Below are positions 1-64,000 of a stretch of DNA of 64,000 bases, piece after piece. The position numbers were made by a program, and so were the translations under genes. The stretch spans positions 434,001 to 498,000 of the forward strand of contig JAFFJZ010000075.1 in the NCBI GenBank assembly GCA_018340375.1. The letters are read 5' to 3'. This DNA comes from Gonatopus flavifemur (lineage: Eukaryota > Arthropoda > Insecta > Hymenoptera > Dryinidae). Position 1 is the first letter of the stretch. Each line of letters starts with the position of its first letter. Below the pieces are notes generated by a model that searched no databases, was not told the origin of the DNA, and worked only from the letters and a program-made list of their open reading frames with translations.

Positions 1-551
1 TGATTATATTGAAAAACAAAACCTGTTACCTCACATTGGGCCTTGTCCCCTTGTGAGAAAAGAAGGATTAGATTACATTGCAACAAGACATTTACTGTAA
101 TTCAATATGGGAACATTTGAGAGTGTGATAAAGTCATAAAAAAAGTAAATATAATTTCATTTATTCAAACTTCAGTTTTACAAACCAGGAAGTGGACTTG
201 GTTTACAGAAAATTAGCTTGAACCACACACACCTCCACTCCACATTCATAACCCGTGCTCTATATCTTCAAATTTATCTTACCTATCACTTGCTTTATAC
301 AAAAAAAAACTCATCATTACTTATAAATTTACAAACTATTCACATTTATTTCAATATTCTGCAAAGAAGTTCTTCAATTATAAATTATAATCTTGTTAAT
401 CAATTAAAAATTCATTTTCCAATAAATTATCTTTTTCCCATAGAATTATCGTTACCACTTTGTATTTTTCTTCATAAACATCACGCTCTTTCATACCTTA
501 TCTATTAAAATTATCCACAATTATTCACCTTTCCTATTTTTCTTTTTTCTA

Positions 552-1238
552 TTAAACTGGTAATTCATTCTGTAAAAACTGTAGATAATTAGGACCGTTA
601 ACAGTTCCATCAAAAAAATACGGCCCAATAACTTGATTGTCTAGAATTCCACACAAAACATTTATACTCCACCGATGCTGATGATCAACTTGTTGAGTCC
701 AGTGCGGGTTTTGCGCTGACCAATAGTGGCTATTGTGACGATTTAACAAGCCAGTACTTTGAAACGTTGATTCATCACTGAGAAGAACATATCGAAAGAA
801 ATCGGGCGCTTCGTTCAACCTCTGTAAAGCCCAATGGCAAAAGTTCACCCGATTCTGCATATCTTGTTGAGATAATTCTTGGGTCAGTGTGATGTGGTAC
901 GGATGATATTGAGCAGCTTGTAGAGTTCTGTGTGCCGTACTGCGTGGAATACCCAAATCGCGTTCAATATCACGTAAACTAACATGAGGATTCATGTGTA
1001 TTACTGCTAAAACAGCAACGCATCGAGGGTCGTTAAAGTTGAAACCTCGATTGTTTCGGCGTTGACCAATCCTTCCTTGTCGACAGTTTCTTTCAACTTG
1101 GCGAATGACTTCTGGAGAAGGATGATGCTGCCGATCTCCAAACCGCTCTCTGTACAATCGTGACGCTCTTTGATACACTCCGCGACACTCACCCAAGATC
1201 ATTAAAATATCAACACATTCGTTAGGTGAATAAACCAT
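552..1238 (-). pseudogene. DUF4817/Tc1-like transposase, C-terminally truncated
   Basis: Open 228-codon frame. The N-terminal half is a helix-turn-helix DNA-binding region (MVYSPNECVDILMILGEC..., then a homeodomain-like block ending LRDIERDLGIPRSTAHRTL). The first catalytic Asp is in VLLSDESTFQSTG, followed by a YWSAQNPHW motif. The frame ends a few codons after NYLQFLQNELPV, before the FQQDGAPPH-type block that carries the second Asp in this family, so two of the three catalytic residues are missing. The protein would bind the element's ends but could not cut. The family name follows the DUF4817-containing transposases common in insects. Confidence 0.8.
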
Positions 1239-1716
1239 TTTGAACCCGCACTTACACCGTAAACGATGAAAACTTCTTAATGATCATTTTCGTACTGATA
1301 TGAAGAATAAACTCTGAAGGTTAGTTCTGTTTACTTTCAATTCAAGGTCGAAACGTGGGGTTTCACTTCAACTTTAATAACTTTGGTCAGAGAAACAACC
1401 CGTTTGAGGCTTTTCCGTGAAAATCCATAGAAAATGGCTTTTTGACCTTCAAATGACCTCTAAATGACCTGATATGTTCACATATTCGGACGTAAAATTT
1501 TCCGCTGTTTCCATTTCTGAGGTCGAACGTAGGGTTTTCCATTTGAAAAAACATACTTTGACCATCAATTATGCTCAAAATTGACCTCAAGGTCAAATTC
1601 AAGGTCACCATCTTATGGCCCCCTTCGAACCCTACAACTTTCATCTGAACAATTTTTTTCCCCCTCCATTCCCTGAAGAGTTATTCAGCTTTCCTGTTTC
1701 AAATGGGACGCCCTGT
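552..1716 (-). mobile_element. Tc1-like DDE element inserted in the LINE, one end lost
   Basis: On the minus strand the element begins TATACAGGGCGTCCC at about 1716, a typical terminal sequence for insect elements of this kind, followed by about 480 bp of leader and then the transposase. LINE coding sequence resumes exactly outside this end (ORF2 is cut at about 1715). No matching inverted end is found near 552. Transposase similarity stops before the second catalytic Asp, so the 3' half of the element and probably the LINE ORF2 tail were removed by deletion. Confidence 0.6.
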
Positions 1717-4301
1717 ATAATTCAACATTATCTTCTTCAAATCTTTCTTTTCCTCCCATCCCCAAATTTCAACTCCATACGACATAACACTTTCTACCAT
1801 GTACTTGAATAACATCCATCTTCTTTTGAGACCATCCCTACATACTCTTTCCCCTATGCTCCAAACTTTCCCCGCTGCAAGTCTTCCTTTTCTCCTCAGT
1901 TCTAAAATATGGTCTTTATAATCACCTTTCCTATCAAAAATAAAACCTAAATATTTAAAAATTTCCACCTCTTCCAGTTTATCTTTTCCCTATATCCATT
2001 CCTCTTTTTCTTCTTTCCCATGCTTATTAAGAACCATCACCTTTGTTTTCCCTACATTTAAATTTAATTTCATATCCTTTAAAAACAACCTCAAAGTACC
2101 CATCATATCCAACAATGCCTCTCTATTCCTCGCTAAAATGACCATGTCATCCGCATAAGACAATGACCACACCCTCTTATTCCCCAATTTTACTCCACCT
2201 ACCCCTCTTTCCTCCAACTTATTATCTAATCTCGCTATGTACAAATTAAGAAGTAGCGGACTCAGCACACATCCTTGTCGAACACCCTTCCTCGTGACGA
2301 ATTCATCAGATACGCTTCCAAATCGATGAACATGGCATGAACTTTCTTTCTTTTAACTTTTTCTCTCTGCACCAAATGATTCAGGATGAAAATATTATCA
2401 ACCGTAGACCTTCCTCTTCTGAAACCCGCTTGACTATCAGGTACTAATTTCTTCATCTCCACTACGTCTTCCAACCTTTTCCTAATTATTTCCGCATAAA
2501 TCTTGTATGCACTGCATAACAACGATATTCCTCTGTAATTACTCGGTTTCTTGGTGTCACCCTTCTTATATAATGTAACCACTATACTGGTCTCCCAGTC
2601 CTTTGGCATATCCTTTCCACTCCATACATCCATCGATAAGTCGAGCAACCTCTTTTTTACTCCGAAGCCACCGTATTTCCAAGATTCGCATGGTATTCCG
2701 TCTATCCCAGCAGCTTTCTTATTTTTCAACCTAGAAATCGCCTTCCAAACTTCTTCTCCTAGGTTATCCTCTATTCCCAATAAGTCTTTATCGTTCCTAT
2801 CTCGATCCATTCCCCTCCCTTCTGCCTGAAGATTTTCTCCGTCCAGTAACTTCATAAAATGCGTTTTCCATGTCTCAGGTTGGACCTCATTTATCCTATT
2901 CATCCTTTTCCTGCTTCTTCTGTTAATAAATTTCCATACCTCTGTTTCATTCTTTATATTTTTCATATACATTTCTTCCTGTCTTCTTTTCTTTTCCTTC
3001 TTCTCCTCATACATCTTCTTCATCTTCTTCTTTTCCTCTGTATATTTTCCTTTGTTCAGTTTTCCTGCTCTCCATTTTCTATATATTCTCTTGACTCTTC
3101 TCTTCATCTTCGTGCACTTTACATCCCACCACTCCTTGTGACCTATATCTTTCTCCTTTACTATGACGTCCTTCTTTATCATAGCGTTGTTCACAATCTT
3201 CAATTTTTCCCATTTTTCTTCAACGGTATTTTCCTCACCATCATCCATCTCCTCCTGCATTTTTCCCTCATTCGTATTATCTGTATATCAATTTCTTGCC
3301 TCTTCATCCCATCTGATAATAGTTTTCTTCCTTCCTTTTTCTTCTTTGATTTCTTCTGCCGTATCTTCCCCGTACAATTTAAGCGTCAAAGGTACATGAT
3401 CCGAATATACTCTATAATCTATCTTAAAATCGTCTACCCCTTTCCATCCTTTTTCATTCACAATAATATAATCTATTACTGAACATCCTCTAGAACTTAC
3501 ATACGTAAATTCCCATTCCCCATCTCCATACACATTCCCATTTAGAATGTACATCCCTTTTTCCTGTACCCAATTTATGATATCTCTTCCTCCATTTCCT
3601 ATAACTTTATCTTTACTTTCCCTCCACATACCTTCCTCATCTTCTCCCACCCCGCCCATTTCCCCTATCCTTGTATTGAAATCACCACCTATTATCAAAA
3701 TGTCTTCGTCCAAATTTTCGCTATCGTGTATAAAATTCCTTTCCGCTCCCCCCCAACCCTCCCTCCTCATATAAACTGACCATATGTTAATATACCTTTC
3801 TCTTCTTTTAATTTTAGAGATTATTATCCCTACCTTTCCCTCTTGAATCAGATCACATCCTTCTTGTGCCCATTCCTTTCTTAAACCCATTAATATTCCT
3901 CCCTTCGCTCTGCCTTTCTTCATCTTTTTTTTCGCAAAGCTGCATGCCCATTTGTGCGTATGAGGTAAACGTCCTTCTAAACTATCCCATCCTTCTTCTG
4001 TTACCCATGTTCCACTCAGACTTATGAAATCAAAATCGCAAACATACCTCCAAAAATCTTTATCCTGCCTACATAAACCCGCTACGTTCCAAAAAATCAT
4101 TTTCCATCCTTTTGCAGAAACTTTACTCCTCTTCTTCCCATTGCACCCCACCCTTCTCCTAATTCTTCTTCTTTTACCCACTTTCCGGTTAATTAAGAAT
4201 TTTCTTCTCTCACCCCACTCACTACCTCCTCCTCTCTTTGACCCTCCTCTCCCTCCCTCTCTCTCTCCCATTCCTTTTCTGAATCCACCCACAATCTCCA
4301 C
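1717..4301 (-). pseudogene. LINE ORF2: endonuclease plus reverse transcriptase, disrupted
   Basis: The N-terminal exonuclease-endonuclease-phosphatase domain has IIGGDFNTR and YSDHVPLTL. The reverse transcriptase follows, with KKAAGIDGIP, SNYRGISLL, PDSQAGFRRGRSTVDN, GVRQGCVLSPLL and the active site YADDMVIL near 2155. Lesions: an in-frame TGA at 3288-3290; an internal deletion near 2315, where FIDLEA (motif A) jumps in another frame to FVTRKGVRQGC, removing roughly 50 residues; an in-frame TAG at 1990-1992; and loss of the C-terminus to the DDE insertion at about 1716. ORF2 overlaps the end of ORF1 by about 110 nt. No active enzyme can be made. Confidence 0.85.
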
Positions 4302-5143
4302 ACATTGTTTAACCTTACTTTACCTCTACCCACCTTTACCTCCACACCTTTGCTTCTTTGTTCTCTACTCCATTTATTTATTTTTTCTTGAGTTTTTCTT
4401 TCCTCCCAAGTAAGGTCATTCTCTATAAAAAAATTACCACCCTTCAATTTGTTTTTGTTTTTCAAAACCTCTTCCTTTCCTTCACTATTTTCCAATTTTG
4501 CAATAACAACTGTACCACTTACCCATGCCTTTTTCACCTCTACATGTACCCCCAGATTTTCTCCCAAAAACTTTCCCACCCATTCCTTTGTATCCTCCCC
4601 TTGTACTTTAGCCCCTCTTATCACAATATTATCTTTCTTCTCTCTTTTATCCTGTTCCACAACCATTTCTTTTATTTTCCCTACTTCTCTCTCGTTTAAT
4701 GTACTCTCACTATATCTTGATCCCCCATAGCTGCTCCCCCCTCCCCATCTTGAGCTTCTCCCTACACTCGCACTGCATGCAGTTTCGTTCTCACTTTTTG
4801 AATCCTCCTCTCTCCCTACACTTTCCTCCACTTTTTTTTCTAAGCTGTCCATCCTTATTTCTATATTCCTTAGTCTTTCTTCCCACTCTTTCTCTTTTTC
4901 TTTTGAATCCTCCAAGTACCCTATGTATTTTTGTCTGCAACCCTTAATCTTATCAATCTCTCTCTCAACCGTATCTCTCATTCCCTCCAAATCCTTCTCT
5001 AAACTCTTACTTTCCTTTGTATTGAAAGATACCCTCTTTTGACTACTTGTGTTCTCTGTCAGAGTTCTTTGCTTCGGATCGCCACCGTTCTTACCTTCAC
5101 TCGTTTTAACGATCCCTACCTTACCCTTCCCGCCAGACGCCAT
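4193..5143 (-). CDS. LINE ORF1 protein (coiled coil, L1-ORF1-like domain)
   Basis: Open 316-codon frame starting MASGGKGKVGI. It has a Lys/Glu-rich stretch with a predicted coiled coil at about residues 40-110 (heptads around KEKEWEERLRNIEIRMDSLE), a Ser/Gly linker, then an RRM-like and C-terminal domain from about residue 170 (DNIVIRGAKVQ, FFIENDLTWEERKTQEKI, WSREQRSKG) as in transposase-22/L1 ORF1-type RNA-binding proteins. The expected role is to bind the element RNA in a ribonucleoprotein particle. The frame is intact, unlike ORF2. The tail past residue 280 is low-complexity Glu/Arg. Confidence 0.75.
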   Translation of the reverse strand: MASGGKGKVGIVKTSEGKNGGDPKQRTLTENTSSQKRVSFNTKESKSLEKDLEGMRDTVEREIDKIKGCRQKYIGYLEDSKEKEKEWEERLRNIEIRMDSLEKKVEESVGREEDSKSENETACSASVGRSSRWGGGSSYGGSRYSESTLNEREVGKIKEMVVEQDKREKKDNIVIRGAKVQGEDTKEWVGKFLGENLGVHVEVKKAWVSGTVVIAKLENSEGKEEVLKNKNKLKGGNFFIENDLTWEERKTQEKINKWSREQRSKGVEVKVGRGKVRLNNVWRLWVDSEKEWEREREGEEGQREEEVVSGVREENS

Positions 5144-5454
5144 AACCTCAATACTTTACTTCTAATTATTCCCCTTCAAAAAAAACTTCCCAAAACACAA
5201 TACATTTTTCCACCCACACTCTCACCGCTTCTGCACAACTTAAATTACCCGAATTACAATAACTAGCCTCGAAATTCGCAATATAGATCGCCTTTTACAA
5301 TTTGTTAGCATAGAGCAAACACGCACACGATGCACACGCTCTCACGCCAACTAACCAAGTCCATAAAAAAAGTAAATGAAAGCTTTGTATTTTATTCGTT
5401 TTACAAAGCCTATTTATCCCATAATGAAGGATTTTGTGACATTGCCGCAGCTAC

Positions 5455-5955
5455 AAAAGTACTCCTGTTGCTGTAACAGGATTTTTTCCTGCTGCTGCAA
5501 CATGGCTGCCTCCTGTTGCAGCTTCAGGAAAATCCGGTCGCTGCAACAGGATTTCACTGCGAAAACTGATGTCTTATTTTAAGACATTTTTGTAGTGACT
5601 TCTCAAACATTCGGAGATGTCAATTATAGTCGATGTATTCCAAAGCTTGGACATCGGATATTTTAGTATTAGGGAAGTATTTCATTTTGTCTTCGTCACA
5701 TTCTTCGCATTTTTCTTTGATAATATTATTTTCAAAGTTTTTGAAAATCGATACATAAATCATTTTCAATTGGTCTCGGATAGCTATAGTGACTAATAAA
5801 TTGTTGGTAGAAGATGTCGTCACTGCAGGCATTCTTATATCTTTATTTTTTGACTCGCATCTCATGCACCAAAAGTGAACTAAAGGTCCATTTTGAAGCT
5901 GAAAGGATATTTTCCTGTTGCTGCAACATGACTGCCTCCTGTTGCAGCGACAGTA
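5455..5955. repeat. CCTGTTGCTGCAACAGG-type palindromes
   Basis: A short near-palindrome (CCTGTTGC plus GCAACAGG) is repeated several times at 5461-5555 and again at 5911-5953, separated by AT-rich DNA. The apparent Cys-rich reading frames here are translations of these repeats and are not genes. Confidence 0.6.
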
Positions 5956-6365
5956 AATTTTTTCCCGTGCAGGTAGATTAAGAGAAAGCAAGAAGGATGC
6001 AGATGTACCATGCATCTGTATGTTATGTACCACCATGATCAATGTCGTTAGGTAGCGTCGTAGAAAAATGAAGGAAAGGCAGGAGTGCAGTCGATATACA
6101 ACAGGCCCTTGCGTCAATAATAACACTATTACATTCCTCCAATAAAATCACAGCTGGATGAGGAAAAAGTGAGAAGGTGTACCATACGTCAGTACCTCAA
6201 ATCCTACCATGATCATTAGGTAGCGTTCAAAGGACATGAAGAAAAGGCAGGAGCACATTGGATATGCCACAAATTTTTGTATCAGATGCACTTCACTGAC
6301 CAATTGACAAATTTTTCCAAAGTTCTATCTTTCCAGTTGTTCCATTCAAGCTGGATTGTATGTCC
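5950..6365 (-). repeat. Two diverged copies of the 43.7-45.4 kb foldback unit
   Basis: Contains the phrases CATGATCATTAGGTAGCGTT, GAAGAAAAGGCAGGAGCAC and CACTGACCAATTGAC that recur in the arms of the foldback at 43690-45434, ending in TTCCATTCAAGCTGGATT as that arm does. This is therefore a solo remnant of the same family. Confidence 0.65.
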
Positions 6366-6369
6366 ATTT

Positions 6370-7260
6370 TTACGAACCTGTGTTTTCAGTTTTGATCAGA
6401 GGAGACCGAGGCTGGTTGTGACATTTTTCAAACAATATGATTTTCTTAATATATAATTCAGAATATTTCAAATGTAAATGATTGAATATGAAGTAGTCAT
6501 GTCTTGACTTTGAAAATTGTATGCCTCTTATGTGAATTATTCCTCTCCATCTAGATAAAATTTTTGGTTTCATCAAATTCGACAGATGTCACTTTTCACC
6601 CCGGTCCCGGGGTTGGTTGTGACAGCATACGGGGTAGAAAGTGCCAACAAATATTTGAATTATTCTATCACTCTATTTCATGTTCAATCATTCAAATAAA
6701 CATCCTTTATTAAAGTACATAAATGAAACAAATCTTCAAGTCTTTTTGATGAAAAAGACGAACATGAAATTGAAATTTTTCTCATTAAAAAGTGAACGAA
6801 ATATTAATTCAGATGAATTATCAAAACTTCAATACATATACACAAACACAAATTAATCCATTAAGTCCGGGAAATGCAGGATTTCAACTGTGATTTTGAA
6901 CGTTGCAAATGATATATAAATCATTGAAAACCTATGGCAAAAATACCCCACCTACTGGTCTCCAGGGTGCTCTTTTGGTTGCTGAGGTCAAAATTGCATT
7001 CAGATGGCGCTGGAATACCGATACGGCTGAATTAAAATAAAAAGTCGAGAAAAAATTGGTTTGTGATTATTTTACGGGTTGAAAATGCACTCGAAATCAT
7101 TCAAAACATCAACCAAGAGTGCACAAAATATCTCAACTTCACGATAGAATTTTTTCTCAGACTTGAAGAAGACCTCTCTCAATTCACCATGTATTCAACA
7201 AAATAACTCGCAATTCTGAGAATGTAGAGGAAATTAATAGAACATATAATTTTATTCGTT
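6370..7260. other. No gene seen; AT-rich with a GGTTGTGACA repeat
   Basis: AT-rich DNA. GGYTGGTTGTGACA occurs at about 6410 and 6613, and CCCCGGTCCCGGGG nearby is a short palindrome. No frame with coding character. Confidence 0.5.
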
Positions 7261-7280
7261 CAGGATTCTTCAAGAGATGT

Positions 7281-7605
7281 ACCCGGAGGTTTTTGAGGTC
7301 GCTGACCACGAATCCATCATCAGATTTTCAAAATTCAAAATGGCGGATCCAATATGGCGGACGAAAAGTAAAAAAAGACCTTGAAAATGGATGAAAATCG
7401 GTATACTGACGTTTTTGAGGTCCCTGATTACGAATCCGTTATCAGATTCTCAAAATCCGAGATGACGGATCCAAGATGATGGATGAGAAGTCGAAAAAAG
7501 CCTCGGAGATGGATTCAAATCGATCCACTGAGGTTTTTGAGGTCGCTGATTACGAATGCAGCATCAGATGTTCAGAATTCAAGATGGCGGATCCAATATG
7601 GCATA
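7281..7605 (+). repeat. Tandem repeat, 122-bp unit, about 2.7 copies
   Basis: TTTTGAGGTC starts at about 7291, 7413 and 7535, a period of 122 bp, with ATGGCGGATCCAA-type phrases in each unit. The small open frames here follow from the repeat. Confidence 0.75.
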
Positions 7606-7907
7606 CCGTAATTTATAACATCATTAAAAATCATGCAATAATGTTTATACGTGAAGTTTGTGCAAGAAAATTGGTTTTTTCCGTTCGTTAATTGTTCCAT
7701 ATGCACGTTTCCCAAGTCGAACTACGTAGCAAGTTTATATTCTTATATGTTTCCGCATAACTCAGTTCTTCATGCGACCAACTTCGTCTTTATTTCCTCC
7801 GATTTACTTGATGATGATGTCAAATTCAATTACCCCAATAATATCTGATATTCACTCCAATATTTTCATCACGCATTACTAGTCTAATTACACTTTAGAA
7901 TACCGTA

Positions 7908-8536
7908 CTCGTATGGAAATATTTCGCTGAAAAATGTCTGTGAAACTATGAAAAATCTCTGAAAAGAAATGAAAAAATTCTGAGAAACTCTGACAAACTC
8001 TGAGAATCTCTGAAATTTTGATGAGGAATCTAATATTTTTGGGACATTCTTTACAGACTTTTTTCAGAGTTCCCCAGAGTTTTTTCATTCTTTTTCAGAG
8101 AAATAGTAAATTGCACTCTGAAAAAACTCTGACAAAACTCTGATGGATTGCTAACATTTTTCTGACTTTTAGAAAAAAATTAAAAAATTTTCAAACACTT
8201 TTTCACACATGATATTTGAATACGGCATATGAATGTATTTATTGAATTTCAGGATTTTTCAATAATCAGAAAAATGTCAACAATTTATTAGAGTGTTGTC
8301 AGAGTTCTTTCAGAGTGCAATTTCGTTACTATTTCTCTGAAAAAGTATGAAAAAACTCTGAGAAACTCTGAAAAAAGTCTGAAAAAAGTCTGTAAAGAAT
8401 GTCCCAAAAATATTAGATTTCTCATCAAAATTTCAGAGATTCTCAGAGTTTGTCAGAGTTTCTCAGAGTTTTTTCATTCTTTTTCAGAGATTTTTCATAG
8501 TTTTGCAGACATTTTTCAGCGAAATATTTCCATACG
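7908..8536. mobile_element. Nested foldback MITE rich in CTCTGA
   Basis: Two arms of about 280 bp (7910-8190 and 8255-8536) are reverse complements. The outer ends read CGTATGGAAATATTTC and GAAATATTTCCATACG. It sits inside the left terminus of the 7903-9851 element and is apparently flanked by GTA on each side. Confidence 0.8.
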
Positions 8537-8886
8537 GGTAGAATGGGGTTACTTTGATCAATTTCAAAATTTATAACACTTCAAAAGTCAAACTACCTGA
8601 GATGGAATCCCATGGAATTAGTATCATAATCGGTTTTCATAATACTGTCTATATGCTTCATTAGAAAAAATTCGGTTAGTTAGTTTGGATTTGAATAATT
8701 GAAAACCCTACGATCAAAGTTACACGTCAAGTGGGGTTATTTTGATCGCTTATACTCTGAGTAGGCGTTTGCTCAGTGCATGTTTATATTTCCTTATGAA
8801 ATGGATAATACTGGTCAAGGAACATTTGAGAATGATAAACGTTCACGAGAATAATGAAATAGCGTGAGTATCTCCGTGAAATCTTT

Positions 8887-9051
8887 CCAACAAACACAAT
8901 GTTCAAAAGTTGGCAAGAAATGCTGCATAAGACGTCCCTCAGATATCCGTTAGATATTCTTTAGACAATGATCTGAAAGATATTTATCAGCTAATTAAAA
9001 GACTTCTTATGCAACATTTTCCATCAAGTTTTAGACGCTGTGTTTGTTGGG
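8887..9051. mobile_element. MITE with CCAACAAACACA ends (copy 1)
   Basis: A 165-bp inverted repeat starting CCAACAAACACAATG and ending TGTGTTTGTTGG. The arms also share TGCATAAGACG/CTTATGCAACATTTT. A second copy lies at 17543-17695. Confidence 0.75.
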
Positions 9052-10015
9052 TTTATTTACATTAACTATTATGTAGATAAAAAAAAAATCTTACTGGAAT
9101 CACATAAACTTGGATCGTTTGATATGAAAACTGGAGCAAAACTTCACATATATATATCAAATATCAATGCGAAACTGAAATCCTGTATGATCTGTATCAT
9201 TTAATGCAATTGAATGTCAAAGAACTCTCTTCATAGACCATCTGAATTTCTCTTTCTGCGTTGATCAAGTTTTCTTCGCCCTTCGCTTCTTCTTTCCTGC
9301 AGAAGTTGGAACATTTTCATCATTTTGGTTTCCTGACTCAAACACTGATACACTCGCTCCCAGAGCAACATTTAATGCAGTCCTTCCTCTCATTATCACC
9401 CTATATGGCTGATCAAAATCACACCACAACGTTGATCAAAGTTACTCCATATACCTGATCAAAGTAACCCCGTACACAAAATCTTTTAACCCCGAGTACA
9501 CATTGGAGAGTACAAATTTGAGTTTTGATTCATAGTATCTTCAAAGGACTGATCAATCACACATTGCAATCCTGGATTCATTGGAATTTAGGGGATGAAA
9601 TTATTGATAAAGTTTTCCGATATTATGAATTCAATCAGAAAATGACACTCACGTTTTTACTATTTTTCTCACATTCATTTGCGATACAGATTGTCACATT
9701 GCTAACAGAATTATTGAGGGGTCTTCTGTGTTGCTGAGCAGTGAGGAAAAAATTCAAAATTGAATCTCATTTGCGCTTAAAATATTGGTTGATATACAAG
9801 CAAAGTAGTTATCAAAGTAAACCCGCGGATCAAAGTAACCCCATTCTACGGTACTAATATTTTCTGAATTATTGAACTCGAAATTCCGACATACTATTGT
9901 TTATCCTATACAACTATCTGTTTTTTTTTCATGTCCAAATATATCCCCTTACCTGTCGAGGGTGATTGATATCCGGCCCGCTTTTTCTCTTTTCGCACTT
10001 ATTATCACTTGAAAC

Positions 10016-10688
10016 ATGGCACCAAAACGCAAAAGAAAGTCAAAAAATCGTGCAGATTATGAGGTTGACACATCGGATGATGATTATTATCAAATATTAC
10101 TCCTACCACATTCAAATGCTTCTGGAGACTCAGATGAAGAATCCGATATCGATTACGATGGCAATTCCAATGAAATGGATGAAATTCTATCCGAGTGTTC
10201 ATACAAAAAACTATCTAGGTCATATGATGATGACCAAACAAAGTTGGAGGAAGATCATGATTATGTTCGGGTCGATGGTGAGGAAAAGTATAACAATGAA
10301 CTAATGAATGGATGTTTTCTCAGTGGAAGTCAAAAAAGATCTATATCGAACACTTCTTTTGAATCGGAATGGAGAATTAAATAGTGGAAGCCATGAAAGA
10401 GAATGGATATACTCTGAGTCTGAATGATTTGGACACTTATTCAGGAATTTTAATTTTATCTTAAGTTTCAATAAACGTAAATCTCAAGAAGATTATTGGT
10501 CCCTTGACGTTCTTTTGTGTTGCGAACTTGTTCAATCTGCCATGCCACGTGATACTTTTCTTGGAATCAAATCGAACATAAAGTATTCAAAAACTAGCGA
10601 TGAAAAAAAAAATGATCAAGCTTGGCGAGTTCGGGTATTGTTGGACAAGTTCTGTAAGAATATTCAAAAATTTGGGTTTTTTGAATAA
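10016..10688 (+). pseudogene. piggyBac-like (PGBD) transposase, N-terminal half, decayed
   Basis: It starts MAPKRKRKSKNRADYEVD (basic, then a long acidic Asp/Ser/Glu stretch, usual for this family). The match then shifts frame: VEAMKENGYTLSLNDLDTY from 10384, then FNKRKSQEDYWSLDVLL...SAMPRDTFLGIKSNIKYSK and QAWRVRVLLDKFCKNIQKFG from 10467 to a stop at 10686. These blocks are the conserved region before the first catalytic Asp of piggyBac transposases. At least two frameshifts are present. Everything after residue 200 or so, including all catalytic Asp residues, is missing because satellite DNA begins at about 10690. Non-functional. Confidence 0.8.
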
Positions 10689-11768
10689 TATGTTGTCGAA
10701 CAAGGGGACTGGGGTGAGCGTATTGCTCCGCAAACTGTTTGCTGCAGAAAGAAACTCAGCAACATAAGAAAAATCCGCACCTCCCGTCATTTTTCATCAA
10801 AATCGATTTTCCGAAATGACCTTTGAGGGGAAATATTATTGTGGGGAAAAATAAATGTCCATTGGACAGAAATTATTTGCTGGGCATTTCAAACGTATTT
10901 GCAGCATAATAAAACTTCCTACTGTCAAGAATATCCATATAATCGTGGATGTGCTATCCTGACGACACTGTGGCACGTCCACATAAAAATGTTGGACCAC
11001 TGTTGTCGGACAAGGGAACTGGGGTGAGCGTATTGCTCCGCGATTTGGTTGCTGCAGGAAGAGACCCGGTAGCACGAGGAATATCCGTACTTTCCGTCAT
11101 TTTTCATAAAATTCAATTCAGCGACATGACCTTCGAGGGGGAATATTATAGTGGGAAAAAATAAGTGTCCATTGGACAGAAATTATCTGTTGGACATTTC
11201 AAACGTATTCGCAGCAAAATAAAACTGGTCGCTGCCGAAACTATCCGTATAATCGTGGATGTGCTGTCCTGACGTCACTGTGGCACGTCCACATGGAAAT
11301 GTTGGACCACTGTTGTGGAACAGGGAAACTGGGGAGAGCGTTTTTCCCCGCGATTTGGTTGCTGCAGAAAGAGACCCGGTAGCATGAGCAATATCCGTAC
11401 TTCCCGTCATCCCTCATGAAATTCGGTTCAGCCACATGACCTTTGAGGGGGAATACTATAGTGGGAAAAAATAAGTGTCTATTGGACAGAAATTATCTGT
11501 TGGACATTTCAAACGTATTCGCAGCAAAATAAAACTTGTCGCTGCCGAAAATATCCGTATAGTCGTGGATGTGCTATCCCGACGTCACTGTGGCACGTCC
11601 ACATAAAAATGTTGGACCACTGTTTTCGGACAAGGGAACTGCCGTGAGCATATTTCTTCGCGATTTGTTTGCTGCAGAAAGAGACTCGGGAGCATAAGAA
11701 AAATCCGGACCTCTCGTCATTCCTCTTCAAAATCGATTTTCCGACATGACCCTTGAGGGAGGATGTGT
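10689..11768 (+). repeat. 310-bp satellite array A
   Basis: GGACCACTGTT recurs at 10994, 11304 and 11614, exactly 310 bp apart, and the flanking sequence (GGGGTGAGCGTATTGCTCC, GGCACGTCCACAT, CATTGGACAGAAATTAT) repeats with it. About 3.5 copies are unbroken. A degenerate copy continues at 12025-12142 and another at 12901-13095, separated by MITE insertions. Many short frames here are artefacts of the repeat. An inverted array of the same unit lies at 26870-28600. Confidence 0.9.
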
Positions 11769-11783
11769 TATCCTGACGTCGCT

Positions 11784-12024
11784 GCACCGAGAAAAGTGTT
11801 TGGTAAAAACAAGCAAATACTTTGGTTGATTTGTGGACAAACAAAAACTTTTGTTCTCCCAACCCAATTTTTGTTGTTTCAACAAAATTATATCGTTCGT
11901 ATGAGAGTTCACAAGAATATTTTGCATCCGATATCAGATGCTTTGTGGGAACAACCAAAATTCTGTCGGCACAACCAAAGTTTTTGGTTGTTCACATCCC
12001 AACAAATCATCTTTTTTTCGGTGT
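11784..12024. mobile_element. MITE with CACCGA(A/G)AAAA ends, inside the satellite
   Basis: It begins CACCGAGAAAAG and ends CTTTTTTTCGGTG. It interrupts a satellite unit between CTGACGTCGCTG and TTTGGCACGTCCAC. A second, partial copy lies at about 13092-13250 in another degenerate unit. Confidence 0.7.
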
Positions 12025-12142
12025 TTGGCACGTCCACATTTAAATGTTGGACCACTGTCATCGGACAAGGGAACTGGCGTGTGTATATTTCTCCGCTGTT
12101 TGTTTGCTGCAAAGAGAGACTCAGTAGCATAAGAAAATCTGT

Positions 12143-12900
12143 CCCAGATAGCACAAGCACATTCTCAGTATATTCTCAGAATATATGCAAAGGATATTCG
12201 AATATTCTGAGAACATTCTACCTAACTCCGTATATATTCGTAGAACGTTCTGAGAACATTCAAATGAGACTATTCCAAATATTCTCAGAATGTGATGTCA
12301 CGGACATTGTGGGAATATTCAAAAAATTTTATCAAAATGGAAATTTCTGCTAATACAAACTTGTGCACTCAATGTAATAATGAATCACAATAGATTCCTC
12401 GATTATTATATACCTTAAATCTTATATTCTTGGCAAAACTGAAGATTGAAAGGTGCAAGGTGAAGTACTTATGATGGCAATACGAAATTATAACATATAC
12501 AGTATTTCCTAATATTTCATTGCACTTTTGATGATTTTTTTTCACTCATAGCACTTGCGGAAGAAGTCTGATTCATTAAGATGCATCTTTATACATTTAT
12601 TATTCTCCAAATACAAATAAAAATGATATATTGTCTATGCATCTGTAGCTTGTCAAAAACAATATTCGCCATTACTGAATTCATGCCATTATAATACCTG
12701 CGCATGCGCTAGTCATCAATCTCCCTACAAACTTTGTACGTAAGAATGTTCCTAGAATATTTGAAACAGTCTCATTCAAATGTTCTGAGAATCTTTTCTG
12801 AATATTTACGAATCTTCTACGCTCTTTGTGAGAATATTCGGTGCAGTACATTATACGGTCCTTGTGAGAATATACTCAGAATATTCTGTGTTACATGGGG
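12143..12900. mobile_element. MITE with CCCAGATAGCACA ends, ATTCTCAG-rich
   Basis: It begins CCCAGATAGCACAAG and ends TGTGTTACATGGGG, diverged inverted ends. Both ends are filled with (GA)ATATTCTCAGA-type words. It splits the degenerate satellite copy at 12142/12901. Confidence 0.55.
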
Positions 12901-13269
12901 TAGTTCTTGTCATTTGTTAAAAAATTAGATCCAGCAACATGACCTTTGGGGAGGGATATTATGGTAGGGGAGAATAAATGTCTATTTGAGAAGAATTATT
13001 TGCTGGACATTTTCAACTCATTCGCTGCAAAATAAAACTTCACGCTGACGAAAATATCCATATAGTGGTGGATGTGCTATCTTGACGTCACTCCAAATTT
13101 TTGTTGTTCCAATAAATTCATTTTCTTCCTAAAAGAGTCAATAAAAATATTTTGTATCTAATGTCCAATGTTTTATGGGAACGGAAATTTTGTTGGCACA
13201 ACCAAAGTTTTTGGCTGTTCACATTTCAACAAAACATTTTTTTCGGTATAAAGACCTAGATAAAGTCTC

Positions 13270-13405
13270 GGTAGGGGGTCATTTCGCCGAAAATTTGTTC
13301 ATTAGCAAATCCAATAAAGGTAACCACAAATCCCTAGAAAATACTAGTTGTTATCCAATGCGGAAAATTCGGCGAAAAACTTTTTCGGCTAAAAGACCCC
13401 CTACC
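13270..13405. mobile_element. Small MITE, GGTAGGGGGTC ends
   Basis: 136 bp with GGTAGGGGGTC at 13270 and GACCCCCTACC at 13395, and inner arms TTTCGCCGAAAA / TTTTTCGGCT. Confidence 0.7.
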
Positions 13406-13590
13406 AAAGTCTCAAAGAATCACCCCTGGGAATCCCAGATTTTTTTATGAATTCAATTTCAAGTATTGTATCGACCTTGCTAGAAAAGAACGATTGAAGA
13501 ATATTCATCAGAATTGGAATTCAATCCATTCCAATTCATCTCAATTTATTCCAATTCGTCTCAATTTTTCCTAGTCATCGGCGGATTATA

Positions 13591-13806
13591 ATTGAGTAGC
13601 TGGATGTTAAAACCCGCCGCGCTTCCGGATATGCGTAAAATTATCATACAAACCGTCACAGGGAGGGTAGAAAAAAAATTCGGAAATTGAAATATACTGG
13701 GTGATGGGTTTCAAAAACCCATGGGTGATGGGCAAGTGTGTCGCTACAATGTGTTTCCTTGATCGAATTTTCTAGCGCGGCGAGTTTTAACATCCTGCTA
13801 CTCAAT
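13591..13806. mobile_element. MITE with 32-bp near-perfect TIRs
   Basis: Inverted ends at 13591-13622 and 13775-13806 (ATTGAGTAGCTGGATGTTAA... against ...TTAACATCCTGCTACTCAAT), with GCGCGGCG-type inner ends. The surrounding 13500-14060 is a degenerate TTCCAATTCATCTC-like low-complexity tract. Confidence 0.75.
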
Positions 13807-14349
13807 TTATCCTTTCCAATTCACAACGAATGTCAATGAAATCCATATTGGGATGTGTGCATTCATATCAATCCGTCTTAATTCATTCCAAGTGAACACG
13901 ATATCGAATTCGTACGAATTCATCTCAGATAACTGTAATGATTTCAATCACTCACAATTCCAAGGGTGGAATGATTTTAATCCTCCTCAGTTCAAAATAT
14001 TGAAATAAGGGAACGCATTCAATTCGATTCAATTTTCCAATTCATTTTAATCTTCCTTTCCCAATAGGGGGCCCAAATTAATGAAGAAATATACATTCCT
14101 TACCATAGAAAAATCAATTGGTCTTGGACATTTACTTCAATTCCATTCAATATCCAAAATTGATGTAAATCTGGGAATATTGCAACATTCCAACAAATTG
14201 GCAGAAATTAATTTTGTACAGTTGAGTCTCTTATTCTTTTATGAATCGATATAAATGGCCGATTCTTGAAAATGAATCGATTTGATTTTCTTCTATTAAG
14301 AATTCTCATCGCAAATGTCGATGGAGGCAATCGCAGAAAATCATAACTG

Positions 14350-14660
14350 TTCACGACATTTATCTTGCTATTGAGGGGAAGTGGACTCCCACCATCATCT
14401 CATATGTGCGTACCAGTGTTCTCAGACTCATCACGGGGAACGTTCTACCAGAAACGTCACGGTAGGCACGTGTAAACACAAAGGGAATGGTTGGCGCGTT
14501 CTTGCACGCTCTCTTCATCTTCCTGCCTCTGCGCTCTCTCTCTCGGAGTAGTGGAGAAAGCATGTCAGGCTGCGCGCGCAATTATATTATCTCTGTCTTT
14601 CACCTGTTCGCACCGCCTGCGGGCTGAGTGAGTAGGCTTTCTATAAAGTGTAGCACGGCG
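14350..14660 (+). promoter_or_regulatory. Possible promoter/5' leader of the transposase-USP gene
   Basis: An unusually GC- and CpG-rich 300 bp for this window, with CT-repeats (CGCTCTCTCTCTCGG) and TATAAA at 14643, about 215 bp upstream of the ATG at 14860. Position and composition are the only evidence. Confidence 0.3.
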
Positions 14661-17542
14661 GGAGTATTATTCCCCTCTCAACAGGCATTTTCATCGGTTG
14701 ACTGTTGCTGCTATTCGTTTTCAGATGATTTTCAATTGTTTCGATTATTTCGTTATAATAATATAGTTGTATGAATCCATGACATTCCGCTTTTGTTATT
14801 CCAGTACACCAGTGGTTTTTCATTAACGTGATCAGCACAAGAATTTTATATCGAAAAAAATGTCAGGGCGTGGTAGACCATCAAAAGTTCAACCCAGCAC
14901 CATAATTGAGAACGTATTGAAATACAAGAACGAAATACGCTTCTCCGAAAATAGTATCGTTTCGAAATCAAATAAAATTTGGGAACAAATATCTGAAGAC
15001 TTGAACCGCACAATTACACCATATTCTTTATACACTTTCGTCACAAATAACGTACATAATCCGAAGAACTTGATATTTGGTGATGTGAATAATCATGAAA
15101 GTGATGAAATAAACGATAGTATTGAAAATAGTGAAGGTGCAACCCCAAATTCGAGCATTGATATAAACAATTCAAGTATTGGTGAAGGGAAGGTGGTTCA
15201 TTTTATGATTTCTATTGAGAGAAATGTTTACGAAGAACTTCTAGAACACCGGGTCCATAAGAGAACAGAAAAAAGTAGAAACAAAACATACGATCGGGAA
15301 TGTATCGTCTTGAAACCAATTTTATGGGAAAAAATTATGAGAGAAAACATTTGGAACATAACAAGAATAAGATGTGCATACAAAGTGCATGTAAATGTGG
15401 TAGTGATTTAAAATGTGAAATTGACGCCACCCTGTCAAATGAAGATGTAAAAATAAGATGTGTGCTAACCAAAGGTGATGAAACATGTGGCGAAACATAC
15501 TTGCGAGCGTCAGAAAGATTGGCTGTTGGTAAAGAGTTACAAGGAAAGTCAGCTTCAACTTACAGACATCAATTGGGTGAAAAATTGATGCATCCTGATG
15601 AAGATGAAGCATCGCATTCATATTCCTTGAATGTATTGAGAATGGCAAAATCCGATTATGGATCATCCTTACGTCTTGATAAAAATCCAGTAATCGCGTT
15701 GGGAAAAATGCAGTTGAGCTGTCATAATTTCATTATTCACCATTTATCCTTGAATTCATTCTCTATATATTATTGGACGGACCATCAAATGCATTTATAT
15801 AGAGATTATTGTCTCAATGAAACCTCTACTATTTGTATTGATGCAACAGGAAGTGTGATAAAAAAAATCACCCACTGTGATGGAAAAACGAAATCTCACA
15901 ACCTCTTTTTGTACTTATGCGTGGTTAGATCTGCTTCTCAAAAACAGTTCCCTGTTACTCAAATGATCACAGAAGATCATACAACAATGTCAATCCATTC
16001 TTGGCTTATGCGATGGACCAACTCAGGTATGTTCAAGATGCTTAAATTTATTTTGATTAGGAAATGTAGTTTTTCTAAAAATTTCTCCGTTTGTAGAATA
16101 CATTGAGAGCAAGAATTATAGACTTAAGTTGTCCCAATTGAATTTCAATTACCACAAAAAAAATATAGCTATCTGAAATATTGATGGCTAGTATATTCAT
16201 ACTAGCTGAGAATTTAATTGAAGCAAGTGACATTTATTCTTAGTAAATAAACTTCTATTTACGGTAACTTAATTTTTCAGTTTTCTCATATTCTCTGTGA
16301 TCATTTTTCTCAGTACAGGATTTTCTGAGGTGAAGAATTCTCTACTTCATCCAATGATGTAATTGATTCGTCTTTTTGGGTGTAGCAGCAAATATCTGAG
16401 AACAAAAAATCTTACCTGGAACAATTACAACGCACTTGTGGATGACTAAATTTTAATTACTACAAAATTGTAGCTGTTGGAAATGTAAATAGAAAAATTT
16501 AGTCAGATCAATTGAAAGTCAGTGGAGATGAATAAAATTCATTTGCACTGAGTAATTCTCACTTATAGTCACTAAATATTATAGTTATCTCATATTCATG
16601 ACGTGTCATATAAAATGTGAAACTTATTGTGAGGTATGATTGAAGAAGTAATAGAAAAACTGATTTTCTAATTAATTATTTGATACTATAAGAATTGTAG
16701 ATTCTCTCAAGTATGTGAAAAAATTTTGGAATCTTCCAAACTGCACATTTTGCTATGTTTCACAAACCTATCCATGTCTCATCGAAATTCTCCACAATAT
16801 TCGTTTCTTTTGGGAGATAAGGCTATTGTAACGATCCGGAATTTAGAATGATCTGGCAAAAATCGATTTCAAAGAAATGAGTGGAATGATTGGAAAACCA
16901 TTTGGACATTGATGTGTATGTACATTTATGAAGATGTACAACTTGATAAGAGGAAATCGATAACTAGAGAAGTTATGAAGGAGGACTCTCTGGAAGGACC
17001 TTTAGGACCATCTCTAGAAGGATCTTTGAATTCAACGGTGTCTATGATTTCTCAATATCTGATGATTAAATTGAGTTGAAAGATTGTATAGTCATTCAGT
17101 GTAGTAGCAACTTAATCGTGACCGACGTGTTCTCCTCAACATTTATTCTCATTAGTTTTTTGTAATGATGTCATTTTCAATTCGAACAATTTTGTTTTTT
17201 CTCCCTTACGGAAATACAATCAAAAAGAGCTTGGTAAAGTCTTGGCCAATATTATGTATTTTAAGGAAGAATTCATTCCATTCTTTCAAGAGGATATTCT
17301 GGTCTAAAATTTTGAAAAAAGTTATTTTCGTTTTCTTGCACATTTGCAAAGTTCAGACCTTCAAGAATATATCCTCAAAAGCATTTTTGTAAGAAAGTGT
17401 AAGTACAACGCACTGTTATATGATTCACGCTGTAAAAAGTCCGGTTGAATGTGGTTGCATCTTACTTGAAAAATTGACTGGAATTCAGTTCAATTCATTG
17501 GGTTAGTATTTGTTTTCAGTGCTCATTTTCAGGTGAATCCAC

Positions 17543-17695
17543 CTAACAAACACAATGTCTAAAGGTTGACAGAAAATGTTGCATAAAACGTCTCTTAGAT
17601 ATCTAATAGATGATTATCTGAAAGATATGTAATAGGAGTCTAAAAGATGTCTTATGCAATATTTTTCGTGAAGTTTCAGACGTTGTGTTTGTTGG
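17543..17695. mobile_element. MITE with CAACAAACACA ends (copy 2)
   Basis: Same family as 8887-9051: TAACAAACACAATGTCT at the left, CGTTGTGTTTGTTGG at the right, and the same TTGCATAA/CTTATGCAATATTTT inner pairing. Confidence 0.75.
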
Positions 17696-18648
17696 GAGGG
17701 CTAGTATTGGCTGCATGGTAAACTAAGCTTATATTCAGAATAAAAACGAGTTTCACTTTTCACTGTGTAGACTCCCTGAAACTTTGTTCAAATCTTTCAA
17801 CCCGTTCTTCTCGAAATTGCTTTTTCCAACACGATTGACACGATATCTCGAGTTCTAATGAATCGATTTACTTCACATTTGGCATGAATTCTCTTCCCTG
17901 CCCATCCCTTTTCTTATGGTCTCCATATGTCTATAGTGCGTACGAGATTTATGTCAAAAATTTATTTTTCACTATCTTTGAAAAATCAGAAAAAAAGAAA
18001 AATGAATTGTGTCTCAAACAGTCGTCATTTTGTGAAATTTTTTTCTTCTCCGTGGCACAAGCTATAATGACATCCCCTTTGCTTTGATTTCGTTTTAGAT
18101 CACCAAAAAAATTACAATCATGCCAACTAAGGTGCACGATTTTTGTTCCTTCTTCCACTTTGCCATCTTTCAACTTTTTCAATTTTTAATCTCTTTGTTT
18201 GAAATTTTGTGTATGTATTGTTGAAGCATCAATAAGTATCTAAGAAAGAATGTAATTCAATAATGTTGTTTGTTCTCTTTTATCGCACTGGAAAAGACTT
18301 GAAATTTGTGTTTCTGGACCAGAATACCCCCTTAAAATCAACCAAACAGCCAAACTCGAGTAAACCATTGAATTCTTCACATCCAAAGGTTTTTCACGAG
18401 ACTGTTCATAACTCCTCTAACTGTCACTATTTTTGTATTCAATTTGGCACACAGCTTCATGATGTTCATACTAACAGATGTCCAAATGGTTTTTTTAATC
18501 ATTCTACTTATTTTTTTAAAATTAATTTTTTCAAGTTATCTTGATTTCTTCTAGGCTGGCACATGAGTGTAACCCCTTAAGTCAGCGCTGAATGGGTTTG
18601 ACGGACTATTTATTCTCGATATGAAACTTCAATTTCCTATGGAGTTGT

Positions 18649-18832
18649 ATCTAGCGGCCACTCTGCTAGCGGCCACTTTTGAAATTCTTAGCACAGAATG
18701 TACCAAATTGTGTAAAATAGAGAAAAAGTGTTTCTGACTAACGTAGAAAACACTTTTCTTCTGTTTTACTCAATTTAATACAGTCTGTTGTAAAAATTTC
18801 AAAAGTGGCCGCTAGCAAAGTGGCCGCTAGAT
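18649..18832. mobile_element. Hairpin MITE with doubled TAGCGGCCACT motif
   Basis: The two 38-bp ends are inverted, each carrying CTAGCGGCCACT twice and then TTTTGAAATT. The interior is also self-complementary (GAAAAAGTGTTTCT / AGAAAACACTTTTC). It lies in intron 1. Confidence 0.75.
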
Positions 18833-21145
18833 AAAACTTCATCAATTTCCTGGCATAGTTAATTCTTCGTAGTCAGAATATCGAATATCGAACATACATT
18901 TAATACACACAATCGGATTTTCATTGTGTTTTGTGAAATTATATACTAGTAATATTTATATTTCTAGGTGCTCCGAAACCGAAAGAGGTTATTCGTCACT
19001 CATCCAAAGCACTCTTGACTGCCGCGATTCGTCAATTCACTCAATTTTTGACAATAAATGATTATGCAGATGCATGTTACGATTCAACACCGGAGTGTTA
19101 TATTCGCATTGACGTCGCTCATTTTATAAAAATTTATGCCACATTATTAAAAGACCTCAACCAGAGAATAAAAAAATTCCTAATGACAATTCTAGGCCTA
19201 ATTATAACCTCTTGCGATTTGAGTGCTACTGAAAAAATTTTTCAATCTGTTTTAATAGTCGTTCGAAGCGAAACTGAAGGATATACGAGCAATCAGATAC
19301 CTACTCCATGTGAAAGGAGTAAAGAATTCTTGAAAAAATTACTTATTAATAATTCCGAAAATGATCACATAAATAAAGTAATAGAGGACGTGACTGATAA
19401 TATGAAACAAGAAATAACGGCTGATGAAATTAATCCCCTTGAACCCCAAGTTGAAATTGAAAGCGGAGATAATGCAGAAAATATTGTACAACATAAATGG
19501 TATAGATGGGCTGCGAATATCAGTCAAGAAGTCAATGATATAGTGACTGTAGAAGAAGGCAATCGAGATAATGCGCACTAATTTCCGAAATTCGCGGATA
19601 AACTTATGCAAGATATCAAATGGCTTCCATTATGGTCATGTGTCTGTAGGGATAAATTTGGCTATGGTAGAATTCCTGCATCGAGTGCTATAGTCGAAAG
19701 TGAATTTAATAACATAAAAACACGTTTGTTGAAAAGTCATACAACTCCAATGAGAGTAGATGATTCTGTCAAAATCCATGTCGATGATTTAAACGGTAAA
19801 ATGAAAATTGTACATGCCCAATCATCCAATCTTACGGAATCTGCGAAGGATGGGGATTTGAATCAAAAATATGAAACCACAAATAATTCTGATATTGTTG
19901 ATGAACCCATTTGCGTTCTGGATGTGGAAGAAAATCAGGTTGTTGAAACGGAAAATTCTGCAGATGTTGTATCGTGAACATGTCCTGTATGTAAGAATGG
20001 CGATACAGCCACAGGAGCACATGTGTGTGTTATTTGTTCGAAGCCTGTTCATGCTATAGAACTATGTTCTCTGCCATTGGAAGGAAGTGAAGAAGGTTAT
20101 GGGCAGAAAAGGATTTGTATTACTTGCAATCGAATCAATAACGCACCAGAAATACTCGCATCGAAAGAAACAGAAAATTGGAGAGGCTTAGAAACATCCA
20201 AGAAATCCAAAAACGCATTATATGTCAACAGACGATATATGCCAGAAGAATTCAATATTTATACTAAATTGTCAAAAATTCCAATACTCGTTAACGGGGC
20301 TAATTTACAGTTCAAAAGTGTTCGCATGGATAAAAAATGCATCTCATTACAGAATACATGCGCTTTTGACAGTCTTTTTCAATTATTTCTGGCTGCTATG
20401 CATGACAATCATGATTTCCAACAAACTGTACGAAGCATTGAAGGAATTAGATTTTACAAAATGATAATCGATACTTTCGACACGGGATTAAACAATACAT
20501 CATATATTTCTAGAGCGAAGATACTGTATGACATATGTTCAAAAAATAACAATGATGAATGCTTCGGAAATATTTCTGTTATTGATTGCAGCTATACAAT
20601 AGGACATTTAGCTACCCTCATATTGAAAGATACCCCTTTTTTTGAAGAAGAATCAAGTTGTGATAGAGGATGTACATCGAGAAGAAAAAGTTGACCAACT
20701 AATTATATTGAATTACAAAAATTATACGATAAAAATTTTCTAAATATTATAAATGAAGAAATCATAATTTCAGATCGTAGGAATTGTTGTATGAAAGAAT
20801 GTCAAGGTGAAGAAATGACAGAAGTGACCAAAATAGGTGAGGAATTTCATATTATAAATTACTAATAAAAATAATACATTTTCCATATAATAAAAATACA
20901 CTTTTTTCCTCCCATATGGATTCTGATCACCATCTATGCCTTCCCGTACAACAACAAAAAGTCGCTAAACAATTTTTTGAAAAAAATCCCTTCCGAATTC
21001 TCCAAAAATTGAGTGAATCTTTTATTGCCATCTCGGTTCCAATAAAAACTATTGGAAGAATCCCTTTATTTCAGATGGAATGAGTGATGAAGTTTTATAA
21101 ACACATATTGGACTCGATCATGGATGGAAAATTATGAAACCTAAT

Positions 21146-21250
21146 ACAGTAGAGGTTCGATTTTCTTCCGTCCAACCTCTCTTTCTAATTCTCTTCTGTT
21201 CCATCGGTTGGAAAGGGATATCAGGCAGAAGGAAATCGAACCCTTACTGT
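21146..21250. mobile_element. Small hairpin MITE, ACAGTARRGGTTCGATTT ends
   Basis: 105 bp starting ACAGTAGAGGTTCGATTT and ending AAATCGAACCCTTACTGT. Confidence 0.6.
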
Positions 21251-22117
21251 ACACGGAAAAAACAGGTGTGCTAAAAAGTACCATACTTATAATGTTCAAT
21301 CTTGTCAAGATCAAATTCATCATCATCATAAAGTAATCAGTCTTATGACTGGTTTGATGAAATCCTCCAACCCTGTCTATTATCCGCCAAACGTTTAATT
21401 TCTACATATCTACGACATCCCTTGTCTTGCATAATCTGTTTCATATAACTCAATCTAGGCCTACCTTTACCAGTTCTACCATTCATTTTCTCTTCTAATA
21501 TCGTTTCCAAGAAACTATCATGCCTTAATGTATGTCCTATCAAATTACTTCTCCTTCTAACGACATGTTTCAAAAGATTCCTTTTTTCATCAATCTCCTC
21601 AAGTACTTCTTCATTTTTCATTTTCTCTGTCCATTTTATTCTAAGCATCCTTCTGTAACACCACATTTCAAAAGCTTCAAGTCTTTGTTCATCAGCTTTT
21701 CCCATTGTCCAAGTTTCACAACCATATAATGCTGTACTCCAAACGTAGCTTCTCAAGAACTTCTTTCTTACTTTTAAGCTAATATTCTTTGAACATAATA
21801 ACTGTTTCTTTTGGTAGAAAGCCTGTTTCCTTCGTGCTATTCTTGTTCTTATGTCTCTTTCGCTTTTGCCGTTTCCTGTAATTATGCTTCCTAAATATTT
21901 GAATTCCTTTACTTGATCAATTGAACAAGTTCCTTTATTTGTTCAAGATCAAATTATCTACGTAAAAATATCTACAAAAATACTATATTCCTTTAGGAAA
22001 ACCCAAGCATGTATGATACTTTGAGAGGTATTTTCATTCAATTAATTTGATTTCATCAAGAGTGATACTCAAACACTGTAAAACATGGTACTTTTTAGCA
22101 CATCGTTTTCTCCGTGT
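21251..22117. mobile_element. MITE with ACACGGAAAA ends, split by a LINE
   Basis: Left end ACACGGAAAAAACAGG followed by TGTGCTAAAAAGTACCAT. Right end ATGGTACTTTTTAGCACA followed by TTTTCTCCGTGT. Without the LINE insert the MITE is about 230 bp. Confidence 0.7.
21318..21942 (-). mobile_element. 5'-truncated RTE-like LINE fragment with TSD
   Basis: The C-terminal part of a reverse transcriptase polyprotein reads on the minus strand from about 21940 (CSIDQVKEFKYLGS, ARRKQAFYQKKQLL) through the frame 21756-21343 (YGCETWTMGKADEQRLEAFE, RRRSNLIGHTLRHDSFLETI, GRTGKGRPRLSYMKQIM, NRQGWRISSNQS). TCAAGATCAAATT flanks it at 21305-21317 and 21943-21955, and the 3' end carries an ATG microsatellite, as in RTE-clade elements. 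5' truncation is normal for such insertions. The clade call is from the tail motif and 3' repeat. Confidence 0.8.
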
Positions 22118-22637
22118 AACATCTTCTTGAGACTCGGAAATTTTTTTGAAAATTGTATAATGTACTATTTGGATTTATAGATGAAACATTAAAATTAACC
22201 ATTTCATTATTGTTAGAGCATTCAGAATTGAGTATTTGATAAATTATTGACGTAAAAAAATTTCTCAGCATTTCTTATGAAATTCAATGCGGAATTCTTA
22301 AGAACTGAACAATTGATTGTATGATATCATATCATACCATACAGTATCCCAGTTTTGATGTGTTTATAAAGTATTTTTCACAAATCCAGCGTAGGATTCT
22401 TGAATAATGTTTGCTATTGCAGTTCAGAATGGGTTCTTTATGAATTTCTAACATGCAAAAAGAGTTTTCGAAAATCTCAAGAATTCAATACGAACTTCTT
22501 TAGAATTGCTCTATGGTCATCAATGAGGTAACATAAACGAAATTGGTGTGATAATTGATGTGGTTCCACAGCGATTATCTTGAAAGATTACAATATTGCT
22601 CATCAATTATCATACCATCTTTACGTATATTACCTCA

Positions 22638-22855
22638 TTAAGGGTATCCCGTAGTCCCCAGAGTTACTATACTCATTTTAATCAAAGATAATCTAATAAA
22701 ATAGAAAAAACTGATAAGCCAGATCTTGTTTTGTATTAACAAAAAGTCTGGCTCCTCAGTTTTGGCCATTCTATTAGATTATTTTCGAGTAAAATGGGTA
22801 GAGAGTAACTCTACTCTCTGGATGGGTAACTCTAGAGACTAAGGGATACCCTTAA
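22638..22855. mobile_element. MITE with TTAAGGGTATCCC ends
   Basis: TTAAGGGTATCCCGTAGTC at the left, GACTAAGGGATACCCTTAA at the right, with a further inverted AGATAATCTAATA / TATTAGATTATTTT pair inside. Confidence 0.75.
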
Positions 22856-22916
22856 TAATAAAAGCAGTGAATGTGTTTCTCAGTGTATAACGAGAATTCT
22901 TTTGAGACATGCAAGC

Positions 22917-23023
22917 AGCGTTGCCAACTTATGGACTTTTTCCTGTAAATTAACCAATCTCGGAACAATATCAAACGGAACTGCCAATAAGAAAACTCGA
23001 AAAATCCATAGGTTGACAACGCT
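22917..23023. repeat. Inverted repeat, AGCGTTGCCAACTTATGGA
   Basis: 107 bp with imperfect inverted ends (AGCGTTGCCAACTTATGGA / TCCATAGGTTGACAACGCT). Probably a MITE; no clear target duplication. Confidence 0.5.
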
Positions 23024-23544
23024 GTATGCAAATACTGTGTTGAACTTCATTGGGGGGAAAAAACGAATCTTCGCCCCAAACAAGTAGCAAACACGTTGAT
23101 TCCATCAGTCACCTTTCATCGACAAATGAGTTGTGTATTTTGTTACAGGAGATTTTGTAGCACTTGAAATTTATAACAGTGATGGTTCAGAAGAGAATAA
23201 TATTAAGCTGAAGCACGTACCTGAAAAAATTCTTATCAAGAACACAACATTCATATTTTATGGCTTGATTAATTTTGATTCACCTGTGAAAGGAGCTAGA
23301 ATGAGCTCGGAATCATTCCAAAGCATTGGCCATTATACCGCAATTTGTCTCAGCAATGATAAATGGGTGAGATATGACGACACCGCAAGAAAGGAAAAGT
23401 ATTTGAAACCCGAATTTTTATCCAACGCGCATATGTTATTATATTTGAGGAAATATTGGAATATGAAAGCTTTTAGATTCCAAGCATGAAATTTTACTTG
23501 TCAAAATTTCACTGATATGTGCAATATGATACGGAGTTGCTTTG

Positions 23545-23550
23545 AATAAA
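23545..23550 (+). promoter_or_regulatory. AATAAA polyadenylation signal
   Basis: AATAAA 56 nt after the stop of exon 3 of the transposase-USP gene, in T-rich DNA. It fits the end of that transcript. Confidence 0.45.
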
Positions 23551-23643
23551 TCATTTTATTTTGTATGTTTTATTTCTGTTCACATGGCATACTGGATGTA
23601 GTACATATTGCAGAATACTCTTCCAATAGATAAGTATACAATA

Positions 23644-24935
23644 CAGGTTGGTTGAAAAGTTCCTGCGCTCACCAAGAGATAGCACTGCTAGCTCAGAACT
23701 TTTTTTTTTCTCAAGTTGGTATATCTGTCCTGAGAACACATGCGAAGTTACAAGTCATTCTGTCAATTCATTCTTTGTTTACAAGCCATTTGAAGTTGAC
23801 GTGTCATTGATTTTTCTTAATATGGAAAAAATTGAATATCGTGCAGTTATTAGATTCTTTGTTTTGAAGGGTTTAAAAGCAAAGGAAATTTATGAACAAT
23901 TGTTAGAAGTGTATAAGGAGTCCTCACCTTCAAAACGCACCGTTGAATTTTGGACTGGTGAATTTAAACGTGGTCGTACTAGCCTTGAAGACGATCCACG
24001 CGAAGGACGACCAAAAATTGCAACCACAGCAGAAATCATTGAGCATGTACATAATATGGTTAGTGAAGATCCAAGTTTGACTAAGCGTGAAATTGCTAAT
24101 GCCATAGGCATCTCAGACGAACGAGTACTCCATATTTTACATGAAGAATTACGTATGAAAAAACTGTTTGGAAAATTAGTGCCACACACGTTAACAATTC
24201 AACAAAAACTGGATCGAAAACAAATTTCTCAGCGTAATTTGGAGCGTTTCAAGCAGAATAAAACCGACTTCTTGCGTCGTTTTATAACTATGGATGAGAC
24301 TTGGATCTACCACCATGATCCTAAATTGAAACAAGAACGTTTACAGTGGACTGAAGCTGGTTGTTCAGCTCCAAAGCAGGTGAAGTCACAACGATCAGCA
24401 AAGAAGGTTATGGCATCAGTTTTTTGGGATGCAAAAGGAATTTTGTTCATTGATTATCTTCAGAAAGGTAAAACAATCAACTCCGAATATTACTGCAGCC
24501 TTTTGGATCAGCTGGATGAAAAAATTCGTGAGAAAAAACCTGGTTTAAAGAAGAAAAAAATCATTTTTCATCAAGATAATGCACCTGCTCACAAAAGTGT
24601 TTTGACGATGGCTAAATTCAAAGAACTCAAGTACGAATTGCTTGAACATCCACCGTATTCGCCATATTTGGCTCCTAGCGACTATTATCTCTTCAGAAAT
24701 CTCAAACAATTCCTTCGTGGAAAGCATTTTTCGTCGAATGAAGAGGCCATAGCAGCCGTAGACGGTTATTTTGCAGAGCTTCCGGAAAACCATTATAAGG
24801 ATGGGATAAAATTATTGGAAGATCATTGGAACAAGTGTATTGAGCTTCTAGGAGATCATATTGAATAAAAAAATATATTTCGTAACAAAAACAGTATTCT
24901 TTCATTTCGAGCGCAGAAACTTTTCAACCAACCTG
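23644..24935 (+). mobile_element. Complete mariner transposon, TA target duplication
   Basis: Inverted ends of 28 bp, CAGGTTGGTTGAAAAGTTYC + TGCGCTC, match on both sides with one difference, and each is bounded by TA (23642-23643, 24936-24937). The length of 1292 bp is standard for mariner. It landed 155 bp downstream of the transposase-USP stop codon. Confidence 0.95.
23822..24868 (+). CDS. mariner transposase (DD34D), intact
   Basis: An uninterrupted 348-codon frame starting MEKIEYRAVIRFF. I chose this ATG because upstream codons in the same frame run into the TIR and 5' leader. The N-terminus carries two helix-turn-helix motifs (residues about 1-110, ending EIANAIGISDERVLHILHEEL). LVPHTLT matches the family WVPHEL linker. 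Catalytic triad: Asp158 in MDETW, Asp252 in HQDNAPAH and Asp287 in YSPYLAPSDYYLF, with exactly 34 residues between the last two, the mariner signature. It performs cut-and-paste transposition at TA sites. Nothing visible inactivates it, so it is young or recently active. Confidence 0.95.
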   Translation: MEKIEYRAVIRFFVLKGLKAKEIYEQLLEVYKESSPSKRTVEFWTGEFKRGRTSLEDDPREGRPKIATTAEIIEHVHNMVSEDPSLTKREIANAIGISDERVLHILHEELRMKKLFGKLVPHTLTIQQKLDRKQISQRNLERFKQNKTDFLRRFITMDETWIYHHDPKLKQERLQWTEAGCSAPKQVKSQRSAKKVMASVFWDAKGILFIDYLQKGKTINSEYYCSLLDQLDEKIREKKPGLKKKKIIFHQDNAPAHKSVLTMAKFKELKYELLEHPPYSPYLAPSDYYLFRNLKQFLRGKHFSSNEEAIAAVDGYFAELPENHYKDGIKLLEDHWNKCIELLGDHIE

Positions 24936-26869
24936 TAGATAAGTTTCATCGACTTGTTTGATCATTTTCAAATTCTAGTGTCGAACCTCCAAACATGATC
25001 AACTCGAATCCATTGTTGAGCATGAGAGATGGGGTAATGTGGCAAACATACATGACTGTCTGTATTGACAATACATGAACGCTTAGTGGACAGTCAGCGG
25101 TCTTGTGCCATCTGGATATTTTTCGTTTCCTATTTTTTTTTGTTTTTTTTACTAGTAAACAATGGGAAATCGACAAATACATAGAGTGATATCAGAGTAT
25201 AATTCCTCGGATTGATTTCGAAAGTTTTTCTGTTTGGTTTTTCGAAAAGTTTATGTGCATAAATGCAATTTGGAAATCAATTGTCCTTTGATTCGGAGCA
25301 CCTTCTTGAGTCGATGCCTTGAATCCCCTGCGGAAAATGCCAGACTGAATTTCGGACACAAAACCATTGTCCGGACTTGAACGATCTCGTGTCCGGGCCT
25401 GTCTGACACTTCCCGTAGGGTCACCATTTTCTACGCACGTTGGCAACACTGTAGCGAAGCAACCGGAAAATTCCGGTCATGAGATAAGAAATCGATTTCC
25501 GGTATATGTATATGAGATTGACAATAAATTTGTCTGAAAATTCTGAATTTTATGGGATTCCCACTATCATTTTCAAGTAAATTTTCAGTAAGATACGGAA
25601 AATTCCTATCACATATGTGTGTTATATACTCCCGAACATTTATGCAAAGTTTTCATATAAATTTTTTACAGTGAATGTAATAAAAAAAAAATGAATCATC
25701 ATTGGATCCAATATTGTGTATACTGGTACAAAAATGATTGAAGTTTTTGGTTGTGAACTTGATTAAAATTGCCACTGTTAGAGTGATCTGTATAAGATTT
25801 CATGTACACTGAAAAAAAGATATAATAGTGATGACAATGAGAGTGCTGTCAGATCCAAATTGAGGTTATAATGCAGGTATCACAGCCTGATTTTTAGTTG
25901 TCATTTCGAAACTATTGTTATCGACACTATACATGTTTTCAGTGTATCAGATTTTGAAGTTTTTCACATTTTCATTTGTCCATTAAACTTGAACATCTAA
26001 ACGTCAATCGCTCATGTATCAACGTACAAAGTGTATAGTGAAGTGAGATTCATATACGGTTGTTAAATTTGATGTACAAATATTTATGGATGGTTATGAA
26101 ACTCAAGAAAATTCCTCACAATGTGGCGTGAATTTTTTATGAGGCAAAGATTGAATGAGCTGAGTTTTTGGAGTTATAGGAACGTAATTTGTCGAAAGAA
26201 TCGAGATCCTCCATGACTTCGTATGCTTGTTCAAATTGACCCTCATACAAATATTTGTTCCTCATAGACACTTGAAGGAAAGTAGGAACCATCAATTGAA
26301 AACGATCATCCGACGACACGGTGATGCAACGGACCTAATGTTGAACTCTGAAATATTCTTTTCCAATGGGGTTGTTCGTAACAATGATTTCATTCTCAAA
26401 TGTATTAAGACGAAAACTTGGAATCTCTCAAAAATGGGAATTCAGTTTTGTGACTTTCAACCGAAAAGAACTTGCAATGAGTTCAGACGTTTACTCTCGT
26501 ATGTCGGGTATGAAGTACGTTTTTGTAAAAAAAGGGTAATACATTTTTTTCCATCAAATTAGGATGAACGTATATCACTGGAATGAAATTTCTTTACTTC
26601 ATGTGGAAAAACCAGAAATTCTTCCATTGACACTTGACACATGACGGCAAGAGCTTTTAACTGTAATGAAAACTGGGGGCATTCAGCGAAGAATTCTAGT
26701 GTCAAGGAGAATGTATTTTTCCCATTACAATATCCCTTCCTAGTGATCATTTCGATGGGACGGATTTGATATCACTTTACAAGGAAAGATGACTTGTCAA
26801 CTACGATTGGGTTTCTTGTAGCAGCTGATGAATGGGACCGGAATATCTGGATATTGGTTTTGAACTGCT
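24936..26869. other. No gene seen between mariner and satellite B
   Basis: AT-rich apart from a GC-richer stretch at 25260-25480. The short frames (for instance minus 26319-26137 and plus 26227-26562) have no recognisable motifs. The only element seen is the small MITE at 25807-25945. Confidence 0.5.
25807..25945. mobile_element. Small MITE, ACACTGAAAA ends, TA-flanked
   Basis: 139 bp, ACACTGAAAAAAAGATAT...ATGTTTTCAGTGT, with TA at both borders and imperfect inner pairing. Confidence 0.6.
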
Positions 26870-28600
26870 ATCACACAGGTGGAGCTGTGGTATGTGGACG
26901 TGCCACACCGACTTCAAGGTAAAGGATCCACCACTCTATGGATATTCTCGGCAGCGTGGAGTGTTATTCTGCAGCAAATGAGTTGAAAATGTCCAGGAAA
27001 TAATTCTTCTCCGATGAACATTTATTCTCATTTATTCTGTACTTATTTATTTAATTATTTATAATATTCTCGGTTGAAGGTCATATCGCGAAAATCGATT
27101 TTGATTGAAAATGACGGGAGGTACGGATTTTTCTTATGCTACTGAGTTTCTTTCTGCAGCGAACAAATCGCGGAGGAATATGCTCACGCCAGTTCCCTTG
27201 TCCGACAACAGTGGTCCAACATTTTTATGTGGACGTGCCACAGTGACGTCGGGATAGCACATCCACGATTATACGGATAGTTTCGGCAGCGACCAGTTTT
27301 ATTTTGCTGCGAATACGTTTGAAATGTCCAACAGATAATTTCTGTCCAATGGACACTTATTTTTTCCCACTATAATATTTCCCCTTAAAGGTCATGTCGG
27401 AAAATCGAATTTTATGAGAATTGACGGGAAGTACGGATATTCCTCATGCTACCGGGTCTCCCTGCAGCAACCAAATCGTGAAGCAATACGCTCACCCCAG
27501 TCCCCTTGTCCGACAACAGTGGTCCAACATTTTTATGTGGACGTGCAACAGTGACGTCAGGATAGCACATCCACGATCATACGGATATTCTTGACAGTAG
27601 GAAGTATTATTATGCTGCAAATACGTTTGAAATGTCCAGCAAATAATTTCTGTCCAATGGACATTTATTTTTTCCCACTAGAATATTCCCACTTATAATG
27701 AAAAGTTCTGAGTTTTGCAATACTACTTGGTTTTTTCTTGGAGCCAATGAATACAAATGTTAGTACGCTGATTCCCATCCGCAATCACACTTGTGAAGCT
27801 TTTCTATGTCGACGTGTCAAACTCATGTCAGGATAACTCATCCATCATTATCTGAATATTCTCACCAGCGGGAAGTTTTCATTCAACAGCTAATAAATTG
27901 GGGATATTCAGGAAACATTCTTCACCCATAGATGCGCATTTCCTGTCATCCAATCATCCCTCATCGGACATAATGTCGAGTCAACCGATTTCGAACCCGT
28001 GCGGGATGAAATAGTTCATTTTCGAAAGTCACGAGGTCTGTTTCGGCAGCACATGAATAGAAAAAACATATGCATGCTCCAGCTTCCTAGTCAAATAACA
28101 GTCGTGCAACTCTCCCATGTGGATGTGTCACACTGATTTCAATGTAGCCCATCCACGACTGTTCGAATATCTACAGCAAGAAGGAGTTTTTGTTTGCAAC
28201 AGAAAAATCGGGAATATTCAGCAAATTCATCAATTATATCCCACTGTTCCACTATTTTCTCTCGTCATCTGAGTGTCGTTTATCGAATATCACAATGATC
28301 GTAATAATTTCAGGTGATGAATTGGCCCAATCCCATATCAGTGAATTGTTTTGTAGAGCAAATAAATAGCAAAAAAATATCCATATCCCAGCTTCTATCC
28401 ACAATTCCAATTTCCTCATGTGGACGTGCCACATTGATGTCAACGTAGCACGTCCACCGCTATATCAATACGAAGAGCAGCAAAAAATTTGCTTCTGCGG
28501 CAAAAAAATAGCAAATATTTAGCAAATAAGTCTGGTGCTAACAAAGTGTAATTTTCTTCATGTGGATGTGCTGCCTTGACGGACGTTCAATTGTCTTTTC
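26870..28600 (-). repeat. 310-bp satellite array B, inverted relative to A
   Basis: The reverse complement of the array A unit: CAGTGGTCCAACATTTTTAT recurs about 308 bp apart (27210 and 27518). Good copies run from 27080 to about 27700. On either side the copies are strongly degenerate but keep (A/G)TGTGGAC(A/G)TGYCACA and GGATATTCTCGGCAGC-type words at 26895, 27800, 28120, 28420 and 28560. Confidence 0.85.
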
Positions 28601-29015
28601 AGAAAAGAATTATCTGAGACTGAGTAGAATTGAAAATATAGATATTAAGTGAAGAATATAGTAATTAGAGGGTATAGATACTGCGGCATATTATGAATTC
28701 AGGGAAAGGAGTGAAATCCCGATGGAAAAACTTCAAAAAAGTAAAAAAACACGTCAAATACATGAGAATGTGGTCCAGACTTACGAAAAACAATCTAAAA
28801 AACGTACAACAAGATGTGATTTGAGGATAAAAAAATGTGGAATCAATGTGAGGCACCAAGTACATTCGGTTTTCACATAGTATTCAAACTATTTTTTGTA
28901 TATTTACAAATAATATCCATTTTTGAAAACATTTTTTCTTGAAATTATGAAAGTGGCACTGGAATGTTCGAGCAAAACAAACAAACAAACAAAAGTTTGA
29001 CAAAACTCGATTTTA
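28601..29015. other. No gene; palindrome-family remnant and mariner 3' end
   Basis: 28695-28765 repeats the (minus strand) TCATGTAYTTGACGT...TTTTTTACTTTTTTGAAG phrase of the 46.2-47.0 kb palindrome. From about 28905 the sequence is the 3' untranslated end of the dead mariner. Confidence 0.5.
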
Positions 29016-29977
29016 TTATTCAACATAGTTGCCTCCGAAGGCGATACAACGAGTATATCAAACTTTTCGCTACCACTTTTGTAGGACGATTTCTCTTCCT
29101 CTTCGAAATAGGCCTCAGTTTCAGCGATTACTAACTCCACCATTGGACTCAAATTCCTCTCCAGCAAGCATTCTCTTGAGAACTGAAAACAAGAAAAAGT
29201 CGCTGGAGCCTGAATCTGGAGAACACGATAGATGAGTAATTCGAAGCCCAATTCATTTATTTTGGCCATCGTTTTCATTGATTTGTGACACGATGCATTG
29301 TCTTGGTGAAACAACACTTTTTTCTTCCGCAAATGTGGCCGTGTCTTTGCGATTTCAGCCTCCCATCGATCCAAAAGTGCACAATCATAGTCGCTGTTGA
29401 TGTCGGTTCCTCTTTGGAGATAGTCGATGAATATTATCACATCCCAAAATACGGACGCCATCACCCTACCGGCTGACTATTGCGTCTTTGCTGGCTTTGG
29501 ATTGGATTCGTCGACTGCTGTCTACTCAGCTGACTGTTTGGATCCTTGTGTGTAATGTTGAAGCCATGTTTCATCCATATTTTGTCACATATTAACGATA
29601 GAATTCGATTTTATTGCGGTTTAACAGCGCCAATACTTCTCTGAAGCATGATTTCGTTGTTGTTTTTGATCGACTGTGAGCTCACGCGGCACCCACTTGG
29701 CACAGAGCTTCCGCATACCCAAATGTTCGTGTAAAAATGATGGAAACACTACCATCTGATATCTTTACAATGTGAGCTAGCTCGTGCACCTTCAATCCGC
29801 GATCGTCAATAACCATTTTGTGGATTTATCCATGTTTTCTGGAATAACAGCCTCATTTGCGCGTCCATTGCGCTCTGCATCATTTGTGCTGGTACGACCA
29901 CGTTTAAATTTAGCAATCCACTTCTCTACCATTTCTCTCGATGGAGCAGAGCCCGGATAATGTTCATCAAGCCATTG
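29016..29977 (-). pseudogene. Dead mariner transposase, main part
   Basis: Minus-strand mariner of a different lineage from 23822-24868. Recognisable blocks: WLDEHYPGSAPSREMVEKWI, FKRGRTSTNDAERNGRANEA, MDETWLQHYTQGS (first Asp), MASVFWDV, INSDYDCALLDRW, VLFHQDNASCHKS (second Asp), SSDFFLFSVLKRMLAG (third Asp, in another frame), and the end NYVE followed by a stop at 29016. Stops interrupt the MDETW-to-MASVFWD stretch, and there are frameshifts before the third Asp and near the C-terminus. The N-terminal codons lie 3.26 kb away at 33236-33313, on the far side of the Transib-like insertion. Confidence 0.85.
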
Positions 29978-32900
29978 CACAGTGGGGTATTCGATTCATT
30001 TGACCGGCCAAAAATCAATTCCATGAAAGTTATCGTAGGTTGATCAGAAGTATTGCTTGAAGTTGTTCAATAATTGGGCAATTGAAGCCGGTCGTCTTTC
30101 CTTGCCTCTCATCATCCTCTAACCTAGGATATCAGGTGAAATTCCGTGATATTTAATTGTGCATTATATTTGACATCTGAGACTTTAAGTGGGTATTAAT
30201 GACTAATGAACGCAGAATAATTTTTATAGTATGGAGTGCGTTGAAACAGGTGAGAAAGAGTACGGTGAATGTGTTTTTGCAAGAATTCGTTGAATTTTAA
30301 GCAATCAGGTCTCATCAAACAGACGCAATTGAAAACCATTTCATTTTAGTCTGTTCTATAGAGTAAAATGATAATTTTGTTACATTTCCGGGGCTCTCCG
30401 GATATTTTGCTTGATATCCTGATGAAGTTGAAGGTTTTAGCTTCAAGAATATTGAAACAGAGACTGCGGATTCAATAAATCACGTACATTGGAATCATTT
30501 CGTGTTTTACGAAATTCTCACCGAGTTGGTATCCATTCTTTTGTAATGATGATTTATTCCTCCTCAGGTCCTTCTGGAATGAGAAAGGTGAGGAGAAAGG
30601 AGTTGTTTGATGTGATGCGACAGCAAAATGATCTCAATATTGACAAACAATTAGATTTCGTTGAAAGTTCTGTACTTCGTTCTGATGCTTTCTCAGAAGA
30701 ACAAATAAGACAAATTGAACATAAGTTTCCCTATTTCAAATCAGACATGAAACAAAGGTGGACAGTATCGCATAGGAAAGAAGCTATTTCCTCAAAAAAT
30801 AATGATACTTGGCTTCAAGGAACGATTGAGTTACCTAGAAAAACAGTGCGACCAGGGCGCCCGACAAAAACTTTAGAAGAATCCAGTGACCGTAGCAAGA
30901 GACGTAAGACAGAGACGTTCCGTGGTAACATGAACAGTGATCAATTAATTTCTGTCGTCCGAACTCAATTATACGTTGAAGGCAAAAGACAATCTTCTGG
31001 GATATTCAAAGAAATTACAAGCTCTCTAACCCGAGCAAAAAAAAAAAAGCAGCATACGCAAAATCATTATCAAACCAACCGTTACAACTGACACCTGTGC
31101 AAGCATTAGCAATGTTCGTCGAAGCTGGTCTCTCCAAAAAGCGATATGACATAATCAGATACACTAATAAACAGATGTACCCTTGCTATTCCATTTTACA
31201 GACAGCGGAATTGGAATGTTATCCACCTAAACAGTCATACTACGTGACAGCGACCCAAGCTGAAGTCAATTTACAGGACTTAGTATCCCATACCATCACT
31301 CGATTGTTCACGTATTTGGAGGACATGCTATGTACGGTGGATGAAGAAGACAAGAATACCTTAACACTTATTTATAAATGGGGTTGTGATGGATCACAAC
31401 AAACGCAATTCAAACAAAAATTTGAAAACGATGCTGATTCTGACGCACATATTTCTCAAAGTTCTTTTGTGCCATTACAGTTGAATTGCGGCCAGGAGGA
31501 AAAAACGTATCATTTGGCAGAACCCAACCCCATCTCCGCCTCGATATTGCCGACTCATCAGGATCAGATTTATTAAAGAATCCACAAATGTTATTAACGA
31601 TGAAATTGAATATGTACAAAATTCAATCAACCGCTTAGAAGATACTCAAGTCATATAAGCCCAAAGAACATATTCTGTCAAACATTCCTTTATTCTGACA
31701 ATGATTGATGGAGAAGTGTGTAACGCTGCCACCCGGACATCATCGACTATGAAATGCTACATATGTGGGGCAACTTCTAAGAATTTCAATGATTTATCAA
31801 CGATTAAAAACGTCAATGAAGATGCTTTGGAGTTCGGATTATCGATTTTACACGCCCGAATAAGGCTTTTCGAGAGTTTATTACATTTGGCTTACAAATG
31901 ATCGGTGAAAGAGTGGCAATTGAGAGGAGAAAATGATAAGAATATCGTGAAAGAGAGGAAGGTGCAGCTGCAAAAAGAATCCAAAACTCGAATGGGTCTC
32001 CTTGTCGATATCCCTAAGTCTGGTTTCGGCAATACTAATGACGGAAATACAAGTAGACGATTCTTCACAAGTCCACACTTGGCAGCAGAAATAACAGGCT
32101 TAGATTACAATTTGATATACCCCATTAGAGTTATTTTGGAGACAATATCTAGCGGCTATCATATTGATTTAGAGAAATTTGTGGATTATACGATGAATAC
32201 AGCAAAGCTATACGTCAAATTATATAGCTGGCATCCTATGACACCCACTATGCACAAAATCCTGATACACGGACCAAGTATTGTACAACATGCTTTACTG
32301 CCCATGGGACAGTTGTCTGAAGAGGCAGCAGAAGCAAGAAACAAGCACTTTCGATTGTATCGGAAAAAGTTTGCACGAAAATTTTCCAGAGAAGCGTGTA
32401 ATTTAGATGTTTTGAACACACTTCTTCTCACTTCAGATCCTCTCCTAACTGGATTGAGGCCAATACCTAAAAAGAGAACCAGACCCTTTTTTAAGGAAAC
32501 AGTAGAAATGCTTCTCTTACCCGAAGATGTGAAAAAACACGACACAGAAAGGAACATTCCATCAGACGATCAAGGACTTTCTGACGAGCCAGATTCAGGC
32601 GAAATATCATCAGATGAAGATCAGTTTTAAGATTTTAATCGCTATTGAAACGGTAAATTGAACTTTTTAGTTGATAGAAGTTTATTGACTTTATATTGTA
32701 TTTATTGGAAGCTTTGTATTCGAGTTCATTTTCTTATGTCAGGAAAATTGTATAATTTCATTTTAAAATTGAACTTGTATGATTTCAAATAAGAAATTTA
32801 TATTGAAAATGTCATCAGCTTATTACAGCGCTTGAATATATTCTTGTATTTTATGAGTTCTCTTGTCTTTAATTTATTTTTGTATTCTCAGAAATTTGTA

Positions 32901-33235
32901 TTTGTATTTACGTATCTCCATTTTCTTAGTCGATTTGTCTATTTTTCATTCCATTCACATAATCTTAGAGAATTATTCTCAAAACTGAACCAGGATTATT
33001 ATGGAATCTAAATATTCTCGTGACAGAAATGAATTTGATGTCTGGGACATAACATACATTGGCTCTGATCCATAATCAGAACCATACTTATAATAACAAT
33101 GAAAAATTCACCAAAGTCTCTGAAAAGGATTTCTATTGTCAATAAGACTCTACATAACTGGAAATAGATTAATCCAAAATGAATTTTCTACAAGAAATGA
33201 TTTGTCCGGCTAAATCAGACAAATACCCCACTGTG
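29978..33235 (+). mobile_element. RAG1/Transib-like DNA transposon, complete ends
   Basis: 3258 bp. Both ends begin CACAGTGGGGTATT, and similarity continues for about 36 bp (CCGG near position 28). The 5-bp word CATTG flanks both sides (29973-29977, 33236-33240). CACAGTG equals the V(D)J recombination signal heptamer, and 5-bp duplications are the rule for Transib and RAG transposons. The insertion splits a mariner ORF in frame, so the empty site is known. It contains one two-exon transposase pseudogene on the plus strand. The 580 bp after that gene are AT-rich and featureless. Confidence 0.9.
30231..32630 (+). pseudogene. RAG1/Transib-like transposase
   Basis: Exon 1 is 30231-30249; the intron is 30250-30567 (GTGAGA...TCCTCAG); exon 2 starts at 30568, giving MECVETGPSGMRKVRRKELF. 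An AT-hook-like RPGRPTK and a basic stretch follow. The catalytic core matches RAG1 in order and spacing: Asp in WGCDGSQQ (31388, cf. RAG1 D600), Asp in MIDGEVCN (31707, cf. D708), zinc Cys pair CYIC (31755, cf. C727/C730), zinc His pair HKILIH (32253, cf. H937/H942) and Glu in SEEAAEARNKHFR (32331, cf. E962). The tail is acidic. Breaks: a frameshift in an A run near 31040, a frameshift near 31503, TAA 31656 and TGA 31899. All catalytic and zinc residues survive. No RING domain is seen. Confidence 0.85.
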
Positions 33236-33313
33236 CATTGTTCGGTTTCCACTGTATCTTTTCTCATCAAAAAAGCAATACTTGATCAAAACTCGAAATT
33301 CATTTTTTTCCAT
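33236..33313 (-). pseudogene. Dead mariner transposase, N-terminal part
   Basis: The minus strand from 33313 reads MEKNEFRVLIKYCFLMRKDT and continues to the target duplication at 33236-33240. Its frame continues exactly into WLDEHYPGS at 29977. This proves the intervening DNA is an insertion and gives its precise ends. Confidence 0.85.
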
Positions 33314-33479
33314 CTGTTTTCAATAACAAAAGTTGCTCCACACAAAATGCTATGACTCACGAATTAATAGTCAGATGTCTATCAAAATTACACATGTATC
33401 GTTTGAGGGTTAGTAATAGATAAAAATCATATGGAAAAAATTCTGGTAACGCCATCTATGTGTCATCCTGCGGACTTTT

Positions 33480-33960
33480 TGAATGGACTCCCTTGTGAGA
33501 ATATTGCTCCGCCAAACTACGCCGAAAACTATGAAATTTTACGTCAATCTACGTCGTCCTGCTCGGCATAAAATCACGTAATTGGGCGTAAATGAGAAGA
33601 CGTACTCCCTATGCGCTGCTACGCGCTTCTACGCACTTCTATGTGTTTTTGAGCAACGCGGGTTGGAGAAGCGTATTGGCCGTAAACAAACGTGCATTGG
33701 CGTAGAAAACTATGTATTTCTACGGAACACTACTACCCCGCATGTGTTCCGTCCATTTTTTTTGGAAGACTCAGCGTAGTAAATCGTACTTTGGCGAATA
33801 GAGTACGGCGTTTCACGCCGTTCTACGTATTCCCACTCATGCACATACCTCGCTATTCAGGCCCGACTCTTGAACGTAGAGTGGTGTACTTTCGCTAGGA
33901 AATACGTAGAAAACTATGAATTTTTACGAAACACTATTACCCTGCCAGCTTCAATCCTAA
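33480..33960. repeat. TACG-rich block with internal duplication
   Basis: Unusually rich in CTACG/CGTAG words. ACGTAGAAAACTATG followed by a TTTTACG-AACACTA phrase appears near 33700 and again near 33905, about 200 bp apart. No protein motif. Probably part of an unidentified element. Confidence 0.5.
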
Positions 33961-34320
33961 GTATGGGATCATCGACTCCGACACCCTGATGAAAGTCGAT
34001 GTCCAAGAATTTGGAATTTAAAGGAATAACGCGCCGAGATGTTAAACAGCGCGCAAAACTGTTTTATTGAGCTACTAATGAGCTCTATATGGGGCATTCC
34101 ATGCCAAATCAGCAGCGATTTCCCTTCACATCTTCGATTTGTTCCAAATTCTGAGGATCAATAGAGGAACCCAAATGATGAAGTTTCACCAAATTTTAGC
34201 CCCTCCGGAGCATTTTCGCAGATTTGGCAGGATAAACAAAAGAAAAATGTGTTTTTTTTTTCATTTTGGAATATTTCAAGAATGGAATGATGAAAAATTC
34301 TGAAAAAATTCATACATATG

Positions 34321-34698
34321 TTGTTGATCGAGTTTACGGCAAATATGGAAGGAAGAAGGATAAATAAACTTCCAGCAAGCACGTTTTAATCTGTGAACAC
34401 GCGTCGTTTATTTCGCTCACAAAATACAGCCCGTGTTGTAACGTTTGTACACTTTCATGGTACGAGAGGAACTGCCCTCATCTCAAAATTATATAGGAGG
34501 GGTATAGCCCCTCGCACGCATCTTATAAGTACATATAAATCTATCGTGTGTCGATACACAGTTGATAATACAGTACTTGAATTATCCTAATTACGGTAGT
34601 GCCCTTCGTTAGGCGCGACTTACTCTATGCAAGCGCAGTAGCCTGACGTCAGGCGTGTGAAGAGTTGCACATAGCTTAAAACTCAAGCTTGCAATCTA
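34321..34698 (+). mobile_element. LTR-like insert (possible solo LTR)
   Basis: 378 bp absent from the matching place in the right arm of the host element. ACATATG borders it at 34314-34320 and 34699-34705, and the ends resemble LTR ends (TGTTG...CTAACA). It is GC-richer than its surroundings and has TATA-like TATATAGG and TATAAG words. No second LTR or internal domain is seen, so this would be a solo LTR; another non-autonomous insertion is possible. Confidence 0.5.
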
Positions 34699-35007
34699 AC
34701 ATATGTATTTCAAGCAACTCTTTTCAGATAATTTTTTGTTGAAAACCAACACTAAAAATTTGATAACAAAAAAAATTTTTTTCATAAACAAATCGATTTT
34801 TTGAACAAACACCCTCTTTAGAAAATTTGAAAAAATTCATAGTGATAGCCTCAAGTTTCACGGAAATTTTCGTCTTTGAAATCTGTGGGACTCAAAAATT
34901 GTGGAAGTTATGAATATTTTTGTGAAGTGATGCGCGTGAAATCGCTTCTCGGTCGATACCGTGAATAGCGCCTTCCAGTTTCAACGGAAAAACCATCGAG
35001 GGCTGAT

Positions 35008-35861
35008 TCCGGAAAACTTCGAACGACAAAGTTTTTCCACTATGTTTGGAGAAGGTTTCCATCATTAATCAACAAATTGACTAAATTACTTCTGCACGAT
35101 TTTATTGCGACTCAGCAATCAAAGTATTTCAGAAGTGTGAAGGAAAATTTGAAAATCGGTGAATCTGTCGTCACGTTAGACTTTTCAGAAAATTTTGCAT
35201 TCGTTGTTCAGGAAGCCGTTCAAGGCTTCCACTGGAATAACAATCAGGCCACGGTCCACCCTTTTGTCATATATTACAAGAATGACGAAACGAAACAAAT
35301 TGAACATGTATCTCACGTCGGTGTATCAGATTGCCTAAACCATGACACCGTTGCAGTATACATGTTTCAAAAGAAATTGATTGAATTTTTGAAAATAACA
35401 TTTGCAGTCGTTAATAAGGTCCTATATTTTTCTGACGGAGCACCACAACAATACAAAAATGAAAAAAATTTCGTCAATTTAGCTCATCACTTGATAGATT
35501 TTGAAGTTGCGGGTGAGTGGCATTTCTTTGCAACAGCCCATGGAAAAGGGGCTTGCAATGGCGTCGGAGGCACTTCGAAACGACTTGCCAGACGATTCTG
35601 TGTTCAAAGTGGAACCAGAAACGAACTTTTGACAGCTCAACAATTGTACGAATGGGCAGTAGCACATTTAAAAAAATTGAACGTTTTTTTTGCTCAACAA
35701 CCCATTATGAAAGCGCTGCGGAGTTCCTCGAATTGAGACATGAAAAGTGCAAAACAATTGAAGGAACACTTTCCATTCACTTTTTAATACCCATCGATAC
35801 AATGAGTATAGAGGTCAGATCATTTCCAGGAAGTTCAGTGTCGAGAGTAGTGAAGCTGTGA
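35008..35861 (+). pseudogene. DDE-type transposase with HGKGxC(D/N)G motif, partial
   Basis: Reads FFHYVWRRFPSLINKLTKLL upstream of the ATG at 35077, then VTLDFSENFAFVVQEAVQGF, NNQATVHPFVIYY, VLYFSDGAPQQYKN and WHFFATAHGKGACNGVGGTS, a set of blocks found in a common but poorly named arthropod transposase family (also noted in bracovirus-linked DNA). Likely acidic residues are the Asp in LDFSEN and in FSDGAPQ; the family usually has Asp in C(D)G where this copy has Asn. A frameshift in a T run near 35690 moves the match to THYESAAEFLELRHEKCKTI, which ends at 35861. The N-terminal half is missing: the frame meets the inverted arm at about 35060. Confidence 0.7.
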
Positions 35862-36817
35862 GACATCGAATACAATTTCCCATACTCAGAAACAGTATTC
35901 AATTTTGTACAGAATTTAATGTTTTATATCGAAACTAAATTATTGCTTTTAATATTATAGAATGAAATATTATCAAATGAGATACGAGTGATTCCATTCA
36001 TTTCCATTTCACATATCTTACTTCAATTTTGAATCAGATACGGACGATTTTCTATCAACGGGATCAAAATCATCGATACGCCGCGCTGATGGAAAATCGT
36101 CCGTGCCTCATTCAAAATTGGACTTAAAAATCTGGGACTTCCAGGAAACCTTCTTCAAATATAGTGGAAAAACTTTGTCGTTTGAAGTTTTCCGGAATCA
36201 GCCCTCGATGGTTTTTTCCATTGAAACTGGAAGGCGCTGTTCATAACTTCCAAAATTTCTGAGTTCCCCCAGATTTCAGAAAACGAAAATTTCCGTGAAA
36301 CTTGAGGCTATCACTATGAATTTTCTCAAATTTTTTAAAGAGGGTGTTTTTTCGAAAAATCGATTTGTTTATGAAAAAAATTTTTCTTGTTAATCAATTT
36401 TTAGCTGTGGTTTTAAAAAAAAAATTATCTGGAAAGAGTCGCTTGAAATACATATGTATAAATTTTTTCAGAATTTTTCATCATTCCATTCTTTAAATAT
36501 TCAAAAATGAATAAAAACACATTTTTGTTTGTTTATCCTGCCAAATCTGCAAAAACGCTCCGAAGGGGCTAAAATTTGGTGAAACTTCATCATTTGAGTT
36601 CCTCTATCGACCCTCAAAATTTGGAACAAATCGAAGATGTGAAGGGAAATCACTGCTGATTTGGCATGGAATGCCCCATATGCTCGATTTTCACCAAAGA
36701 AGAGTCGGAATCAACATCACAAGATTTGATATGAATGAAATGATTCGAATTCATAGATGAAGCTATTCCTGAATATATTGTTTTTAATACGAAGTTTCTA
36801 TTTCCATTTTGTTGCAG

Positions 36818-36913
36818 ACGGAATTATCGCAGAATTTACAACAGCTGTCGGAACGAGCCCGTTCCACGACGGAATTTATACAAAGGCTCAAAGGCATGAC
36901 AGACAAAGTACAT
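36818..36913 (+). CDS. Possible internal host exon, coiled-coil-like
   Basis: 96 nt (32 codons, phase 0 at both ends) between a good acceptor (TTCCATTTTGTTGCAG) and donor (GTGAGT). It encodes TELSQNLQQLSERARSTTEF then IQRLKGMTDKVH, an amphipathic helix with heptad Leu. It lies just outside the TIR element and is unlike any transposon frame nearby. I do not recognise the gene. Neighbouring exons are not identified; a possible acceptor at 38595 (CCGTGTCAG) opens a frame containing DPNYIARMAGLPRPYSMNLV, but the link is unproven. Confidence 0.4.
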
Positions 36914-37724
36914 GTGAGTCTCCACATCTTTTTGAGCTTGATTTTATGTTTCTTTTGTTTCATTATTTCTTCAATGGTCCATCTACATAGACAGAAAAAA
37001 CGGAGAACGTGAACGTAAATGGCTGCGCACAATTCATATCCTGTTTCTGCGCATCCGTTCTTACATTCACGTTGGTTATGTAGACAGACCAATACACTGC
37101 TATTCCCTGGTAAAAATCGAACGTGCTTGAAACACCGTCAAAGCGTGCAATAAAGTGACAGAAGCGTTTGTGAAAAGTTTTGACCGCCAAATGACTCTAA
37201 GGCCAATTTGGTTGAGCGTGCTATCACATTTCATTGAACGTCCAACGCACCCTTCTTACTGAACACTCTTCTCCAACTCTTCAATAACTCTTTCCTGATG
37301 TTTACGATGTTTCGGTAGTGAAGGTTTTCAACACGCTTATAGGACTTCCCTTGTGAATATGTTTTGATTGATTGAGAATTATATGATTTTGAGGTTAGAA
37401 TGTTTAGGGGGTATCCTGTACCTTTTATACCAGTTGTTAAGCTAACAAATTTTATTCGTATTCCAGATACATTTACCAATATAATTACTAAATAACAATT
37501 GTTTTGAATTATCGAACTGTAATTTGATGATGTTTGATATGTGCAAGTTAATTGAATTCTTTTGCACATTTAATGATTACACATGGGATATTGAAATTGA
37601 TTTGTAAACTTTCAGGATAAAAAATCATTTTAATTCAATGAGAAAGATTGAATTTAAAGCACATTCCCTTATGACACAGTTCATCAGGGAAATAAAGTTC
37701 CAATCTTTCAATCACCGATGTTAG

Positions 37725-38098
37725 TAGTGTTGCCGCGATATTATCGTCGAAATTCAGAAATAATCGATTATCTTAATTTTGACAGATTTTCATGGAACTT
37801 TTAACGCGTAGATCTTCGACTGTGCACGAAATGAAACGGGATAATGGATCATCTTGGTCTTTTAAACAAAATAAATCAAAATATTCTTACACTATCGTAA
37901 CGATAATTATCGATATATCGTAACGATAAATGGAAGCATATCTTGGTTTATTTTGTGTACAAGTCTGGGATCATTCATTATTCCGTTTCATCATGAGCAT
38001 AATCGAAGATTCGTGGATTATATATTCCATAAGAACGTGTAAGAATTGAGATAATCGATTATTCTTCAATTATCGACGATAATATCGCGGCAACACTA
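37725..38098. mobile_element. hAT-like MITE with 8-bp target duplication
   Basis: 374 bp, with TAGTGTTGCCGCGATATTAT at one end and its reverse complement at the other (over 25 bp). GATGTTAG flanks both sides (37717-37724 and 38099-38106); 8-bp duplications and TAGTGTTG-like ends are hAT hallmarks. The interior is full of ATCGATTA-type words. It landed at the 5' edge of the tRNA-like block. Confidence 0.85.
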
Positions 38099-38165
38099 GA
38101 TGTTAGCCTAGCGGTAAAGGACTTTCTCCCGAGTTTAGAAGTTCTTGGTTCGATTCCCCTTTGCA
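38099..38165 (+). other. tRNA-like SINE head (A and B boxes)
   Basis: TTAGCCTAGCGGTAAAGG fits a pol III A box (TAGCCTAGCGG), and GGTTCGATTCC 36 nt further on is a perfect B box. The acceptor stem does not close, so this is a tRNA-derived promoter and not a functional tRNA. Confidence 0.5.
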
Positions 38166-38336
38166 AATGCGTTTTTTTTTTAATTTCTTTGGACTCACTT
38201 TCATGCACGCTTTACATCCGCCAAATGACTCCTCCGAAACGCTTCTGATACTTTGAATTGACCCTTCGGTTACTCTTATAGGACTTTCTAATAACGTCTT
38301 TGTAACTCTTCCCAGAACGCTCCATTTTCACCAGGG

Positions 38337-40197
38337 TTGTGAGGTATACTTGAATTATAGAATTAAAGGACGTCGTTTACATCGTTGTTTTCTTCAAATT
38401 CAGAATAAAAATTCTTTGATGTATTTCCCAGCTCATACTATGAAGAAGGACGAATTCTCGTGCACGAAAATACTCATAAATAATAATATCCAAATCAGTA
38501 GCGTGGTGAGAACATTTCTATCCTCTTTCAATTCGCGTGAAAACAAGGATAAGAGGCGGAATTTTCCCACCTCTTATCCTTTGTTCCGTGTCAGTTGAAG
38601 AAAGACAGACAAGCTCTCACCCCGCCACTGATCCAAATTATATTGCTCGAATGGCTGGTTTGCCAAGACCATATTCCATGAATCTCGTAACTGATATTAT
38701 TTCTAGAGAGTACGTTCATATATAATGCAATATTCCTATTTCTACGCTTAGTACAAATCAAATTATTTTTAGAATGAATGCATAATGCGTCATAATGGGG
38801 AATGAAATAAATAGTCGGAATGGTATTTATATATGTAGAACAGGCAATATAATTGAGATTTGATACGAGAATTCATATGCACGCTCCTAATGACTTTATT
38901 AATCATGGGCGTGTAATTATTGACATAGTGGAATAGTTTAATCGAATCAAATTTGACAAAGGAACATCGTTCTCTAGTCATTCTAAGGGAATTTCATCTG
39001 CTGTGGAACGCATTCATCAACAATTCTAACTAACTATGCGCTGCACTGAGGAAAACGTATTCCAGGTTTATTTCAATCGAATTAAGTTTGCTAACTATTA
39101 AGGTCTTATGCTAGTGTAGACACCTTGAAACAGACTACTGTTTTTATATTATTTTTGGACGGGATGTAATGTTTATCAATGGAACAAAGTTTATCATGTG
39201 TTTGCACTTGTATCCAACTACAAGTATTTATTTTCCGATAAAAAATTTTCTCAAAATGGCGGCAAACGGTTACTATCAAAAATACGTGTTTTCAAAGAGT
39301 GGCTCATGGGCTTGCAATATATCTCGGAGACTTTCGTCACTCTCGAGAGTCACATCGTGTGCTATTCATTGCAGCGTAAATGCTAACGTACACTATCAGA
39401 AATTTTGACAGTGATTTCACCAAGATTTAAGTGGCAACAGCCCTTACAGTATCGATAAAATTACACGTTATGTATGATGTAGAATTACGGATCCATATCA
39501 AGCAAAATTACTTACACTATCATTATGTGAAATTACCATCACCTCCTGTGGATTTAGATAGACTGTATTGGTGAATTGGGTTGCCACCTATATGTTTGTG
39601 TGAAATTACGTCTCCATGTTTGTGAAATTACACCTACATGTTTGTTTGAAATTATATAGACAGAAAAAAAACCTGTTTTCACATTGAACTAATGTTTGAC
39701 ATCAATATCTGGGAAACATTCCTCCAACAGGTATTGGACCCCAGTCAGAGACCCACCTATGTACTATTCCTAACCTACCTAATCTATGCCCCAACGACTG
39801 TGGCTAAGTCCACAACGCAAATGATTTGTTCGAAAAAGGCATACATATGTTTGTACGCGTTTTGATTCTGTACATTTATAGCATGTACCGGGAATTTGAT
39901 TTTTTGTCTAAACATCGATGATTACATGTTACAATGGTAATTTTACCGATGTAAAAGGTAGAATTAACGCTTCACTGTATGTGTACATTCATCGATCGGG
40001 GAGGGTAATCAGCATTTACTCTTACGCTGGTACACTGTAAAAAATGAAAGAGACGTGCTACGAATTTGAAATGTATGATCACAGAAACGCAATCATCAAA
40101 ATGTCACTCTGAGTGTGTCAAAGATTGAATATGCAAGTTGTAAAAGTACACATGAATTGTATTTTTCGTATTTCGGAAGAAGCTAAAGTACCTTTCG
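38337..40197. other. No gene supported; GTGAAATTAC tandem words
   Basis: AT-rich. 39440-39660 repeats (G)TGAAATTAC several times with ACCTACATGTTTG. The frame 38537-38725 could be the exon mentioned with 36818-36913, but it has no known motif. Nothing else stands out. Confidence 0.45.
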
Positions 40198-40434
40198 ATG
40201 TACCCAAGAACGTTTCAAACAAAACATTTTATTCTAAGTATCTAGTTTTCATTGAAAACATGTGTCATTCAATGGAATATTTTCATCAAAGTCTCCTTGT
40301 ATTGTGAGAGTTCCCTTCAGATTCATATACTCTTACTGAAATACATTGGAAATCTGAATTATTCTTTGACTTATTCTCTTTTCATGGGCTTTTTTAATGG
40401 CTTATGTATATGTTTATCAATCGTATAACACTAA
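40198..40434 (+). repeat. Outer inverted arm, left copy (pairs with 50664-50897)
   Basis: About 235 bp starting GTACCCAAGAACGTTTC and ending CGTATAACACTA. The reverse complement with few changes is at 50664-50897, 10.2 kb away. It directly abuts the 40431-41622 palindrome. Confidence 0.85.
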
Positions 40435-41622
40435 AAATCTAAAAACACTTTCTAAAGGAAAGTTTCACTGCATTCAGAATTTCGAGGGGATATAAAAGGA
40501 TATGCTCCATTTGAAAAAAAAAAAAGATATGAAATCAATATGAGCGACCAAGTACATTGGTTATCCAAAGGATATGTGGAAGATTTTTGGTATATTGTAA
40601 CTTCAATTTGCTTGAACTGTGTTGAAGGTGATTTATGATTTTCAAAACAGCATCATTGTAATCAAAAAATAAATAAAACAAGCGTATCCTTCTGCCCGTA
40701 TATATAGATACCAGAAAGTGAAAAAAAAGTAGAATCCCACAAAACATACAAATGTCTCACAAAAACCCCTAAAAACTCCAACACAGTAGAAAATAACGTC
40801 AAATCCCAAAAACCATACAAACCTCTTACAATAACACTTGAAAAAAAATCCTTGAAAAAAATACTTCACTCTTTCCAGAAGATTACTTCATATAACAAAT
40901 ATACCATTAAAAAAAAGATGTGAAAGGCAACCCTGTTTCGGAATTCGCATCAGCCAGTAACACTTGGCGTAGCCGGAGAAGATTTTATGAAATTATATCA
41001 TTTAAATTTTTTGTTTGATGTTCTATAGAAATTCATGTGTATATAATAAAGGCTAAAAATTTCTACCATCGGCCACGCCAAGTGTTGCTGGTTGATGCGA
41101 ATTCCGAAACAGGGTTGCCTTTCCCATCTTTTTTTTTAATGGTATATTTGTTATATCAAGTAATCTTCCGGAAAGAGTGAAGTATTTTTCTCAAGGATTT
41201 TTTTTCAAGTGTTATTCTAAAACGTTTGTATGGTTTTTGGGATTTGACGTTATTTTTTACTGTGTTGGAGTTTTTAGGGGTTTTTGTGAGACATTTGTAT
41301 GTTTTGTGGAATTCTACTTTTTTTTCACTTTTTGGTATCTATATACGGGCAGAACGATACGCTTGTTTTATTTATTTTTTTAATACAAAAATGCGTTTTT
41401 GAAAATCATAAATTACCTTCAATACAGTTTGAACAAACTGAAGTTACAATAAGCCAAAAAAAAAAATCTTTCACATATCCTTTGGATAACCAATGGACTT
41501 GGGCGCTCATATTGATTTCATATCTTTTTTTTTCAAATGTAGCATATCCTTTGATATACCCTCGAAATTCTGAATGCAGAGGAATTTTCCTTTAGAATGT
41601 GTTTTTAGATTTTTTTATTCTT
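40431..41622. repeat. 1.19-kb palindrome
   Basis: The arms 40431-40985 and 41068-41622 are reverse complements. The inner ends carry ACACTTGGCGTAGCCGG / CGGCCACGCCAAGTGTT, and the spacer is about 80 bp. The mirrored frames with many Phe/Cys are shadows of the palindrome. Just after it, 41634-41695 repeats the CATGTACTTGGC...TTTACTTTTTTGGAG phrase of the 46.2-kb palindrome. Confidence 0.9.
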
Positions 41623-41699
41623 CGTTTCTAGGATTTTCATGTACTTGGCATTATTTTTTTTACTTTTTTGGAGTTTTTTTTGGGGAGATTTCACTTCTT

Positions 41700-42275
41700 T
41701 TTCTGAATATGCTTCCAACTGAACCCAAATGAGAATCAAATACCCCTGTCGAGTTTATGGCAATCGTAGGAATGAAGGAAATGTCCTCAGATAACTTATG
41801 TGATATAAAAATCCACTTGGATTTCCATCAGTCATCTCATCATTGGACGGCAATAGATTATCGAAATAAAGAATGAAGAAAAGGAGGAAAGAGAAGCGAA
41901 TTCCCATGAACAAATATACGTGTGAGGAATTCCGAAAACTAAATTTTCCTTGACTGATAAGTTGGCGCTCAAAGCTGCTCAAAGCGCTCAAAGCAACTCA
42001 CAGCGCTCAAAGTAGCTCACGCCGCTCAAAACAGCCGACGATATTGTGCTGAACATGTCTTGTGCGGAAATTTCCAGTGTTTTCAAGAAATCATTGTAAG
42101 AAAATCGAAACAACATAGATCTTACAGACAGAGGAAACTTGCGTACAATGTATTCAAGGTATCCAACAAAAATTTTTTTGCAAGATAGAATTTGTACTGT
42201 TTAGCATGAAGCTAAGAATAGCTTTCCAGCAAACATTTTTCGGTCACTCTTTTGAATCATTGTGAAAAGTAGCAG
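41700..42275. other. No gene seen
   Basis: Low-complexity stretch at 41966-42030 with CGCTCAAAG/CAGCTCA repeats; otherwise AT-rich. Confidence 0.4.
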
Positions 42276-42532
42276 ATAGCAAAAGTTCCAAGGATTAGAT
42301 CTCATTGAATTCTTTCGTGACCACAAAACGAACTACTGGGATGTCAGCAGAATAGAGTCCTTGGAGAATTCAAATCGCCTTTTGTCATGCTGTATATTGT
42401 ACTGATAAATATAGGATGATAAAAGACGATTTGAATTCTCCAAGAACTCCATCCTACTGACATTTCAGTGATTCATTTTGTGGTTCCAGAAGGATTCGAT
42501 GGGATCTAGTTTTTGGAACTTTTGCTATCTGG
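42276..42532. mobile_element. Foldback MITE with 103-bp arms
   Basis: The arms 42276-42378 and 42430-42532 are reverse complements: GATAGCAAAAGTTCCAAGGA at the outside, GGAGAATTCAAATCG at the inside, around a 51-bp loop. Confidence 0.85.
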
Positions 42533-42772
42533 GTGAAGAGATGTCAAATATTTATCATGCAAAAAGAAGATATACCTTCAAGATATCAGATTGGAGACAC
42601 TTTCTAGTACTGTACCAGACATTTTTCAGAATTTTGTGGAATATCCATCGAAATCATTCGAAAAAATTTTTCAAGAATATTTGGTTCGTTATGGTATTAT
42701 AAAGGTATTCTATATTCTTCAAAAATGTACAATATCATAGTAATTGAATTCTAATTTTATGATGAAGCGAAA

Positions 42773-43614
42773 TTATTGCTTTACAAAGAAATATATATAC
42801 GAGTCTTCAGCATTGCGTGGCCAATGTCGCTCTTCAACTTGCAGATCATGAATAAATATCCACTTCGTACCTTTACTTCGTAACATGCATGTGAAATTAT
42901 CTTCAGAATCATTTTTACCCTGATGAAAAACAACAGCTATAACTTCATAAAAGTGTTGTGCAATTATAATTTTTGAAGTTGGTACTACTTCAATGTTTAT
43001 ATTTTCTACCTTTGTTGCTTCAACATTATTGTGAATATATCAACATCATCAATTGCACAATTACATATTGTTCTGACACTGTTATGAATGATTTCTTAGT
43101 TTCATGCAAGTTATTACAATTGTCACAAGAATCTTCGAAAATTTTCTATGTTGAAAAATTGAACTTGGATATTTCTTGAAACTCAAATGATTTTTGTGAA
43201 ATTGGAGGTAGCCCAAGACGTGTAACACAATTTGTACCAACAATATTTCCGGTATATTCACGTTTCGTACATTCCGTTACGGGAGTTATCCGGTGCTTCA
43301 CTAAATTTTTAATAGCCATTGAATTTTCGCAAATAGAAGCGAGGAATTCTCCTGCATCTTGTGAGTGATTATGCAAGTATTGTGGACTTGCGAGCTGTTT
43401 TAAAGCTATGATATCAAGGTTTTTTTTGCAAATTGTAGTTCTGAATTGAAATATTTATGATGTCATTGGGCTCAGATGGAAGTAATTGTTTTGTCTTAGA
43501 AGCACAGTACAATATACACTGCATTACTGCATTCAAATAAGGAGACACACCGTCAACATTAGGGAGACCCATTACGTTGAACGCGTGAGTTTCTGTTGAT
43601 TTTTCATCAATATT
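42773..43614 (-). pseudogene. USP-like (ubiquitin hydrolase) domain remnant
   Basis: The minus strand from about 43614 reads NIDEKSTETHAFNVMGLPNV and DGVSPYLNAVMQCIL. This is a USP Cys box in which the catalytic Cys position holds Pro (codon 43540-43542). After a frameshift in an A run near 43425 come HNHSQDAGEFLASICENSMA (the QDA-EFL motif) and TPVTECTKREYTG, then a TAG stop, CDNCNNLHETKKSF, another shift, and YEVIAVVFHQGKN...NFTCML with KWIFIHDLQVEERHWPRNAE and IYFF. The His-box position (usual SGHYTC) reads EDNFTC, so His is Asn (42896-42898). Stop at 42773. Both catalytic residues are gone. It is cut at its upstream side near the foldback at 43690. It is likely the peptidase part of another transposon gene; a host USP retrocopy is possible. 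Confidence 0.65.
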
Positions 43615-43689
43615 TTGGCCCCTAGATTATATATTATCCAATATCCTCATTCCTGAGTACCCAGGTGAAAAAGTTTTTTCAGTGAGTAA

Positions 43690-45434
43690 ATTCTTTGAGT
43701 AAAATTACAGGTGGATCAAGGAAAAGTAGAAAGGATGCAGGTATACTATACATCTGTATGTTACTTGCCACCACGATCAATATCATCAGGTAGCGTAGAA
43801 GGAAACTGAAGTAAAGGCAGGAGTACAGTGGATATACCACAGGTCCTTGCGTTAGGTACATTGTTATTAGATTCTTCCAATAGAATCACAGGTGGATGAA
43901 GAAAAAGCAAGAGGGATGCATGTCACCATACATCATTATGTTACGTACCACAATGATCAATGTCATTAGGCAGCGTCATAGGAAAATGAAGAAAAGGCAG
44001 AAGTGCAGTGGATATACAAGTCTTTGCATGGAATAATATCACTATCAGATTCTTCCAACAGAATCATAGGTGGATGAAGAAGCGAAAAGGATGTAGATGT
44101 ACCATACATCTATACGTTAAATCTCACCATGATCATTAGGTAGCGTTGAAGGAAAAAGCAGAAAAGATAAGAGCGCAGTGGATATACCACAAATCTTTGC
44201 ATCGGGTGCATTCCACTGACCAATTGACGAATGATTAGAGAGACTGTTTAGGATCAACTCAACGAAAATTGAGCAGACACAATATTATGATTATAGAAAT
44301 TATTGCAGAACAACTACAGGTCAACTTGACTGATGTGACTGGATGTGACAATTTATTCTGAATATTTTCTTCCAAAGTTCCATCTTTCATTTGTTCCATT
44401 CAAGCTGGATTATATTTGTGTTCTTACAAACCATCAATCTTATCTTCACTTATCTTGGTTTTGGAATGATTCAATTCTTAAATATCATGAATATTATTAA
44501 ATTGTCATAGAGTATCTTGGGTTGAGAGATTTAGTAACTCTAGGATCTATGAAATGTTCAAAATGTATTCGCAGTGATTCATGATCATCAAAAAGCAATA
44601 TTGTATTAAATATCCAAACCATTCAATATTCATGATATTTGAGAATTGAATCATTCCAAAACCAAGATAAGTGAAGATAAGATTGATGGTTTGTGAGAAC
44701 ACAAATATAATCCAGCTTGAATGGAACAAATGAAAAGATGGAACTTTGGAAGAAAATATTCAGAATGAATTGTCACATCGAGTCACATCAGTCAAGTTGA
44801 CCTGTAGTTGTTCTGCAATAATTTCTATAATCAGAATAGTGTGTCTGCTCAATTTTCGTTGGTTTGATCCTAAACAGTCTCTCTAATCATTCGTCAATTG
44901 GTCAGTGGAATGCACCCGATGCAAAGATTTGTGATATATCCACTGCGCTCCTATCTTTTCTATGTTTTCCTTCAACGCTATCTAATGATCATGGTAGGAT
45001 TCAACGTTCAGATGTATGGTACATCTACATCCTTCTTGCTTCTTCTTCATCCACCTATGATTCTGTTGGAAGAATCTGATAGTGGTATTATTCCATGCAA
45101 GGACTTGTATATCCACTGCACTTCTGCCTTTTCTTCATTTTCCTATGACGCTGCCTAATGACATTGATCATTGTGGTACGTAACATAAAGATGTATGGTG
45201 ACATGCATCCTCCTTGCTTTTTCTTCATCTACCTGTGATTCTATTGGAAGAATCTGATAATAATGTACCTAACGCAAGGACCTGTGGTATATCCACTGTA
45301 CCCCTGCCTTTTCTTCAGTTTCCTCCTACGCTACCTGATGATATTGATCGTGGTGGGAAGTAACATACAGATGTATGGTATACCTGCATCCTTTCTACTT
45401 TTCCTTGATCCACCTGTAATTTTACTCAAAGAAT
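43690..45434. mobile_element. 1.74-kb foldback element with tandem units in the arms
   Basis: The arms 43690-44498 and 44625-45434 are reverse complements around a 126-bp spacer. Each arm contains about four diverged units of about 170-190 bp (AGAATCACAGGTGGATGAAG, CATACATCTRTATGTTA, ATGATCAATGTCATTAGG, GAAGAAAAGGCAG, CAGTGGATATAC). The paired frames starting MYLTQGPVVY in both arms are mirror images of repeat DNA and are not genes. Confidence 0.9.
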
Positions 45435-46225
45435 CTAGGGAAATCATTTTGTACATAGTTCATAATTTTGATTCAGGATGTCATATTTTAGTATACCTGA
45501 AGTGCTCGGTGACTAACCTCATTTTCGAATGTTTTTCAAACTTGCTATGATTGAATTTACATTCATTATCTATTCACTATTCTGTTCCATTATTTGTTCA
45601 CGATTCTGATTGCAGAATAGTGGATTCCATTAGATACCAGGTATATCCATTTCACTTTTGCCTGTAAAAGAATAGCAAATAAACTTCAATAATCACCCTT
45701 GAGCAGGCTCGGTATGATTTTTTTCATCGATTGCCTTTGATCCTAATGAGAGAAATCAACAGTGGAGCCTTACGAAGTAGCTGGTCATCTGGTTTTGATC
45801 AGCTACTTCGGAAGGCTCCAGTGGTTGACTGTCTGTCAGCACTTATGATATATCTCTGACTTTCTGGTATGTGGAGGAATTGCAAATAAACTTGAATCTT
45901 CCCCTCTGAGCATGCTCGATATGATCCATTTGATCATTTTCCAACGACTCCAGCAGGAGAACCTGATAGTAGATTGTTTGTAAGGGGGTTATGGTATATC
46001 CGATAAGATTTCACCTAAAAAGTAATGCATAAATTTGAATCATTATTTCCGACTAGACCTTGTATGATTCATTTGATCATCAGCCTGTGGTTCTGGTGGT
46101 AAGAACCAACAGTAGCAGACTGTTCATAAGGGATTACGGTATATCTGCTGAGCTGTTGTCTGTAAAGGAATGTTGTATTTGATGAATAATACATCATTCA
46201 GAGCTTACCTGTGTATATACCAATC
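45435..46225 (+). repeat. Degenerate continuation of the foldback units
   Basis: Two or three strongly diverged units with GGTATATCC, GCAAATAAACTTGAATC, GAGCATGCTCGATATGAT and TTTGATCAT phrases. One carries the hairpin at 45759-45823. Confidence 0.5.
45759..45823. repeat. 23-bp stem hairpin (pre-miRNA-sized)
   Basis: GGAGCCTTACGAAGTAGCTG pairs with CAGCTACTTCGGAAGGCTCC (one mismatch, one adjoining G-U pair) around a loop of about 10 nt. Size and shape resemble an insect miRNA precursor, but it lies in repeat DNA. Confidence 0.5.
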
Positions 46226-47024
46226 CCCCCAAAACAACTTCAAAAAAGTGAAAAAAACAACGCCAAGTACATGAAAAAGTATTGCAAAAGTATTTCAGTT
46301 TATTAATTTTGTTGATAAACTTTATTTTCCTTTCTCATATTATGTGATCAGCCAAAAAAAACATCAGAGGAAAAAAAAGATCTGAAATCACTATCAAGTA
46401 CCAAGTACACTTGACTGCATGAATGCTGCTTGAATATATCAATCAATATGTTGGATAAATACCATGAGTCAACAATACATAAATACCACCGATTTGCCAT
46501 TCCCAAATCAATCTAAAGAAAACAGTCAATACAAATTCTTATTCAATCATGACAATTTACCATCATCGGACACTTGGCGTGGCCGATAGATGCTTCGGTT
46601 TGATATAGATGTTTTCTCAATTGCTAGGTTCAAGCAAACCTTGGATAATCAAAAACCTAAAGAATCGGCCACGCCAAGTGTCCCATGATGGTAAATTGTG
46701 ATGATTGAAAAAGAATTTGTATTGACTGTTTTTTTCAGATTGATTTGGGAATGGCAAATCGTTGGTATCTATGTATTGTTGACTCATGGTATTTATTCAA
46801 CATATTAATTGATATATTCAAGCAGCATTTATGCAGTCAAGTGTACTTGGTACTTGATAGTGATTTCAGATCTTTTTTTACCCTCTGATGTTTTTTTCGG
46901 CTGATCACATACTATGAGAAAGGAAAATGAAGTTTATCAACAAAATTAATAAACTGAAATACTTTTGCAATACTTTTTCATGTACTTGGCGTTGTTTTTT
47001 TTTTACTTTTTTGAAGTTTCTTTG
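46226..47024. repeat. 0.8-kb palindrome with ACTTGGCGTGGCCGAT core
   Basis: The two halves mirror around 46625. The outer ends are CCCCCCAAAACAACTTC / GAAGTTTCTTTGGGGGG, the inner ends CACTTGGCGTGGCCGAT / ATCGGCCACGCCAAGTG. The outer 60 bp also occur at 41634 and (inverted) 28695, and the inner motif at 40964 and 41071. Confidence 0.9.
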
Positions 47025-49537
47025 GGGGGATTTCACCCATTTTTTCAAATGCTCCGCAACGAGTAATTCAATCTTCACATACTGTTTCAGTCCACGGAAA
47101 AAAGAAAACAGATAAATTTATCATGTTGGATCACAATGCGTTGCTTCAAGTCTTCAAATCGAAATTTTCACAAAATATATTCTGCAATAATATTGGGCTA
47201 TTACAAGATCTGTAATAACACTCAGTATGCATGGTTCTCCATTGAAGGGCCAATAACGGCATCACGTTTATTTCTCAAGTCAATGAGTTTTTGAAGAATT
47301 GTGATGATCCAATACATTGTCAATAATGAAAAATTATTGTACTGTCATCTGTTGCGATTCTCATGAACTTTCTTGTGATTGTTTCATTGTGTAATATATT
47401 CAATGTCTACAATGCTGGATATGAAATCGAAATACTTTATAAAACTGTATTTGGAGAATTGTTTCTAGTTTGACTTCCAGTTTGAGATAAGGTACACATT
47501 ATAATAATTGAGAGAATTGATTTTCAGAGAATTTGAGATGGTAAAGATGGAAATGATGTCTTTGAGATGACATTTGATTACTAAGAAGAGAAAATAATTA
47601 TAGCCCTTTCGCACAATTCAAGAAATCATAAATATTGTTATGTAATATAATGAGTTGAATAAGATTTACCAAAAGTGAAATGGCATGATGATGTCATCTT
47701 AGACGTCAACAGTATACTAGAATACTCCATATTTCAAAAGAATCCAGAGAATCTATTATACCTTACTTTTTCTGAAAGGAAACATCTCATGGGATATTTG
47801 GTCCAATTGCTGCTATTGATAAATTTCAAGAGGTAATTGTTCAAGACAATCTCAATGTGGATAAATAAATGTCTGTAAGGAAATGTGATTTTATTTCTCG
47901 ATTACTATAAAATAAATATTTTTTCCTATTTTCATGATTAAAGACTGTATCATGAATTATGATTTATAAATTGAGTCTATGTTCAATTATAAATCCGGCA
48001 ACAGTGAACTTAATTCTTACGTTAGGTGCATTCCAATAATATGTAGGTTACTTTGCTTAGCGGAGAGTGGTATCACTCTAACCATCTCCCAAGTCAGACC
48101 CCCTTATGTTCTTTGGAGACTTTTCATTCAATCAGCTTGTTCGATGTATCACCGGAGGCACCATTAGGTACTGATTATTTGCCAGTGGGTGTGACAAATA
48201 TCTATAATGATACATCAAGCAAGCTGAATCGTTGACAAACATAATGGGTCCGGCTTAGACACAGTCCAAATTAGACCACTCTCCTCTATTTTTTGAATAT
48301 GGGTTGGTATTTGATTCAATCCATTAGCTCATCTTCATCCTCAGGAACTTTCTGGATGGTGTCATGGTCAGGGAATTGGCATGGACCCATCATTTCTTCT
48401 TCATCCGCTGGACTGTCTCTATATGCAAAGACAGTTCAAAAAAAATTTCTTCTGCATTCACTTCACGGTCTTTATCTGTAAAGAGAATGTAAAGAAAAAA
48501 GTATTACATCAATTGTCGTATATTTTCTCAAGTATTATGCTATGAATCTCAGATTCTTTCCAACACACTAAAATAACTTGAATAATTTACTTACAACAAG
48601 GGTCGCATGTGGGTTGTGGGGGCTGTACCCGCTACAGCTCTGGGTGTGATTAAAAAGTATTATCCACTAATATTATGATTGCAGATTGCAGAAGCCAGAA
48701 CTGTCGCTAATATTACCATAGTTGCAGAGGTTCTGATCTAAGACAAAAAATCAACCACAACGTAAATTTCTTATACCAAAACATGTTCTATTTTGTGAAA
48801 GACACGAAAATAGTAAATAAACTTATCTGATTATGTGATCCTGTCCAGTTTTCCACCTTCATCCTTGCTATCTTCAAAATCTTCATGTGAAATCACGTGC
48901 AATTTCTTCCTCACGTACATGCACGCATAAAAGCACTCTCCCACTTCACACAATAAATTTCAAAACTGCTTTAATTTCATGAAAATGAATAAACTCCATA
49001 CTTTAATGGGAAGAATTCATTAAATCCGAAATTTTGTATCGGCGTGTGATAATAATTCTTAACCTTTAATCAAAAGGAAAATAATCTCTCACTTTCTCAC
49101 AAATTTGTTTGGGTTGTATTGACATTTCAATGAAACACGTGTCTTTGGATCACAGCTGATCGCGTTCAAGTTATGTTCCGAAATTGTGTTATCGATTGAT
49201 ACAACTGAGAGTCGAGTTTCGGAACGAAGTCGCGAAGAAAATATCTCGAGGCACTGAAAAACGCAAATAAGAATCGAATCTGAAATATTATGATACAAAA
49301 TAGAATCGAAATTAAGATATCTCAGTGAATACTTCACCGATTGGATTAGAAGATATCTCAATCTAAAGCGAAAAATCGTATCTACAGAATGAAGTTGGTT
49401 CATATTTGAAATACTTGATCACATCGAAACAATTTGAGAAATAAAAACTGGACCTCCAAACTCACTGTAAAAGAGAAGCGGCAGTGACATTTGCATTTGC
49501 ACTTGATATACAATTTATATGAAAAATTTTTTTTCCA
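47025..49537. other. No gene supported
   Basis: AT-rich. An imperfect inverted repeat spans about 48060-48290 (GGAGAGTGGT...ACCCCCTTATGTT against AACATAATGGGTCC...ACCACTCTCC), probably a diverged MITE. Short frames have no motifs. Confidence 0.45.
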
Positions 49538-49573
49538 TGTACTTGGCGTCGAGACGCTACCGCGTCTCTTGAT
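49538..49573 (+). repeat. Conserved hairpin block, copy 1
   Basis: TGTACTTGGCGTC then a 7-bp stem GAGACGC-TACC-GCGTCTC and TTGAT, 36 bp, identical to the block at 50377-50412. A GC-rich terminal hairpin near a fixed short tail recalls the 3' ends of Helitron/Helentron elements, but the CTRR tail is absent. Confidence 0.6.
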
Positions 49574-50376
49574 TTCCTGAATGTAGCAAATAGATTTATT
49601 TATACCTTTCTCAAACTTTTTCTGTTTTGTAGACAAATAACCTCTTCATCATTTATCCATCAATTCATTCATGAATTTTTTTAAGTCATATATAAAAGTA
49701 TATATAATTCCAGGTTATTTGTGTGCGTTTGATTGTTGTTATAATGACCTGTAATACCTGTAATGTAGTGACCTGCAATTCATCCATTTTTCAATTATTC
49801 TTTTAATATTATAACAACCTATCAACACATCGCCTCATTGACAGGTTATTTGTTTATGTTTTGACAATGTATAGACCACACTACACTGAAATTAACGCTA
49901 TTGGATGTTCGGATTATAATATACATCAACTGAAGTGAATGCTATTGGATATTGGAAGAAAGGAAAAAGGACAGAATATTGGATGTCCCAAGAAGGAGAG
50001 AGACAGTATAACTCTATGCCAATGGGAGAAACCCCCCCGAATTCCGATGGCGAAGAACTGTCGTCGCTATCGTGATTAAAATAAATCGAAAGTGGCGATG
50101 ATGATGAAGAAGAATCCTGATGTCATGATCGCATGAAAATTTGGAACGTTTGTATCTCGGGATCGCGTGAAAGGATCGAATTCGTAGTGCGCTTAATTGA
50201 AAGTGTGTATCCGAATCATATAATAGAAGTGTGATTATTTTTTCGTGAAATTCAATGTGTGATGAGTTATTGTGGGTCAAAGATTTTTTGACTATACAAA
50301 ATCTTGGTTTTCGTGTAAAGATACACGGTAGCGCCTGACTTAGGCTTTTTCATTTTTTTTCCTTTCAGGGTTTTGA
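49574..50376. other. Interval between the two hairpin blocks
   Basis: AT-rich, with ACAAATAACCT at 49634 and its reverse complement AGGTTATTTGT at 49713 and 49841. No gene. CTTGATATACAAT precedes the first block (49503) and follows the second (50407). Confidence 0.45.
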
Positions 50377-50412
50377 TGTACTTGGCGTCGAGACGCTACC
50401 GCGTCTCTTGAT
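50377..50412 (+). repeat. Conserved hairpin block, copy 2
   Basis: 36 bp identical to 49538-49573, 839 bp downstream of it, immediately followed by the 50413-50662 palindrome. Confidence 0.6.
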
Positions 50413-50662
50413 ATACAATTATCCAATTTTATTGTAAAATGATAACCTTTTCATGTATCCATCTCATATATCTGTGGCCTGTGGCCTTCATTATGAAACA
50501 TTCAGTATATCTTGTTTATGTTAGATTGAATTATGTATAATAATTTCATTAATTGTGATGAATGTTCGGAATATAATGAATGTTTCACAGTAAACGGTAC
50601 AGATGTGTGAGATGTATACATGAAAAGGTGTTATATTTTACAATGAAATTGAATAGTTGTAT
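50413..50662. repeat. 250-bp palindrome
   Basis: The arms 50413-50485 and 50590-50662 are reverse complements (ATACAATTATCCAATTTTAT / ATTGAATAGTTGTAT; CCTTTTCATGTATCCATCTC / ATGTATACATGAAAAGG). Confidence 0.8.
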
Positions 50663-50663
50663 A

Positions 50664-50897
50664 TTAGTGTTATACGATTGATAAACATATACATAAACCA
50701 TCAAAAAAGCCCATGAAAAGAGAATAAGTCAAAGAATAATTCAGATTTTCAATGTATTTCAGTAAGAGTATATGAATCTGAAGGGAACTCTCACAATACA
50801 AGGAGACTTTGATGAAAATATTCCATTGAATGACATATGTTTTCAATGAAATCTAGATACTTAGAATAAAATGTTTTGTTGGAAACGTTCTTGGGTA
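50664..50897 (-). repeat. Outer inverted arm, right copy (pairs with 40198-40434)
   Basis: The reverse complement of 40198-40434, starting TAGTGTTATACGATTG and ending GAAACGTTCTTGGGTA. It abuts the 250-bp palindrome on its left, mirroring the arrangement at the other arm. Confidence 0.85.
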
Positions 50898-51221
50898 TCT
50901 GAAAAGACAGAACACTTCAAACTTTGTACCAGAATAAATGTTCCATGATTCAAAAGTGTGAAATTACTGGGGTTTTGTAAACATTTTTTGTGTAACTCAA
51001 TAAATCACAAAGAACAAATTCTTTTATAAAAAATCAAACCAAAGTACTGAAATGATTTTCAGTACATCCAGTACTGAAATATCAATTTGAGAAGCTTTCG
51101 TGAGATTTAATTAAAAATTGTTTCATGAAATTGAAAGAGATCTACAATTGCAATTTCCATAAATAAAATCAACATTAAGGTCATATATACAGTTCAAACA
51201 ACCTAAATATGATCTTCTACA

Positions 51222-51497
51222 CGGAGGAAACGTATTGGCGAAAGATTACCCAACGTTGAGTCAAACGGGGACATAGTGGTGTCCCCGTGAAGTTTAAAAT
51301 CCGGTTGAGTTCATTCTACTCGACTACAGATGGGAATCAATTCGAATGTTTACATTATCTCAACAAGTTGCTCACTGTTGAAAAACATCTGAATGGATTT
51401 CCATCTGTAGTCAAGTAAAATTAAGTCAACCGGATTTCAAACTTCGCGGGAATGCCACTATGTCCCCGTTTTACTCAACTTTGAATAATCTTTCATC
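51222..51497. mobile_element. Palindromic MITE, ACGGGGACATAGTGG arms
   Basis: The left arm (51240-51347: AAAGATTACCCAACGTTGAG, AACGGGGACATAGTGG, ATCCGGTTGA, ACAGATGG) mirrors the right (51399-51495). The left border reads CTACACGGAGGAAACG, an end shared by other insect MITEs. 50900-51220 before it is AT-rich and featureless. Confidence 0.75.
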
Positions 51498-51729
51498 AAC
51501 CCATGTGGAAATTGCCGGAGTTGACAAATCGCCCAGTACTGGAAAGGTTGTATTTGCCAGACTTCAGCGAAAACAACTGTTCCTGTACAGGCCCATTACT
51601 GTTTTTCAACTGGCTGTACATGTTCGACGGAGTTGAGACGGTATTGGTTGGCGTGGACAGACAGTGTTGGGCCAGTAATGAATCAATACTGGCCGGAAAA
51701 TACACGGATCGTAGTGTAACGTAGCCACG

Positions 51730-52358
51730 CCAGTACTGTGCCAGAGTTTGGATAACTATTCAATATATCCAATAGGCGATCGATTGCCAGGATCAGTAGG
51801 GCAATGGCTAACTACAAAATCGGTAGTCGAACTACGTTAAAATTATGTCCATGGAAATCCGGCTGTTATGGTAAACCAAAGCGGCGCCAGTGCTGCCCCA
51901 GAGTTGGGATTACCATTTCATATATTTGATAGCCGACTATATGCCAGTATCAATATGGTACTGGCTGACTACGAGATCGATGTTGTATTGTCATTAAAAT
52001 CGTAGCGATGGGGATCAGGGTATCAGGGTGAGCCGAAACTTCACCAGTACTGAGCCAGAGTTGGGATGACCATTCAATATATTCAATAGGCGATCGAGTG
52101 CCAGGATCGGTAGGGCAATGGCTAACTACAAAATCGGTAGTCGAACTACGTTAAAATGATGTCCATGGAAATCCGGCTGTTATGGTAAACCAAAGCGGCG
52201 CCAGTACTGAGCCAGAGTTGGGATTACCATTTCATATATTTGATAGTCGACCATATGCCAGTATTGGTATGGCACTGATTGGCTACGAAATTTGTAATCA
52301 ACTGAATCAGTATAGCCACTTCTTCGTCCACCTAATATGGTAAATGAATCAGGTCATT
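51730..52358 (+). repeat. 157-bp satellite built on CCAGTACTG, four units
   Basis: Units begin at 51730, 51887, 52044 and 52201, exactly 157 bp apart, each with CCAGTACTG-(A/T)GCCAGAGTT and GCTAACTACAAAATCG. Units 1 and 3 match each other better than 2 and 4 do, suggesting a two-unit higher-order period. Confidence 0.85.
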
Positions 52359-53995
52359 TTTGCTACCCAATGGCGCAGCTTTGGTGAACCACCAGATGCA
52401 TGTTTATTCGGGGATTTCTTTTGACGAAAGTTGATAACCGATCCCGAAGCCAGTCAGTCCCCCATTAGTTCAGGCACATTGTTTTCGACCTAACATATCG
52501 TACTCCCTCTAACTCTGGCTCTGTTCTGGCGTAGCTTTGGCTCACTACAACACCCAGTCTCCGATATTTCAATATCCTGCCAATAATATCATTATAATGA
52601 ACAGAGTTCACGCGAGGCATGTAAACCAATGTCTGGTTGTTTGTATATATGTATATAATTCTAAGAGCCAGCAATCTTCATGCACGCTCGTTAGACGTAT
52701 TCAAATTTTCTCGTACATTTATCAGACACACACAGAGGTTTGGGTGTTCTTAGAGTGTAGTTCTACGTAAAATTGTCGATTTGAATTCTCAAATATGTCT
52801 TATAATAAAGTGAAAAAATATCGTTAACTCCAAAAAGTTCCAGTCGATGGTACAGATTCTGACAATGAAGAAAGTAACCAAGGTTGGTATATGATATAAT
52901 CAGCATTTATGGTATTTTTACACCATTCAAACTACTTACAACCCTAACAGATCCCCAATAGTTTTCTGCTTGAAATTTTCAATAAGAACGCAAAAAGTAC
53001 AGGAGTTTCCAAGGAACTCATAATGAATACAATATATTTATGAAGAACTCTTTTAGGATTCTTGTGCTATCTGGGGAACTATTATGAAAAGGAATGATTG
53101 TCAGTAAGTGTTTTCAACCAGTAATTCACTATTGAACCGGAACCGATACCGATTGTACTCAAATAGCACGAGCACTTTTCAAACTTTCCAAGCTTGTGCG
53201 AGCTTGTTTCAAGCAATCTAAGCATGTGATCACGCATAGAATGTGCAAATAATCCACATGGTATGAACAATGTTCCAAAATCACTCCCGATTATGTCAAT
53301 TCATTATGACAAATGGCGTGGTACTGGCGAGGTTGTATTTGCCAAAGTACGGCAAAAACAACTGTGCCTGTTCAGAATCATCACCGTTTTTCAACTGTCA
53401 CCGAACATTCGCAAAATTTCAGACGGTATTGGCTCGCGTGGACAGACGGTATAGGGTCAGTATCGAATGAATACTGTCTGGACAATACCCAGGATTTCGA
53501 GAAACGGTACCGTGCCAGTACTCAGCCAGAGCCGGTATTATCATTCCATATGTACAACAGACGGCAATATGCCAGTAATGATATGACTCTGGCTGACTAC
53601 AAAATCGATAGTCGATCGATGTTGCAATTATGATCTTGGCAACTCGGCTGTTGTGGTCAGCTGGAGTCGCGCCAGCCAACGGCTCAATAGCCAGAGTTGG
53701 TATTATGATTCAATATGTTCGATAGACGACATGGTACCCGTATTGGTGGGACTCTGGTTGACTACGGAATCGGTAGTTGATTGACATCAAAATCACGATC
53801 TTGGCAACTCGATTTTTGTAGTGAGCCGGAGTCGCGCCAGTATCAAGACAGAGTTGGTATGATCATTCAATACGTTCGATAGAGAACAATGAACCAGTAT
53901 TGGTGGAATCTTGTTTCACTACGGAGTCTATGGTAAATTGCGTGACTTCAAGGGAATTGGTGCAATAAATGGGAATTTAAGTGGTCCGTTGTCAA

Positions 53996-54062
53996 CTCGT
54001 AGATTAGCTGATGTGATAGAGACTGTGTTTCTCACTCGCAGGTCCCGGGTTCAATCCTTGCA
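53996..54062 (+). other. Degenerate tRNA-like SINE head
   Basis: GATTAGCTGATGTGATAGAG (A-box-like) followed at 38-40 nt by GGGTTCAATCC (B-box-like). Too diverged to be a working tRNA. Confidence 0.4.
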
Positions 54063-54576
54063 CAGTGAATTTCCATGAAACCACTTCCAAAGCGTTTTTC
54101 TCGGACAACGGTGATGAGAAAAATAGATTCACACAGTTTTGAAAGTTCAAATTCAACGTATTTCTTTTTTTTCCGCTTGAAATATAACTCCGGGGATCTC
54201 TTATTACCAGCACTGTGCCAGTACTGGGTCGGGTCTGAATTCCTACATAGGATGTATTATTTTGACCCTCTACCACTTCTCATCCAGGTGTGGTAGAACA
54301 ATTGGTTCTGTTGCCATGCCAGAGTTCCACCATAGTAGGCACACACCAAATATCGCTACCGACGTGGTGATGAATGTTTTACTGGCCCTTATGTAAAATG
54401 ATGTTATCATTCCGACTCCTTGCCAGTACCGTCCAAACCATTGGCCCCATAATGGTAGGGTTAGATTTGACAACACTGGAAACTCTGGCAACAGTGCTCA
54501 GCCAGTGCAGAAACACATCTGTCTATCCACATAGCACAAAGCTATGCCAGTGCGGGAATCATTCCGTGCCCAGTAC

Positions 54577-54780
54577 CAGTGATGCCAGATTCGTGACCGA
54601 GACCGCTTTTACCCTCTCCATCGACCATCATCCATCCATAAATGATGGAAAGTCGGGTGAGCGACAGAGAAAGAGTAACTATCACTCTCTTGCTCGCCGA
54701 CTTCTTCCGCATGGTGGGAGAAAGGGGAGGCGGTCAAGGGGTGAGTTAATACGGTCTCGGTCTCGAATCTGGCATCACTG
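54577..54780. mobile_element. hAT-like MITE with 8-bp duplication CCCAGTAC
   Basis: 204 bp. CAGTGATGCCAGATTCGTGA + CCGAGACCG at the left matches the reverse complement at the right over 29 bp. CCCAGTAC flanks at 54569-54576 and 54781-54788. It inserted into a CCCAGTACTGG satellite motif. Confidence 0.9.
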
Positions 54781-55010
54781 CCCAGTACTGGCCGAACAAC
54801 TGATTCTGTTGCAATGCCAGAGTTCCACCATAGTAGGCACACACCGAATATCGCTACCGACGTGGTGGTAAATGTTTTACTGCCCCTTATGTGAAATGAT
54901 GTTATCATTCCGACTCCTTGCCAGTACCGTCCAAACCACTAGCCCCATAACGGCAAAGTTGGATTTGCCAGTACTGGCAACTCTGGCAGCAGTACCGCGC
55001 CCGTAGCGGT

Positions 55011-55385
55011 CCTTGTGTACATTCCCACATGGGAATATATTTCCTCCGTGTACAAGGATATGTAGTATCGATCAACTATATCCAATTTTGTTCATCGATC
55101 CATGGCATCGGTCAACTGCATCCGATATTTTTCATGAATACATGGTATCGATCAACTACATCCAGTATTGTTCATCGATACATGGTATTTATCAACTATC
55201 CCTGTTGGAAAAATCGGATAGAAATGGATAGATGGATCTCCACATGCGAATCGAGTGGATCGACCCATGTGATTTCCATGTGACACCCATGCGATTCTCA
55301 TGTGAAGACCCATGCGGCCTATGAGTTTCCCATGTGAAGACCCATGCGATCCATGCGTTCCCCATGTGGAGAGCCATGCGAATTT
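55011..55385 (+). repeat. Two minisatellites (42-bp ATCGATCAACTA; CCCATGTG)
   Basis: 55062-55200: about 3.3 copies of a 42-bp unit containing TATCGATCAACTACATCC and TTCATCGATACATGG. 55240-55385: irregular repeats of GAAGACCCATGCG/CCATGTG. A palindrome CCTTGTGTAC...GTGTACAAGG (55011-55058) precedes them. Confidence 0.7.
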
Positions 55386-55769
55386 GGGAATTCCAAATTG
55401 GGAATTGAAAGTATAAAATACTGGTCATCGATTCTTATTGAAAGTTCATTTGTTGCACGGATGATATTGAACAATGGTTCAAGTTCGGATTCAGTGAGAT
55501 TGGATTCGCATCCCTTCTTACGGATGAAAATAAGTTCAGGACCTGATCCTGATGAAGGCGTGGCTTTTAATTCAAGTGGATTGAAATTCCATACTTTTTT
55601 GCGATAGTCCCGGATACCGCCAATTTATGTGATACATTCGGATCCAGCGTATATTCGAAAATATGGATGAAATCGTATTGCGCACGCAGGCATGATTTCA
55701 TGAAAAACTCACCATTGGTTCTGCTTCGGTTCATACGATTCACGGATTGAATCGAATCATACTCTGAAT

Positions 55770-56735
55770 TCGGATTCAATTGATTTTCATTCTTACAAAT
55801 TGACTAAATAATGTGTTCATATCTAATTATTCATGAATACCTGTATAGTTGAATGAAGTTATTTTCAAGTAATTTTTGACGATCAATATCTCTTCCGAGT
55901 ATATATCGTGCCAATGGTTCATGGTGGTCAGAGTGAAGAAAACTCACTGCACTCCCAATATATAAGTCAATTCCTTCATCGACTCAAGTTTTGTGGATAC
56001 CTACTTCTTATGCGCAAAGAATTTATTTCAACCAAGTGGCTGGTCATTTCACTTCATACAAATTGTGGATTGAAGGAATCACGTCACCCCATTTTACTTG
56101 ATTACCTGAAAAATTGTCAGAGGTTCACAAAAGTGGTAGCGATATTACATTCTTCCAGACAATTTGCATGATAGATACTTGACTGTGATTTGATTCCGAA
56201 AAATATTTGTACATAACTCTATTGAATGATACATGTAGTTATAAATGGAGTTCAAGATTCTTACCGTTAGAAAAATCATCTCTCAAATCACAAGCATAGG
56301 GAATTTCGTTCACTACCATACCTCACGTGCAACAATATCAATATTCAATCGATTTTCATTCTCACAAATTAACTGAATAATTTGTTCATATCTAATTATT
56401 TATAACTACATGCATAGTTCAATGGAGTTATTTCTGAGTAATTTTTGACAATCTGTCCCTTATAAGTATCTATCTTGCCAATGGTTCACAATAATATCAC
56501 AGTGCAGAAAACCTACTGCGCTTCCAATATATGTCAATTTCTCTATCATCTCAAGTTTTGTGGATACCTACTTCTTATTCGCAAAGCATTTATTTCAACA
56601 AAGTGGCTGGTTATTCCACTTTATACAAATTGTTGATTGGGAAAATACTATCATTCCATGTGACTTGATGACCGTTTGAAAAATCATCAGAGGTGTACAA
56701 AAGTGGGGCTGATAATACATTCTTTCATAAAATCC
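55770..56735 (+). repeat. Tandem duplication, period about 568 bp
   Basis: 55770-56160 and 56338-56735 share GTTCATATCTAATTATT, AGTAATTTTTGAC, CAAGTTTTGTGGATACCTAC, CAAAGTGGCTGG and ATTACATTCTTTC in the same order. The single open frame in copy 1 is not conserved in copy 2, so it is not coding. 55400-55770 shows nothing. Confidence 0.7.
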
Positions 56736-57466
56736 CATAACTTTGTACCTTTGTCATGCTGTGAAAAAAGAATAGAGCTTTTGAACATTGTTTTATTCAT
56801 GTACTAATATTTTTGAATAATTTTTCACGAGGAACTGAATTACTGCCTGTGGTGAATAATTATCTGATCTGTTGCATTAATCAAGTACTTGTTGGAGAAG
56901 TATTTCGGAACACAGTACTTCAGTTCAATAAAAATATTGTTTCATATTGAATACCTTTGACATCTGAAGAAAGAACTGTAAAAGATTCCTTACGTACGAC
57001 TTCTGAAGTATGTCTTGAATACTGATTCTCAAAGCTATCCATTCAGACATCTTTGAGAAGTGGAATAATATTGCATAAGATTTCTAAAGAATCCCTCGCA
57101 GATAACTCTGTTACGTCTAGCAAATCTCGTTTCAATGTATATTGAAACGAACTTGCCTCCAATAACTAAAGGGAAGGAAGGTTAGTGACCTCCCTCTAGT
57201 GTTCAAGATTCCCTATTTTCATTGTTTCATAACAAGGACAAGGAGGAGCGGAAAATATGAATCAGGGGATCCAATGAACACACAGAGTTCATATAAATTC
57301 CAATTTGCTGATTGCAACATTAAAATGTTTATAATGATTACAACAATTACAATGGAAATATCAAATAAAACATAAAATAAAATCGGAAGATTTTCTAAAA
57401 TTTTATAAATTTTATATTCATAATTATATATTTATATATGTATGTATATATATATATGCCTACAAT
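56736..57466. other. No gene seen; AT-rich with (TA) tract
   Basis: 57300-57460 is very AT-rich, ending in TATATATG repeats, and may be the 3' UTR of the minus-strand frame that ends at 57467. Confidence 0.4.
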
Positions 57467-57957
57467 CTATTCGTTTCTCCAAGCCCCCCAGGCACCGGCA
57501 TAGAAAACTCTGTAGGAACAGATTTCCTGTAGTTCTTCCTGCGTGAAACAAATTTTCCTAATGTCTTCATAGGACATTGAAGAATATTCCTTGACTGAAT
57601 TAGTGCATTCCCCACATTTGTGGAGTTCTGATTCTTGTTCCACGCAGGTCCGACACCTGGGTGGTAGCTTGGGCCTTCTTGATTTTTGGAATCGGACATT
57701 CCGAGTCAAATCGCTTTTAATAAATTTTCTCCTAGTAATTTTGATTTTCTCCACGGGAATCTGCGCTTTTAATTCAGCTATTCTCCCCTTGATCCTAGCC
57801 AACTCACTCTCATCCTGCAGGATGCGCTTTTTCAATTTAAAACTCTGCTCGGATGAGAGGGGTGGATTTTTCCTTCTCAAAAGTCCTCTTCGAAGAACTA
57901 TTCTCCTTTCCAAAGGTTTACCAGCTTCACGAAGGGACGATATCGAATTAATCACTA
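57467..57957 (-). CDS. Unrecognised Cys-bearing ORF, probably a terminal exon
   Basis: 163-codon open frame, minus strand. Upstream of it the strand reads a long T run then TTGTAG, a strong splice acceptor placing the exon start at about 57957, just before INSISSLREAGKPLERRIVL. Features: a basic helical stretch (RILQDESELARIKGRIAELK) and a putative zinc knuckle CRTCVEQESELHKCGEC, then an acidic/aromatic tail ending WGAWRNE. I do not recognise the family. Its 5' exons are not identified; three 160-bp tandem repeats lie just upstream. It runs in the same direction as the glycoprotein 2 kb away, and no link is shown. Confidence 0.4.
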
Positions 57958-58071
57958 CAAAAAAAAAATCTATGTAGGCCCAAAAAGAACTAATTCATAT
58001 TTATTATCAAAGAGGAGAAAATGAGTGGAGAGAGGAAGAAAAAGAAAACAATTGAGGATTGAAAAATTAAA

Positions 58072-58540
58072 TCTGAATCATACAATCTGGTGCAGAATAC
58101 TAAGATACTCTTTAATATATCGATTCCCAACTTGCGATTCACGTTTGCCACCAATGACTGTGCGTGAATCGTACAGTGGAAACTGGGAGGAATAATTAGA
58201 AAGCGAAAAAATATGATAGTGAAACTGACAAATCTGAATCATGCAATCAGGTGCAAAATATTCAGACTTGTTCAATTTATAGATTTCCAACTCTCGACTC
58301 ACGTTCGCCACCAGTGACTTAGTGTGAATCGTACAGTGGAAACTTGAAGGAATAATTAGGAAAGGAAAATATATGATGGTAAAACTGACAAATCTGAATC
58401 ATGCAATCAGGTGCAAAATATTCAGACCTGTCCAATTTCTAGATTTCCAACTCTCGATTCACGTTCGCCACCAATGACATTTGCGTGAATCGTTCAGCGG
58501 GAACCTTTGGAATCCAGAGAATTCATGAGAAAGAAGAAAA
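58072..58540 (-). repeat. Tandem repeat, 160-bp unit, three copies
   Basis: TCTGAATCATRCAATC starts at 58072, 58233 and 58393. Each unit has CTCGATTCACGTTCGCCACC followed by TGCGTGAATCGT. Confidence 0.85.
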
Positions 58541-59805
58541 ATTGAAAAAAATGAACAACTATTAGTGGAGGTCCGTGTTCTACTTACTCGTGAGTTATTG
58601 AAATGTCACTCGTGGAGAGAATAAGGAAAAATGAATTCTTACTGATTATTGAATAATATTAGATAAATATGTGAAAAAGATTGAAGTTTGACTGGGTAAG
58701 AAAATTGAAACGTTTGATTGAGCTGAGAAAATTCGAATGTGTTTCCACAGGGCTCTAATCGCTCTGCTATATGCTCATGTAGAGGCAATTTGAGTTTTCT
58801 CAGTGCGGGCTTGGTACATCATACAAAAAATACAGAAGATCTTCTTCTATGGCTTTTCTCACCTCCTACCATGCTTCAAGATATCACATACAATACACAA
58901 TGGTCCCGATTTCAAGGAATGTCACTTGAGATCATTTGATACTTTCGGGTGCTGACAATTCTCAGAGGCGTAGGCATTTGTGTTATTGAAGTATCATTCA
59001 TTTAGCAAGAAAACTATGTAATATTCCTCTGAAAATTCCCAGCAGTTTTATCAATGACCCAGTCTTACATGAGAAATTGTTACAGAATCCACTGGATTGA
59101 CCGGACCAAAAGTCCTTCAAAGTTTCATTAGAAGATGATCAAATCTTGTCTTATAAGTCCAATAGATTCGATGTTTTGAGAATTATACCAACTTTTGCAG
59201 TAAAATGAACTGAATCATTCCACAAAATCCAGCATGATCTAGTATATTTGTGTCTGCCTCAGGAAAACCCGGAAATCCCAATCCTGAAAACTACTGTTAA
59301 AGCTTTCAATGCGAATCAATCCGTCATATGAACAAATAATCTGTAGGGCATTGAAATCTTTAACCATGGAGACATGAAGATAGAATAGAATGATTTTATA
59401 GGAGTGAAGTTCGGAAAGTTCATATCCAACATTCAACTTATATACAGCATGCAGATTCTGTATAATAATTTTTGACATCCAATCACGTGGACAGCACGTG
59501 TCAAGTATCTGGGAACGTAACCATTGTCTCATGGTCCATCAACAATAAGACTCTGTTCAGTTACTTCCCTTATCACGCTTAGTTTACATATATAAGAGTA
59601 TGTCAAAAATACAGCAATGGCGTACCAATATCGTACAAGAAAATGCTATGACTAATATTCCTTCAGATGAAAAAAAACTATAAATGAACAAAAGAATACA
59701 CATAAGTATTTGTAAAAATATATGTTTGAAAAGTCGCATATATGTACAGGTTTAAAAATATATATATATATTATTTTTATATACATATATAATAAAGAAA
59801 TATAG
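58541..59805. other. No gene supported; 3' side of the glycoprotein
   Basis: AT-rich, with (TA)n at 59755-59790 after the glycoprotein stop. The 97-codon minus frame 59532-59239 has no known motif. No LTR pair can be demonstrated within the window. Confidence 0.4.
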
Positions 59806-61241
59806 TCAAAACAAAGAGAGGATGTTACACCTCTTCCTTTTTTTTGGACAAATCTTGGGGAAGATTTGGCACCTGATAAACTCATTCAAACAATACGGGC
59901 GTTTCATATTATTTTCAGTCGTCGATGATGTTGAAGGAATAACAGCATATTCTGGATTCCCCGATGTTGTGTTGTGCATATGGAGTGTTGGATACATTTC
60001 AGCCGATTCGTCTTTAGAATCATCCTTTTCCATCTCAACATCATCCTTTCCTTTTGATTTCTTCGGATTTCCCAGGTGCAATGAAAGGTTCGTTATTGAA
60101 TCCCATATAGCCCCAAGTAGTAAGAATGAACAGCCATAAAATGCATGTGAGGCATAACCATGTATCAGTGTGTCCACGGTCAGGTTTATTGTTTCACAAC
60201 ATAAGTATATTCCGAATATACCAGCTGTTGCCGACCCGAAGGTAATAAAGGAACCCCAAACCCTTTCGAAGGTAGATTTGGCGATCCGCTGCAACGCTTC
60301 TTCGTCTAATAGATGAGTCATTGACATCCCCGTTATTATTACTGGTTGACCCGTCATACCCCGCGCAATGGTATTGAGCACGGCAGGCTTTTCAATCGGA
60401 GACATAATATTATCCCTCAGTCTTTCCAAGTCTTCATCGGAGTAAATTCCACTGTTCGCGAGGTATTTTGGACTTATGTATTTCCATGTCACTTCAGACA
60501 TTGGTTTCATCATCGTGGGTGACAGTGTGAGTGTTGGAGTCGGTATCATTTGATACCATCCATTCCCAATATAATCCATCGGTGGTAGAAATGAGTTACA
60601 GTCGATTTGTGTCCCAGTTTTTGTGATTATGTGTGTGCGTGGTTTCAAAAATAGACTGTGATTCCCAATTGTGATAGGTAATTCGTGAAAACAAGTGTTT
60701 GTTCTTCTTTTCGTGGCATCCACGGGGACGCATTTAATAATATGGACGACTTCTCCGGAGGGCCCGGCCATATATCCTGGTCCTTTCATCAAACGAAAAG
60801 TGAATTCATCCGGTGGGTTAATCGCATTCGTTAATGAATTTCTGAGTACTTGTTGCCCCAATTGACATCGGTGCATGGTCATGTCTTTGTATAAATTATT
60901 CATTTGTGTGTGTATATGTCTTTCAACAGATACAAATTTTGAATTCAGAGAGACGAATAAATCCAAATTTTCGGTTCCTAGACGTTGTTTAGATGCGAAA
61001 GTATTCCCATCTTTGGTTTCGAGAAAGAATAATTTTGGAGGTTCTGTTTTTATTAGAGAATAACCACATACTTTTTCTCCTCCAACTTGCGCCAGAGCAA
61101 ATGAAGTATCCTCTGTTGTTAGCGAGTGGATTGTTTGAGTTCCATCAGTAGTTTTATCCTTCATTCTGAATGCAACTCCTTCATATATGACTTCATAGTC
61201 GCTAAAATGACAGATATCTCGCGGGATTGTATCCCAGGAAG
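59806..61241 (-). CDS. Chuvirus-type glycoprotein, C-terminal part
   Basis: Open frame of about 478 codons to the stop at 59806, running unbroken from the MITE border at 61241; the internal ATG at 61164 is not the true start. It matches the ectodomain and anchor of the glycoprotein found in chuviruses and captured as env by BEL/Pao retroelements. Visible: conserved Cys residues, the central block MKGPGYMAGPSGEVVHIIKC, TQIDCNSFLPPM, YISPKYLANSGIYSDEDLER, a membrane-spanning segment (about AGIFGIYLCCETINL) and a basic, Cys-containing cytoplasmic tail. The role in the source virus is membrane fusion. Whether this copy came from a virus or through a retroelement is open. Confidence 0.8.
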
Positions 61242-61243
61242 TA

Positions 61244-62436
61244 AGGTCACTGACCCCATTAACGAACGCAACCCCTTTCGTGAACCTCGAGATAATAAAA
61301 CCTCTTTTACGAACAAGAAGTGTTTACCTATTACGTGCTGTGGAGATTATTCCAATCTTCAAACATTATTGTTCCTGATTATTGCGAAAACAAATGGAAG
61401 AAAGAAAAATGTAATTCACGAAATAAATAAAGATTCATGCCGAGTGTCACAACGAGCTTTGCCTTCGTGAATCTTACAAGGTGAGTTGAGAATGGACATT
61501 TTTCAATTGTGCATTCCCATAGTATTAATGCGACCATTGAACTATTTTATGTATCCAATCTACTGATATTATTCAAATTAAGATAATATAGGGTTATTTT
61601 CAATAACTGTCAGTCGCTAACCAAGACAATTGCGCGTTCAGAAATACATACACGAAAATGATCGGTGAATCTATTACTGAACGAATAAACATAACAATTC
61701 ATATCATTGGTATCTACTCTAGGAAAATTTTCTCATGAATTCACATAATGCGCATAATTTTTCAATCAATCTATGAATTCCTCCGAGGATTGGAATAAAC
61801 ATGTAAAATTATAAACTCTACTTGAAATTCTCAATTTTTTTCGCCAAAGTAACTCAAGCAGCAACAGAAGTTCGAAGTATATATAATTAAAAACGTTGGT
61901 AGAATTTGAGAATGAGATACGAAGAACATATCATGAAAGTTCATAGAATATATGAATGAGACTGTTTTAAATATCCTCGAAACTTACATAGTACATTTGA
62001 AATGTACGATATTCATTCAATCGACGTTCGACTGACGTCCCGTCATATATTCGATTACATACGTTCGATGAATATGCATAGCACCTATGGAAAGGTCTCA
62101 TTAGAATGTGCACAGAATATATTTCGAATATCATCAGGCAAGTGATGATAACTCATCTGAGCAGCCTTAGATTCTACGCGTTCAGTAAGGGGGTCAATCA
62201 GCGTTCACTAATTCATGCGACCCGTTCACTAATGGGGGTATTGTTAACATTCCATTAATTTCATTATTTTCATTGTTATCACTTAGAGAATGAATGAAAA
62301 ATCACGGTAAGAGAAAATTGAAATGCTCAATCTACCTTATTTACTCGTGGAAATTCATTTGAAAGAAATTATCCATGAAATAATTTATATTCAGAGTGCT
62401 TGTGTTCCTAAATGTTCACTAATGGGTCAGTTACCT
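61244..62436. mobile_element. 1.19-kb TA-flanked MITE inside the glycoprotein gene
   Basis: The ends AGGTCACTGACCCCATTAAC (left) and AGGTAACTGACCCATTAGTG (right, read inward) are inverted, with TA at 61242-61243 and 62437-62438. CGTTCACTAATGGGGGTA recurs inside near 62210. No protein. The reading frame of the glycoprotein is the same on both sides once the element and one TA are discounted, so the insertion is the break. Confidence 0.9.
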
Positions 62437-63076
62437 TATATCCATCTTCATTGTCGAGGCAATATCCATCTGTGTGTTGACACACGGTTCCTGAATGGGG
62501 ATGTATTTTGTTGTTATCCAAATTAACAACAGCTCGATACGACTTCAGGGTGATTTTAATGATGGCTTGGACGATTACATCATCCCATGATCCGTATAGG
62601 TCAGAGTACGATACTCCATCACAATCTCCATCTGAGTTGACGTTGCCTGCTAATATTGTTTGTCTAACGTCGGTCATATTGTTTTTCAATCCAGTCATTA
62701 TATTATTGTGTGGTAAATACAATGTTCCGGTTTTATGCAATCCTTTGCATTGAGTTTTCCCTATTTCCGTCACATATTGAGCTATCCCATCAGTGACAGC
62801 AGAAAGATGTGAAAACATTCCGCATCGATACACCATGCGTTGAATAGTAATTTTACATTGGTGGATGCCTGCTTTGTCATATTTTGTCAATTGTAACAAT
62901 TGGACATTCGTTTTGGTTACATTGGGCTCTATATTGGAGATGACGCATTCTCCCACGTTGAATGAAGACAGCGTGGTAATGTTGAGATTAGGCGTACCGC
63001 AATCATACCCTATGATTGCAGGAGTAAGGGTAATACATGTCGATGTCAAGATGATAGTCAACAATAGTCTCTGCAT
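62437..63076 (-). CDS. Chuvirus-type glycoprotein, N-terminal part
   Basis: Starts at 63076 with a signal peptide (MQRLLLTIILTSTCITLTPA) and then IIGYDCGTPNLNITTLSSFN, the Cys/Asn motif that opens chuvirus-type glycoproteins. Further Cys residues and N-glycosylation sites (NIT, NVT, NMT) and SYSDLYGSWDDVIVQAIIKI follow. About 213 codons run open to the MITE border; the extra dozen codons to the stop at 62408 are MITE sequence. Together with 59806-61241 the gene would span about 690 codons with no other lesion. Confidence 0.85.
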
Positions 63077-63249
63077 TTTGCCCTTTTGATCAGATGTTGA
63101 GAACTATTTTCAAATTTCCTTTTTCAGTCTACCTTTTAACGATAACAAAATCTCATTCTAAAGTACATGCATGAGAACCTTTTCATAATTATTAAAAATT
63201 TTCTGACAGCTTATAAAATTTGCGAGAGGAGAAAAACTCAACATTCAAA

Positions 63250-63507
63250 TTATTTGGATATGAACTTTTTGGAATTGATATGGAAGCTTCGTGAAATTGC
63301 AACATCTAATACATGAAGTCGAAATTCCCATTCTTCTTGATCTTTTTTACATACACATGTTGAACAAAAATCAAGTGCCTCCCTATCGTGATAATTAGCT
63401 TGTTCTCGCCGCTCTGTCCAATCCTCATCATGATCGTCATCATCGCAACGTAAAGAACTGAATTTTCTATCATCCATTCCACATATCACGTTTCCTTCCA
63501 AAATCAA
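63250..63507 (-). CDS. Small acidic Cys-containing ORF, unrecognised
   Basis: 85 codons (MILEGNVICGMDDRKFSSLR, then DDDDHDEDWTERREQ and DFCSTCVCKKDQEEW). It lies 170 bp upstream of the glycoprotein on the same strand. No family recognised. It could be a small gene of the captured element, an exon, or chance. Confidence 0.3.
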   Translation of the reverse strand: MILEGNVICGMDDRKFSSLRCDDDDHDEDWTERREQANYHDREALDFCSTCVCKKDQEEWEFRLHVLDVAISRSFHINSKKFISK

Positions 63508-63516
63508 ATTCCTACA

Positions 63517-64000
63517 CTACTTTGTTTTCTTTTCTGTAGGAGTAACGGGATCATGATTGGATTGTTTCGGATTTTTCTCTTCAGTGAATATTCTCAATTT
63601 CGATATGTTCAGTATATCAGTATTTTTGAGGGTATTTTATGGCTTGGTCAGAGCAGTGGGCATGGATGATTCTTCATTAGTTGAAAATTTCGAATTCTCA
63701 AGTCTTTCGGGTAGAAATGGAAAGTTATTCATGTCATTGGCTATTTGTTGGTTTGATGATTGATGATAACCGTTTTGCCTTCGTCGAATTATTTCAGGAT
63801 GGAATTTTTCATAAAATTCCGAAATTGTTCCCCTGAAATGATTCATTTTCGCTGGAAACGAAGAGAAATTCGGATAGTCTATATCTTTCATTCGGAATTT
63901 TTTGAAGAGAAGTAATTTTCTTCCATTTTTGTTCATCGCTCTTTTCGTATATTTCATCATTTTCTTGAGAAATGAACGTGTTGAGGAATTTGGATGTGGC
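63517..64000 (-). pseudogene. Basic ORF with one stop, open at the window edge
   Basis: The frame is open from the window edge (PHPNSSTRSFLKKMMKYTKR) through LLLFKKFRMKDIDYPNFSSF and FYEKFHPEIIRRRQNGYHQS to a TAA at 63637, and continues in frame for 39 more codons ending HDPVTPTEKKTK at 63517. Lys/Arg/Asn-rich, no catalytic motif. Being upstream of and parallel to the glycoprotein, it may be the end of another protein of the same virus or retroelement (nucleoprotein or gag-like), but nothing in the sequence proves this. Confidence 0.3.

What the first reader, a model, noticed from the sequence alone, without database searches (positions are those of the whole stretch)
29978..33235. RAG1-like transposon with CACAGTG ends in an insect genome
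The element carries the full RAG1/Transib catalytic set (Asp, Asp, CxxC zinc pair, HxxxxH zinc pair, Glu) in order, ends that begin with exactly the V(D)J heptamer CACAGTG, and a 5-bp duplication CATTG. Ends, duplication and protein agree independently. Transib ends are usually given as CACWATG, so an exact CACAGTG is notable for RSS evolution.
Basis: partly seen in the sequence, partly recalled or inferred. Interest (0 to 1): 0.8.

Follow-up and report, generated by a model that had tools for sequence, protein, structure and literature searches.

The report
Broken Transib transposon, RSS-like ends
This is a dead copy of a known kind of insect jumping gene, Transib, a relative of the enzyme that shuffles our antibody genes; its exact antibody-type end signal turns out to be common among the related elements sampled in the same genome, so the find is sound but largely ordinary.

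Summary
Window 29978-33235 is a 3,258-bp element with CACAGTG at both ends and an exact 5-bp duplication CATTG, inserted in a mariner transposon; 40 of 40 scored genome matches of the joined flanks span the junction, i.e. empty sites.

It is an ordinary Transib: a profile of sister proteins scores 596 bits against Helicoverpa zea Transib, 56 against ProtoRAG, 46 against RAG1, and a tree sets RAG1/ProtoRAG apart (100/99). Whether a RAG2 partner exists stays open (searches without working controls).

The claimed surprise weakens. CACAGTG is at 15 of 17 termini of this family and at the end of 6 of 7 related groups that I could place (the seventh has CACATAG); the sample is of close relatives. 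Reviews already say that some Transibs have canonical heptamers. The host is very probably the pincer wasp Gonatopus flavifemur.

Further detail: both ends resemble 23-type RSSs (left nonamer 7 of 9). Derivatives that are long palindromes with two left ends exist: two intact ones with exact target duplications, two damaged. So identical ends were paired in nature. A new member of a known kind.

The parts
29973..29977 (.). target-site duplication CATTG, left
   Evidence: occurs once in the three empty mariner sites aligned
29978..30016 (+). left terminal repeat: heptamer CACAGTG 29978-29984, 23-bp spacer, nonamer-like CCAAAAATC 30008-30016 (7 of 9 of ACAAAAACC)
29978..30679 (+). left ~700 bp that forms each arm of the palindromic derivatives L047 and L050 and, in part, of the damaged ones L051 and L052
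30489..31091 (+). transposase fragment 1 (N-terminal part)
   Evidence: no Pfam match over a cut-off; shares by eye a GRP...RSKRRKT block with sister proteins
31097..31576 (+). transposase fragment 2, first catalytic Asp (codon at 31388)
   Evidence: HzTransib 6pqn E 3.6e-17
31701..31901 (+). transposase fragment 3, second Asp (31707) and CxxC (31755, 31764)
31905..32630 (+). transposase fragment 4, HxxxxH (32253, 32268) and Glu (32331)
   Evidence: HzTransib 6pqn E 3.2e-59, 49% over 208 columns
33197..33235 (-). right terminal repeat: heptamer CACAGTG 33229-33235 (read on -), 23-bp spacer, nonamer-like ACAAATCAT 33197-33205 (5 of 9)
33236..33240 (.). target-site duplication CATTG, right
29792..29977 (-). 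mariner transposase fragment interrupted by the insertion; the frame continues at 33241 on the minus strand
   Evidence: joined-flank translation ('mariner' is my reading of that frame, Pfam gave no match for the fragment); joined flanks match 40 of 40 scored copies

Best explanation
A fossil, once autonomous Transib transposon. Its DDE transposase would have nicked at the heptamer border, made hairpins on the flanking DNA and blunt element ends, paired the two ends and inserted them 5 bp apart at a GC-rich C-N-N-N-G site (the cleavage chemistry is inferred from the HzTransib and RAG literature; ends, duplications and empty site are shown here). The family was later interrupted by frameshifts and stops. 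It also gave rise to a non-autonomous palindrome with two left ends that was moved to several sites (the moves are shown by duplications; which transposase moved it is inferred).
For: Best solved relative HzTransib (profile 596 bits against 56 ProtoRAG and 46 RAG1). Tree places the three family copies among insect Transibs and RAG1/ProtoRAG apart, 100/99. Full catalytic set. Of 6 insertions with both ends, 4 have exact 5-bp duplications at the heptamer (window, L044, L047, L050). Empty site. C-N-N-N-G beside the end in 10 of 13 insertions of the family and two relatives, against 3.3% background; Drosophila transib2 is listed as CABHG / CCANTGG (PMC3276498 Table 4, passage). 1,058 related proteins for one sister protein; in the 120 listed, the rows that show an organism are insects.
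Against: All three full-length copies of this family are interrupted (longest stop-free frames 242, 275 and 289 aa), so activity is inferred. Right and left ends match only 28 of 40. Two of 17 termini deviate from CACAGTG (CACAATG in L044, CGCAGTG in L050). Two of 6 duplications are not clean: L043 has CAGCG with one extra base on the left, L051 matches 4 of 5. In the sister element L057 the 5 bases beside its two CACAGTG ends do not match.
Confidence: 0.96

Rival explanations
1. A RAG1L/RAG2L (ProtoRAG-type) transposon that has lost its RAG2L gene.
For: CACAGTG ends, 5-bp duplications and the RAG1 Pfam model (fragment 4: E 0.0061, 15.2 bits, below the cut-off of 25) would fit both.
Against: Ten times more bits for HzTransib than for ProtoRAG or RAG1; tree; the only frame of 200 aa or more in the sister locus L057 is its transposase. 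The RAG1 Pfam search of the genome gave 3 weak matches (best 26.7 bits; 68 of 127 candidates scored), but its controls were silent and it missed L057, which scores 36.4 bits with the same model, so it proves little.
Confidence: 0.02
2. A CACTA (EnSpm) element, as the published annotation style might call it.
For: Ends begin CAC; the genome paper gives 18.3% CACTA and its main text has no occurrence of Transib (PMC8314478, passages).
Against: The protein is Transib; the duplication is 5 bp, not the 3 bp of CACTA (the 3 is recalled).
Confidence: 0.01
3. A domesticated RAG1-like host gene.
For: All catalytic residues are kept.
Against: Broken frame, ends and duplications in place, other dispersed copies.
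Confidence: 0.01

Closest known systems
HzTransib of Helicoverpa zea (PDB 6pqn and others)
   Same: DDE, CxxC and HxxxxH in the same order; fragment 4 is 49% identical over 208 columns, E 3.2e-59
   Different: This copy is interrupted; ends start CACAGTG (HzTransib is recalled as CACGGTG, not checked)
Other Transib groups of this genome (L012-L038)
   Same: Same protein family, mostly the same CACAGTG end where placed
   Different: 51-64% identical to fragment 4, except L037 (47%) and L038 (49%); group A ends CACATAG
ProtoRAG of amphioxus / RAGL transposons
   Same: Heptamer-like end, 5-bp duplication, RAG1-type catalytic core
   Different: ProtoRAG end is CACTATG and RAGL elements carry RAG2L (passages of PMC8289069 and PMC7204232); 56 bits against 596
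V(D)J recombination signal (23-RSS) and RAG1
   Same: Exact heptamer, 23-bp spacer, 7 of 9 nonamer bases at the left end
   Different: Both ends of this family are of the 23 type; RAG1 pairs a 12-RSS with a 23-RSS and works with RAG2 (passages)

Membership tests
Transib | RAG1-type DDE core with CxxC and HxxxxH in order | tested here: met
   spread over three fragments
Transib | sequence closer to Transib than to RAG1/ProtoRAG | tested here: met
   tree (RAG rows fill 21-38% of the columns; HzTransib sits on a long branch)
Transib | 5-bp target duplication | tested here: met
   4 of 6 exact; L043 with one extra base, L051 4 of 5
Transib | inverted ends beginning CAC with a heptamer-like block | tested here: met
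   15 of 17 termini exact CACAGTG
Transib | one gene only, no RAG2 | tested here: inconclusive
   the next longest frame in 29700-33600 outside the transposase pieces is 123 aa, antisense to fragment 4; RAG2 Pfam search 0 matches, but its control rang in 0 of 14 genomes
Transib | hairpin-forming cleavage | not testable with these tools
   reported for HzTransib (passage of PMC6941560)
RAGL/ProtoRAG | convergent RAG2L gene | tested here: inconclusive
   none seen; profile search without working control
RAGL/ProtoRAG | protein groups with RAG1/RAG1L | tested here: not met
CACTA | CACTA-type transposase | tested here: not met
   the protein matches HzTransib; Pfam lists no Transposase_21 match for the fragments

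The most novel reading that the evidence does not exclude
Transib transposition in this genome pairs two identical 23-RSS-like ends (left with left), shown by palindromic derivatives with exact duplications; and because three of six sister groups carry A-rich nonamer-like blocks near both 11-12 and 23 bp within one end, the 12- and 23-RSS could both descend from one such double-spaced end by loss of one block or the other.
Probability: 0.1. Interest if true: 0.7.

Novelty: new member of a known kind. Interest (0 to 1): 0.3.

Why it matters
It points to an insect genome in which most of the Transib groups sampled end in the exact V(D)J heptamer, with a nonamer-like block at the 23-bp position: a source of natural ends for testing what RAG1 and Transib transposases require. 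The two-left-end palindromes are a natural experiment: this family did not need two different ends, so a 12/23-like asymmetry was not required for its transposition. Symmetric ends are already described for most Transib families (passage of PMC8289069), so this sharpens rather than overturns what is known.

Tried and rejected
RAG2 search in the genome: no match, control silent, so it proves nothing. RAG1 Pfam profile on the genome: 3 weak matches, controls silent, and it missed L057, so it does not exclude a ProtoRAG-type gene. The '1 TGA' in many 616-aa frames looked like a recoded or nonsense stop; in the one copy read (L055) it fits the start of a GT...AG intron, and the joined exons continue in frame. 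CACTA misannotation: matches to a CACTA-type transposase model exist too (90 matches at E up to 1e-3 among 138 scored), so how much of the published CACTA share is Transib remains open. Kapitonov & Jurka 2005 is not held. One search printed wrong nonamer columns and misplaced the ends of L026 and L032; one search replaces the nonamer scores.

Full report
What is there. Window 29978-33235 begins and ends with CACAGTGGGGTATT in inverted orientation and is flanked by CATTG on both sides. Of four open pieces inside, three carry, in order, Asp 31388, Asp 31707, Cys 31755/31764, His 32253/32268 and Glu 32331. The reading frame is broken: it shifts between the first and second piece and again in the second, and two in-frame stops separate the later pieces.

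It is a real insertion. Read on the minus strand, the left and right flanks join into one mariner-like transposase frame when the element and one CATTG are left out. The joined 240-base flank has 537 first-look candidates; 40 were scored and all 40 matches span the junction at 89-92% identity; three were aligned base by base and hold CATTG once.

It is Transib. Fragment 4 matches the Helicoverpa zea Transib transposase at E 3.2e-59 (49% over 208 columns) and fragment 2 at 3.6e-17. A profile of seven sister proteins of this genome scores 596 bits against that chain, 56 against ProtoRAG RAG1L and 46 against the best RAG1. A tree of 23 rows puts RAG1 and ProtoRAG on a branch of their own (100/99) and the three family copies together (100/100) among insect Transibs; the RAG rows fill only 21-38% of the columns, and HzTransib is a long branch near the base. 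One sister protein (L013) finds 1,058 relatives at E up to 1e-3; among the 120 listed are Periplaneta, Ceutorhynchus, Anticarsia, Osmia, Brassicogethes, Euphydryas, Pyrocoelia, Popillia and Chilo; most rows bear no organism.

Copies. The first 123 bases find 16 places, the last 136 find 4. Full-length copies: the window, L043 (94.6%) and L044 (92.7%); none has a stop-free frame above 289 aa. The 17 termini of the family in hand are CACAGTG in 15, CACAATG in L044 and CGCAGTG in L050. Of six insertions with both ends, four have exact 5-bp duplications at the heptamer: CATTG (window), CGTTG (L044), CGCTG (L047), AATCG (L050). L043 has CAGCG with an extra base on the left; L051 has CGCCC against CGCCT.

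The palindromes. L047 (1,383 bp) and L050 (1,402 bp) are near-perfect palindromes, 94.2% and 97.4% complementary to themselves, each arm being the left ~700 bp of the window element, so both ends are left ends. L051 (1,621 bp) has two left ends and the same centre, but much of its first arm is replaced; L052 has the same centre and lacks one terminus; L053 and L054 hold one arm up to that centre. Same centre, different target flanks: the simplest reading is that the palindrome arose once and was then moved with two left ends. That is evidence from sequence, not from an assay. No right-right derivative is among the 4 right-end matches.

Is CACAGTG special? For other loci I placed 3' ends where homology between copies stops and took the last TGTG near that boundary as the exact end, so the outermost bases are not fully free of the motif. 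This worked in 21 of 30 loci (L012-L038, L055, L057, L058; L056 is the same place as L013): 15 have CACAGTG, one CACAGTA (L020), five CACATAG (group A: L013, L015, L016, L017, L019). L026 and L032 were read by hand because misplaced them; L028 and L029 are near-copies including flanks. By group (my grouping by nucleotide similarity), 5 of 6, or 6 of 7 with the window family. Nine loci were not resolved (L012, L014, L024, L030, L035, L036, L037, L055, L058). Limits: 27 of the 30 loci are the hits next after the window's own family in a list of 150 scored of 1,883 candidates, so the sample favours close relatives. Reviews state that some Transib ends have heptamers and nonamers identical to those of RAG (PMC6941560, passages) and that Transib ends have symmetric 20-22-bp spacers or, in a few families, 12/23 asymmetry (PMC8355894, passages), while another says most Transibs are symmetric and that such ends have little or no similarity to the nonamer (PMC8289069, passages).

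Nonamer position. The left end has CCAAAAATC after exactly 23 bp, 7 of 9 bases of ACAAAAACC; the right end 5 of 9. Over ten ends (window left and right, two relatives, six other groups) the summed match is highest at spacer 23 (48; 0 of 2000 shuffles reach it), with a second, smaller rise at 11-12 (38 and 36; 11 of 2000 shuffles reach the value at 12). The 12-bp rise rests mainly on three groups (B, C, D). The groups share ancestry, so these are not independent counts.

Target. C-N-N-N-G beside the end in 10 of 13 insertions of the family and two relatives, and in 10 of 20 of other groups (one side only; L029 left out as a copy of L028), against 3.3% in the window. Drosophila transib2 is listed with CABHG or CCANTGG (PMC3276498 Table 4, passage).

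Host. The genome has 636.05 Mb, a contig of 81.22 Mb and one of 35.14 Mb. The Gonatopus flavifemur paper gives 636.5 Mb, maximum contig 81.2 Mb, contig N50 35.1 Mb (PMC8314478, passages). The best COX1 match is Dryinus, 85%, the next ones listed 80% or less (the copy searched may be nuclear). The identification is inference from these agreements. That paper's main text has no occurrence of Transib and reports 18.3% CACTA.

In print? I searched for palindromic or foldback Transibs with 'Transib' + 'palindrom' (36 papers, 15 listings seen) and Transib/foldback/inverted repeat/insect (105 papers with at least 3 terms, 15 listings seen) and saw none by title or abstract start; this is no proof of absence.

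Noticed in passing
L055:2978-3453 (G000:C24): A high-copy Transib family whose 616-aa frame seems to end in TGA after the catalytic Glu in many copies; in the one copy read the TGA lies at the start of a likely GT...AG intron, and the joined exons continue in frame.
   Followed up: partly
L013, L015, L016, L017, L019 (3' ends): A Transib group with ends CACATAG instead of CACNNTG, in five copies, with the same subterminal GGGTATTTCG.
   Followed up: partly
whole genome G000: The published annotation (PMC8314478) has no Transib in the main text and 18.3% CACTA; Transib copies may have been counted as CACTA, though matches to a CACTA-type transposase model are present too (90 among 138 scored).
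   Followed up: partly
window 23648-24868: A 406-aa open frame that looks like a mariner-type transposase, apparently uninterrupted.
   Followed up: no
window 59806-61164 and 62408-63076 (-): Two open frames that look, by eye, like pieces of an envelope-type glycoprotein; only observed.
   Followed up: no
L062-L064 and other COX1 matches: 24 matches to COX1 on many contigs, most with TGA codons in frame, so nuclear copies of mitochondrial DNA are probably frequent.
   Followed up: no
L020, L021, L022, L025, L031: Transib copies with an internal CACAGTGGAGT end that always follows the same flank, perhaps a nested relic copied along with the element.
   Followed up: no
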